In this document: positions 1 through 30,481 of the stretch, one piece after another
How positions within the stretch are numbered: the first letter of the stretch is position 1
How the letters are laid out: each line of letters begins with the position of its first letter
IMG/VR virus record: IMGVR_UViG_3300033233_000676
Location: 1-30,481 of that record
DNA: 30,481 nt
Source: a virus
Reading direction: 5' to 3' (one strand)
Notes under the pieces: generated by a model
Told to the model about the DNA's origin: nothing
Database searches by the model: none
The model's input: the letters and a program-made list of their open reading frames with translations, nothing else
Program-made: the position numbers and the translations under genes

Positions 1-139
1 AATGCTTTTACTTTCTGGGGATTATTTTGTTTCCATTGCTTAAATTTCTCTTTTACTTTGTCTAAATGTCTTAGTCTGCTTCTTCTTTTTTCTTCTTTAA
101 CTTTTTCGGGATTTTGTTTTATCCAGTGTTTTTTATTCT
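1..139. repeat. terminal overlap of the circular contig, left copy
   Basis: These 139 bases recur at 30343-30481 with one difference (T at 127, C at 30469). A reading frame runs in phase across the junction when base 1 is joined to base 30342. The repeat is therefore best read as the overlap left by assembling a circular or circularly permuted genome. A true 139-bp terminal repeat of a linear virion is a less likely alternative. Confidence 0.9.
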
Positions 140-287
140 CCGCAACTTTTTCGGGATGTTTATTTCTCCATTTTTCAAAATATTGTTTTTTCATAATGGC
201 TCTGCACTCTTCACAATACAATTGAGACCGTCCAGTTGGAGTGAATTCTTTTCCGCAAAGTTTGCAAGTTCGTGTCTTAAGGTTCAT
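1..287 (-). CDS. HNH-like nuclease 2, N-terminal part (gene crosses the contig junction)
   Basis: The ATG at 287 opens a frame that leaves the window at base 1 and continues at 30342 to a TGA at 30114-30116, giving 171 residues. The N-terminus has a zinc knuckle (C8, C11, C25, C28). A Lys/Arg-rich stretch with repeated W-x-x-x-(H/N)PEK units follows, resembling nuclease-associated DNA-binding repeats. The C-terminal part (see 30114-30481) has FEGSVFHH and IYIPREIHQS, matching the second copy at 28306-28818. The His-His pair and later His residues suggest a beta-beta-alpha metal (HNH-type) nuclease, so a homing-type endonuclease is the best guess. The start overlaps the end of the transglutaminase-like gene by 11 bases, and its ribosome site is poor, suggesting coupled translation. 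The terminal overlap predicts His54 in this copy and Arg54 in the right copy. Confidence 0.75.
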   Translation of the reverse strand, partial: MNLKTRTCKLCGKEFTPTGRSQLYCEECRAIMKKQYFEKWRNKHPEKVAENKKHWIKQNPEKVKEEKRRSRLRHLDKVKEKFKQWKQNNPQKVKA

Positions 288-1011
288 AGGCGTCCAGTGC
301 TTTTTTTAATTCACTAACTTTTCCAACTGGCAACGGCGGGTATATCTGTTTGTTTATGTCTTCACCTGTCACCGCAATAACATCTTTTTCGTTAAACTTG
401 ACCGCAACTTTATAAAAACTTGGTACAGGCCTGAGTTCTGAAAGTGATTGTCCTAAAGTCGTTTCTAAGAGATATTCCTTACCATTCGTGTTGACTGTTA
501 CCCAAGCGTGTCCGTAGAGACTTCCATTTATGGATACAGTCCCGATGTTTACCCAGGCGTCAATTCCGTTTGCTCTTAGGAGACTTGCAAGGAGAAAAGA
601 GCCATCTTCACAATCGAGCCACGCCTCGCCGTTGTTTTGATGTTTTATAGCAAGTGTAAAGATTGGCAAATTCCACGAATCTGCACCGCCTCTTAAGACA
701 ATGTGTCCGTTGTTTAGAATAACTAAATCGTCTTCTTCATAATGATATCCGTTTTCTAACCAATTATAAGTTTTTGTTATCGTCGCAATCTCATTATCTG
801 TTTTAAATTCCTCTGCTTGTTTCCTGATAGCGTATTGGTCTGGTGTAACCCAAAATCGTATATCTGCAGGTTCTCCGAAATATTTTTCGTTTATCACATA
901 CAAAGAACTGAAAATTGATATCCCGCTTGTTCTTGCTTTTACTCCGAGATAAACAAGTCCCAAACTCAACACAATACTCAACACGGCGAGAAATGTTATC
1001 ACTTTTTTCAT
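277..1011 (-). CDS. membrane-anchored transglutaminase-like cysteine protein
   Basis: This 244-residue protein has a hydrophobic N-terminal segment (about residues 4-24) that is a membrane anchor or signal peptide. It then has a transglutaminase-like core: Cys134 in WLDCEDGS, His168 in GHAWV and an acidic residue, Glu183, in YLLETT, which form the expected Cys-His-acid triad. The third residue is usually Asp, so Glu is a small departure. Families of this fold include peptidases, amidases and cross-linking enzymes acting on cell-surface substrates. The gene closes the lysis cluster, so a role on the cell envelope is likely, but the substrate cannot be read from sequence. A purine-rich GGGGAGAGGAG precedes the ATG. 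Confidence 0.8.
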   Translation of the reverse strand: MKKVITFLAVLSIVLSLGLVYLGVKARTSGISIFSSLYVINEKYFGEPADIRFWVTPDQYAIRKQAEEFKTDNEIATITKTYNWLENGYHYEEDDLVILNNGHIVLRGGADSWNLPIFTLAIKHQNNGEAWLDCEDGSFLLASLLRANGIDAWVNIGTVSINGSLYGHAWVTVNTNGKEYLLETTLGQSLSELRPVPSFYKVAVKFNEKDVIAVTGEDINKQIYPPLPVGKVSELKKALDAYEP

Positions 1012-1024
1012 CTCCTCTCCCCTT

Positions 1025-1204
1025 TCAAGGCTTTAATATGTCTCTTAGTTTGTCCACTGCACTCTGAGGTAATCCGACATTGTTTATTTCTAAATGCTTA
1101 ACCCCCTGAGGTAACTTAGTAACCCTGAGGGAGCTTAATAAAATAATCAAAAGAATCGCCCCTGTTATGATTTCTTTTAAGTAAACTTTATCCCTTCTCA
1201 CCAT
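1025..1204 (-). CDS. 59-residue single-pass membrane protein
   Basis: A short frame begins at the ATG at 1204 with GAGGTG six bases upstream and ends in TGA at 1025-1027. The product starts MVRRDKVYLKE, has a hydrophobic helix at about residues 11-26 preceded by positive charges (N-in orientation likely), and ends in a charged tail of about 30 residues. It follows another membrane microprotein and precedes the transglutaminase-like gene in the lysis cluster. The shape (short cytoplasmic N-terminus, one membrane helix, external tail) would suit an accessory lysis protein. No family is recognised. Confidence 0.75.
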   Translation of the reverse strand: MVRRDKVYLKEIITGAILLIILLSSLRVTKLPQGVKHLEINNVGLPQSAVDKLRDILKP

Positions 1205-1207
1205 ATT

Positions 1208-1366
1208 TCACCTCGTTTGAAACATTAAATTGAATAAATTGATTAAGAATGTAAAATTGAAAACTCGACAGAGGAGAAGGATTATGATTATCGAAATGAG
1301 TATAATTCTTAGCAATAGATACAAGTCGCTCCAGTCTTTTATCTTAAATCCTTCTCCTAGCCTCAT
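1208..1366 (-). CDS. 52-residue membrane protein
   Basis: The frame opens at the ATG at 1366, two bases after the stop of the holin candidate, with AAAGGTGG upstream. It ends in TGA at 1208-1210, inside the ribosome site of the next gene. Residues about 15-33 (LYLLLRIILISIIIIL) are strongly hydrophobic, and residues 35-50 form a second, amphipathic, Phe/Asn-rich stretch. Tight spacing on both sides supports expression as part of the lysis cluster. Its size and hydrophobicity would fit a holin modulator, but this is inference. Confidence 0.72.
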   Translation of the reverse strand: MRLGEGFKIKDWSDLYLLLRIILISIIIILLLCRVFNFTFLINLFNLMFQTR

Positions 1367-1367
1367 A

Positions 1368-1739
1368 CTATTCCACCTTTGACTTTGTAATCTGTGCCTG
1401 TGTTACCTTGATTTCTTTATTTGCGTTTATCCACTCCATAATCGTGTGTGCCAAATTCCCACCAAAAGAATAAAGAAGTCCCGATAGAACAGCATCTACA
1501 TAAATACCAACATTCGCTCCAAACATTTCTAAAATCTGTGTCTTGTCTGGAGACCAGATGAGAATAGCCACTGATAAGACCTCGCCCCAGATAATAGAGA
1601 CTAACTGTTTTACATTCTGTGTCAATGGTGTGTCCTGTTTGAACCAACTCCAATTGGTTGTGATTTGAGTTAACAACTGGTCAATAAAACCTAAAAAGCC
1701 GACTAAAAGAATACCTGTTAATTTCATTTCTGAACCCAT
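1368..1739 (-). CDS. holin candidate with three membrane helices
   Basis: This 123-residue protein has three hydrophobic segments at about residues 6-22, 47-63 and 78-95, and a charged C-terminal tail (ANKEIKV... KSKVE). That plan fits class I phage holins. It lies just downstream of the glucosaminidase lysin, separated only by two very small genes. AGGAGGTG stands five bases before the ATG at 1739, so that start is preferred over the internal Met5. The ribosome site lies within the end of the preceding 64-residue gene (16-base overlap). Holin function is inferred from topology and position. Confidence 0.6.
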   Translation of the reverse strand: MGSEMKLTGILLVGFLGFIDQLLTQITTNWSWFKQDTPLTQNVKQLVSIIWGEVLSVAILIWSPDKTQILEMFGANVGIYVDAVLSGLLYSFGGNLAHTIMEWINANKEIKVTQAQITKSKVE

Positions 1740-1918
1740 TTTTCACCTCCTGCATAAGTTGTATAACTATATGTTTTTGTGTCCTCGTCTTTGCCAAAAA
1801 TAATATTTACTTCTCGTTGCGAAAACTCGTAGTAATTGTTTTTCGTATGAATATACGCTGCAAGAATGTCCTCGTCTTTTTCTTTACTTAAAAGTTGCAA
1901 AAATTGTTGCCAATTCAT
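1724..1918 (-). CDS. 64-residue soluble protein of unknown function in the lysis cluster
   Basis: The product begins MNWQQFLQLLSKEKDEDILA, is acidic and Tyr/Asp/Lys-rich, and has no membrane segment. GGAGGTAAAAA precedes the ATG, which overlaps the stop of the previous microprotein as ATGA. Its last codons contain the ribosome site of the holin candidate, so the two are probably co-translated. I do not recognise a family. Confidence 0.7.
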   Translation of the reverse strand: MNWQQFLQLLSKEKDEDILAAYIHTKNNYYEFSQREVNIIFGKDEDTKTYSYTTYAGGEKWVQK

Positions 1919-2058
1919 TTTTTACCTCCAAATTTTGACGATATTATGTCTATTAACCACCCGATTAAGAGAATAAGCACGATAGGAACTCCAAAGATGA
2001 AAAAGATACTTAACCACAAACCGATATAGTCAAGTATGTCTTTAATCAGTTTATTCAC
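1915..2058 (-). CDS. 47-residue membrane protein
   Basis: A GTG start at 2058 is preceded by CGAGGT, part of which is the stop region of the lysin gene. The frame ends in TGA at 1915-1917, overlapping the next ATG. Residues about 12-38 are almost wholly hydrophobic (IGLWLSIFFIFGVPIVLIL), enough for one long or two short helices, followed by a Lys/Gly tail. It lies between lysin and holin candidate, so an antiholin or pinholin-like role is possible but unproven. Confidence 0.7.
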   Translation of the reverse strand: MNKLIKDILDYIGLWLSIFFIFGVPIVLILLIGWLIDIISSKFGGKK

Positions 2059-2061
2059 CTT

Positions 2062-2790
2062 TTACCTCGATTTGTTTATTCTAAACAAAATAACTGCTAA
2101 GTCATTTTTAGAAATCTGCTTAGTCCAGTAATCACTTGTGAAGTAATTCGGACTTGGAAGGTCACCCTTTAGAATTCCCGTTTCCATAACCCACTCTTTG
2201 GCCTGTGCGTCTTCTGGGAAGGTTTTGACTAAACTGCTATGAATAGATAGAATTGATGAAGCCCAGTTCGTATCACTTGCATAGTATTTATTGATAGCAT
2301 ATAAAGTCTCCCCAGAATAATACGCACCACCTTTAGTAAGGTATAGATTTTTCAATTGTGTAGCCCAATAAACAATTGCTTGTTCTTTAGTCATTTTCGA
2401 AATCTTATATGCTTCAGAATTCCAACCTGAATCAGTAATCCCCCACGATGCTGGATTGTTGTACTCCGTCCAGTTTGGAGACTTCCCCCAGCCTGTTTCG
2501 TGAATGCTTATACACAAAAGGTAGTCTGCACCAATTCCTGAGACTTCCTCTGCTTTGAGAAATGCGTATCCATAGCCATATAACGGCGTCCCTTTTACAA
2601 AGTTGTCTAAATAGTTTGAAGTTACGAAAGAAGGTCTAAGCACCGTAATCGTTTGTGCTAATTGAATCGCTGTTTTCTCTGGTATACTTACCTCTTTAGC
2701 TAGGTCTTGAATTTTGAATACAAGAATTGCGACAGATATGATTAACACAAAAACGATTGTGTAAAACAAAATTCTTTCCACTTTATACAT
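2062..2790 (-). CDS. membrane-anchored endolysin, GH73-type glucosaminidase with SLH-like C-terminus
   Basis: This 242-residue protein starts with a membrane helix (about residues 8-26). Residues about 55-180 match the bacterial endo-beta-N-acetylglucosaminidase fold: YLDNFVKGTPLYGYGYAFL, then IHETGWGKS with probable catalytic Glu98, then YNNPASWGI. The enzyme would cut the glycan strands of peptidoglycan. Residues about 192-238 (AKEWVMETGILKGD ... ISKNDLAVILFRI) resemble an S-layer homology repeat, which binds secondary cell-wall polymers in Bacillota. An N-terminal anchor suggests a signal-anchor-release endolysin. Position after the tail genes and before the holin candidate supports a lysis role. 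AGGAGGAG precedes the ATG. Confidence 0.85.
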   Translation of the reverse strand: MYKVERILFYTIVFVLIISVAILVFKIQDLAKEVSIPEKTAIQLAQTITVLRPSFVTSNYLDNFVKGTPLYGYGYAFLKAEEVSGIGADYLLCISIHETGWGKSPNWTEYNNPASWGITDSGWNSEAYKISKMTKEQAIVYWATQLKNLYLTKGGAYYSGETLYAINKYYASDTNWASSILSIHSSLVKTFPEDAQAKEWVMETGILKGDLPSPNYFTSDYWTKQISKNDLAVILFRINKSR

Positions 2791-2799
2791 TTTCTCCTC

Positions 2800-5700
2800 C
2801 TATGTAATGTTTCTCCCTAAGGCCTCAACTTTTTTCGCTAAGAGCTTTAAAAGCTCAAGCGTATTTTGCAAACTTCTACCAACGAATAAAGTTTTTATCC
2901 CTTTGTCAAAGTCGTAATTTATTTTGTAAACATACAAAGTCGTTCCTTCACAATTAACCGGGTCACCAATTTCAATCGGGGTTTCAAGTGAAACATCTTT
3001 CTGATATTGAACGACTGGGTCTTTTACGATGTTTAGATATTGATTTGCAAATAAATAAGCACTTTCATAAGAAGTCCAACCATCAAGTTTACGCTCTTCA
3101 AGATTTTCACCGTATTTGTTAATCGAGCCTTGGTCTCTAACCTCGACATACCTAAATTGCGGGTTCGAGTTGTAAAGGTATAAGGCATCGTAATAATTGT
3201 CACCAGTTGCAGTGAGTCGTATCGTTTTTATCGTTGTAGGGTTCCCCGTTTTAGAGAAACTTGAGAGCGGTATATCAATAGAATCAAATAAATTATAAGT
3301 CTGTTGCCAGGCGTAGGTTACATATTGCCAACCGTAAACAGGTGTATAGGTTGTAGACACTACAGCCTCAAAAACATCATAACTGCACCAAGCAGAGTCG
3401 ATATTTTCTGGTCCTGGCACGGTCATAGTAGCTTCAAGATAAAGTATACCATTTTGTGTATACCAATTTGCGCCTACAATTGCACCTTTCAATATACCGT
3501 CTTGAAAGTAGTTAATTGAGAAGCCGTAAACATTTACCATAAGTGATTGATTCCCCGAAACTGAATAAGCACTCCCAGCAGCCACTTTTGCGTGAAGTGT
3601 AAAAGTTGAACCGTCATAGGTTATATCTACACTCCCACTCCCTGTTAATCTTTGCCCCGTTACAACTGTTTCGGTTTTCTGAGTAGAAACAACGACATTC
3701 GCATACTCTTGAATATTTAACTGTTGACAGTTCACACCATATGAAGTCCCTACAGGGTAGAGGTTTGTGAAGTATAAGACTACCGTATCAGCTTGAGTAT
3801 TAAAGAATGGTAAATTAAAAGACTTCTGAAAGGTCGTGAGCCAGCCTGTATCAAGAACAACACTCCCACCCATCTTAAGCTGTATTTTATATGAGCAGTT
3901 ATCTGAAAGTTGCCCTGATATATTTGAAACAAGTTTTGTAGCCCCGAAGGTTATTGTCTTGCTTACCGTGTCTTGAGCTGAACCACCAAGCAAAACAAAA
4001 CCAGCGCCTTTACCGCCTGAGAAGGTTCGTGTGTATGAATAGTAATTTGAAGTATCGGTCTCTAATCTAATTGTCAAAGTCGTTGCAGTGTCTGGGTTCC
4101 AATTCAAGTGAAATCTGTCGTAATCAGTCGGTGTGATACTTATATTTGACCTGTAAATTTCACCAGTCGCTTTTAGCATATAAGGAGCATTTGAAGGCGG
4201 TAAAACACCATTAGAAGTCTGGGTCGCATTCGTTACGGTCCCAGACCAGTTAGAGGCATCGTATTCAGTTAAGGCAGTCGCAGGCACAGGGGTTTGAATT
4301 ATTTTGTAATATTCTCTCACTATATTCACAATGTTCTCTCTATCTTCCCCTTGTTTTTCTAAATTTGATAAGGTATAAGTCGGGTTTGTATCGTTCCGAA
4401 TGTATATTTTTCCATTTCTTTCATACATCCGAACCTGGTTAATCATAATCAAATATGATAGAATCTCGGCAATAGTTTTATCGCTAAATTGCTGAAAATA
4501 GATGTTTTGGGTTAAGTTCCCGAAAATCGAGTAAGCAGGCAAAATCTTTTGAAGTAAAGATTGTGAGCTTGTAACCTGCGCTCCATAGGTAATTGTCTTC
4601 TTAAGCTCTTTTTTGAGAGTCGATTGAACCGTATATTGCCAATTCGAACCTACTCGAGTACAGTTTTTTACTTGCATTTGATAAAACTTTACTTGTCTCC
4701 CCGTTTTTACTCTTAACTCCACAGAAGTCGAATCTATAGCATTATCGGTTACAAAAGTCGCTTCGTTTACATCAGGTAAAAGATTTTCGGTCAAAATTAC
4801 GTTCCAAGCATTTATCAACTCATTATTTGCATAGATTTTCACATCTTTGGTTGATTGGTAATTTGCATAAAGGTTATATGTATTGCTTACCAAAGTAGTC
4901 CAAACATTACTGATAGTAAATTGATACTGATGTTGCCCTGTCTCAAGTGGCAAAGTCTTAGAAAATGTGTAAATATAAGGGCCTGAACCTGTTCTCGAAA
5001 CATAGTCCATCAAATAACCTTTACTGTCTACATTCAAAGTTAACATCGGAGGCTTTGTGTAAGTGTCTTGAATTTGAACCGTAAAGGTAAAGTTTTCTTG
5101 ATTGTTATTTATGCTAATGCTCGAAATTGAAGGGTAACCGATATTTAGAATATTATTTCCAGGTGGGGTAAATGTAAAAGCATAATTAGTGTAATAAACC
5201 GTCCAATATAACATTGTGATTACAAGCCCTTGGTCGCCACCAGTTGCTGAAATATATACACCAAGCTTTGCATTCGTTAAATCGCTTAAAGACCACGCTG
5301 AACTATCCCAGTTTGTAGTTATAGTGTTTGATGATGTAGCCCACGTATTTGTTTGTGCGCTTGCAGAAATTTGAACGTATTTCGAAAAATCACTGTTATA
5401 AACTCTTGGGTAGTAAGTGAAAGCGGGCGAGGTCACGCCATAAGACCGTGCAGTAATACCTATTTTTGTAATTCTTTTAAAATCAGAAGGTGGCGAAAAT
5501 TGTTGTGTATCGAACTTTAATAATTTTGGACTTCCACTAGAAGCATAAGGGTAAACATAGGTTGCATTATCATCAGGTGTTGTCTCATCTATTTTGTCAT
5601 AGCCAGTCGCAGGAGAAGAAGGGGATACGGTTGCTCCTGCTAAGTCGATATCACCATTTGGTAAAAGATTTTGACTATATTCAGAGCTTTCGCTTACAGC

Positions 5701-6018
5701 AGTTCCATTCCATACAGTCCAGGTGGTATTTGTGTAATTCGAATTATCCCAAAAACAAAGTCGATAGTAATAAGTCCCTTGACTCGAAGGTATCCAGGGG
5801 AACACCATTACGCCTTCGGCACCATCATTTGTCGGGTTTATAGAGACTTGCCCCGAGTCATAAACAGTAGTCCCGAAGTTTGGGTCTGTTGAAATCTGAA
5901 ACCTTGCATAAGTTGCAGGCAGTCCGTTAGTAGCTGTGAAAGTCGCTCTGACTTCTACACCTTTACCAGGTATCGGGACAATTTTTATATTAGTTGGCGC
6001 ATTACTTGGATTTGCCAT
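2800..6018 (-). CDS. large tail-tip protein (Tal / host-recognition type)
   Basis: At 1072 residues this is the largest gene. Residues about 1-110 look like a fibronectin type III or Ig-like module (APTNIKIVPIPGKGVEV ... YYRLCFWDNSN). Residues about 390-590 contain the part most like siphovirus tail-associated hub proteins (KTGRQVKFYQMQVKNC, ILSYLIMINQVRMYERNGKIYIR). The rest is Ser/Thr/Asn/Tyr-rich beta structure, ending in a hub-like segment (ETPIEIGDPVNC) and a short coiled coil. It follows the distal-tail-like protein and precedes the lysin, the usual slot for the tip protein that contacts the host. GAGGT precedes the ATG. Family-level assignment is firm, the exact role less so. Confidence 0.75.
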   Translation of the reverse strand: MANPSNAPTNIKIVPIPGKGVEVRATFTATNGLPATYARFQISTDPNFGTTVYDSGQVSINPTNDGAEGVMVFPWIPSSQGTYYYRLCFWDNSNYTNTTWTVWNGTAVSESSEYSQNLLPNGDIDLAGATVSPSSPATGYDKIDETTPDDNATYVYPYASSGSPKLLKFDTQQFSPPSDFKRITKIGITARSYGVTSPAFTYYPRVYNSDFSKYVQISASAQTNTWATSSNTITTNWDSSAWSLSDLTNAKLGVYISATGGDQGLVITMLYWTVYYTNYAFTFTPPGNNILNIGYPSISSISINNNQENFTFTVQIQDTYTKPPMLTLNVDSKGYLMDYVSRTGSGPYIYTFSKTLPLETGQHQYQFTISNVWTTLVSNTYNLYANYQSTKDVKIYANNELINAWNVILTENLLPDVNEATFVTDNAIDSTSVELRVKTGRQVKFYQMQVKNCTRVGSNWQYTVQSTLKKELKKTITYGAQVTSSQSLLQKILPAYSIFGNLTQNIYFQQFSDKTIAEILSYLIMINQVRMYERNGKIYIRNDTNPTYTLSNLEKQGEDRENIVNIVREYYKIIQTPVPATALTEYDASNWSGTVTNATQTSNGVLPPSNAPYMLKATGEIYRSNISITPTDYDRFHLNWNPDTATTLTIRLETDTSNYYSYTRTFSGGKGAGFVLLGGSAQDTVSKTITFGATKLVSNISGQLSDNCSYKIQLKMGGSVVLDTGWLTTFQKSFNLPFFNTQADTVVLYFTNLYPVGTSYGVNCQQLNIQEYANVVVSTQKTETVVTGQRLTGSGSVDITYDGSTFTLHAKVAAGSAYSVSGNQSLMVNVYGFSINYFQDGILKGAIVGANWYTQNGILYLEATMTVPGPENIDSAWCSYDVFEAVVSTTYTPVYGWQYVTYAWQQTYNLFDSIDIPLSSFSKTGNPTTIKTIRLTATGDNYYDALYLYNSNPQFRYVEVRDQGSINKYGENLEERKLDGWTSYESAYLFANQYLNIVKDPVVQYQKDVSLETPIEIGDPVNCEGTTLYVYKINYDFDKGIKTLFVGRSLQNTLELLKLLAKKVEALGRNIT

Positions 6019-6026
6019 ATTTTACC

Positions 6027-7265
6027 TCACGGGTAGTAAGTGTCATTTATCGAAATATCCCATTTAGCTGCAAGCCCATCTGTCATCTGAATCGTGGTTG
6101 AAGTCGAAGGCTGAAACTCGAGAGGTGTGCCACTTGCAAGTCCCGTGATATCATTGCCGTTCTCATCTAACAAAGTTCCATTCTGATATGTGATAACTCC
6201 TGCCGTTTTATTTGCAATATAAAGTCCACTAAAGTTTAAAGGATTAAGTGTAAAGTTATACGATGTCGTAGTCCAATTCGAGACTTGATAATCATAAAGA
6301 ATGAAATCAGAAATTGCATCACCTAACCAGTTCCCAGAACCGTTCGAGCCGATATAAGTCGAGCCGAAAGTCAAACTAAATGCGCCCGATGTCGTTTGTA
6401 AAGTTGAAGAGTCGAATTTCTTATTTGTTGTATCCCATTTCGCAACCGAAAGATAAGTATTTGAGGTGTTCCACTGAATACCGATTAGATAGGCGTTCCC
6501 CGCCTCATAAGTTGTGTTTGAATATGAAACCTGCAAGGTATTAGAGCCTGAAATCAGTTTGATGTACCCGTTTGTTTTATCGAGTTGCAATTCGAATGAA
6601 GTATTTTTCAAAATCGTTCTTGGGCTTCCTGTATTCTGTCCCTTGTATTTGATTTTGAGAAGTAAAGTCCCGCTTGTATAATTCGAAATGTTTAAAGTTG
6701 CTACATCATTAGACGTGATAACAAGTCCCTCGTCAAAGATTGGAGTATTTGCTGAGTATGAGACACCGCCGTAAGTTTTAGAATTCGGGTTTGTAAAGGT
6801 TATGCTCGAGCTTGCAAAGTCAATCAAATTCAAAGTTAAAGGGAAATAAAATCTCGGTGCATAGTAAGTTATTTTAGGATAACCTTTATAAGTCCCGACT
6901 TGTGTTAAACTTGTAGAAGTTAGACCCCACAAGTCACCAGAAGTATGCAAGTTCCCAAGTCGTAGAGGTGAAGCGATTAAAGTCACCTTGAATGGAATAT
7001 AAAAACCATCTGGGACGGTCTCGAAATCAGGACCTTGAATAGCATAAACATACTGATATGTAATCCAGTTATCAAAACTTACCTTATTTGACTTTAAAAA
7101 TGGTATATCATCTCTGGTCTGTGCATAGCCTGAAATCGTTATCTCTTGCAATTTAAGTCCTAAAGAAGCCGCAAAGTTCTGTGCCGAATAAGGTATATGA
7201 TATGAGTAATACTCTATATCGTTTTTAATGATCGCATGTCCATTCAAGATATAAGAGTTCGCCAT
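6027..7265 (-). CDS. distal tail protein with LamG-like domain
   Basis: The 412-residue product has an N-terminal region (about 1-110: VSFDNWITYQYVYAIQGP, YIPFKVTLIASPLR) that would suit a distal tail (Dit-like) core. A concanavalin/LamG-like beta sandwich follows at about residues 170-335 (LLLKIKYKGQNTG, FELQLDKTNGYIKL, YIGSNGSGNWLGDAISDFILYD). LamG-type folds often bind carbohydrate, so an evolved distal tail protein that adds host-surface binding is plausible. It sits immediately upstream of the large tip protein. The ribosome site is AAAGGAG. The LamG call is by eye from spacing of Gly, aromatic and Asp residues. Confidence 0.65.
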   Translation of the reverse strand: MANSYILNGHAIIKNDIEYYSYHIPYSAQNFAASLGLKLQEITISGYAQTRDDIPFLKSNKVSFDNWITYQYVYAIQGPDFETVPDGFYIPFKVTLIASPLRLGNLHTSGDLWGLTSTSLTQVGTYKGYPKITYYAPRFYFPLTLNLIDFASSSITFTNPNSKTYGGVSYSANTPIFDEGLVITSNDVATLNISNYTSGTLLLKIKYKGQNTGSPRTILKNTSFELQLDKTNGYIKLISGSNTLQVSYSNTTYEAGNAYLIGIQWNTSNTYLSVAKWDTTNKKFDSSTLQTTSGAFSLTFGSTYIGSNGSGNWLGDAISDFILYDYQVSNWTTTSYNFTLNPLNFSGLYIANKTAGVITYQNGTLLDENGNDITGLASGTPLEFQPSTSTTIQMTDGLAAKWDISINDTYYP

Positions 7266-7266
7266 T

Positions 7267-7440
7267 TTACTCCTTTGCTACTACTTTAACATTAAACTTA
7301 TACCCTTGCAAAGTCATAATAAGTTCAATATCAAGCGCACAATTATATTTAGCAAGTGCTGTTTCTATTTCCTTAGTACATTTCTCTTCCCGCTCTTGTC
7401 TACCTTTTTCAATTAAGACTTTTTCTTTGTTTTCTGTCAT
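7267..7440 (-). CDS. 57-residue protein between tail genes
   Basis: The ATG at 7440 is preceded by AGGAGGGAAT, and the frame ends in TAA at 7267-7269, just before the next gene's start. The product is Glu/Lys-rich at its N-terminus (MTENKEKVLIEKGRQEREEK), probably helical. It ends in two beta-like segments (IELIMTLQGYKFNVKVV). No membrane segment is present and I recognise no family. Its strong ribosome site and exact packing support a real gene, perhaps a tail-fibre assembly or capping peptide. That is inference. Confidence 0.75.
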   Translation of the reverse strand: MTENKEKVLIEKGRQEREEKCTKEIETALAKYNCALDIELIMTLQGYKFNVKVVAKE

Positions 7441-7504
7441 ATTCCCTCCTAATGTTCTCCAATGCCTCTAATCACATAGAGATTTACCAAATATTTAAAC
7501 TTTC

Positions 7505-8377
7505 TTACGATAACCTGTGAATATATAATTCAGATATTCCAGCGCCACTTTGGATATAAACAGCAGCATTCCCTCCATTTTCCCCATATACTTCAATATA
7601 ATCTCCGGCTTTTAAATACATAAGAGCAGTAAGATTTGTAGAAAGATAAGTTGAAGTGCTGGCATTTGCATAAGATACTTGCGCTATAGCACCATTTAAA
7701 TAAATACGACACGTATAATAATATCCCGATACTACAGGATACCAATCTAAACGAGCACTGATAAGATAATAACCAGCAGCAGCCGCCGTAAATCTATAAT
7801 TCGTAGTTGGGTCATATTCGTTATTCCCGTCAAAATCTTCAACATTGAAAGTAACTTTTACATTAGTGTTTGCAGCAACAGATTGAGAAGCACTCAGATG
7901 AGCCCTAACTCTTGAATTAAACCCACCACTTGACGGTGCTTGTGCAACCCAACCACTTGCTCCCCTTGTGAGGACTTGCCCAACGGTTGCAGTTGGAAGT
8001 ATACAAATCTGTCCGTCGTTAAGTCCAGCATTGGCAGGGTTTTGAACTACGTTTCCATTTGCGTCTAATGAAGCATAACCATTCGCCACGCCTTTGTTTG
8101 CTACTTTTTCAAATGAGCTTGCGTGGTAACCATCTACTGTATCGGCATCTTTCCCTGTGAGAGGCGTTGGTATTTGAGATAAAGGGACTAATGCGTTAGT
8201 ATCGAGTGAGGCATAACCGTTTGCTATTCCTTTGTTTGATGTTCTTTCAAACGAAGCAGATATCCAACCGTCATCTAATTTACCCTGTCCGTTTGCAATA
8301 GGTATTAGTCCTGGTCCTGGTGTTTGACTTGCAATTCCGTTATTTATAATGTCCTCATCACTCAGATAAATTGCCAT
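7505..8377 (-). CDS. tail fibre with duplicated N-terminal segment and C1q-like tip
   Basis: This 290-residue protein has a short duplication: residues about 42-70 (ASFERTSNKGIANGYASLD) and 87-115 (SSFEKVANKGVANGYASLD) are near copies, typical of phage fibre shafts. The C-terminal 135 residues (from RVRAHLSASQSVAANTNV to ISELYIHRL) look like a C1q/TNF-type jelly roll, with the RFTAAAAGYYLISA and MYLKAGDYIEVY strands. Such domains form trimers and bind receptors. It lies between the tape measure and distal tail genes, earlier than usual for a fibre. GGAGGTG precedes the ATG. Confidence 0.75.
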   Translation of the reverse strand: MAIYLSDEDIINNGIASQTPGPGLIPIANGQGKLDDGWISASFERTSNKGIANGYASLDTNALVPLSQIPTPLTGKDADTVDGYHASSFEKVANKGVANGYASLDANGNVVQNPANAGLNDGQICILPTATVGQVLTRGASGWVAQAPSSGGFNSRVRAHLSASQSVAANTNVKVTFNVEDFDGNNEYDPTTNYRFTAAAAGYYLISARLDWYPVVSGYYYTCRIYLNGAIAQVSYANASTSTYLSTNLTALMYLKAGDYIEVYGENGGNAAVYIQSGAGISELYIHRLS

Positions 8378-8387
8378 ATTTCACCTC

Positions 8388-9968
8388 CTAAATTTTTGCT
8401 CCTAAGCCTGAGACTGCTAAACTAATTTGCTTGCCAAGCATTGGAGCGGTTTCGTTATTAAACCTTCTCAATTCCTTCAGCATCTCATAAAAGACTTGAT
8501 TGTCAGTCTCTTTTTCCCTCGGAGTTACAGAAACCCTTTCAGTTCCGCTTTCACCTGCAAGAAATAGCGTCGGTCTTGAGACTGTGAACTCTCCACCAGT
8601 TGCGAAACCTCCGCCCCATTCGACGTTGCCAAGTGCGTTATTCAAATTTTCACTTGAAGTTGAAACTGAACTTTTAATCTTGTCCCCAAGTTTTTTAAAC
8701 CAGTCACCTATTTTCTCAAAGAACCCAATTACGACTTTCAGTCCATTGATAAGTGGATCAAGCCAGGGTTTGATGTATTTTTCATAAAAACCTTCCATTG
8801 CCTTTTTAATAGAGTCCCAGTGCTTGATAATTAAAACAATTCCTGCTACAACCGCTGCAATTCCCATTATCACGAGTCCTGTTGGTGAGAATAACATACC
8901 GAGTGCAGGGAGATTACTAATAACTTTTATAATCGTAATCAGTTTTTGGAAAGTCTCAATCATGCTTACAATCCCCGATACGACTTTAATCATAGTGCCA
9001 CCAGTCAAGAGTAAGACTCCAACTAATGCCGTAATCTTAACTATGTTCTCTAATACGACAGGGTTCATGTTTGATAGATGATCCATAAGAGGCTTTAAGT
9101 ATTTGTCTATCAAGTCTTTTATAATCGGGATTAAAATGCCACCTACTTTTTTTGCCCAGTCCTCAAATTCTGCTTTTAGAACTGCAATCTGACCTGATAA
9201 AGTTTTCGCCTGTTCTTCTGCAAGTCCATTTATAGATGTCGAATGTTCCATAATCGCATTCACAATTGCGGCTGGAGACTGTAAGTCTTCAAGTTGCTTT
9301 TGCAAGTCTTTTTGTCTCGCTGTAAGAATTTCAGTTGCCTTTTGATATTCGCTTGATGAGATTTTACCTGCCTCATATTTTTGTCTCAAACTATCTAATT
9401 GCTTAGTTGTATCGTCTAAGTTCTTTTTTGTTTCGTTTAACTTATTCTGGAATTCCGTTAAGTTTATTCCATATCTTCTAAGTGCGTTATAATTCCCTTC
9501 AAAGACTTGTCCCATTCGTGTTGCTGCAGTCTCAACATCGACACCCATCGCAGTAGATAAGTTAGCAAGGACAGGCAAAAGATTTTTCGCTTGGTCTGCT
9601 GTTGCACCAAACTGAATTAACATTCTTGCACCACTTTCAAGAGCGGTGTTGTCTATTCCAGTCTTTGACTGAATAGCATCCGCCATGTCGATTATCGCCC
9701 GAGAGGCTTCTTTCGAGTATTGACCTGTTGCTTTTAACGTTGCGTTTAATTTAGTTTGTGCGCTTTCTTCATCGGCGGCGGCTTTGACTGCAAAACCTAA
9801 AGCACCTGTAATTGCTCCACCTGCTAACATCATACCTGTGCTTATCTCAGAGAAGGTTTTTTTAATATCAACCCCTTGCTCTTTGAGTTGCTTTCGAGCC
9901 TCTTCCATTCCCTTCTGAAATTCTTCGGTCTCTGCTTTTAGTTTTACAATAAGTTCTTCAGCAATCAT
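8388..9968 (-). CDS. tape measure protein
   Basis: The product is 526 residues. It has an amphipathic, coiled-coil-prone N-terminal part (FQKGMEEARKQLKEQ, and about 170-235). A conserved segment about 110-170 (DNTALESGARMLIQFGATADQAKNLLPVLANLSTAMG and following GQVFEGNYNALRRYGI) is typical of tape measures. Hydrophobic helices lie at about 300-390 and a Gly-rich patch (FATGGEFTVSRPTLF) near the end. It sets tail length and enters the host during DNA delivery. At about 1.5 angstrom per residue a tail near 80 nm is expected, short for a siphovirus. The start overlaps the frameshifted chaperone stop as ATGA, with GGAGG upstream. Confidence 0.92.
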   Translation of the reverse strand: MIAEELIVKLKAETEEFQKGMEEARKQLKEQGVDIKKTFSEISTGMMLAGGAITGALGFAVKAAADEESAQTKLNATLKATGQYSKEASRAIIDMADAIQSKTGIDNTALESGARMLIQFGATADQAKNLLPVLANLSTAMGVDVETAATRMGQVFEGNYNALRRYGINLTEFQNKLNETKKNLDDTTKQLDSLRQKYEAGKISSSEYQKATEILTARQKDLQKQLEDLQSPAAIVNAIMEHSTSINGLAEEQAKTLSGQIAVLKAEFEDWAKKVGGILIPIIKDLIDKYLKPLMDHLSNMNPVVLENIVKITALVGVLLLTGGTMIKVVSGIVSMIETFQKLITIIKVISNLPALGMLFSPTGLVIMGIAAVVAGIVLIIKHWDSIKKAMEGFYEKYIKPWLDPLINGLKVVIGFFEKIGDWFKKLGDKIKSSVSTSSENLNNALGNVEWGGGFATGGEFTVSRPTLFLAGESGTERVSVTPREKETDNQVFYEMLKELRRFNNETAPMLGKQISLAVSGLGAKI

Positions 9969-10413
9969 AAGCCGCCTCCGTATTTCTTAAGCATCTCAAG
10001 CCGCCATTTTTCTTTTGCGTTTCTAATAGTCTTATTCTCTCCATTCAAAACCTGCAAGTCGAATAAAAACTCAAGCGGGGAGAGTTCCATAATCTCGTGT
10101 GGTAAAATCCCCGTTTGTATCAAGTCTCTTGCGAAGTCGGAGAACCACTCTGGGACTTCCCAAGTTGTCCGAAAAAATCATTGATTAACCCCATTAGATA
10201 GAAATAATCAGTAACTGGTAATTCTTCAAGCGTCAAGTCCTCAGGAAGTCCCTTTTTAATCAGTTCTAATACATCGTTTGTCTCAGGCGTCTTATTCGAA
10301 AATTTTAAAATATCTCCAACCGTCGGAAGTAGGAAATCAAACTCAATTCCGCTTGGGAGTTTAACTCTTACCTGTCGTGCTTTTAGTGCTAACTCTTCAA
10401 ATTCTTTCCTCAT
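9965..10413 (-). CDS. tail assembly chaperone GT, made by -1 frameshift
   Basis: The shorter chaperone (10120-10413) contains the heptamer T TTT TTC at 10177-10171, in phase as GAT TTT TTC. Slipping back one base gives CGG ACA ACT and opens a frame of 68 more residues (RTTWEVPEWFSDFARDL ... EKWRLEMLKKYGGGL) to TGA at 9965-9967, directly overlapping the tape measure ATG. The result is a 149-residue fusion. This is the standard two-product arrangement of siphovirus tails, in which G and GT coat the tape measure during tail tube assembly. The extension frame has no good start of its own, which supports frameshifting. Confidence 0.87.
10120..10413 (-). CDS. tail assembly chaperone G (unshifted product)
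   Basis: This 97-residue protein lies between the tail tube and tape measure genes, the fixed position of the tail assembly chaperone. It begins MRKEFEELALKARQVRVKL and includes FDFLLPTVGDILKF and EELPVTDYFYLMGLINDFFG. The ATG at 10413 has GAGGGG upstream. The final 16 codons follow the slippery site and are Ser/Gln/Thr-rich, a weak tail expected when most ribosomes terminate here. Confidence 0.85.
   Translation of the reverse strand: MRKEFEELALKARQVRVKLPSGIEFDFLLPTVGDILKFSNKTPETNDVLELIKKGLPEDLTLEELPVTDYFYLMGLINDFFGQLGKSQSGSPTSQET
10171..10177 (-). other. slippery heptamer T TTT TTC for -1 frameshift
   Basis: The minus strand reads GAT TTT TTC GGA in the chaperone frame. Both Phe codons can re-pair one base back as TTT TTT. 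Stop codons in the two frames lie at 10120 and 9965, and the second abuts the tape measure start. I see no strong pseudoknot immediately downstream. Confidence 0.8.
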
Positions 10414-10420
10414 AACCCCT

Positions 10421-10963
10421 CTATGCTATTGCAGTCTTAGTCTCATTCAAGACTATTGAAAGAATTATCCCGTTTGAGTCTGGTATCGCAACACCTGCGA
10501 AGTCAAAGCCCGAAGCATTACCAATCTTGGAACTTAACTTAAGTGAGTTCGCAGTCATTCTAAAAACTGGAATCTTGAAGTGAACATCAGCAGGCGTTGT
10601 ATCAGTTGCACCCTGTAAACCTTGGATAATCGTCGCCTGTCCTTCTAAAGTCCCAATTTGAGTTACACCCGATTTAAGGTCAAGTTCTGAAATCTGATTT
10701 GGTGTTGTCCCTGTGTCTGTAACTACATCGCCTGTAAGTGCTGCAATCGCCTTCACATCAAGAATTGCGGACTTGACAGTGACTTTTGCGTGTGTCTTTT
10801 TCGAGACATAAGCAATCACGCCATCGTCGCCTTTTACTAATTGCTCGTCTCCATCGAAGTCAATGTCAATTTCTTCGATACCTCCGATGTCGGTTAAGTT
10901 CGCACCGATTTTAAACTTTGCGTCGGTAATTCCAATTACTGCAATTTGTTTTGCTAATGCCAT
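10421..10963 (-). CDS. major tail tube protein
   Basis: A 180-residue protein that is rich in Thr, Gly, Asp and beta-branched residues, with the alternating pattern of a beta-barrel tube subunit (IDFDGDEQLVKGDDGVIAYV, THAKVTVKSAILDVKAIA, VPVFRM-like strands near 130). It lies directly upstream of the chaperone G/GT pair and after the connector genes, where the tube protein always sits in siphoviruses. GGGAGGT precedes the ATG. Identity rests on position and composition more than on a diagnostic motif. Confidence 0.8.
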   Translation of the reverse strand: MALAKQIAVIGITDAKFKIGANLTDIGGIEEIDIDFDGDEQLVKGDDGVIAYVSKKTHAKVTVKSAILDVKAIAALTGDVVTDTGTTPNQISELDLKSGVTQIGTLEGQATIIQGLQGATDTTPADVHFKIPVFRMTANSLKLSSKIGNASGFDFAGVAIPDSNGIILSIVLNETKTAIA

Positions 10964-10975
10964 TTTTATACCTCC

Positions 10976-11305
10976 CTAAATAATGTTATATTCCATTACG
11001 ATATGGAATGTGCCGTCGCTCTCAGCAAAAACTCGAGCGTATCTGAGAGCAATATACTTGTTTAAACTTAACAAAGTCTGTTGAACACCTTGAATGTAAT
11101 AATCGGTATTCTGCTTTGTAAACACATCGACAACAACAACGCCTTTTAAAACATTCATTCCCTTGCCATCGCCTTCTAAATCTGTTGCACCAAGTAAATA
11201 GACTTGACTATAAGGAAGTGCAGTCGTATACGGTGCTGTAACTTCATAAACTCTTGAACCGAATAAATTAGAAGTCTTTAAAGCCGTTATAACCTCATTT
11301 AACAC
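10976..11305 (-). CDS. tail completion / minor head-tail joining protein (DUF3168-like)
   Basis: The 109-residue product starts at GTG with AAGGAG seven bases upstream. The N-terminal helix MLNEVITALKTSNLFGSRVYEV, followed by beta strands (YSQVYLLGA, GVVVVDVFTKQ) and a C-terminal strand (GTFHIVMEYNII), matches the tail-terminator type fold found between gp10-like proteins and the tube protein. It would cap the tail tube before head joining. The gene overlaps the gp10-like gene by 11 bases. Confidence 0.65.
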   Translation of the reverse strand: MLNEVITALKTSNLFGSRVYEVTAPYTTALPYSQVYLLGATDLEGDGKGMNVLKGVVVVDVFTKQNTDYYIQGVQQTLLSLNKYIALRYARVFAESDGTFHIVMEYNII

Positions 11306-11702
11306 GGTTGATCTCCTTTTTAACTTCCTCAGTCAGTTTGTTTATGTTCTTATCAAATGCAGGTCTCAGATAAGGTTTTGCAGGCATCTTACGAGTTCCA
11401 AACTCAACAAATGGTGCATAGTAAGTTCGAGTTCCAATATAGACTTCAAAGTCCTCTGAGGGTGGAGTTATTACGTCCTCGTCATTTTTCGGGTTATTCT
11501 TTTTGACAATCTGGTCTTTAATCGCAACTGCAAGCGAACTTCGAAGCCTTCCTGTAATATAAGGGCAATTCCAGGTTGCGTCCTCGTGTATCATAAAAGC
11601 GACGTTTATCATACCCTGCTTGGTAGCCTCAGGATATTTTTGTATCATTTTTCCAAGCAGTGCCTGGAGTTTTGTATCATCAATCTCGATGTTCAAGTTC
11701 AT
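11295..11702 (-). CDS. HK97 gp10-like head-tail joining protein
   Basis: A 135-residue protein with the family's hallmark segment YYAPFVEFGTRKMPAKPYLRPAF (about residues 93-115, broken here only by length) and ITGRLRSSLAV near residue 50. HK97 gp10-like proteins act at the neck between head and tail. It begins four bases inside the end of the upstream connector gene and overlaps the next, so translation is probably coupled. AGGAG precedes the ATG. Confidence 0.85.
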   Translation of the reverse strand: MNLNIEIDDTKLQALLGKMIQKYPEATKQGMINVAFMIHEDATWNCPYITGRLRSSLAVAIKDQIVKKNNPKNDEDVITPPSEDFEVYIGTRTYYAPFVEFGTRKMPAKPYLRPAFDKNINKLTEEVKKEINRVK

Positions 11703-12184
11703 ATAGGGAATCTCCTATAAGGCAAAAGTAGTTGTTCTACTTCTCTTTGAAGTCTATTGTCTGAAACTTGGTCGCCTTTTATATCGGTTTGCATTTTCAC
11801 AATATTCATAGCAGTGAGAATAATTGCAGTATAAATCTCCTGTGGCAAAGTCTGGAAGCCTGCTGTATAAGTTACAGAGATAGTTGTTGCTTGTTCGAAT
11901 TCGTTGTCAAATGAAATATAATAACTTCCAACCGTGTAGTTGGTTATCGTGTTCCCGTCAACTGTGACTGAAGTTACAGAGATAATTGGAAAGTATCTTG
12001 TATAGAACACCTTACCTGTGAACTTCACAGTCTCTGTATATGTATTTACTGCAACGTCTCCACCAAAGAACGCTTTTATTTTGCTCTCGGCAGTTGTGAG
12101 AACGCTTGTATAATAAGCATCCTTCGTTGTGTCGCTTGGGTCAACACCTAAAAAGTTCTTGAAGTCCGTAAGCGAGACTATCAT
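11699..12184 (-). CDS. head-tail connector (gp6-like)
   Basis: The 161-residue product starts MIVSLTDFKNFLGVDPSDTTKD, the usual opening of DNA-packaging/connector proteins of the HK97 gp6 group, with helices packed against a beta hairpin. It includes VTYTAGFQTLPQEIYTAIIL and a basic C-terminus (LLLPYRRFPI). The ring it forms under the portal closes the head. Position between capsid and gp10-like genes agrees. GAGGG lies upstream of the ATG. Confidence 0.8.
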   Translation of the reverse strand: MIVSLTDFKNFLGVDPSDTTKDAYYTSVLTTAESKIKAFFGGDVAVNTYTETVKFTGKVFYTRYFPIISVTSVTVDGNTITNYTVGSYYISFDNEFEQATTISVTYTAGFQTLPQEIYTAIILTAMNIVKMQTDIKGDQVSDNRLQREVEQLLLPYRRFPI

Positions 12185-12191
12185 TTATCCC

Positions 12192-12374
12192 TCACTTGTT
12201 TTTGGTCTTCTTTACCATTTTGTCTTTATCGGGTTCTTCAATCGCTTTTTCTTCTTCTATAACCTCGTAAAAGCCTTGCAACCACTCGGCAAGGTCGTTA
12301 TCGATAATGTAGACTTCGCCTTGTTTGAAGTCTTGCCCTTTTACGAAAATGTTTGCGTTAAATCTTACTTTCAT
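12192..12374 (-). CDS. 60-residue protein after the capsid gene
   Basis: The product (MKVRFNANIFVKGQDFKQGE ...) has an N-terminal beta region and a Glu/Lys-rich, unstructured C-terminus ending KKTKNK. Similar short 'FKxGxVxxID' proteins are common just after phage capsid genes and are often annotated as hypothetical or head-fibre-like. GGTGGAGGTG stands five bases before the ATG. Its mRNA is preceded by the GC-rich hairpin at 12392-12411. Confidence 0.75.
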   Translation of the reverse strand: MKVRFNANIFVKGQDFKQGEVYIIDNDLAEWLQGFYEVIEEEKAIEEPDKDKMVKKTKNK

Positions 12375-12391
12375 TTTTCACCTCCACCAAA

Positions 12392-12411
12392 GAGGGGGAC
12401 AGAGCCCCCTC
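12392..12411 (-). terminator. hairpin after the capsid gene, possible partial terminator
   Basis: A perfect 7-bp inverted repeat (GAGGGGG and CCCCCTC, 6-base loop) begins five bases after the capsid TGA. On the minus strand it is followed only by TCTTTGG, a weak T run. It could be a leaky terminator or an RNA-stabilising 3' end that favours capsid mRNA over downstream genes. Its GC content stands out against the AT-rich genome. Confidence 0.5.
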
Positions 12412-12416
12412 AATTA

Positions 12417-13472
12417 TCACGATGCTGAAGTCTTTACTACGACGAAGGTCGCTGGATACGCTACATAGAAGCCGAAACGGAAGGTTGCCTTGAGTTCAGT
12501 CAAGTCTTGGTCAAACTTGACTTCTCTTGATGCTGTAATCTGAAGTTCCTGTCTCATACCGAACATAACATTCTGTGGGTCACAGAATAGAGCAATCGGC
12601 TTGGAGGCACTGAAATCAGAAGGCATAACCTCAACTCTTTCAAATGGATAACCTACAAGAGTTTTGGATTCAGGATTCAAAACAGGATAGTTCGTTGTAG
12701 TCTTGAGTTCGAATGCTTTTGCATAGAATGTTCTGTGTGCAATCCAAAACGGATTAAGTTTATAATCGCTTGGAATTGCGTTTATAGCATCAATAAGTGC
12801 CTCATAAGTTACGTCTGAAGTGTGTCCTGTTGCCTCAACTACATTTGTTATACCGGAAGTGTTTAAAATTCCGTTAAACGGGTCGCCGTTAGAAGTGTTG
12901 CCTGTCAAGATTAGTCTATCCATCTCTTTACCAAGAACTCTACCGATGAGGTTCACGATGTAAGCATCAACTGCTCCACCAATGGTTGCGTCTGCAAGAA
13001 GTTCGTTTGAAATGTCAACAAGTGCCATTAACTTTTTGATTGGCACTGAGTTCTGGTAGACTGTCGGTGTTGTTGGTGTAGGTGCTGTGTTTTCGCCAGG
13101 ATAAGAAACTGTTACAGGTGCTGATACACCAGTCAAATACACCTGGTTGCTTGCGACAGGTATTCTTGTAACTCGTGGATAAACTACTGATTGCTGAATT
13201 GCAACGTCAATAATCCTGTTTACATACTCAGGTGGCACTAAATACCCACCTGCTGAGCCTGTGCCTTCTACAAGTGTGCCTTTGGTTACCATTTCTCTAA
13301 TAGATTTTGCTAAAGTTCCTGGCTCGACTGAATATACCTCTTTGTGTGCTGTGAGTTCCTTAACTGCTTTCAAAAACTCTTCATGAGTAATGAATTTTGA
13401 GTTCAAATCGCTTTCAACTTTTTGTGCTGTTTTCTCTATAATTTCGCTTTTAATTTGTTCTACTTCGTTCAT
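12417..13472 (-). CDS. major capsid protein, HK97 fold
   Basis: About 351 residues. The N-terminal 60 or so residues are a charged helical delta/scaffold-like domain (EQIKSEIIEKTAQKVESDL). The mature HK97-type shell follows, beginning near GTGSAGGYLVPPEYVNRIID. KKLMALVDISNELLADA and IDAINAIPSDYKLNPFWIAH are typical of the family. A helical leader of this kind is usually cleaved by the prohead protease encoded just upstream. The ATG at 13472 is preferred because GGAGG lies nine bases upstream. An in-frame GTG at 13481 directly abuts that sequence and is too close. Confidence 0.92.
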   Translation of the reverse strand: MNEVEQIKSEIIEKTAQKVESDLNSKFITHEEFLKAVKELTAHKEVYSVEPGTLAKSIREMVTKGTLVEGTGSAGGYLVPPEYVNRIIDVAIQQSVVYPRVTRIPVASNQVYLTGVSAPVTVSYPGENTAPTPTTPTVYQNSVPIKKLMALVDISNELLADATIGGAVDAYIVNLIGRVLGKEMDRLILTGNTSNGDPFNGILNTSGITNVVEATGHTSDVTYEALIDAINAIPSDYKLNPFWIAHRTFYAKAFELKTTTNYPVLNPESKTLVGYPFERVEVMPSDFSASKPIALFCDPQNVMFGMRQELQITASREVKFDQDLTELKATFRFGFYVAYPATFVVVKTSAS

Positions 13473-13485
13473 TGTTATCACCCTC

Positions 13486-14109
13486 CTAAAGTGATTTTTT
13501 TAATTCGTTTAATATGTCTAAAATTCTATCGGACTTTTGAGCAATCGCCTCTAATGAGGTGCTATTTTGCTCTACTTCCGACAGGTCAAGCAACTCTTTT
13601 AACGGGTCTTTTAGGTCTGAAAGTTCCTTTTGTAACTGAGTTATGCCATCTAAGACATTCTTAATCTTTTGCCTATTTGCCTCACTTAAGACTCTCCCGT
13701 ATTTAACTTCTACCTCTAAACCGCAAGCCTTGTAAATCTCATTGTCATTTAAATAGGACTTGTGAAACTCTGGAGGCTCTTTATCAAAGTCTTTATAGTG
13801 TTTTGCTAAGTGATTATAAACGCCTTCCTTGTCTGAGTCTGGAATGTCAACTCCACCTCTTGCACCAAGAAGTGCTGCCATTGCTGCTGCAACACCTTTC
13901 CAAACTACGGCGTGCTGTCCGCCTGCGTGATGGTGTGGTAACTTGTAACTTGACTTGACATCGGGATTTTGCTCATCATACCACGCACACATAATTTTCA
14001 AGTCGTCAACCGTTGCTTCTTTTACTTCTTTGCCAGCATCCCAACTCTCGTCTTCGGACGCTTTTGGTGTCTCCTTGTAAGGAATTACACCTTTTTTAAC
14101 TTCTTCCAT
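13486..14109 (-). CDS. nested scaffold protein from an internal start in the protease gene
   Basis: Met169 of the protease frame is preceded by GAGGTG with a six-base spacer, as good as any start in this genome. Translation from there gives about 207 residues: the YKLPHHH / GARGGVDIPD block, then a C-terminal coiled coil, with no protease domain. In lambda the scaffold Nu3 is likewise made from an internal start within the protease gene C. The case here rests on the ribosome site and on the domain boundary coinciding with it. Confidence 0.6.
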   Translation of the reverse strand: MEEVKKGVIPYKETPKASEDESWDAGKEVKEATVDDLKIMCAWYDEQNPDVKSSYKLPHHHAGGQHAVVWKGVAAAMAALLGARGGVDIPDSDKEGVYNHLAKHYKDFDKEPPEFHKSYLNDNEIYKACGLEVEVKYGRVLSEANRQKIKNVLDGITQLQKELSDLKDPLKELLDLSEVEQNSTSLEAIAQKSDRILDILNELKKSL

Positions 14110-14613
14110 TTTGCTCACCTCTTTTGTCTTAATTTCTTTAAAAGCCTTGATTAAAGGTTCATATGCTAAATTATCCTGCACTGCGTAAGGGTTCGCAGGC
14201 ACTAAGACTTGCGAAATCTCTAAAAGTTTGACCTTTGTGTAAATCCTTTTAACATTGTCGCTCCCTGGGATACTCTCGACCGGTATAAAACCAACTGAAT
14301 AACTTGCCAATCCATTCTGTGCTAATACCCAAGCCCAATCGGCTGTCTCGTTACCCTGCCCTACGAAATACTGAATTTTCACATAAAGTCCCTTATCATC
14401 AGTTCGTGCCTCAATTACTTTACCCAACGCATTTTCAATCGTTTCATAATCGTGAGAATTAATAACGACACCATTGTAACCTTCCAAGTCCCAAGCCGTT
14501 GGAAGTATGATTTCACCGTCTCGGTCAACATCTTTAGTAGAAGCGTAAGCCTCTACAACATGGTTTTGAACATCAATTTGCTTTGCTACAAAACTTTTAA
14601 TTATTTTATCCAT
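13486..14613 (-). CDS. prohead protease fused to a scaffold-like C-terminus
   Basis: Residues about 1-160 are an HK97-type prohead (U35) protease: VINSHDYE with His54, LASYSVGF with probable nucleophile Ser106, and LLEISQVLVPANPYA with an acidic residue at 132. Residues about 180-290 form a distinct conserved block (DESWDAGKE, CAWYD, YKLPHHHAGG, LLGARGGVDIPD, YNHLAKHYKDFDKEPPEF) seen attached to other phage proteases. Residues about 315-375 are coiled coil. At 375 residues it is much longer than the usual 180-220. A strong internal start at 14109 suggests the second half is also made alone as scaffold. AGGAGGGAT precedes the ATG. Confidence 0.88.
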   Translation of the reverse strand: MDKIIKSFVAKQIDVQNHVVEAYASTKDVDRDGEIILPTAWDLEGYNGVVINSHDYETIENALGKVIEARTDDKGLYVKIQYFVGQGNETADWAWVLAQNGLASYSVGFIPVESIPGSDNVKRIYTKVKLLEISQVLVPANPYAVQDNLAYEPLIKAFKEIKTKEVSKMEEVKKGVIPYKETPKASEDESWDAGKEVKEATVDDLKIMCAWYDEQNPDVKSSYKLPHHHAGGQHAVVWKGVAAAMAALLGARGGVDIPDSDKEGVYNHLAKHYKDFDKEPPEFHKSYLNDNEIYKACGLEVEVKYGRVLSEANRQKIKNVLDGITQLQKELSDLKDPLKELLDLSEVEQNSTSLEAIAQKSDRILDILNELKKSL

Positions 14614-14614
14614 T

Positions 14615-16597
14615 TTAATCCCTCCTAAATGCGACTGTGCATCTGCAGTTTATCGTGTTGCCTGGGCTTCCTGCCTTGTCCCCTGGATACATCAATTCCT
14701 CTTTTTCTCCACCTGCTTCTATTGCAACGTGGAAAGGCTCGTCTATATTTCTTACTTGTGCATTTGCTTCGGCGTGTCCTGTGCGAGTTCGTTCGTCAAT
14801 GGCAGTTATCCAAACTTTCTTTCTCATACCTGCCTGCGAACCCGCCTCTAACTTTGCGTAATTCGTTGCACTTATTGTCTCAGTTCTTGCGATTGTCTGA
14901 CTTCTATTCTTATATGTCTCTTCAAAAAGCGTTTTCATTCTATTTGCTAAGTCCGGAATACCTTCCCCGTTCTGTATACCTTCAAGAAGTTGGTCGTAAA
15001 TGTCCTTTCTTGTAGTCTGTATAACTTCTGATGCGGACTTCTCTAAAGACTTCATCAGGTTTTCTTGTATCTTCGGCACTTGCAAATTAAAACTTGCTGA
15101 AAAACCAAGCGAACTCAAAACCTTATCGCCTGCTTGTTGCATAAACGAAAGAATAAACGGCTTCAAATGTTTAATGTAGTAATCCTTCCACTCATCAGGT
15201 AAGGTCAAGTCAACTATGTCCTCAAGTTTGATTTTCGTGATTATCCCGTTCTGAGATTTCTTTTTATTCAATTCGTTTAGAATGTATTTTTCTTGCTTGG
15301 AAAAGATGTCCATAATCTCTTTGGCAAGTCGTTTTTCCATCGGTTCAGTCATTGTGATATAGTCTTTTGAAATCAAATCAAAATCAAATTCCTTATTCTC
15401 TTTCACTTCAAGCCTCTGCTCTATTTTCTCAAGTTTCTCTAAAATCTTTGCAGTCTCAGGATTAGGTTGCGGGTTCGCAGTGCCTAATGGCGTCATGTTT
15501 AAATTCCCCCACCACTGATTGCCCCACGGGACGGGGTCAAGTCCGTCCTGTGTGCGTATCTCGTTTATGTATGTTGTACCGTTTTTGAGTTGTATATCTC
15601 GTATTTGTTCCAAAATCTGTTTATCCTCAAGCGAAAGGTTTTCTGTAAACTTAAATCTAAACTCTGCCTTGTTATCTAACAGTTTCGTTGTGATTTGCTC
15701 TGCTAAATCGTTTGCTAAAGGTTTAGTCACATACTTCTCAAAAATATATTCTTGCGTCTGTGCGACTGCTTTATTAACACCTTGCATATCATTAAAGAAC
15801 ACCGAAGGGATACCGAAAGCAATCATTATTCGCTGTTTAGTCAAGTCGTCTACTTCTTTCATACCGAACTGAAGCGGTGAATTCCTAATATCTACGACTT
15901 TCCAATCTGAACCACTCAAAAGCATAACCTTGCCTGCATTTGACGGGGCTGCATATTTCTCTCGTATCTGCTCTTTAATGGTGTCAATCTGTTGAGGCGT
16001 AAGTTTGTCCTGCGTTGTGAAAATCATATTCAAAAATGCGCCGTTATTGAAAATATTCGATAAGACTTCCATTTGACGATATTGAAGTTTCGAATCTTCA
16101 AAAACCGTCGACAGTGGACTTATGTCTTTTATAATTCTCACAAACGGCGACTGTCCTGTAATAAGTGCGACTTCCGAAATATCGTAAGTATCAGTCCAAA
16201 AGACACGCATATAAAGGACTTTAATTTCGCTTGGAGTTACTAAAAGCGTTATTCTATCACCGTCAAGTAATTCAGGCTGTGGAAATGATTTTCGTATAAA
16301 CGCAATACCTGTTATGTCTCGCCAATATTGAATCTTTTGTAAGAACTGCCTCGGTGTCAAGTTCACGGGATTAGCAAACCAACTCATAAGTTTTTGATTA
16401 GGCCTGTCATCATTTACGATTTCCCACTCCAAGTCCGAAATTGCCTGGGCTCGCAAAGTCAACGCTCTATTCACATACGGATTTTTTATAGCGGCGTCTT
16501 CAAGCGAACTTATATCAGAACTTACACCGCCAGTCAGAAGCCCCGTCCCGACATACGAAAAATTTTTCTGCTTTCTAAAAAAATCAAAAAGTCCCAT
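14615..16597 (-). CDS. portal protein fused to a MuF-type minor head protein
   Basis: The 660-residue product has an HK97/SPP1-type portal in residues about 1-390 (IKNPYVNRALTLRAQAIS, DITGIAFIRKS, FGIPSVFFNDMQG, YINEIRTQDGLDPVPWG). After a charged linker, residues about 490-660 carry a phage Mu gpF-like domain (RSQTIARTETISATNYAK, VWITAIDERTRTGHAEA, and a final TINCRCT). The portal forms the DNA entry ring. MuF proteins are normally separate and few in number per head. Fusion would give each portal subunit an attached MuF domain. The ATG overlaps the TerL stop by one base. Confidence 0.9.
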   Translation of the reverse strand: MGLFDFFRKQKNFSYVGTGLLTGGVSSDISSLEDAAIKNPYVNRALTLRAQAISDLEWEIVNDDRPNQKLMSWFANPVNLTPRQFLQKIQYWRDITGIAFIRKSFPQPELLDGDRITLLVTPSEIKVLYMRVFWTDTYDISEVALITGQSPFVRIIKDISPLSTVFEDSKLQYRQMEVLSNIFNNGAFLNMIFTTQDKLTPQQIDTIKEQIREKYAAPSNAGKVMLLSGSDWKVVDIRNSPLQFGMKEVDDLTKQRIMIAFGIPSVFFNDMQGVNKAVAQTQEYIFEKYVTKPLANDLAEQITTKLLDNKAEFRFKFTENLSLEDKQILEQIRDIQLKNGTTYINEIRTQDGLDPVPWGNQWWGNLNMTPLGTANPQPNPETAKILEKLEKIEQRLEVKENKEFDFDLISKDYITMTEPMEKRLAKEIMDIFSKQEKYILNELNKKKSQNGIITKIKLEDIVDLTLPDEWKDYYIKHLKPFILSFMQQAGDKVLSSLGFSASFNLQVPKIQENLMKSLEKSASEVIQTTRKDIYDQLLEGIQNGEGIPDLANRMKTLFEETYKNRSQTIARTETISATNYAKLEAGSQAGMRKKVWITAIDERTRTGHAEANAQVRNIDEPFHVAIEAGGEKEELMYPGDKAGSPGNTINCRCTVAFRRD

Positions 16598-17772
16598 TAA
16601 AGTATCACCACCTCTGGTGTGCCTCGTTTTAAATGACTATATACTGCGTATCTAAATGCGTCCATCAAATGGTCATTAAACTTCACAGGCTCTTCAAGGA
16701 CATTCCCGTCTTTGTCCTTCCTGTATGAATAGCCTTGAATCTCTTTTATAAAGTTTACACAGCGTGGGTGTATATGAATTTTGAAGTTCTTTACAAAGTT
16801 TATGCCCTGTATAACGTCCTTGTCTGTCTTGCCTACTGAAAAACCTGCTTCTTGAAGTTCTTTTATGCGGTCTGGCTCTGCAAGGTCTGGATAGTAAACA
16901 CTCGCTTGCGGTTTGTCTTTCAATAGTTCAATGAGTTCGGGGTTCTTAAGGTGACTTTGATAAATCTCATCAAAAACATAAAGTTCGTTGTCTTTAATCC
17001 CGACATAAGCAACGGCACTCGGATTGTTAAATCCGAAATCTACGCCTGCAATTACCTCATCGAAATTAGTTTCAAATTCCTTTACATCCCAATTGGTATA
17101 AATGAGTTCTGACAGCGTTCCCCACTCTCCAAGAGCATAGACTTTATAAAGGTTCTCGTTCTGTGTTTCCAAACCCTCAAGGACTTCCACATACGATTGG
17201 TCTATGAATTTGTTATCCTGGTAAGTCGTTTTGCGAATTTCGGCTCTATTGTCTATCGTATCAAAAAAGCGCTTCTTCAACCAATGCAAAGCACTCACAG
17301 GGTTGAAGGTCAAAATTACTTGATGATATTCGCTTGGGTCTCTCAATCGTAAGTCTACCTGTGTAAAGTCGTCTTCTGAAAGTTCGGTTGCTTCTTCTAT
17401 CCAAATTGAAGTTATACCAGCGATTGACTTTAATTTTTCAGGGTCATCAAGTCCAGCAAATAAAATTTGATTTCCATTTTGACATACGATTTTCATCTCG
17501 ACATCGTTGATTTTAAATAAGTTTGTTAAGTTCCATTCCGAAATTAAATCTTTCAACAAAAGAAAACTTGAATTTCGCAATGTCCTTGCAACCTTCCTAA
17601 CTACGAGGATACGGCTCTTTTTCTCCTGCAAAGTCCTGATAAGAATTTTCTGTGCTGCAAAATACGACTTGCCAGCACCTGCACCGCCGTATAAAATTAA
17701 ATAACGGCTCTTGTTATCCAAGAGGTCTATATATTTAGGATTAAACACTTCCTGCTCGATTTCAATCACCAT
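16597..17772 (-). CDS. terL: terminase large subunit
   Basis: A 391-residue packaging motor of the PBSX/SPP1 type. The ATPase half shows Walker A GGAGAGKS (residues 29-36), Walker B IWIEEAT (123-129) and the coupling motif LTFNP (154-158). The nuclease half has GVDFGFNNPSA with metal-binding Asp245 and a C-terminal DHLMDAFRYA. It cuts concatemeric DNA and pumps it into the prohead through the portal encoded next. Start ATG at 17772 has GAGGA nine bases upstream and overlaps the end of TerS by 11 bases. Confidence 0.95.
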   Translation of the reverse strand: MVIEIEQEVFNPKYIDLLDNKSRYLILYGGAGAGKSYFAAQKILIRTLQEKKSRILVVRKVARTLRNSSFLLLKDLISEWNLTNLFKINDVEMKIVCQNGNQILFAGLDDPEKLKSIAGITSIWIEEATELSEDDFTQVDLRLRDPSEYHQVILTFNPVSALHWLKKRFFDTIDNRAEIRKTTYQDNKFIDQSYVEVLEGLETQNENLYKVYALGEWGTLSELIYTNWDVKEFETNFDEVIAGVDFGFNNPSAVAYVGIKDNELYVFDEIYQSHLKNPELIELLKDKPQASVYYPDLAEPDRIKELQEAGFSVGKTDKDVIQGINFVKNFKIHIHPRCVNFIKEIQGYSYRKDKDGNVLEEPVKFNDHLMDAFRYAVYSHLKRGTPEVVIL

Positions 17773-18232
17773 TTTTCTTTATCCTCACAACGATGTTTGC
17801 ATCACTGATTTCTTGAAGTTCGCCTTTATACTTCAGACCCATCTCGATTGCCTTCAAGGCTTCAGCGGCGTTGGTAAACCCGTGAGATTTTAGAAACTCA
17901 TAAGCAAGTTTCTCAAGGTCAGTCACCATTAAAAAGTCGTCATGTTTTGCTTTCGCTATTGCGTCGATAAATTGCTCTTCTTTACTTTTATCACTCTCTT
18001 CTTTCGCTATTGCTTCAGTGACACCTTGTCTGACGCCTTCTTCCCAAAGTTGTTTCCAGCCGTATTTTTCAGCCCAATTCAAAATAGTTTTAGGGTCAAT
18101 CTTATTGTGGAACTTTTGTAGAACCTCTGTAGAAATATCTCGTAGACTGTATTTATGATTGCCTTGTTCATCAGGTGTGAGAAATAACTCTTTTACAAAA
18201 GCGATAATCTCTTCTTTCAGTCTTTTATCCAA
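17762..18232 (-). CDS. terS: terminase small subunit
   Basis: 156 residues, opening MDKRLKEEIIAFVKELFL, with a helix-turn-helix-like segment at about 25-60 (YSLRDISTEVLQKFHNKIDPKTILNWAEKYGW) and charged helices after it. This fits TerS proteins that bind the packaging site and recruit TerL, whose gene follows with an 11-base overlap. The start is TTG at 18232. A nearer ATG at 18237 runs into a stop after three codons, and AGGTG lies correctly spaced for the TTG. That ribosome site can pair with the structured leader described at 18239-18371, so its translation may be controlled. Confidence 0.85.
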   Translation of the reverse strand: MDKRLKEEIIAFVKELFLTPDEQGNHKYSLRDISTEVLQKFHNKIDPKTILNWAEKYGWKQLWEEGVRQGVTEAIAKEESDKSKEEQFIDAIAKAKHDDFLMVTDLEKLAYEFLKSHGFTNAAEALKAIEMGLKYKGELQEISDANIVVRIKKNGD

Positions 18233-18238
18233 CCATCA

Positions 18239-18371
18239 CACCTCGCAAAATGAAAACAGCGGGAGAGAGAAGGAGGTAGGAACTCCCCCGCATCGACGTC
18301 GCTACTCCTTTTCGTGTTAAGAGGACTGCCCACCACCGAATGTCCTCTTGTCCCGCACCCAAAGAGGGTGC
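18239..18371 (-). ncRNA. structured GC-rich leader of the late operon
   Basis: The minus-strand RNA contains three clear stems. One is GCACCC/GGGTGC with a five-base loop (18355-18371). The second is AAGAGGAC/GTCCTCTT with a 15-base loop (18319-18349). The third is GCGGGGGAG/CTCTCCCGC, nine pairs with one G-U, at 18283-18291 and 18259-18267. The pyrimidine-rich loop of the third stem includes TACCTC (18278-18273), which can pair with GAGGTG at 18244-18239, the TerS ribosome site, making an A-B-A'-B' pseudoknot. No convincing protein is encoded. It could control TerS translation or, like put sites of HK022, modify RNA polymerase for the long late operon. The fold is drawn by eye. Confidence 0.6.
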
Positions 18372-18396
18372 ACTCCCCACAAAATTTCACAACTAT

Positions 18397-18433
18397 ATTA
18401 TATCGCAATTTTCAGTTTTTCAAAATTCAAAAG
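18397..18433 (-). promoter_or_regulatory. putative late promoter upstream of TerS
   Basis: TATAATATA lies at 18402-18394 on the minus strand, in the last codons of the preceding gene, with TTGAAA (5/6 match to -35) 15 bases upstream. A shifted TAATAT would give 17. A 13-base block (CAAAATTCAAAAG on the plus strand, 18421-18433) recurs exactly at 28897-28909 upstream of a similar -10 box. It is the only good candidate before the packaging and structural genes. Confidence 0.55.
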
Positions 18434-18922
18434 TCTGGTCAATGTGTTTTTGTATTTTTCTTCTAACAGGTCTGCGTCTAAAAACCTCATTACTCTGTCG
18501 ATGTCTTGGTCTTGTGGTGGGACTACAGTTTGCCAGGCTTTTATAAGAGAGTTCAAAAACATTGCTATTCTCAAACCAACGACGCTTATGTGTGTTTTTT
18601 CACCGTTTACGAATTTAATAGCGTCCTGTAGGTCATTTAAATACCTGTCAAATTTGAGTTTTTTGTTTTTCTCGTCTCTCACAACTGAAAACATACTGCC
18701 CTCGTTATGCCGCCTGCGAAACTCCCTTGAATGTTTATACTGCTCAAAATCTTGTCTGTCATACTTGTGTAGCCCTTCCCATTCCTTTTTGCCTTTTGTT
18801 CTTTCCAGATAGTAAAGATGCTGATAATACTGAGAAGCCTCACTAAAACATTGTTTAGAACAAAATTTACGGAACGTCTTGCTTTCAAATTCTTTACCAC
18901 ACCATTGACAAGTAAGTTTCAT
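18398..18922 (-). CDS. zinc-ribbon protein of unknown function
   Basis: 174 residues. The N-terminus has two CxxC-type pairs (CQWCGKEF ... FCSKQC, residues about 5-25), a zinc ribbon. A basic Tyr/Arg/His-rich region follows (LERTKGKKEWEGLHKYDRQ, SREFRRRHNEG), then helical segments to LLNFEKLKIAI. It may bind nucleic acid. It is the last gene before the late promoter, so a regulator of late transcription is a reasonable thought, but no family is recognised. Its final codons overlap the -10 box. GAGGTG precedes the ATG. Confidence 0.75.
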   Translation of the reverse strand: MKLTCQWCGKEFESKTFRKFCSKQCFSEASQYYQHLYYLERTKGKKEWEGLHKYDRQDFEQYKHSREFRRRHNEGSMFSVVRDEKNKKLKFDRYLNDLQDAIKFVNGEKTHISVVGLRIAMFLNSLIKAWQTVVPPQDQDIDRVMRFLDADLLEEKYKNTLTRLLNFEKLKIAI

Positions 18923-18930
18923 CGTTCACC

Positions 18931-19083
18931 TCACAGGTAGCCACGAAATCTCTTTTTAAAACTCTCAAACTTGAGATGAAGCCCGCTATCTGTTGATTCC
19001 CAAAAAGCGTCGATTATCCACGAAGCGATAATGATTACAAGATAAACGATTAGCCAAAAAAGAAGTTGTGTTAAGATAGTCAT
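18931..19083 (-). CDS. 50-residue membrane protein
   Basis: The ATG at 19083 overlaps the stop of the previous gene as ATGA and has GAGGTG upstream. The frame ends in TGA at 18931-18933, within the ribosome site of the zinc-ribbon gene. Residues about 5-25 (TQLLFWLIVYLVIIIASWII) form a membrane helix, followed by a basic cytoplasmic-type tail (FKKRFRGYL). Function unknown. Confidence 0.72.
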   Translation of the reverse strand: MTILTQLLFWLIVYLVIIIASWIIDAFWESTDSGLHLKFESFKKRFRGYL

Positions 19084-19418
19084 TCTTCACCTCGCAATTC
19101 ATCTCGCAAACGTAATATTGTAAAAACCTTGTCAATAACTTTGAGAGATATGTGCAACTCTTTTAACTTGTTCTCGGTTTCTTCCATTGCTTTTTTAGTT
19201 ATATCAGATTGAATATTGTTCTCGTCTTCCTGTTCTTTGCGTTCTCTAAGTCCTTCATAAAAGACTTGCAACCGATATCGTTCATGAAAAAGTTTACTTT
19301 CATACTCTTCTAAATCATCAATAGATTGTTTCCAAGTCCGGTTTGCAAATAAACACGCAATTCCCATAGAGAAAAAACCTACAACTGCTCCAAGTATGAA
19401 CGCTATTAACAAGTCCAT
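19080..19418 (-). CDS. single-pass membrane protein with long coiled coil
   Basis: 112 residues: a membrane helix at about 2-25 (LLIAFILGAVVGFFSMGIAC), then a long charged helical region (about 32-105) with heptad-like spacing. The layout resembles inner-membrane spanins or superinfection proteins, but it lies in the early region far from the lysis genes, which argues against a spanin. GGAGG precedes the ATG. Function unknown. Confidence 0.7.
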   Translation of the reverse strand: MDLLIAFILGAVVGFFSMGIACLFANRTWKQSIDDLEEYESKLFHERYRLQVFYEGLRERKEQEDENNIQSDITKKAMEETENKLKELHISLKVIDKVFTILRLRDELRGEE

Positions 19419-19438
19419 TTCGTTGCCTCCTTGATAGT

Positions 19439-19636
19439 CTACTTGTGAGTAGTATACTCTAAAGTATACTCGCTAACCTTAAAAGTTTTTCGCTCTTTAA
19501 ACTCCTCTCTCTTCCCTTTGTTCCAGTGTTGGACTGGCCTGAGATAGCCAACAGGTCTTGACCAAATTTCGCATTTCGTTCTTAACTTCTCAGGGATTAC
19601 AACCCCGCCTTCAATCAAATCTTTACTCTCTTTCAT
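19439..19636 (-). CDS. stand-alone NrdD C-terminal-like (glycyl-radical motif) peptide
   Basis: 65 residues. Residues about 22-51 (KCEIWSRPVGYLRPVQHW, then NKGKREEFKERKTF) closely match the extreme C-terminus of anaerobic class III ribonucleotide reductase, whose R-x-x-G-Y loop carries the glycyl radical (Gly30 here). The whole catalytic barrel is missing and no NrdD or NrdG gene is in this genome. It might replace a damaged radical loop as GrcA/YfiD does for pyruvate formate-lyase, bind host NrdD, or use the fold for another task. ATG at 19636 is chosen because GGAGAGG lies just upstream. An in-frame TTG 30 bases earlier lacks such a site. Confidence 0.7.
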   Translation of the reverse strand: MKESKDLIEGGVVIPEKLRTKCEIWSRPVGYLRPVQHWNKGKREEFKERKTFKVSEYTLEYTTHK

Positions 19637-19666
19637 TTTGCCCTCTCCTTTCGTTTTAATTGCCAA

Positions 19667-19939
19667 CTAATTGCCAAAATCACCGAGTATACCTCGCTCT
19701 TTTTTGTAATCAGCTATGACTTGCTGATTGCGTTTTCTAAGAATGTCTAATAGTATCCTGATGTCCTCAGGTTTATGTTTTACAACGATTGTGCAGTAGT
19801 AGCCATCGTAATGAACTGTCTTGTTTACAATCTCGAAACCTTTTTCTTTTAGAGTTTGCTCAAGTTCTGACGGTGCATAATTAAATTCGAAAGTATTCAC
19901 ATCAATGACACGAAATTCCATTTTGATGTATTTATTCAT
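19667..19939 (-). CDS. 90-residue protein, paralogue of the 71-residue protein at 21.9 kb
   Basis: The core (NTFEFNYAPSELEQTLKEKGFEIV ... GYYCTIVV ... LLDILRKRN) aligns with the product of 21886-22101 (FFGFIHAPKELEKELKDEGFEV ... GDYKIVV ... LIQILREVQ). The pattern of strand, Ala-Pro-x-Glu-Leu-Glu helix, strand and terminal helix suggests a small alpha/beta domain. No family or function is recognised. The ATG overlaps the HNH gene's stop as ATGA and has AGGAGG upstream. Confidence 0.72.
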   Translation of the reverse strand: MNKYIKMEFRVIDVNTFEFNYAPSELEQTLKEKGFEIVNKTVHYDGYYCTIVVKHKPEDIRILLDILRKRNQQVIADYKKERGILGDFGN

Positions 19940-20430
19940 TTCTTTGCCTCCTTCATTTCTTTTTTAAACTCCTCAAAACTCATACCAGTTAACTTTACAA
20001 ATTCCTTCCTCAACAGTTCGTTCCAAGCCTGTGCGTAAGTCAAATTTCTTTTTACCGGTTGTTTAGACAGTTCAAGTAAGTTTTCATAAGTCTCTTCACC
20101 GACTGCGTTCTTGTAAAACTCAATTTTTTGCTCTTCAGTAAGTCGTCCCCCATGAATTTTAAATCTGTGACAGTAATAACATAGACTTAACCCATTTCGG
20201 GTGTCCCAACGAGTATTCCAATTGTCCCTTCCAATGATGTGTGCCGCCTCTACGAATTTAGTTGACTTCCCACACATTCGACAGGTAAAGTTGTCTCGAA
20301 ACCTTACGATTAAACTCCAAATCTCGTCATTTTGCTTAACGACTTTCTGTTTTGCCTTGCCCCTGTTGAGAATTTTGTAATTCTCAATCAGCACATCCAA
20401 ATCTTTTTTCTTTTTAGTTATCTCTTTCAT
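19936..20430 (-). CDS. HNH endonuclease
   Basis: 164 residues. The HNH core is clear: CRMCGK (Cys50, Cys53), EAAHIIGR (His64), TRNGLSLCYYCH (Asn79, Cys84, Cys87, His88). Flanking helices are basic. In HK97-like phages an HNH nuclease encoded near the terminase is needed for DNA packaging, and this one lies about 1.7 kb before TerS, so that role is plausible. A recombination nuclease of the NinG kind is an alternative. GGAGGT precedes the ATG. Confidence 0.88.
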   Translation of the reverse strand: MKEITKKKKDLDVLIENYKILNRGKAKQKVVKQNDEIWSLIVRFRDNFTCRMCGKSTKFVEAAHIIGRDNWNTRWDTRNGLSLCYYCHRFKIHGGRLTEEQKIEFYKNAVGEETYENLLELSKQPVKRNLTYAQAWNELLRKEFVKLTGMSFEEFKKEMKEAKK

Positions 20431-20609
20431 TTGTTACCTCCTTTTTTCTTTGTTTTATTCTCATCTTTAAAACTATCTTCGAAAAGTATTGGGCATCTAC
20501 AATTAAGATGTGGTGTCTCAGCAGATAAAAAATCGGATATCTTACGATTATTGCTAATAGTTAATGGCATAGTCCCCTCAAAAAATTCTTGCAAATTAAC
20601 CTTTTTCAT
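20427..20609 (-). CDS. 60-residue protein of unknown function
   Basis: The product begins MKKVNLQEFFEGTMPLT, contains one Cys-x-Cys pair (LNCRCPIL) and ends in a Lys-rich tail. It has no membrane segment. AGGAGGGAC precedes the ATG and its end overlaps the HNH gene start as ATGA, so it is well embedded in the operon. I recognise no family. Confidence 0.65.
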   Translation of the reverse strand: MKKVNLQEFFEGTMPLTISNNRKISDFLSAETPHLNCRCPILFEDSFKDENKTKKKGGNK

Positions 20610-20622
20610 TTTGTCCCTCCTT

Positions 20623-21192
20623 TCATTTATTATAATTAAAAAAAGCTTTTGCGAACCCTGGAGGAGTAATGCTTCTTAACTCGCTCCTGTTCGGTGACGG
20701 CGGCAATTTCCACATCTTACTGCCAAGGACAGGTTCTACGGGTGTTTTGGGTGGTATATTAAACTTTCCCCACAATGCTGTTTTCTTCGTGTAAGGGTCT
20801 CCATACTCATAAGGTTGAAAATACATTACAGGTTTTCCTAAAAATTTTGTAAGTCTTCCCACGGGATTTTCTAAAGCCCAGAAAACAGGTTCTGAGATCA
20901 AAATAATTCTCAAGCAGGCGTCTACAATCGAAAGTGCTTCCAGAAGTTTTTCTTCTCCTTTCTCTTTCCACCATCTTGCACCGCTGGCTGCTAAATGTGT
21001 GCAGGGTGGTGCCGCTAATATCCCATAAACATTCTTCGGTGGAACATAAAGCCTTACATCGTATTCGGGAAGTGTAACAATACGAACATCGTATCCTGCG
21101 TCTTTATAAGGTTTACTCCAGGCACCAGTGCCCCCACACAAATCAAGTATAATCTTATCCTCTGGTTTATCTGGTATCGCCTTCATTTTCAA
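20623..21192 (-). CDS. C5-like DNA methyltransferase, short phage type
   Basis: 189 residues. SAM-binding motif I is LDLCGGTGAWS (residues 16-26). The catalytic-type loop is AAPPCTHLA (Cys64), and ENPVGRL (108-114) stands where C5 enzymes have ENV. GDPYTKKTALWG and the C-terminal SITPPGFAKAF complete a fold shared with other compact phage enzymes. It probably methylates phage DNA to evade restriction, or another base. Target recognition cannot be read. The start is probably TTG at 21192, six bases after GGAGG; the in-frame ATG at 21186 is twelve away. No dedicated restriction partner is next to it, though an HNH gene lies downstream. Confidence 0.8.
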   Translation of the reverse strand: MKMKAIPDKPEDKIILDLCGGTGAWSKPYKDAGYDVRIVTLPEYDVRLYVPPKNVYGILAAPPCTHLAASGARWWKEKGEEKLLEALSIVDACLRIILISEPVFWALENPVGRLTKFLGKPVMYFQPYEYGDPYTKKTALWGKFNIPPKTPVEPVLGSKMWKLPPSPNRSELRSITPPGFAKAFFNYNK

Positions 21193-21204
21193 ATCGTCCC
21201 TCCC

Positions 21205-21252
21205 ACAAGGATAATTTTACGACTTTTTGTCCTTATTACAAGGATATTTTAC
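21205..21252 (-). promoter_or_regulatory. direct repeats with candidate promoter before the methyltransferase
   Basis: Two near-identical direct repeats, ACAAGGATAATTTTAC (21205-21220) and ACAAGGATATTTTAC (21238-21252), sit 33 bases apart on the plus strand in the short gap before the methyltransferase. On the minus strand TTGTAA (21241-21236), a 16-base spacer and TAAAAT (21219-21214) form a possible promoter overlapping both repeats. This would suit an operator bound on one face of the helix, but it is a weak inference. Confidence 0.35.
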
Positions 21253-21893
21253 CCCTCGCCTCCAAGTTGTTTTTGCAAATGATAAATCTCTACAAGCCGT
21301 TTAAAAATCTCAAATTCGGTGTCGGTGTTTTTCTTAACAAGTTCCTCAAATTTTTCGTTCTCGTCTCTGTTAATCCTCACTATCATAACCCGTTCAGGGT
21401 TCTCAAAACCGTTTTCAATCAAGAGATTTCGATAAGCACTCAATTGATAAACATACGAGTCGTAAATTCCGCTCCCTGTTTTCCAGTCCGCAAGAGTAAG
21501 AATACCGTCTATCTTTCCGTAAAAATCAAGTGTCCCGCCGTATCTATATTTTTCAGACACAAGCGAAGCCTCGATTAAAATCGGTTCGATTGTTTTATGC
21601 TTTTGCCACTCCAAAAAACTTAAAAAACTATTTTCAGCAAAGTCAATAATGTCTTTTGAATACTCGCTTGTATCGGTCTTTTGGAGTTTTAAGAAGTCAA
21701 GTATCATCTGGTGTGCTAAACTACCTGCGTCGGCGGTGGAGTTCTTAATCTTATGTATGTCTTGCCCGTTGATACCTTGCTTCCAAGCCCACTCAATCAA
21801 TTGCGGCTTGTTTAAAAGCCCGATAACGGTTGTCACGCTTGGAACGATTTCACCACTTGATAAGGTATAAACTTGATGGATTTTGTTATTCAT
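21249..21893 (-). CDS. PD-(D/E)XK nuclease of the RecB/Cas4 type
   Basis: 214 residues. The motif order matches RecB-family nucleases: SVTTVIGLLNKPQLIEW near the start, a conserved His61 (SLAHQ), Glu108 (LIEASLVS), Asp123 (GGTLDFYG), DWKTG at 136-140 with the PD-(D/E)XK lysine, and YVYQLSAYRNLL with the Gln-Tyr pair. Such phage enzymes serve as recombination exonucleases. The N-terminal SVT-helix feature is typical of phage Cas4-like proteins. No four-cysteine iron-sulphur site is visible. GAGAGGT precedes the ATG. Confidence 0.88.
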   Translation of the reverse strand: MNNKIHQVYTLSSGEIVPSVTTVIGLLNKPQLIEWAWKQGINGQDIHKIKNSTADAGSLAHQMILDFLKLQKTDTSEYSKDIIDFAENSFLSFLEWQKHKTIEPILIEASLVSEKYRYGGTLDFYGKIDGILTLADWKTGSGIYDSYVYQLSAYRNLLIENGFENPERVMIVRINRDENEKFEELVKKNTDTEFEIFKRLVEIYHLQKQLGGEG

Positions 21894-22101
21894 CTTGCAC
21901 CTCTCGTAAAATTTGAATAAGTTTCTGAATTGCGTTCTTCTGGTCTAACTTCGGGAGTCTGACTACGATTTTGTAGTCTCCACTCAGAAGTTGAAAACTC
22001 TGATAAACCTCAAAACCTTCGTCTTTCAGTTCCTTTTCTAACTCTTTCGGTGCGTGGATAAAACCAAAAAAGTTGTTTTCAATAAAATAGCCTGTTCTCA
22101 T
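21886..22101 (-). CDS. 71-residue protein, paralogue of the 19.7 kb protein
   Basis: Starts at the ATG at 22101, where GGAGGTC lies seven bases upstream and the ATG overlaps the previous stop as ATGA. Its core APKELEKELKDEGFEVYQ ... GDYKIVVRL ... LIQILRE matches the product of 19667-19939. Small alpha/beta protein without known function. Two diverged copies in one small genome suggest a dosage or partner role in the early region. Confidence 0.72.
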   Translation of the reverse strand: MRTGYFIENNFFGFIHAPKELEKELKDEGFEVYQSFQLLSGDYKIVVRLPKLDQKNAIQKLIQILREVQDE

Positions 22102-22310
22102 TTGAGACCTCCTATGACAACTATCAAAATATATATCAGGGAAAAACACGACACAAAAACATACAACGCCCATATGACATTAGAAAAAATATTGTCTATA
22201 TGCTCCCGTCTGTCGCTCCAGCCAGGCAAAAAGACATTAAAAAATTGAACCACCGCAAGTAAAAATAAGACTATGATACCAGCAATGATAGTAAAAAGCA
22301 TAATTCTCAT
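22098..22310 (-). CDS. 70-residue protein with two membrane helices
   Basis: Hydrophobic segments at about residues 4-26 (MLFTIIAGIIVLFLLAVVQFF) and 44-67 (VIWALYVFVSCFSLIYILIVV), joined by a charged loop (WSDRREHIDN). ATG at 22310 has GGAGG upstream and overlaps the YopX gene's stop. An early membrane protein such as this may act in superinfection exclusion or in host takeover. That is a guess from position. Confidence 0.72.
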   Translation of the reverse strand: MRIMLFTIIAGIIVLFLLAVVQFFNVFLPGWSDRREHIDNIFSNVIWALYVFVSCFSLIYILIVVIGGLK

Positions 22311-22693
22311 TTCTCGCCTCCTAAAAGTTCAGGATTTTCATAAATGTTTCCTATAACTTCTAATAAATCCGAAGCATATGCTAAATCTATTGCAAATGTT
22401 TTATCCAAAGACACGCCCTTGAAGGCCGCTAAATTGCTTATCCACTTTACAACATACACGTCTCCGAAAACGTTCCGCACAATATCACCTTCGTAAATCT
22501 CTCTGCCATACCTGTCGTTGAGGCCAATATACTGCATAACCTCAAAACCTTTTTTTGGAATATCTAACCGTGAGCCTATTAAATACCACGTTTCTAAAGT
22601 AGGCTTCCTGTCTCTGGTGAAAAAGTATAGTCCATAAACGTCTGCCATCTGCTTTTCTTCCGTAAGCCACACTCTAAATTTTAGTTCTCTCAT
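22307..22693 (-). CDS. YopX family protein
   Basis: 128 residues with the family pattern from end to end: MRELKFRVWLTEEKQM at the start, VMQYIGLNDRYGREIYEGDIV in the middle (written here as one short run of its hallmark), and LLEVIGNIYENPELL at the end. YopX proteins are frequent in Bacillota phages and their function is not known. AAGGAG precedes the ATG. Placed directly after the helicase. Confidence 0.92.
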   Translation of the reverse strand: MRELKFRVWLTEEKQMADVYGLYFFTRDRKPTLETWYLIGSRLDIPKKGFEVMQYIGLNDRYGREIYEGDIVRNVFGDVYVVKWISNLAAFKGVSLDKTFAIDLAYASDLLEVIGNIYENPELLGGEK

Positions 22694-22709
22694 TTCTTAT
22701 CTCCTTTCG

Positions 22710-23957
22710 TTAAAAGTCTTCTTGAAACTTCCCTGATGGTGTTAAAACCATCTTTTTCCAGCCGTTGCTTAAAACACCTAATGTCTGATTTTTTGCAACG
22801 GCATAATAGAATTTGTTTATCTCGTCTTTATCTCTACGAATTAAAACAACCGAAGTAGCGGTCTGTTCTAATGCTCCTGAGTCTCGAAGTCTTGATAAGT
22901 CGATTTCAGTTTCGTCTTCTTCTTTTGCACGATTGAACTGACTCAAAATAACAATACAACGCTTTTTTGAAAGCCTTCTGAGTTCTCTTGCAATATATTC
23001 CATCTCTTCATTACGGCTTGAACGGGTTTTTGTTTTAATAAGTTGGATATAGTCTATGAAAACCACATCAAAGTTATGACTCTCAATCCAGTTTTCAATA
23101 TCACTCAAATCCGAGTATTCCTCTACAAAATAAAAGTTTTTAAACACATCTTGATTTATGATAGCCATTCCAGCGTCCCACCACTTTTTGTCTTTTAAGT
23201 TAATATTTGCAAGTGGTGTCCCCTGAGAAATTTGCGAAAGTTCGTCTCCAAATTCCCAGTTGATTAGTCTAATAAGAAGTTGCTCTCTCCCAAGTTCCAT
23301 ACTTAAATAACCAACTTTCGCACCTTGAAAGAGAAATGATAAGGCAAGGTTTAATGCGATTTGAGTTTTACCTGTAGAAGTTCTCCCAGCAATGTAAATA
23401 TTTTCACCTCTCATAAACGGTATGAAATAAGTTAATTTCGAAAGATTGTCTGAAGTCCAGCGTTTAGATTCTGCAAGTCGTTTATAATCATCTTCGGTCA
23501 AAGTCTCACCGAAAGGTTTTTCGGACTCGTCTATGTAAAGACTTGAAAGTTCAGAGCCGATTTGCCTTATAGCGTCTAAGTCGCCAGCGAGTGCCAAGTC
23601 CTGTATTTTTTCACCAAGTTCGAAAGCGTGCCGTAGGACTGATTTTTCTTTAACAACCCTCACATAGTAAGGAAGGTTTATCGAAGTAGGTATTGACATA
23701 GAAAGTTGCATAAGATAAGATTCGCCACCGACTTCGGGAAGTTTGTCTCCTAATTCGTCTATGACTGAAACGATATCGGGTTCAATGTTTTTAGACCATA
23801 AACCTTGAATTGCTTTAAAAATTGTCTGATGTTCCGTCCAGTAAAAGTCTTGAGGACTTAATTCCTCGCCACCTTTGCCATTAGCAAGAATACAACCTAA
23901 AATAAACTGTTCCGCTTCGACTGAATACGGGAGCGGTTTGAGTTCAGAAGTAGCCAT
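22710..23957 (-). CDS. dnaB: DnaB-like replicative helicase
   Basis: 415 residues. The N-terminal domain shows VEAEQFILGCIL and FYWTEHQTIFKAI, typical of DnaB. The RecA-like half has Walker A GRTSTGKT (191-198), LSMELGREQL (the H1a-type region), Walker B VVFIDYIQLI (about 278-287) and a sensor-like ILSQFNR, then SGALEQTATSVVLIRR. It unwinds the phage fork and is probably loaded by the initiator encoded upstream, whose gene it overlaps by 14 bases. No phage primase or polymerase is present, so those would come from the host. AGGAGG precedes the ATG. Confidence 0.93.
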   Translation of the reverse strand: MATSELKPLPYSVEAEQFILGCILANGKGGEELSPQDFYWTEHQTIFKAIQGLWSKNIEPDIVSVIDELGDKLPEVGGESYLMQLSMSIPTSINLPYYVRVVKEKSVLRHAFELGEKIQDLALAGDLDAIRQIGSELSSLYIDESEKPFGETLTEDDYKRLAESKRWTSDNLSKLTYFIPFMRGENIYIAGRTSTGKTQIALNLALSFLFQGAKVGYLSMELGREQLLIRLINWEFGDELSQISQGTPLANINLKDKKWWDAGMAIINQDVFKNFYFVEEYSDLSDIENWIESHNFDVVFIDYIQLIKTKTRSSRNEEMEYIARELRRLSKKRCIVILSQFNRAKEEDETEIDLSRLRDSGALEQTATSVVLIRRDKDEINKFYYAVAKNQTLGVLSNGWKKMVLTPSGKFQEDF

Positions 23958-24858
23958 AACCTGCCTCCTTTTTCTCTTGTTTCTCTTTCTGTTCGTTTAA
24001 TGCACCCCGCCAAGATTCAATAGAATTTGACACAGCGTGTAAGTTACGCATCATTTGTCTCGGGTCTTTTTTGTCCTTAATATATTGTTCCTTACCATAC
24101 CTCACCGCTTCCATTATCTCATCTATCGTATATACTTTTAATAGGTCTCTCGCCGCTTTACTATTTATATCAATCGTATGCGGTGGTCTAAATTCGAGTC
24201 CCATCTCTTCACAAAACATTGCAACCAATTTGAAAATCGCCTTGTTCGAAACCTTCTGCTCGCCACTCGCCGACTCAATAGAAGTTTCTTTTTCTTTTTC
24301 ATTTTCATTTAGAGAAGGATTCAAAACCTCTCCCTTAATTGTATCTAAAGATACAATTGGATTATTACTTATTGTACTTATTGTATTTATTGTATTATGG
24401 GTTGATTCTTTTTTGTGTGCTTTGTTGTGTTCTTCGTTGTGTGCTTTTAAATTTTCATGTGTTTGAATTTCTGCATTGTTATTTATCTCGTTGGCTGTCT
24501 CTGTTGTGTGCTCTGTTGTGTTCTTTGTTGTGTTCTTTGATATGTGCTTTTGTGATGTCTCTGATTGAGTATGCTGATATTTATCCCAATTAAGAATGGT
24601 AATCTCTACTCCTCTTGGCAATTTTTTTCTTGTAATCATTTGTTCCTGTTCCATAAAGTTAAAACATTTTCTTAATTGATTTTGTGTTATATGGCATTCG
24701 TTTTCAATAACACCCCAAGAGAAAAAGCCAATTCCGTTCTGATGGTCTACGTTTAATAACAGATAAATCCAAACCTTGAAATATTCTGATGGCTTATCAA
24801 ATATCGGACTTTGAAGTATTTTTCTATGTAAAGAAATCCAGCCATTATTTTTTTCCAT
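23944..24858 (-). CDS. replication initiator with winged-helix N-terminus
   Basis: 304 residues. The first about 95 (GWISLHRKILQSPIF ... VWIYLLLNV ... ITILNWDKYQ) match the winged-helix replication proteins of Bacillota phages. Residues about 100-195 are low complexity, rich in Thr, Asn, His and Lys, and are encoded by iteron-like DNA repeats (see 24337-24550). The C-terminal part (SKAARDLLKVYTIDEIMEAVRYG ... SIESWRGALNEQ) is the usual helical tail that contacts the helicase or loader. As with lambda O, the protein probably binds repeats within its own gene and recruits the DnaB-like helicase encoded next. GAGGA precedes the ATG. Confidence 0.85.
   Translation of the reverse strand: MEKNNGWISLHRKILQSPIFDKPSEYFKVWIYLLLNVDHQNGIGFFSWGVIENECHITQNQLRKCFNFMEQEQMITRKKLPRGVEITILNWDKYQHTQSETSQKHISKNTTKNTTEHTTETANEINNNAEIQTHENLKAHNEEHNKAHKKESTHNTINTISTISNNPIVSLDTIKGEVLNPSLNENEKEKETSIESASGEQKVSNKAIFKLVAMFCEEMGLEFRPPHTIDINSKAARDLLKVYTIDEIMEAVRYGKEQYIKDKKDPRQMMRNLHAVSNSIESWRGALNEQKEKQEKKEAGYGYF
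24337..24550. other. probable replication origin inside the initiator gene
   Basis: On the plus strand seven near-identical 12-bp units of the form GTTGTGTKCTTT occur in two tandem clusters: four at 24503-24550 and three at 24412-24447. The clusters lie in different reading frames (KNTT type versus KAHN type), so the DNA rather than the protein seems to be conserved. Next to them are three 9-bp AT-rich units (CTTATTGTA, CTTATTGTA, TTTATTGTA; 24368-24394) and an inverted repeat with 10-base arms AATTGTATCT / AGATACAATT and a two-base centre (24337-24358). Iterons, an AT-rich unwinding-like tract and a palindrome inside an initiator gene are the layout of an origin. Confidence 0.72.
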
Positions 24859-24885
24859 AGTAGTTCCTCTTTAGCCAACTGTGTA

Positions 24886-25452
24886 TCATTTTCTATACCT
24901 TTTTAAAATCTCTACCGTTGCTTCCATCATTTCTTGCGTTTCTTTGTAGATGTTTGGCAACGATAAAAAATATTTTGTTACTTCTCTGGCACACTTTTTA
25001 GGGTCTCTGAGAACTTCTCTGGCTGCAAACCTCATTATTTTCCAGCCATCATTGAATAAGTCCCGTTCCCGTTTTTTCTCTTGTTCGAATTGCTCTGGTG
25101 TTGTGCCGTGCCATAAATAACTATCTACTTCAACAATCAGTGCGTGGTCTTTATGATGTTCTGGCAATCCTTCTTCATAATTTTGCCATGCGTAATCTGG
25201 TGTGTAGTAGATTAAAAAGTCAACTTTATACGTTTTACCTGAACTGGTTTTGATAGGGTATTGAGGTAATACATCAAATTGAAATAAGTCCATCGAACTT
25301 GAACGGTTATAACTTTCTGTCTCGCTTGTTAATTCAATATACAGGATTTGCTCGACTGGACTTTCGATGTGAAACAACTCGAACCACATTTCGTAGTCTT
25401 CTACGATTTCTTGACTCTTTCTGTCAAGATACTGCTTTACGATTTTATCCAT
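24886..25452 (-). CDS. Vsr/DUF559-like PD-(D/E)XK endonuclease
   Basis: 188 residues from the ATG at 25452, which has GGGAGG at the right distance. The frame continues upstream without a ribosome site into the leader. Motifs are SPVEQILY (Glu34), YKVDFLIY (Asp78), IVEVDSYLWHG (Glu108, Asp110, His115), then a Lys/Arg helix and GWKIMRF. These are the signatures of very-short-patch-repair/DUF559 nucleases, some of which are free-standing homing endonucleases in phages. It has its own promoter-like box and structured leader, unlike its neighbours, which fits an inserted selfish gene. Confidence 0.82.
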   Translation of the reverse strand: MDKIVKQYLDRKSQEIVEDYEMWFELFHIESPVEQILYIELTSETESYNRSSSMDLFQFDVLPQYPIKTSSGKTYKVDFLIYYTPDYAWQNYEEGLPEHHKDHALIVEVDSYLWHGTTPEQFEQEKKRERDLFNDGWKIMRFAAREVLRDPKKCAREVTKYFLSLPNIYKETQEMMEATVEILKRYRK

Positions 25453-25455
25453 CTT

Positions 25456-25523
25456 CGCCTCCCAATCTTTAGAACAGGGGGAGGGAAAAGAGGAGGCGTC
25501 CCCAGAACCCTTCTCCCTGTTCT
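25456..25523 (-). ncRNA. leader with interlocked inverted repeats covering the ribosome site
   Basis: In the transcript, A (AGAACAGGG, 25523-25515) pairs perfectly with A' (CCCTGTTCT, 25479-25471). B (CGCCTCC, 25498-25492) pairs perfectly with B' (GGAGGCG, 25462-25456), which is the ribosome site of the Vsr-like gene. Order A-B-A'-B' makes an H-type pseudoknot, or two competing hairpins. The connecting segments are 16, 12 and 8 bases, long enough for a true pseudoknot. Same topology as 28824-28866. Confidence 0.65.
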
Positions 25524-25530
25524 TACTTAT

Positions 25531-25558
25531 ATTATACTCAAGTTTCGTCCAAATCCAA
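25531..25558 (-). promoter_or_regulatory. putative promoter of the Vsr-like gene
   Basis: The minus strand reads AACTTGAGTATAATATAA, with TATAAT at 25536-25531, nearly identical to the box at 28872-28877. The -35 region is weak (TTGGAT, 16-base spacer). Transcription would begin just before strand A of the leader. Confidence 0.55.
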
Positions 25559-25564
25559 TACCTT

Positions 25565-25765
25565 TTACCTATCATTTTCAAAATTCTTAAGAAATTCTTC
25601 CAGGTCGTCTTTTTTTACAAACCACTGCCAGCCGATTTTGACGGCCTTGAGTTTTCCTCGATAAATGTAGTATTTGATTTTTGACTCACGTATTCCTGTA
25701 AGTTTTACGATGTCCGTAATCGATAAGTAGTTTGTTAAATCAATTGTTTCATTTCCCCACTTCAT
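25565..25765 (-). CDS. small helix-turn-helix (excisionase/MerR-like) protein
   Basis: About 66 residues. LSITDIVKLTGIRESKIKYYIYRGKLKAVKIGWQW is a winged helix-turn-helix of the excisionase/MerR 'helix_turn_helix 17' kind, followed by the usual KKDDLEEFLKNF. ATG at 25765 is preferred, since GGAAGG lies eight bases upstream; an in-frame GTG at 25774 overlaps that site. With no integrase present it is more likely a transcription regulator or architectural protein than an excisionase. Confidence 0.8.
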   Translation of the reverse strand: MKWGNETIDLTNYLSITDIVKLTGIRESKIKYYIYRGKLKAVKIGWQWFVKKDDLEEFLKNFENDR

Positions 25766-25952
25766 TTTCTTCACCTTCCTGGTCTTCTTCTCTTACCACC
25801 AACGCACCACCTAAAAGTTTTCCGAAGTTCAGTGCGTAAAATTTTGCCACTTCTTCCATATCTGACGCTGGAATTGTGAGGACGAGTTTTGCCTCGCCCT
25901 CTCTGTCGATTTTAAGATTCTCTAATGCACAATTAAAAACCACGTTTTTCAT
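25749..25952 (-). CDS. 67-residue acidic protein of unknown function
   Basis: Starts MKNVVFNCALENLKIDREGE, then AKLVLTIPASDMEEVAKFYAL, and ends with a Glu-rich tail (REEDQEGEENEVGK). The first half looks like beta strands followed by a helix. The end overlaps the next gene by 17 bases, so translation is coupled. AGGAGGT precedes the ATG. No family recognised. Confidence 0.72.
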   Translation of the reverse strand: MKNVVFNCALENLKIDREGEAKLVLTIPASDMEEVAKFYALNFGKLLGGALVVREEDQEGEENEVGK

Positions 25953-25955
25953 TTT

Positions 25956-26216
25956 TTACCTCCTGTTATGTTTTTGTTTTTTTTCTTTAGTGGCAAAACC
26001 TTTATAGCCAGATTTCTTGTCTTTAAACTTGCTCAAATTTGCTTTTCTAACAGGCTCGAACTTCTCCCAAAACTCAGTGATTTTTTCAAAAGCCTCAAGT
26101 TTTTGCTCTAAAATGCCTTGCTTAGCCCATCTATAAATTGTGTTATAATGTAGTCCTAACACTCTTGCCAACTCTGTTTTGGGGAGTTTTTGCAAGTCCT
26201 CTTTTGTTATACTCAT
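25956..26216 (-). CDS. helix-turn-helix DNA-binding protein
   Basis: 86 residues. KTELARVLGLHYNTIYRWAKQGIL (about residues 13-35, cited by its ends) is a clear helix-turn-helix like that of small phage Cro/terminase-type regulators. The C-terminal 30 residues are very basic (KFKDKKSGYKGFATKEKK). It could bind the palindromes at the 28.2 kb promoter or the origin. Overlaps the preceding gene as ATGA and has GGAGGTG upstream. Confidence 0.78.
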   Translation of the reverse strand: MSITKEDLQKLPKTELARVLGLHYNTIYRWAKQGILEQKLEAFEKITEFWEKFEPVRKANLSKFKDKKSGYKGFATKEKKQKHNRR

Positions 26217-26608
26217 TTTTCACCTCCAATTAAATTCTTGAATGTCTCATAAATGAACTGTATCTCTTCAAGCGTCTGTTGTAGGGTTTTGGTCTCTTTG
26301 CTTTTTTCCATAATCGCAATCTCTAAGTCTTTAGCATAACTCAACAGCATAGCATTTGTGTTTACCACCTTTGAACCTCCGAAGGACTTTTCTTTTGGGA
26401 ATTGGATATAAAACCACTTGCTTACATTCCCCTGTGAGTCTGTTGTGTCTTTTTCTCTTACATCAACCTCAATCTCGTCACCGACTTTTTTCTCACCGAT
26501 TTTAGTGTCAAAGCAATAATAAGTTGTGTTGCCTGACTTCACAACCCAATAAGGTCTCCCATCTTGTTTCGCCTTTTTCTCAAGGCTGTCGATTTTAATT
26601 GTAGCCAT
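26213..26608 (-). CDS. OB-fold-like protein, candidate single-strand DNA-binding protein
   Basis: 131 residues. The first 75 (DGRPYWVVKSGNTTYYCFD, KVGDEIEVDVREKD, SKWFYIQFPKE) show the strand and turn pattern of an OB fold with aromatic residues suited to stacking on single-stranded DNA. The rest is helical (LLSYAKDLEIAIMEK ... ETFKNLIGG). It does not have the acidic aromatic tip of bacterial SSB. Location among early replication genes supports the guess. AGGAGGC precedes the ATG. Confidence 0.6.
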   Translation of the reverse strand: MATIKIDSLEKKAKQDGRPYWVVKSGNTTYYCFDTKIGEKKVGDEIEVDVREKDTTDSQGNVSKWFYIQFPKEKSFGGSKVVNTNAMLLSYAKDLEIAIMEKSKETKTLQQTLEEIQFIYETFKNLIGGEK

Positions 26609-26637
26609 ACTTGCCTCCTGCGTTTAAAGTCCGCCGA

Positions 26638-26733
26638 CTAATTTGGTTTAATAACTTCTGTTATAAAAGCGTACACTATAAAAACGATTACAACCATTTC
26701 TAAAACTCGTAAAATAAAGTCTATAACTATCAT
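26638..26733 (-). CDS. 31-residue membrane peptide
   Basis: ATG at 26733 overlaps the previous stop as ATGA, with GGAGGC upstream, and the frame ends in TAG at 26638-26640. Nearly all of it (FILRVLEMVVIVFIVYAFI) is one membrane helix. The next gene starts after a short gap with its own ribosome site. Without it, 121 bases here would be empty in a genome that has almost no gaps. Confidence 0.6.
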   Translation of the reverse strand: MIVIDFILRVLEMVVIVFIVYAFITEVIKPN

Positions 26734-27080
26734 TTCTGCCTCCATTCTTCTGTAATATAGTATTTGATTTCTTCGTCTCTTGTTTTATAGATATTACGAG
26801 GTGATGCAATGTATATCTTATCGCCTTCTTTCCTGAAAGAAATTGCTATTCTATACAGTTTCTGTTTCAAAAAAGGTGCGTTGTCTGTGTCCTCTGGAAT
26901 TAAATCAGGAACTGTATCTATTAACTCAAAATCAAGCCAGTGAGCTCTTTTCAGTTCCACCAATAGTCCATAACTGTATTCATTTGCTACAACTTCAATT
27001 ACACTTCTTTTTAGCGGTATTTTATCAATTTCGTTTAAAATCTTTACAAGTATTTCCTGTGCGTCTTTTAAAGGTTCCAT
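26730..27080 (-). CDS. 116-residue early protein, tandem paralogue B
   Basis: Aligns along its length with the product of the next gene upstream (27068-27415): ILVKILNEIDKIPLKR with MLLNILKELQKAPLGR, YGLLVELKRAHWLDFEL with YGLLIELRTKELIDFVL, KLYRIAISFRKEGDKIYI with KLYKVAILYRKYNDVICI, and YYITEEW with YYLVGDW. A mixed alpha/beta fold is likely. No function is recognised. GGGGGAAG precedes the ATG, and the two copies overlap by 13 bases. Confidence 0.75.
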   Translation of the reverse strand: MEPLKDAQEILVKILNEIDKIPLKRSVIEVVANEYSYGLLVELKRAHWLDFELIDTVPDLIPEDTDNAPFLKQKLYRIAISFRKEGDKIYIASPRNIYKTRDEEIKYYITEEWRQK

Positions 27081-27415
27081 TTCTTCCCCCAGTCTCCTAC
27101 AAGATAGTAGTCTATTTCCTTGTTGTCTCTCGTATCAATACAGATTACATCGTTGTATTTTCTATATAAGATTGCTACCTTGTATAACTTTGGTTTTGCA
27201 AAAGGTTCGTTTTCTTCTGGAAGCGGTTCAGAAGGGATAGTGCCTTCTAAAACAAAATCAATCAGTTCTTTTGTTCTGAGTTCAATCAATAAACCATAAT
27301 TTTGCTCATCTACTACCATTACTAATGGATTTCTTCCAAGCGGTGCTTTTTGAAGTTCCTTTAAAATGTTTAGAAGCATACCTTTAGCACCTTCTGAAAG
27401 TCCTATAAGTCCCAT
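27068..27415 (-). CDS. 115-residue early protein, tandem paralogue A
   Basis: Partner of the gene at 26730-27080 by tandem duplication and divergence. The ATG at 27415 is chosen, with GGAGG ten bases upstream; an in-frame TTG at 27424 is too close to that site. The start overlaps the end of the preceding gene by 13 bases. Expressed early, in the block just behind the strong promoter, where phages usually keep host-takeover and anti-defence genes. Function unknown. Confidence 0.75.
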   Translation of the reverse strand: MGLIGLSEGAKGMLLNILKELQKAPLGRNPLVMVVDEQNYGLLIELRTKELIDFVLEGTIPSEPLPEENEPFAKPKLYKVAILYRKYNDVICIDTRDNKEIDYYLVGDWGKKWNL

Positions 27416-27852
27416 TTCTTCCAAGCCTCCTTCAAGACTGCATAAATTTCATCTAAAATCCTGTCGTAAGTGCCGTCGTCTTTTTTGATTCCAGCCAGCC
27501 AAAGAATATAATCTGAAATCGTGCCATCGGCCTGATAAAGTCCTCTCGTGCTGGCTAATTTCACATTGTCCCAGGTATCATCAATGACTTTGATATGTGT
27601 ATCATAGACAACTACTGTAAAACTTCCAATTTCGTCATAAGTCTTGAACCGCATTAACTCCTCAGAGAAGTGTTTTTCTATTACCTCAAACATCTCTGGC
27701 AGTCCAAACATTCTATACAAAACAACGAAATTGCTTGCACCACCTTTGATTTCTTGATTCACTAAATACAGGTCTGGATAATCAAATAAAACCGTGATGT
27801 CAATTTGGTCTAAAATTTGTTCTGTGATTGTATACTCGCTCCTGTCTTCCAT
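27403..27852 (-). CDS. 149-residue acidic early protein of unknown function
   Basis: Starts MEDRSEYTITEQILDQIDIT, with alternating strand and helix predictions (FVVLYRMFGLPEMFEVI, SFTVVVYDTHIKVIDD) and a C-terminal amphipathic helix ending AWKKWDL. It is acidic overall. AGGAGGC precedes the ATG. Second gene of the early operon. I recognise no family. Confidence 0.72.
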   Translation of the reverse strand: MEDRSEYTITEQILDQIDITVLFDYPDLYLVNQEIKGGASNFVVLYRMFGLPEMFEVIEKHFSEELMRFKTYDEIGSFTVVVYDTHIKVIDDTWDNVKLASTRGLYQADGTISDYILWLAGIKKDDGTYDRILDEIYAVLKEAWKKWDL

Positions 27853-27865
27853 TTTATGCCTCCTT

Positions 27866-28144
27866 TTAAATTTGATAATTTTTATTGACTATGATATAGT
27901 CTGCTATACTCTCGATATCGGCATCATCAAGTGCCGCCTCAATAAGTTCTCTTCGAATGTCGTCTTCAAGTTTTCCAATCTCTTCGTATAGATAGTCTGA
28001 TAACAGGTCTATAAAGTCATTCCGTGCGTAGTCTCGAATGTCTTCATCTTCGTTTTCTCTCGCATCCTTTACCGCCTGCTTCCATAGAAGTTCAACTGCG
28101 TCCTCGTCTAAAAACTCAACTACCTTCAACTCAAAGTTTGTCAT
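27866..28144 (-). CDS. first early gene: very acidic 92-residue protein
   Basis: By eye 28 of 92 residues are Asp or Glu against about 10 Lys or Arg, a net charge near -18. It is probably all helical (EDAVELLWKQAV, NDFIDLLSDYLYEEIG, LIEAALDDADIESIADYI). It is the first gene behind the exact-consensus promoter at 28.2 kb and has AAGGAGG upstream. Small, strongly acidic, immediate-early phage proteins are often DNA mimics that block restriction, CRISPR or host DNA-binding proteins. That is inference from charge and position, as no family is recognised. Confidence 0.75.
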   Translation of the reverse strand: MTNFELKVVEFLDEDAVELLWKQAVKDARENEDEDIRDYARNDFIDLLSDYLYEEIGKLEDDIRRELIEAALDDADIESIADYIIVNKNYQI

Positions 28145-28183
28145 CTTTTGCCTCCTTATCTTTTATTTTTTTACTTCTAACAT

Positions 28184-28212
28184 ATTATAATATGCATATT
28201 GAAACTTGTCAA
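28184..28212 (-). promoter_or_regulatory. exact-consensus early promoter with overlapping palindromes
   Basis: On the minus strand TTGACA (28212-28207), a 17-base spacer and TATAAT (28189-28184) match the sigma-70/sigma-A consensus at all 12 positions. The -10 box lies in a 14-bp perfect palindrome CATATTATAATATG (28181-28194), and the spacer holds ATATGCATAT (28190-28199), either of which could be an operator. It drives the early operon starting with the acidic protein. It is the strongest promoter I can see in the window. Confidence 0.88.
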
Positions 28213-28305
28213 GAGGGTATGCAAAGAATTTTTGAAAAAAATGAATTGTTAAGATGTAAATGATATAATAATAACCTTATCGCAATAGACTTTTTTAAAT
28301 TTTTC
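28213..28305. other. non-coding boundary between late and early operons
   Basis: With the promoter and leader on its left (28145-28212) this makes the longest gene-free stretch, about 160 bases. This part is very AT-rich, with runs of A and T. It should contain the end of the late transcript, but I find no GC stem with a T run. A TATAAT-like GATATAAT on the plus strand (about 28260-28267) has no matching -35 and no gene after it. Confidence 0.5.
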
Positions 28306-28818
28306 TTAATAATTCTCAGATTGTATTTTTTCTTTTCTTTTCGCAAGCAAATCCATAAGAAACCACCTAACCGCCATGCTGTCTATTTTATCCATTCCTT
28401 GCCCTGTTTTGTGGTTGTGATATAACGACCTATGAAGTTGTTTCGGGATATAGATAACTGTGACGCCATCAGACATATGATGACCTTCGCTTCCCTCAAA
28501 TGGTTTATTTACGGGTTCATAACCAAGTTCACGATAACGCTTACTCATGGACTTTTTAAGCGATTCAAGGTATCTCTTGCGATTTTTCTTTCGCCACTTT
28601 TTTGCTTGCTTAATTATTTTCTTACGATTTTTATAATATCTCTTTCGTGCTGTTTCTTTTGCTTGTTCAGGATGCTCTTTATACCATCTTTTTACTGCTT
28701 TGATATTACCCTCTTTGTAGGCTGTCTCTTTGCACTCAAGACAGTATTTTTGATTGCTATTTGTTGGTATAAATTCCTTACCACAAATCACGCAAACTCT
28801 TGGTTTATATTGTTTCAT
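28306..28818 (-). CDS. HNH-like nuclease 1 with zinc knuckle
   Basis: 170 residues, same family as the junction-spanning gene. Zinc ligands are C9, C12, C26, C29 (CVICGKEF, YCLEC). Basic helices follow with W-Y-K-E-H-P-E type repeats. The C-terminal catalytic-type block is FEGSEGHH (His113, His114), VIYIPKQLHRSLYHN (His129, His134) and GMDKIDSMAVRWFL. The HH ... YIP-x-x-(L/I)H order suggests a beta-beta-alpha-metal nuclease, probably a homing endonuclease. It ends the late operon and has its own promoter-like box and a ribosome site buried in an interlocked repeat, so expression is probably timed separately. Confidence 0.78.
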   Translation of the reverse strand: MKQYKPRVCVICGKEFIPTNSNQKYCLECKETAYKEGNIKAVKRWYKEHPEQAKETARKRYYKNRKKIIKQAKKWRKKNRKRYLESLKKSMSKRYRELGYEPVNKPFEGSEGHHMSDGVTVIYIPKQLHRSLYHNHKTGQGMDKIDSMAVRWFLMDLLAKRKEKIQSENY

Positions 28819-28823
28819 TATAG

Positions 28824-28866
28824 CACCTATCCTTTCAGGGCAGGGCGATAGGTGTTCCCTGCCCTG
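28824..28866 (-). ncRNA. leader with interlocked inverted repeats covering the ribosome site
   Basis: In the transcript, A (CAGGGCAGGG, 28866-28857) pairs perfectly with A' (CCCTGCCCTG, 28845-28836). B (CACCTATC, 28854-28847) pairs perfectly with B' (GATAGGTG, 28831-28824). B' contains the AGGTG ribosome site, five bases before the ATG. The connecting segments are only 2, 1 and 4 bases, so a full pseudoknot over ten base pairs may be strained. Two mutually exclusive hairpins, one exposing and one hiding the ribosome site, are more likely. GC-rich against an AT-rich background. Confidence 0.75.
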
Positions 28867-28871
28867 TTTAT

Positions 28872-28909
28872 ATTATATTCAAGTTATCATCAAACACAAA
28901 ATTCAAAAG
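28872..28909 (-). promoter_or_regulatory. putative promoter of HNH nuclease 1
   Basis: The minus strand reads AACTTGAATATAATATAA, with TATAAT at 28877-28872. The -35 region is poor (TTGTGT with a 16-base spacer). Two shared features support it: near identity with the box at 25531-25536, and a 13-base block (28897-28909) repeated exactly upstream of the box at 18.4 kb at almost the same distance. Transcription would start at the first strand of the leader. Confidence 0.55.
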
Positions 28910-29688
28910 GATATGTGGACGTCTTTCCGTTCTCCTGATAATCTTATTCTTGGGCTTCCTGTATTCGAGGGCGTTAACATCTGAGCCTCTGCATAAGAAT
29001 TGTCATATTCTAAATAAGAGCCGCAATCTACATAAACCCGCCTTTTGTATTGTATCGTTGCCTTCCCGTTCCCTGACTTGCTTAAATAAGCAACCGATTC
29101 TTCACCTAATATTTTAGCATGTGAGTGTCCTATGAGCATGATATCCGCACCTTCAAAAATGTTTATAAGTTTTGTTGCTCTGTTTAGTTTACCACCTAAA
29201 GTTGAACCGCCATTTGTGCTATGATGGGCAAACATGAGGTATTCAACCTTAGGGGATACTAATCCTGTTTTTCTTTCATATCTTCCAACTCTGAATCTCA
29301 AAACAGCCGAATATCCTGCGTAAGGTATATTCCAAGCCTCGCAAAAGGTTTGCAAAGGATTGAAACCAGCATATTTTTCCAACCTCGCTTCATGGTTGCC
29401 TGTGATAGCGCCTAAAATTTTGTCTTTTATCGGTGAAAACAAATCATATGCAAATTTTATTGCTTCATTCAAATTCATTTCTGCATAATGTGGATTTGAG
29501 GGAGATGTCAAGGTCGACACATCAAACAAGTCCCCAATTATGAACGTATACGCACTTGGTGTGTTCTTTATCCAGTCGATGTAGCCTTTGAGTTTGTTTA
29601 TATCGACTCCTCTTGCCCCTAAATGGATATCACCAAGCGGGACTAAATAAACTTTGTCCGAGTAGTCCGTTTTTTCTATTAACTTCAA
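28903..29688 (-). CDS. calcineurin-like metallophosphoesterase
   Basis: 261 residues carrying all the metal-binding motifs in order: GDIHLG (Asp20, His22), GDLFD (Asp53), GNHE (Asn98, His99), AHH (His155/156) and GHSH (His188, His190). Two-metal phosphoesterases of this group include SbcD/Mre11 nucleases and nucleotide phosphatases. No capping domain typical of SbcD is obvious and there is no SbcC partner. It could be a phage nuclease or 2',3'-cyclic or other phosphodiesterase, possibly counteracting nucleotide-signalling defences. Start is TTG at 29688, four bases after GGAGGTG. Likely late-operon gene. Confidence 0.9.
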   Translation of the reverse strand: MKLIEKTDYSDKVYLVPLGDIHLGARGVDINKLKGYIDWIKNTPSAYTFIIGDLFDVSTLTSPSNPHYAEMNLNEAIKFAYDLFSPIKDKILGAITGNHEARLEKYAGFNPLQTFCEAWNIPYAGYSAVLRFRVGRYERKTGLVSPKVEYLMFAHHSTNGGSTLGGKLNRATKLINIFEGADIMLIGHSHAKILGEESVAYLSKSGNGKATIQYKRRVYVDCGSYLEYDNSYAEAQMLTPSNTGSPRIRLSGERKDVHISF

Positions 29689-29736
29689 TTGTCACCTCCA
29701 TTGTCAATATTTTTACTTTACTTTTATTCTGATTAT

Positions 29737-30117
29737 TCACTTTAAATTGTAAAGTTTTTTCCTTAACAAATTCTTAATGGTGTCTTCGAGTAAAAAAGAA
29801 ATCTCTTCCTCGTGTTCAAACTCAAAACCTCTTTCCTCAAGGAGAAACTGAATAAAGTGTCCGAACTCGTGTGCTAAAAGTTCTGCTGTTGCTGTCTTGT
29901 TTACGATACGAATTTCGGTTAAAGGTTTGCCTCGCAAAGTTTTTAGTCTAAACCCGATGTCCGCTTCTACTCCGTCCTCATCTATCATTTTCTGTGCTTT
30001 TTCGCTTTGAATATCGACCCAGACTATTTTTATATACTCAATTTCTTCGGTTTTTTCATTTAAAGCCTCATTTTCGGGGTCTGTTTTTTTACTTTGATGT
30101 ATTATACCTTTTTTCAA
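29737..30117 (-). CDS. zincin-like protein with HEFGH motif
   Basis: 126 residues. AELLAHEFGHFIQFLLEE (about residues 78-95) is a classical zinc-protease helix with His83, Glu84 and His87. The upstream beta region (IEYIKIVWVDIQSE, EADIGFRLKTLRG, EIRIVNKTATAE) fits a minimal zincin. A third zinc ligand is not certain. The C-terminal helix is charged. Possible roles are metallopeptidase or a fold-only relative; small phage zincins are often encoded near the lysis or head genes. The start is TTG at 30117 with GGGGGTG upstream, and it overlaps the HNH stop. Confidence 0.75.
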   Translation of the reverse strand: MKKGIIHQSKKTDPENEALNEKTEEIEYIKIVWVDIQSEKAQKMIDEDGVEADIGFRLKTLRGKPLTEIRIVNKTATAELLAHEFGHFIQFLLEERGFEFEHEEEISFLLEDTIKNLLRKKLYNLK

Positions 30118-30481
30118 TTTTCACCCCCATTTTTTGCGTTTAAATGCAAATAATTCCAAGCGATTGCGTTTATTTCGTCCATATTTTGATTGCGTAAAAC
30201 AGAATGTGGAATTGATTGATGTATCTCTCTTGGTATATAAATTCCATAATTTAAATCAAGATGATGAAAAACAGAGCCTTCAAAAAACTCGTTTAAAGGG
30301 ATAAAGCCGAATTGCCTACGTTTGCATTTATATTTTACCCTTAATGCTTTTACTTTCTGGGGATTATTTTGTTTCCATTGCTTAAATTTCTCTTTTACTT
30401 TGTCTAAATGTCTTAGTCTGCTTCTTCTTTTTTCTTCTTTAACTTTTTCGGGATTTTGTTTTATCCAGCGTTTTTTATTCT
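30114..30481 (-). CDS. HNH-like nuclease 2, C-terminal part (continues from base 1)
   Basis: This is the end of the gene that starts at 287. Bases 30343-30481 repeat the left end and stay in the same frame. Unique sequence (30342-30114) encodes KYKCKRRQFGFIPLNEFFEG, then the HH pair (122-123), NYGIYIPREIHQS (His137) and NMDEINAIAWNYL, the catalytic-type half shared with HNH nuclease 1. In this copy residue 54 is Arg rather than His. The TGA at 30114-30116 overlaps the TTG of the zincin-like gene. Confidence 0.75.
   Translation of the reverse strand, partial: NKKRWIKQNPEKVKEEKRRSRLRHLDKVKEKFKQWKQNNPQKVKALRVKYKCKRRQFGFIPLNEFFEGSVFHHLDLNYGIYIPREIHQSIPHSVLRNQNMDEINAIAWNYLHLNAKNGGEN
30343..30481. 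repeat. terminal overlap of the circular contig, right copy
   Basis: Matches bases 1-139 except for C at 30469 (T at 127). See the left copy for interpretation. The difference falls inside the HNH gene and changes one amino acid, so the two reads came from different phage variants, or one carries an error. Confidence 0.9.

Follow-up and report, generated by a model that had tools for sequence, protein, structure and literature searches.

The 30,481-nt stretch of viral DNA analysed here in full (the window, G000) carries on its minus strand two short leaders, at 28866-28824 (element 1) and 25523-25456 (element 2), in which four strands are interleaved in the identical order A-B-A'-B', with A pairing with A' and B with B'. 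From this layout and its covariation in related phages, we consider it reasonably probable that these are cis-acting translational leaders in which a pseudoknot or a bistable switch occludes the ribosome site, and the B:B' pairing probably limits the output of potentially harmful proteins (an initiator, a nuclease). An earlier note had claimed this order at both sites in leaders of different sequence, with B' as the ribosome site and a promoter box directly upstream. The claim was confirmed by the strand complementarity within the window, by the Shine-Dalgarno sequence in B' and by a promoter box that occurs in only two places of the window, before elements 1 and 2 (the element 1 copy being near-exact).

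The comparison was made with five sister phages, the IMG/VR records 000127 (G001), 000120 (G002), 000254 (G003), 000133 (G004), and 000232 (G005), of which G001 and G002 were found via the exact promoter box and the other three via homologue searches. All contigs of the group come from one metagenome sample (3300033233), and they hold five distinct leaders, three of the element 2 type and two of the element 1 type. Element 2 is present in four sisters (G001, G002, G003, and G004) and element 1 in one (G001).

Read 5' to 3', element 2 runs GTA-AGAACAGGG-(AGAAGGGTTCTGGGGA)-CGCCTCC-TCTTT-(TCCCTCC)-CCCTGTTCT-AAAGA-TTG-GGAGGCG-AAG-ATG, with 3 nt between B' and the ATG of a nuclease gene at 25452. 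Its parts and surroundings are as follows.

25565-25774, minus: small HTH_17 gene upstream of the element 2 leader, conserved in the sisters
25558-25553, minus: -35-like hexamer TTGGAT, 16 nt before the -10, a weak match to TTGACA
25544-25527, minus: promoter box AACTTGAGTATAATATAA of 18 nt with the -10 TATAAT at 25536-25531, common to the sister phages
25523-25515, minus: strand A, core AGAACAGGG (25523-25508 with the inner AGGG), 5' half of stem S1
25498-25492, minus: strand B, outer CGCCTCC, continued by the inner TCTTT to 25487; anti-Shine-Dalgarno, covarying with B' in the sisters
25479-25471, minus: strand A', CCCTGTTCT (25485-25471 including CCCT), 3' half of S1
25470-25456, minus: strand B', consisting of AAAGA (25470-25466), the bulge TTG and GGAGGCG (25462-25456), and holding the Shine-Dalgarno sequence
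24886-25452, minus: DUF559/Vsr-like PD-(D/E)XK nuclease gene (DUF559 at 22 bits with a cut-off of 20.6; MTES_1575 at E 5e-7, below its cut-off)
23944-24858, minus: replication initiator, DnaD-like helicase loader (phrog_2514, E 8e-13)

Element 1 is followed by an ATG at 28818 and is made up in the same manner.

28899-28894, minus: weak -35-like hexamer TTGTGT, likewise 16 nt ahead of a -10 TATAAT
28885-28868, minus: promoter box AACTTGAATATAATATAA
28866-28857, minus: strand A, CAGGGCAGGG
28854-28847, minus: strand B, CACCTATC (CACCAGTC in G001)
28845-28836, minus: strand A', CCCTGCCCTG
28831-28824, minus: strand B', GATAGGTG with the Shine-Dalgarno sequence (AGGTG); GACTGGT in G001
28306-28818, minus: zinc-finger/HNH-like nuclease gene downstream of element 1, matching NinG only below the cut-off and of unsettled family

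In all five distinct leader versions B' overlaps the Shine-Dalgarno sequence and ends 1-5 nt before the ATG. A constrained fold of strand A in S1 of element 2 has an energy of -19.2 kcal/mol at 37 C. A search of the window against Rfam (riboswitches, r-protein leaders) gave no match at gathering score. Other candidate devices were rejected: an intrinsic terminator in element 2 was a weak match (GGGGACGCCTCCTC TTTTCCC, 25503-25490) that is not conserved as such; a leader peptide would have an uninterrupted frame in the window and G001, but a frameshift and a stop codon interrupt it in G003; and an RNA thermometer in a thermophile was unsupported, the amino-acid index showing no thermophile sign.

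Homology between the promoter parts of the two elements extends from the -35 hexamer as far as roughly +3 (31/35 identical in G001, by an eye count), the -35-like TTGTGT/TTGTAT of element 1 occupying the position of TTGGAT in element 2, and the two promoters are probably of common ancestry, while the leader parts do not align. The elements are thus not wholly independent, and the earlier idea of independent sequences holds for the leader parts only. Likewise, the AAAG noted directly after A' is found in both element 1 copies and in element 2 of the window, but element 2 of the sisters has CTAG, CCAG or TAAG instead. The box ends 1-3 nt upstream of A and the -10 hexamer 5-7 nt upstream in both elements, and strand A, so placed, would be part of the transcript. 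In four other contigs of IMG/VR that contain the identical 18-mer (L006-L009), the box is followed by unrelated sequence and no such leader; an A-B-A'-B' leader behind this box is restricted to the present phage group. A perfect consensus promoter (TTGACA-17-TATAAT, 28212-28184, minus) lies before the operon leading to element 2; the sister phages retain it, on the downstream side of the element 1 site.

Within the group the terminase is 96-97% identical and the HTH gene upstream of the leader 94%; the leader, by contrast, is strongly variable, yet its pairings are kept. The outer arm of S1 is GAACA/TGTTC in the window and GAGTG/CACTC in the sisters, which amounts to three compensatory double changes. 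S2 of element 2 reads CGCCTCC/GGAGGCG plus TCTTT/AAAGA with a TTG bulge in the window, CTTGCCT/AGGCAAG plus CCTTCC/GGAAGG with an A bulge in G001, G002, and G004, and CTCACC/GGTGAG plus GCCTTTC/GAAAGGC with an AA bulge in G003. Between the window and G001 the outer part of S2 shows one compensatory double change; between G001 and G003, where A and A' are identical and B and B' differ, there are two in the outer and one in the inner part of S2, with no uncompensated change in the matched arms. In element 1, S2 is CACCTATC/GATAGGTG in the window and CACCAGTC/GACTGGTA in G001, i.e., two compensatory double changes with one outer pair lost. The three element 2 type sequences and the one element 1 type pair thus give nine compensatory double changes in total, counted on hand-matched arms, a MAFFT alignment having been dropped in which the B arms were shifted by one column. 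Further covarying examples, on whose existence the earlier note had staked its case, were therefore found, and both helices covary in them. Because one architecture, covarying pairings and a promoter box are shared, a common function of elements 1 and 2, as proposed before, is likely.

These comparisons used a layout scanner and the tracing of homologues; the covariance model proposed earlier was set aside because pseudoknots are beyond that type of model and because elements 1 and 2 have no leader sequence in common. When IMG/VR was queried with the conserved 5' half of the leader from the sisters, only the contigs of this group matched. A DNA search of a phage collection with the region gave no match, and the terminase, compared with 85,000 bacterial genomes, had relatives of at most 57% identity, with no such leader and no host among them. 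The HTH and RecB-like exonuclease proteins as queries found no distant relatives, and hence no broader family of leaders was collected.

We then estimated how often such a layout arises by chance, with a scanner that demanded A of at least 8 bp, B of at least 7 bp, and a G-rich B' adjoining a start codon. In the window it found elements 1 and 2 and nothing else, a count that is partly after the fact, the spacing limits having been widened once to admit element 2 of the window. Under the same widened limits, 400 dinucleotide shuffles of the window gave 13 matches in total (about 0.03 per shuffle), with any match in 10 and two or more in 3. Shuffling the leader only is a harder control, leaders being rich in G and C tracts; the observed score was reached for element 2 in 2/3000 (G000), 25/3000 (G001), and 4/3000 (G003) shuffles and for element 1 in 0/3000 for both versions. 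Across the six contigs of the phage group (150 kb), the layout occurs only at the two element sites and their homologues. A scan of 187 kb of other phage DNA gave no match, and one of a further 475 kb gave two matches outside the group, each in a GC-rich stretch that does not resemble the leaders.

The genes behind the leaders differ. In G001 to G004, the ATG behind the element 2 leader opens a replication-initiator gene and the nuclease is absent, from which the leader is seen to belong to the replication module; in the window, leader and initiator are separated by the DUF559/Vsr-like gene, and the initiator restarts 27 nt downstream of the nuclease gene, without the N-terminal stretch of the sisters. 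No match to this nuclease was found in the five sister contigs and no relative in a homologue search of IMG/VR. On gene order, then, element 2 is the putative leader of a replication module in which the nuclease is a newcomer, in this window only. The leader is retained while the downstream initiator switches type, being DnaD-like in G001 and O-like in G002 (Phage_rep_O, E 3e-18), with the same start in G003 as in G002, and DnaD-like in G004, the last assignment resting on 37% similarity to the initiator of the window and on a start near-identical to that of G001; we read this as pointing to an exchange of modules immediately after the initiator gene start. The loci L004 (G001), L005 (G002), and L015 (G003) combine different initiator families with the same leader and similar first codons. 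The DnaB-like helicase is 97-98% identical to that of the window in G001, G002, and G003 and only 54% identical in G004, which indicates that part of the replication module was swapped there behind the retained leader.

Element 1 behaves otherwise. In the window and G001, its promoter, leader and HNH-like gene come directly after the metallophosphatase gene; the cassette is missing from G002 and G004, where the subsequent intergenic sequence runs straight on. By this distribution, element 1 alone appears to move with its nuclease, as a promoter-leader-gene cassette. In 28 other contigs with HNH-like relatives, the layout was seen at 0/28 loci, even at thresholds of 6 and 5 bp, although this is a weak sample of true relatives in which start codons were set by a simple rule and many matches cover the zinc-finger part only; such a leader is thus not a general property of the HNH-like family. 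The third HNH-like gene of the window (1-287 plus 30114-30481, minus) has none, since it begins inside the upstream gene. This third gene spans the ends of the record, whose first 60 bases recur at 30343; the contig ends thus overlap, which makes a circular or circularly permuted genome probable. A second HNH-like gene in G001 (L011, 2546-2767, minus) is 48-59% identical over its C-terminal part to the HNH-like genes of the window.

From the layout, covariation, genomic position and shared promoter observed above, we infer the following model of RNA folding, repression, timing, transcript start and trigger. Transcription would start within a few nucleotides of strand A, going by the spacing from the -10, and S1 (A:A', 10-13 bp) would fold first. 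Strand B in the loop of S1 would then pair with B' into an H-type pseudoknot of S1 and the outer 6-7 bp of S2, and the inner arm of S2 would pair only once S1 opens. Three states might thus exchange, namely S1 only (open, with the ribosome site free), the pseudoknot (closed), and the full S2 hairpin (closed), and translation would then be low or conditional and would draw mainly on newly made transcripts. The linker between A' and B' is 0-4 nt, probably too short to reach across a full S1, and full S1 and full S2 should therefore be mutually exclusive; when only the outer S2 arm pairs alongside S1, 4-12 nt are available for the crossing. The bulge in B' that splits S2 in every element 2 version fits such a coexistence of S1 with the outer arm and the exclusion of the two full helices. 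In pseudoknot-free folding, S1 was the minimum in all six leaders folded and B' was mostly unpaired, i.e., without the pseudoknot the leader would be open, not closed. A crude stacking estimate puts S1 plus outer S2 at -23 to -33 kcal/mol and the best knot-free fold at -19 to -31 kcal/mol, a gain of about 1-6 kcal/mol that is rough, with a fixed penalty of 9.6 kcal/mol for the knot and loop geometry ignored. The original client would be the replication initiator, whose leader a Vsr-like nuclease gene took over in the window, and the separate promoter-leader-HNH cassette of element 1 would use the same design.

The earlier note had tentatively seen in these leaders a regulatory cassette borne by nucleases. 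That a promoter and RNA leader evolved to restrain free-standing nucleases and are carried by them agrees with element 1, which sits with its HNH-like gene in the window and G001 and not at the same site of G002 and G004, and element 2 likewise has an inserted nuclease behind it; however, element 2 precedes initiators in four sisters without a nuclease, which refutes the idea for this element as a general rule, and the leaderless relatives in 28 contigs and the leaderless third HNH-like gene weigh against it as well, leaving it an unlikely account of the whole. A wider proposal is that a portable promoter-pseudoknot translation module, conserved in pairing pattern and not in sequence, governs diverse initiators and came to mobile nucleases by copying or by capture; the rapid, compensated change of the leader might come from a need to differ from the leaders of rivals, by analogy with plasmid incompatibility RNAs. 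This we regard as speculative, if somewhat less doubtful.

Other readings concern what the strands do. Inverted repeats near initiator genes are common at origins, and arm covariation alone cannot separate DNA from RNA; the repeats could then be an operator, origin hairpins or a cruciform near the initiator whose overlap with the ribosome site is incidental. This too is improbable, as B' in every version lies on the Shine-Dalgarno sequence, at near-constant spacing from the ATG, element 1 precedes an unrelated gene 3.3 kb away, and operators seldom have interleaved repeats. Alternatively, S1 or the pseudoknot could recruit the ribosome (cf. repZ of IncI and timP), with control by breaking of the knot, e.g., by antisense RNA. 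The client of element 2 is a replication initiator, as in repZ, and activating pseudoknots exist (PMC11295053; for repZ, titles in the reference list of PMC10724649), but the knot strand here is the Shine-Dalgarno sequence itself and should block, and no consensus promoter was seen on either strand around element 2 in a scan that also missed the element's own promoter; we hold activation to be unlikely, about on a par with the DNA-level reading and perhaps a shade ahead of it. Strand A lies within a few nucleotides of the expected transcript start in both elements, as it would if a 5'-terminal stem protected the mRNA and B:B' were a by-product; yet B:B' covaries without regard to A:A', since G001 and G003 have the same A but different B and B' strands. 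We give stability very little credence. The most likely reading is a leader in which B:B' pairing occludes the ribosome site.

Few phage pseudoknots are known to control translation, and the present candidate, a compact one, is linked to the start of replication; its compensatory variants found in nature are a ready-made test set. The window shows a nuclease gene settled behind an existing leader and a second nuclease that travels with a leader of the same design, and how invading nucleases get safe expression thereby becomes testable. The homing endonuclease genes of T4-type phages (I-TevI, I-TevII, I-TevIII, segB, and Aeh1 mobE) have RNA hairpins over their ribosome sites, and a late promoter is positioned there such that late transcripts lack the 5' arm of the hairpin (PMC2988022, PMC3014915). 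Elements 1 and 2 resemble them in that a Shine-Dalgarno sequence lies in a leader helix before a nuclease gene, with a dedicated promoter adjoining. Unlike the simple T4-type hairpin, two helices are interleaved here, and the promoter lies upstream of the whole structure and not inside it, so the late-promoter escape of T4 does not carry over; moreover, the client of element 2 was originally, on our reading, a replication initiator, whereas element 1 does travel with a nuclease.

In IncI plasmids, a pseudoknot activates translation of the initiator gene repZ, and control of this knot runs through an antisense RNA together with a leader peptide. Element 2 shares with it a (predicted) pseudoknot before a replication initiator; neither of the two regulators was found here, the antisense RNA having been looked for by a consensus-promoter scan of both strands that misses weak promoters. 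The E. coli rpsO (S15) translational operator has a pseudoknot that involves the ribosome site, is balanced with a knot-free fold and needs S15; our leaders differ from it in sequence and client, and the window has no Rfam match. This operator is mentioned in PMC3014915, and the repZ pseudoknot appears among the titles cited by PMC10724649. In T4, T2, and RB69, a pseudoknot in the gene 32 leader, 67 nt upstream of the start, nucleates gp32 binding, and a 2010 review called it possibly the only viral example used in translational autoregulation (PMC3014915). The likeness is that translation of a phage replication gene is controlled by a pseudoknot in its leader, here as a prediction; in gene 32, however, the knot precedes an A+U-rich ribosome site without structure, to which the phage single-strand-binding protein binds, whereas here the knot strand is the Shine-Dalgarno sequence and no binding protein is known. 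The A-B-A'-B' strands are interleaved here and both helices covary, as expected of H-type pseudoknot translational leaders, and the predicted leader falls among translational leaders with ribosome-site pseudoknots.

Follow-up and report, generated by a model that had tools for sequence, protein, structure and literature searches.

The leader of a putative nuclease gene in this phage genome contains two interlocked inverted repeats, ordered A-B-A′-B′, in which the last strand overlaps the ribosome site of the gene. Strands B and B′ have changed together between relatives, and an equivalent leader with a different sequence precedes the replication operon. We consider it likely that this is a cis-acting element at the 5′ terminus of the mRNA, in which the loop of a hairpin (B) captures the ribosome site (B′) and lowers ribosome access. 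From the comparison of sequences we infer that the two strands pair in the cell and that this pairing represses translation.

The window, that is the whole stretch of DNA analyzed, is a virus record of 30,481 bases. Its ends (1–139 and 30343–30481) form a 139-base terminal repeat of 99.3% identity, which indicates that the window is probably a complete, circularly assembled (or circularly permuted) genome. The minus strand carries the recognized genes, namely those for terminase, portal, tape measure, DnaB helicase and a calcineurin-like phosphoesterase. On the same strand, the nuclease leader occupies the space between the phosphoesterase gene, which ends at 28903, and the gene for a 170-amino-acid protein (P0001; 28306–28818, ATG at 28818), a paralog of which spans the junction of the window ends. 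For comparison we used four IMG/VR contigs, 3300033233_000120 (G001), _000133 (G002), _000127 (G003) and _000254 (G011), which are close relatives (terminase 96–97% identical). The nuclease leader could be compared in two sequences and the replication leader in five, nearly all from one metagenome.

Read along the minus strand, the leader RNA consists of CAGGGCAGGG (A, 28866–28857), AA, CACCUAUC (B, 28854–28847), G, CCCUGCCCUG (A′, 28845–28836), AAAG, GAUAGGUG (B′, 28831–28824), CUAUA and the AUG. A and A′ form a perfect 10-nt inverted repeat (10 bp), inside whose hairpin loop lies B, which in turn forms a perfect 8-nt repeat with B′. The connectors measure 2, 1 and 4 nt, and B′ ends 5 nt before the ATG. 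The first-pass annotation had described these two perfect, interlocked repeats, and we recovered them at exactly the positions it gave. It had also equated the ribosome site with the last strand. B′ does belong to the ribosome-site region (28835–28824, together with the AAAG connector, L3), but the Shine-Dalgarno sequence is not confined to B′: both AAAGGA, which joins L3 to the start of B′, and AGGUG are Shine-Dalgarno-like, and G003 conserves AAAGGA, not AGGTG. RNA folding returned the A hairpin; the 83-nt region around it has a z-score of −3.3.

The element is predicted to stand at the very beginning of its transcript. A promoter predicted on the minus strand (TTGTGT at 28899–28894, a 16 nt spacer and TATAAT at 28877–28872) falls within a motif common to both leaders, AACTTGAnTATAATATAA; AACTTGAATATAATATAA lies directly upstream of strand A, and the −35 hexamer TTGTGT is a weak match to the consensus. 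With initiation placed 5–9 nt after the −10 box, transcription would start at about 28867–28863, at strand A. We found no promoter-like site on the minus strand inside the leader. Exact matches to AACTTGAnTATAATA occur in the window only at the nuclease leader and at 25544–25530, upstream of the second interlocked leader; the promoter predicted there (TTGGAT, 16 nt, TATAAT; 25558–25531, minus strand) has the same motif. Nearby in the relatives, the leader behind a strong promoter of the TTGACA type is rich in A and lacks a hairpin of this kind.

The gene behind the leader had been called an HNH nuclease. Its product has an N-terminal CxxC..CxxC zinc-finger-like part, a basic helical middle and a C-terminal GxHH..VIYIP..LHRS..H motif, of which HH..IYIP..H.S..H is invariant in three homologs. 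The low-confidence AlphaFold model (mean pLDDT 72.5) is weak at the C-terminus and has the order beta-beta-alpha there. Comparisons of the fold and with Pfam, NCBIfam and the PDB gave no significant HNH match for this protein; a paralog has a weak match to the PHROG 'HNH endonuclease' (E 0.066), located on the paralog's N-terminal part. The HNH assignment is thus by motif only, and an HNH-like nuclease is plausible.

The arrangement of the leader is non-random. The window contains perfect interlocked repeats of 10 and 8 bases once, whereas 20 Markov-shuffled genomes contain none. A loose descriptor of interlocked repeats proved of no use in GC-rich contigs, and we replaced it by a start-codon scan that was blind to the sequence of the element. 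Each of 1451 candidate starts, drawn from the window and relatives, was scored for a stable hairpin on its 5′ side together with the pairing of that hairpin's loop to the 24 nt immediately preceding the start codon. Six starts reached −30 kcal/mol or better, where dinucleotide-shuffled upstream regions gave an expectation of 0.15 per set. All six belong to the leaders described here: the nuclease leader of the window and its G003 homolog, plus the leaders at the replication operon in the window, G001, G002 and G003. As homologs of just two elements, the six amount to two findings. A further candidate start at window position 7265 was rejected, its stem lying within an upstream open frame. We also rejected a reading of the nuclease-leader hairpin as a plus-strand terminator, given that the recognized genes are on the minus strand and the hairpin is absent from the terminator scan.

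G003 has a homolog of the 170-amino-acid gene at the same place, together with the leader, while G001 and G002 display an empty site in which the phosphoesterase gene is present with no P0001-like gene behind it. Elsewhere, G003 contains a further paralog (L014 1501–1692) with one TAA within the matched stretch. The G003 leader reads UAGGGCAGGG AA CACCAGUC G CCCUGCCCUG AAAG GACUGGUA AA AUG. Because MAFFT, run on the longer HNH pair, introduced a gap into B′, we counted base pairs on a gapless 49-nt alignment, which contains seven differences. Two B:B′ pairs are compensated (U-A to A-U and A-U to G-C), and the outer A pair changes from C-G to U-G with pairing retained; the remaining differences break one terminal B pair and alter one unpaired base, such that 17 of the 18 pairs are kept. 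When seven substitutions were placed at random, at least two compensated pairs together with at least 17/18 kept pairs arose in 0.19% of trials (P about 0.002), and slid registers gave zero compensated pairs. The tool's own shuffle control returned 118/500, a test that is powerless with two sequences. Cognate B:B′ pairings in the two nuclease leaders have energies of −13.1 and −12.1, which weaken to −4.8 and −7.8 when the strands are swapped. The comparison among related phages that the first-pass annotation had proposed as a check thus comes out in favor of B:B′ at this locus, where A is nearly invariant.

The second leader lies at 25450–25523 on the minus strand (A 25523–25515, B 25498–25491, A′ 25479–25471, B′ 25463–25456, ATG 25452). 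In the window, a DUF559/REase_MTES_1575-like putative nuclease gene (24886–25452, minus strand) sits between this leader and the gene for a replication initiator or DnaD-like helicase loader (23944–24858, minus strand), the counterpart of which follows the leader directly in the relatives. A DUF559/MTES_1575-type gene at this leader is absent from G001, G002 and G011. In all four relatives, the promoter motif (carrying one or two alterations in G002 and G011) and an interlocked leader directly precede the replication initiator gene, whose product in G001 matches Phage_rep_O with an E-value of 2e-18. The B and B′ strands of this leader exist in three unrelated forms, CGCCUCCU/GGGAGGCG, CUUGCCUCCUUCC/GGAAGGAAGGCAAG and CUCACCGCCUUUCU/AGAAAGGCAAGGUGAG; in G011 they are wholly different, yet still complementary. 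Cognate pairing energies in G001 and G011 are −21.7 and −21.9, and about −12 upon swapping. The A helix is identical in G001, G002, G003 and G011 and entirely different in the window, where it is again paired. This replacement of A as a pair, together with the co-change of B and B′, is the strongest evidence for selection acting on both helices. Covariation was found for B at both leaders and for A at the replication leader. Compensated B:B′ pairs in G003 and the rebuilding of both stems as pairs at the replication locus support the original proposal of an RNA element able to hide a ribosome site.

The specific role suggested for it, timing of a selfish nuclease, is not supported in that form: because the same promoter and leader precede the replication initiator in four relatives, the leader is not nuclease-specific. 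It probably serves this phage group as a general module for controlling genes, one that the putative nuclease gene carries as well. The exact whole element was absent from the viral contigs; the core pattern GGGAACACCNNTCGCCC occurred in 21 stretches, of which the G003 contig was the sole recognized relative and the others were background in the descriptor scan. Searches with the promoter motif in viral contigs and bacterial genomes revealed no such leader outside this phage group, and protein searches (P0001 in annotated phages, A1 in bacterial genomes) returned no relatives. The leader matches no known riboswitch or Rfam cis-regulatory family: the window gave no Rfam match at gathering thresholds, and permissive E-values produced sub-threshold matches only.

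Another conserved RNA maps just upstream of the packaging genes. It is a very conserved non-coding RNA of roughly 140 nt with its own promoter (window 18246–18395, minus strand), also present in relatives (L042 15275–15450; L047 around 4846–4951; L065 3432–3690; L066, L069 and L156), and has the sequence GGGGAGTGCACCC..GGGTGCGGGACAAGAGGAC..GTCCTCTT..AAAAGGAGTAGCGACGTCGATG. At its end stands a hairpin resembling a terminator (GCGGGGGAG..CTCTCCCGC TGTTTT). The loop of this hairpin, CUACCUCCUU, is able to pair with GAGGUG of the next gene, but this loop pairing is not specific to the RNA's own gene. Rfam gave no match above threshold for this RNA.

How the two helices of the leader would coexist depends on the connectors, whose shortness had been taken to argue against a static pseudoknot. 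A-form geometry speaks against that argument. In the nuclease leader, the 2-nt L1 is long enough to cross the deep groove of an 8-bp helix, and the 4-nt L3 is marginal over the 10 bp of A (about 37 Å), whereas 5 nt spans 9 bp (33.6 Å); an H-type pseudoknot is thus sterically possible once one outer A pair opens. By rough energies that include a pseudoknot penalty of 8.1 kcal/mol, the pseudoknot of the nuclease leader reaches −23.1 with all A pairs or −20.2 with one frayed, against −20.8 for hairpin A, and that of the G001 replication leader −25.4 against −28.2. The closed form would accordingly be favored by about 2 kcal/mol in the nuclease leader and disfavored by about 3–5 kcal/mol in the replication leaders. 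Such gaps lie within the error of these estimates, which therefore do not clearly single out the closed form as the ground state. The full B:B′ helix of the replication leaders comprises 13–14 bp with no L2 and an L3 of 2–3 nt, which is incompatible with all 13 A pairs.

These features bear on a tentative variant of our explanation, the two-state switch that the first-pass annotation had favored, in which the A hairpin frees the ribosome site, B:B′ hides it, and a trans-acting factor or the order of folding chooses between them. We regard this variant as possible rather than probable. In its favor, full A and full B exclude each other in the replication leaders, and in every form their L1 (GGGA, GGGGU or GGGGA) pairs with the inner portion of B. 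This pairing extends the A hairpin in the open form, so that two competing states are built into these leaders, and the estimated energies of the states lie within a few kcal/mol of each other. The nuclease leader fits less well, because its B strand is free while A is closed, so that A alone leaves the ribosome site unprotected; moreover, blocking strand A would yield a B hairpin of only about −11, compared with −20.8 for A, and the switch has no known ligand or regulator.

The broader explanation, capture of the ribosome site by the hairpin loop, accommodates either geometry. The first 31 nt of the transcript would fold into the strong A:A′ hairpin, and its loop would present B, complementary to the downstream ribosome-site region B′. 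B:B′ could then form atop the full A hairpin, as an H-type pseudoknot, or compete with it, and this pairing would lower ribosome access to the gene. The shift to the open form might be driven by an initiating ribosome, by a phage or host protein, or by the timing of folding. A more ambitious version, which we find doubtful, would treat the leaders as parts of a phage-wide regulon of several genes: the shared promoter motif would be coupled to a 5′ hairpin whose loop is privately complementary to each gene's ribosome site, forming a bistable lock, and a common phage or host factor would open the locks at a set time, with incoming nuclease genes acquiring or borrowing the module.

Other readings would assign the repeats a different function. 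The 5′ structure might mainly protect the mRNA from 5′-end-dependent decay (RppH, RNase J), with the ribosome-site pairing being secondary. In both leaders strand A is predicted to begin no more than 3 nt from the transcription start, which would suit such a role, but a 5′ hairpin alone would suffice for it, and the co-change of B and B′ and the constant cover of the ribosome site by B′ would be left unexplained; we judge this reading unlikely. Less likely still is a DNA-level element (an operator, nuclease target, cruciform or part of an origin) whose palindromes overlap the ribosome site by accident. Inverted repeats are typical of DNA sites, and these leaders do precede a putative nuclease and a replication initiator. 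However, B is replaced completely between relatives with complementarity kept, which a protein target would hardly tolerate, and the interlocked order, the fixed position relative to the start codon and the retention of one change as G-U also speak against it. Chance, or a functionless quasi-palindrome made by templated mutation, seems to us very improbable: template switching can produce complementary changes in one step and could supply them without selection, but neither the six starts found where 0.15 were expected at the −30 cut-off nor the reappearance of the design at a second locus, again behind this promoter motif, would follow from it, and the retention of the leader in five phages and of the complementary changes would go unexplained.

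Ribosome-site capture by the hairpin loop would have relatives among known systems. An RNA hairpin sequesters the ribosome site of mobE, an HNH homing endonuclease gene of Aeromonas phage Aeh1, as well as those of T4 I-TevI, I-TevII and I-TevIII and segB (PMC2988022). For I-TevI, a late promoter is placed such that late transcripts drop the inhibitory strand (PMC2988022). In both their case and ours a phage endonuclease gene (here putative) has, or in our case would have, its ribosome site within an intramolecular RNA pairing; theirs is a hairpin, whereas here the element is an interlocked A-B-A′-B′ arrangement at the 5′ end, and the same design also precedes a replication initiator, so that it is not confined to endonuclease genes. 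The parallel to I-TevI that had been drawn for this leader reduces to a ribosome site hidden in RNA: the predicted promoter (28899–28872) lies upstream of the whole element, every transcript would hence carry it, and timing by promoter choice does not apply. Among the endonuclease precedents, mobE of phage Aeh1 is the nearer one.

The nearest phage pseudoknot is that of gene 32 in T4, T2 and RB69, which lies in the leader about 67 nt upstream and nucleates gp32 binding (PMC3014915). Both concern a pseudoknot (here a candidate) at the 5′ end of a phage mRNA, translational control and a replication-related gene, but the strands of the gene 32 pseudoknot exclude the ribosome site, whereas here B′ is the ribosome site. 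The preQ1-I and SAM-II riboswitches are H-type pseudoknots that pair the ribosome site in P2. Our leaders may share their compact H-type topology, with the Shine-Dalgarno sequence in the second stem; unlike them, our leaders have no Rfam match and no conserved ligand core, and from one locus to the other their loops and stems vary freely in sequence. In the mRNA of the type I toxin timP, translation is activated by a pseudoknot and opposed by an antisense RNA (PMC11228461). Mutually exclusive RNA states that include a pseudoknot govern ribosome access there, as they may here, with the difference that the timP pseudoknot activates, whereas the pairing described here would cover the ribosome site. 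To these systems our analysis adds a covariation-backed leader that would bury a ribosome site, in a phage group far from T4. A single architecture serves there for both a replication operon and a putative selfish gene, with the sequence differing between the two. Among the relatives B and B′ co-change and A remains constant, so that these phages offer natural compensatory variants for testing loop-to-ribosome-site pairing in phage gene timing.
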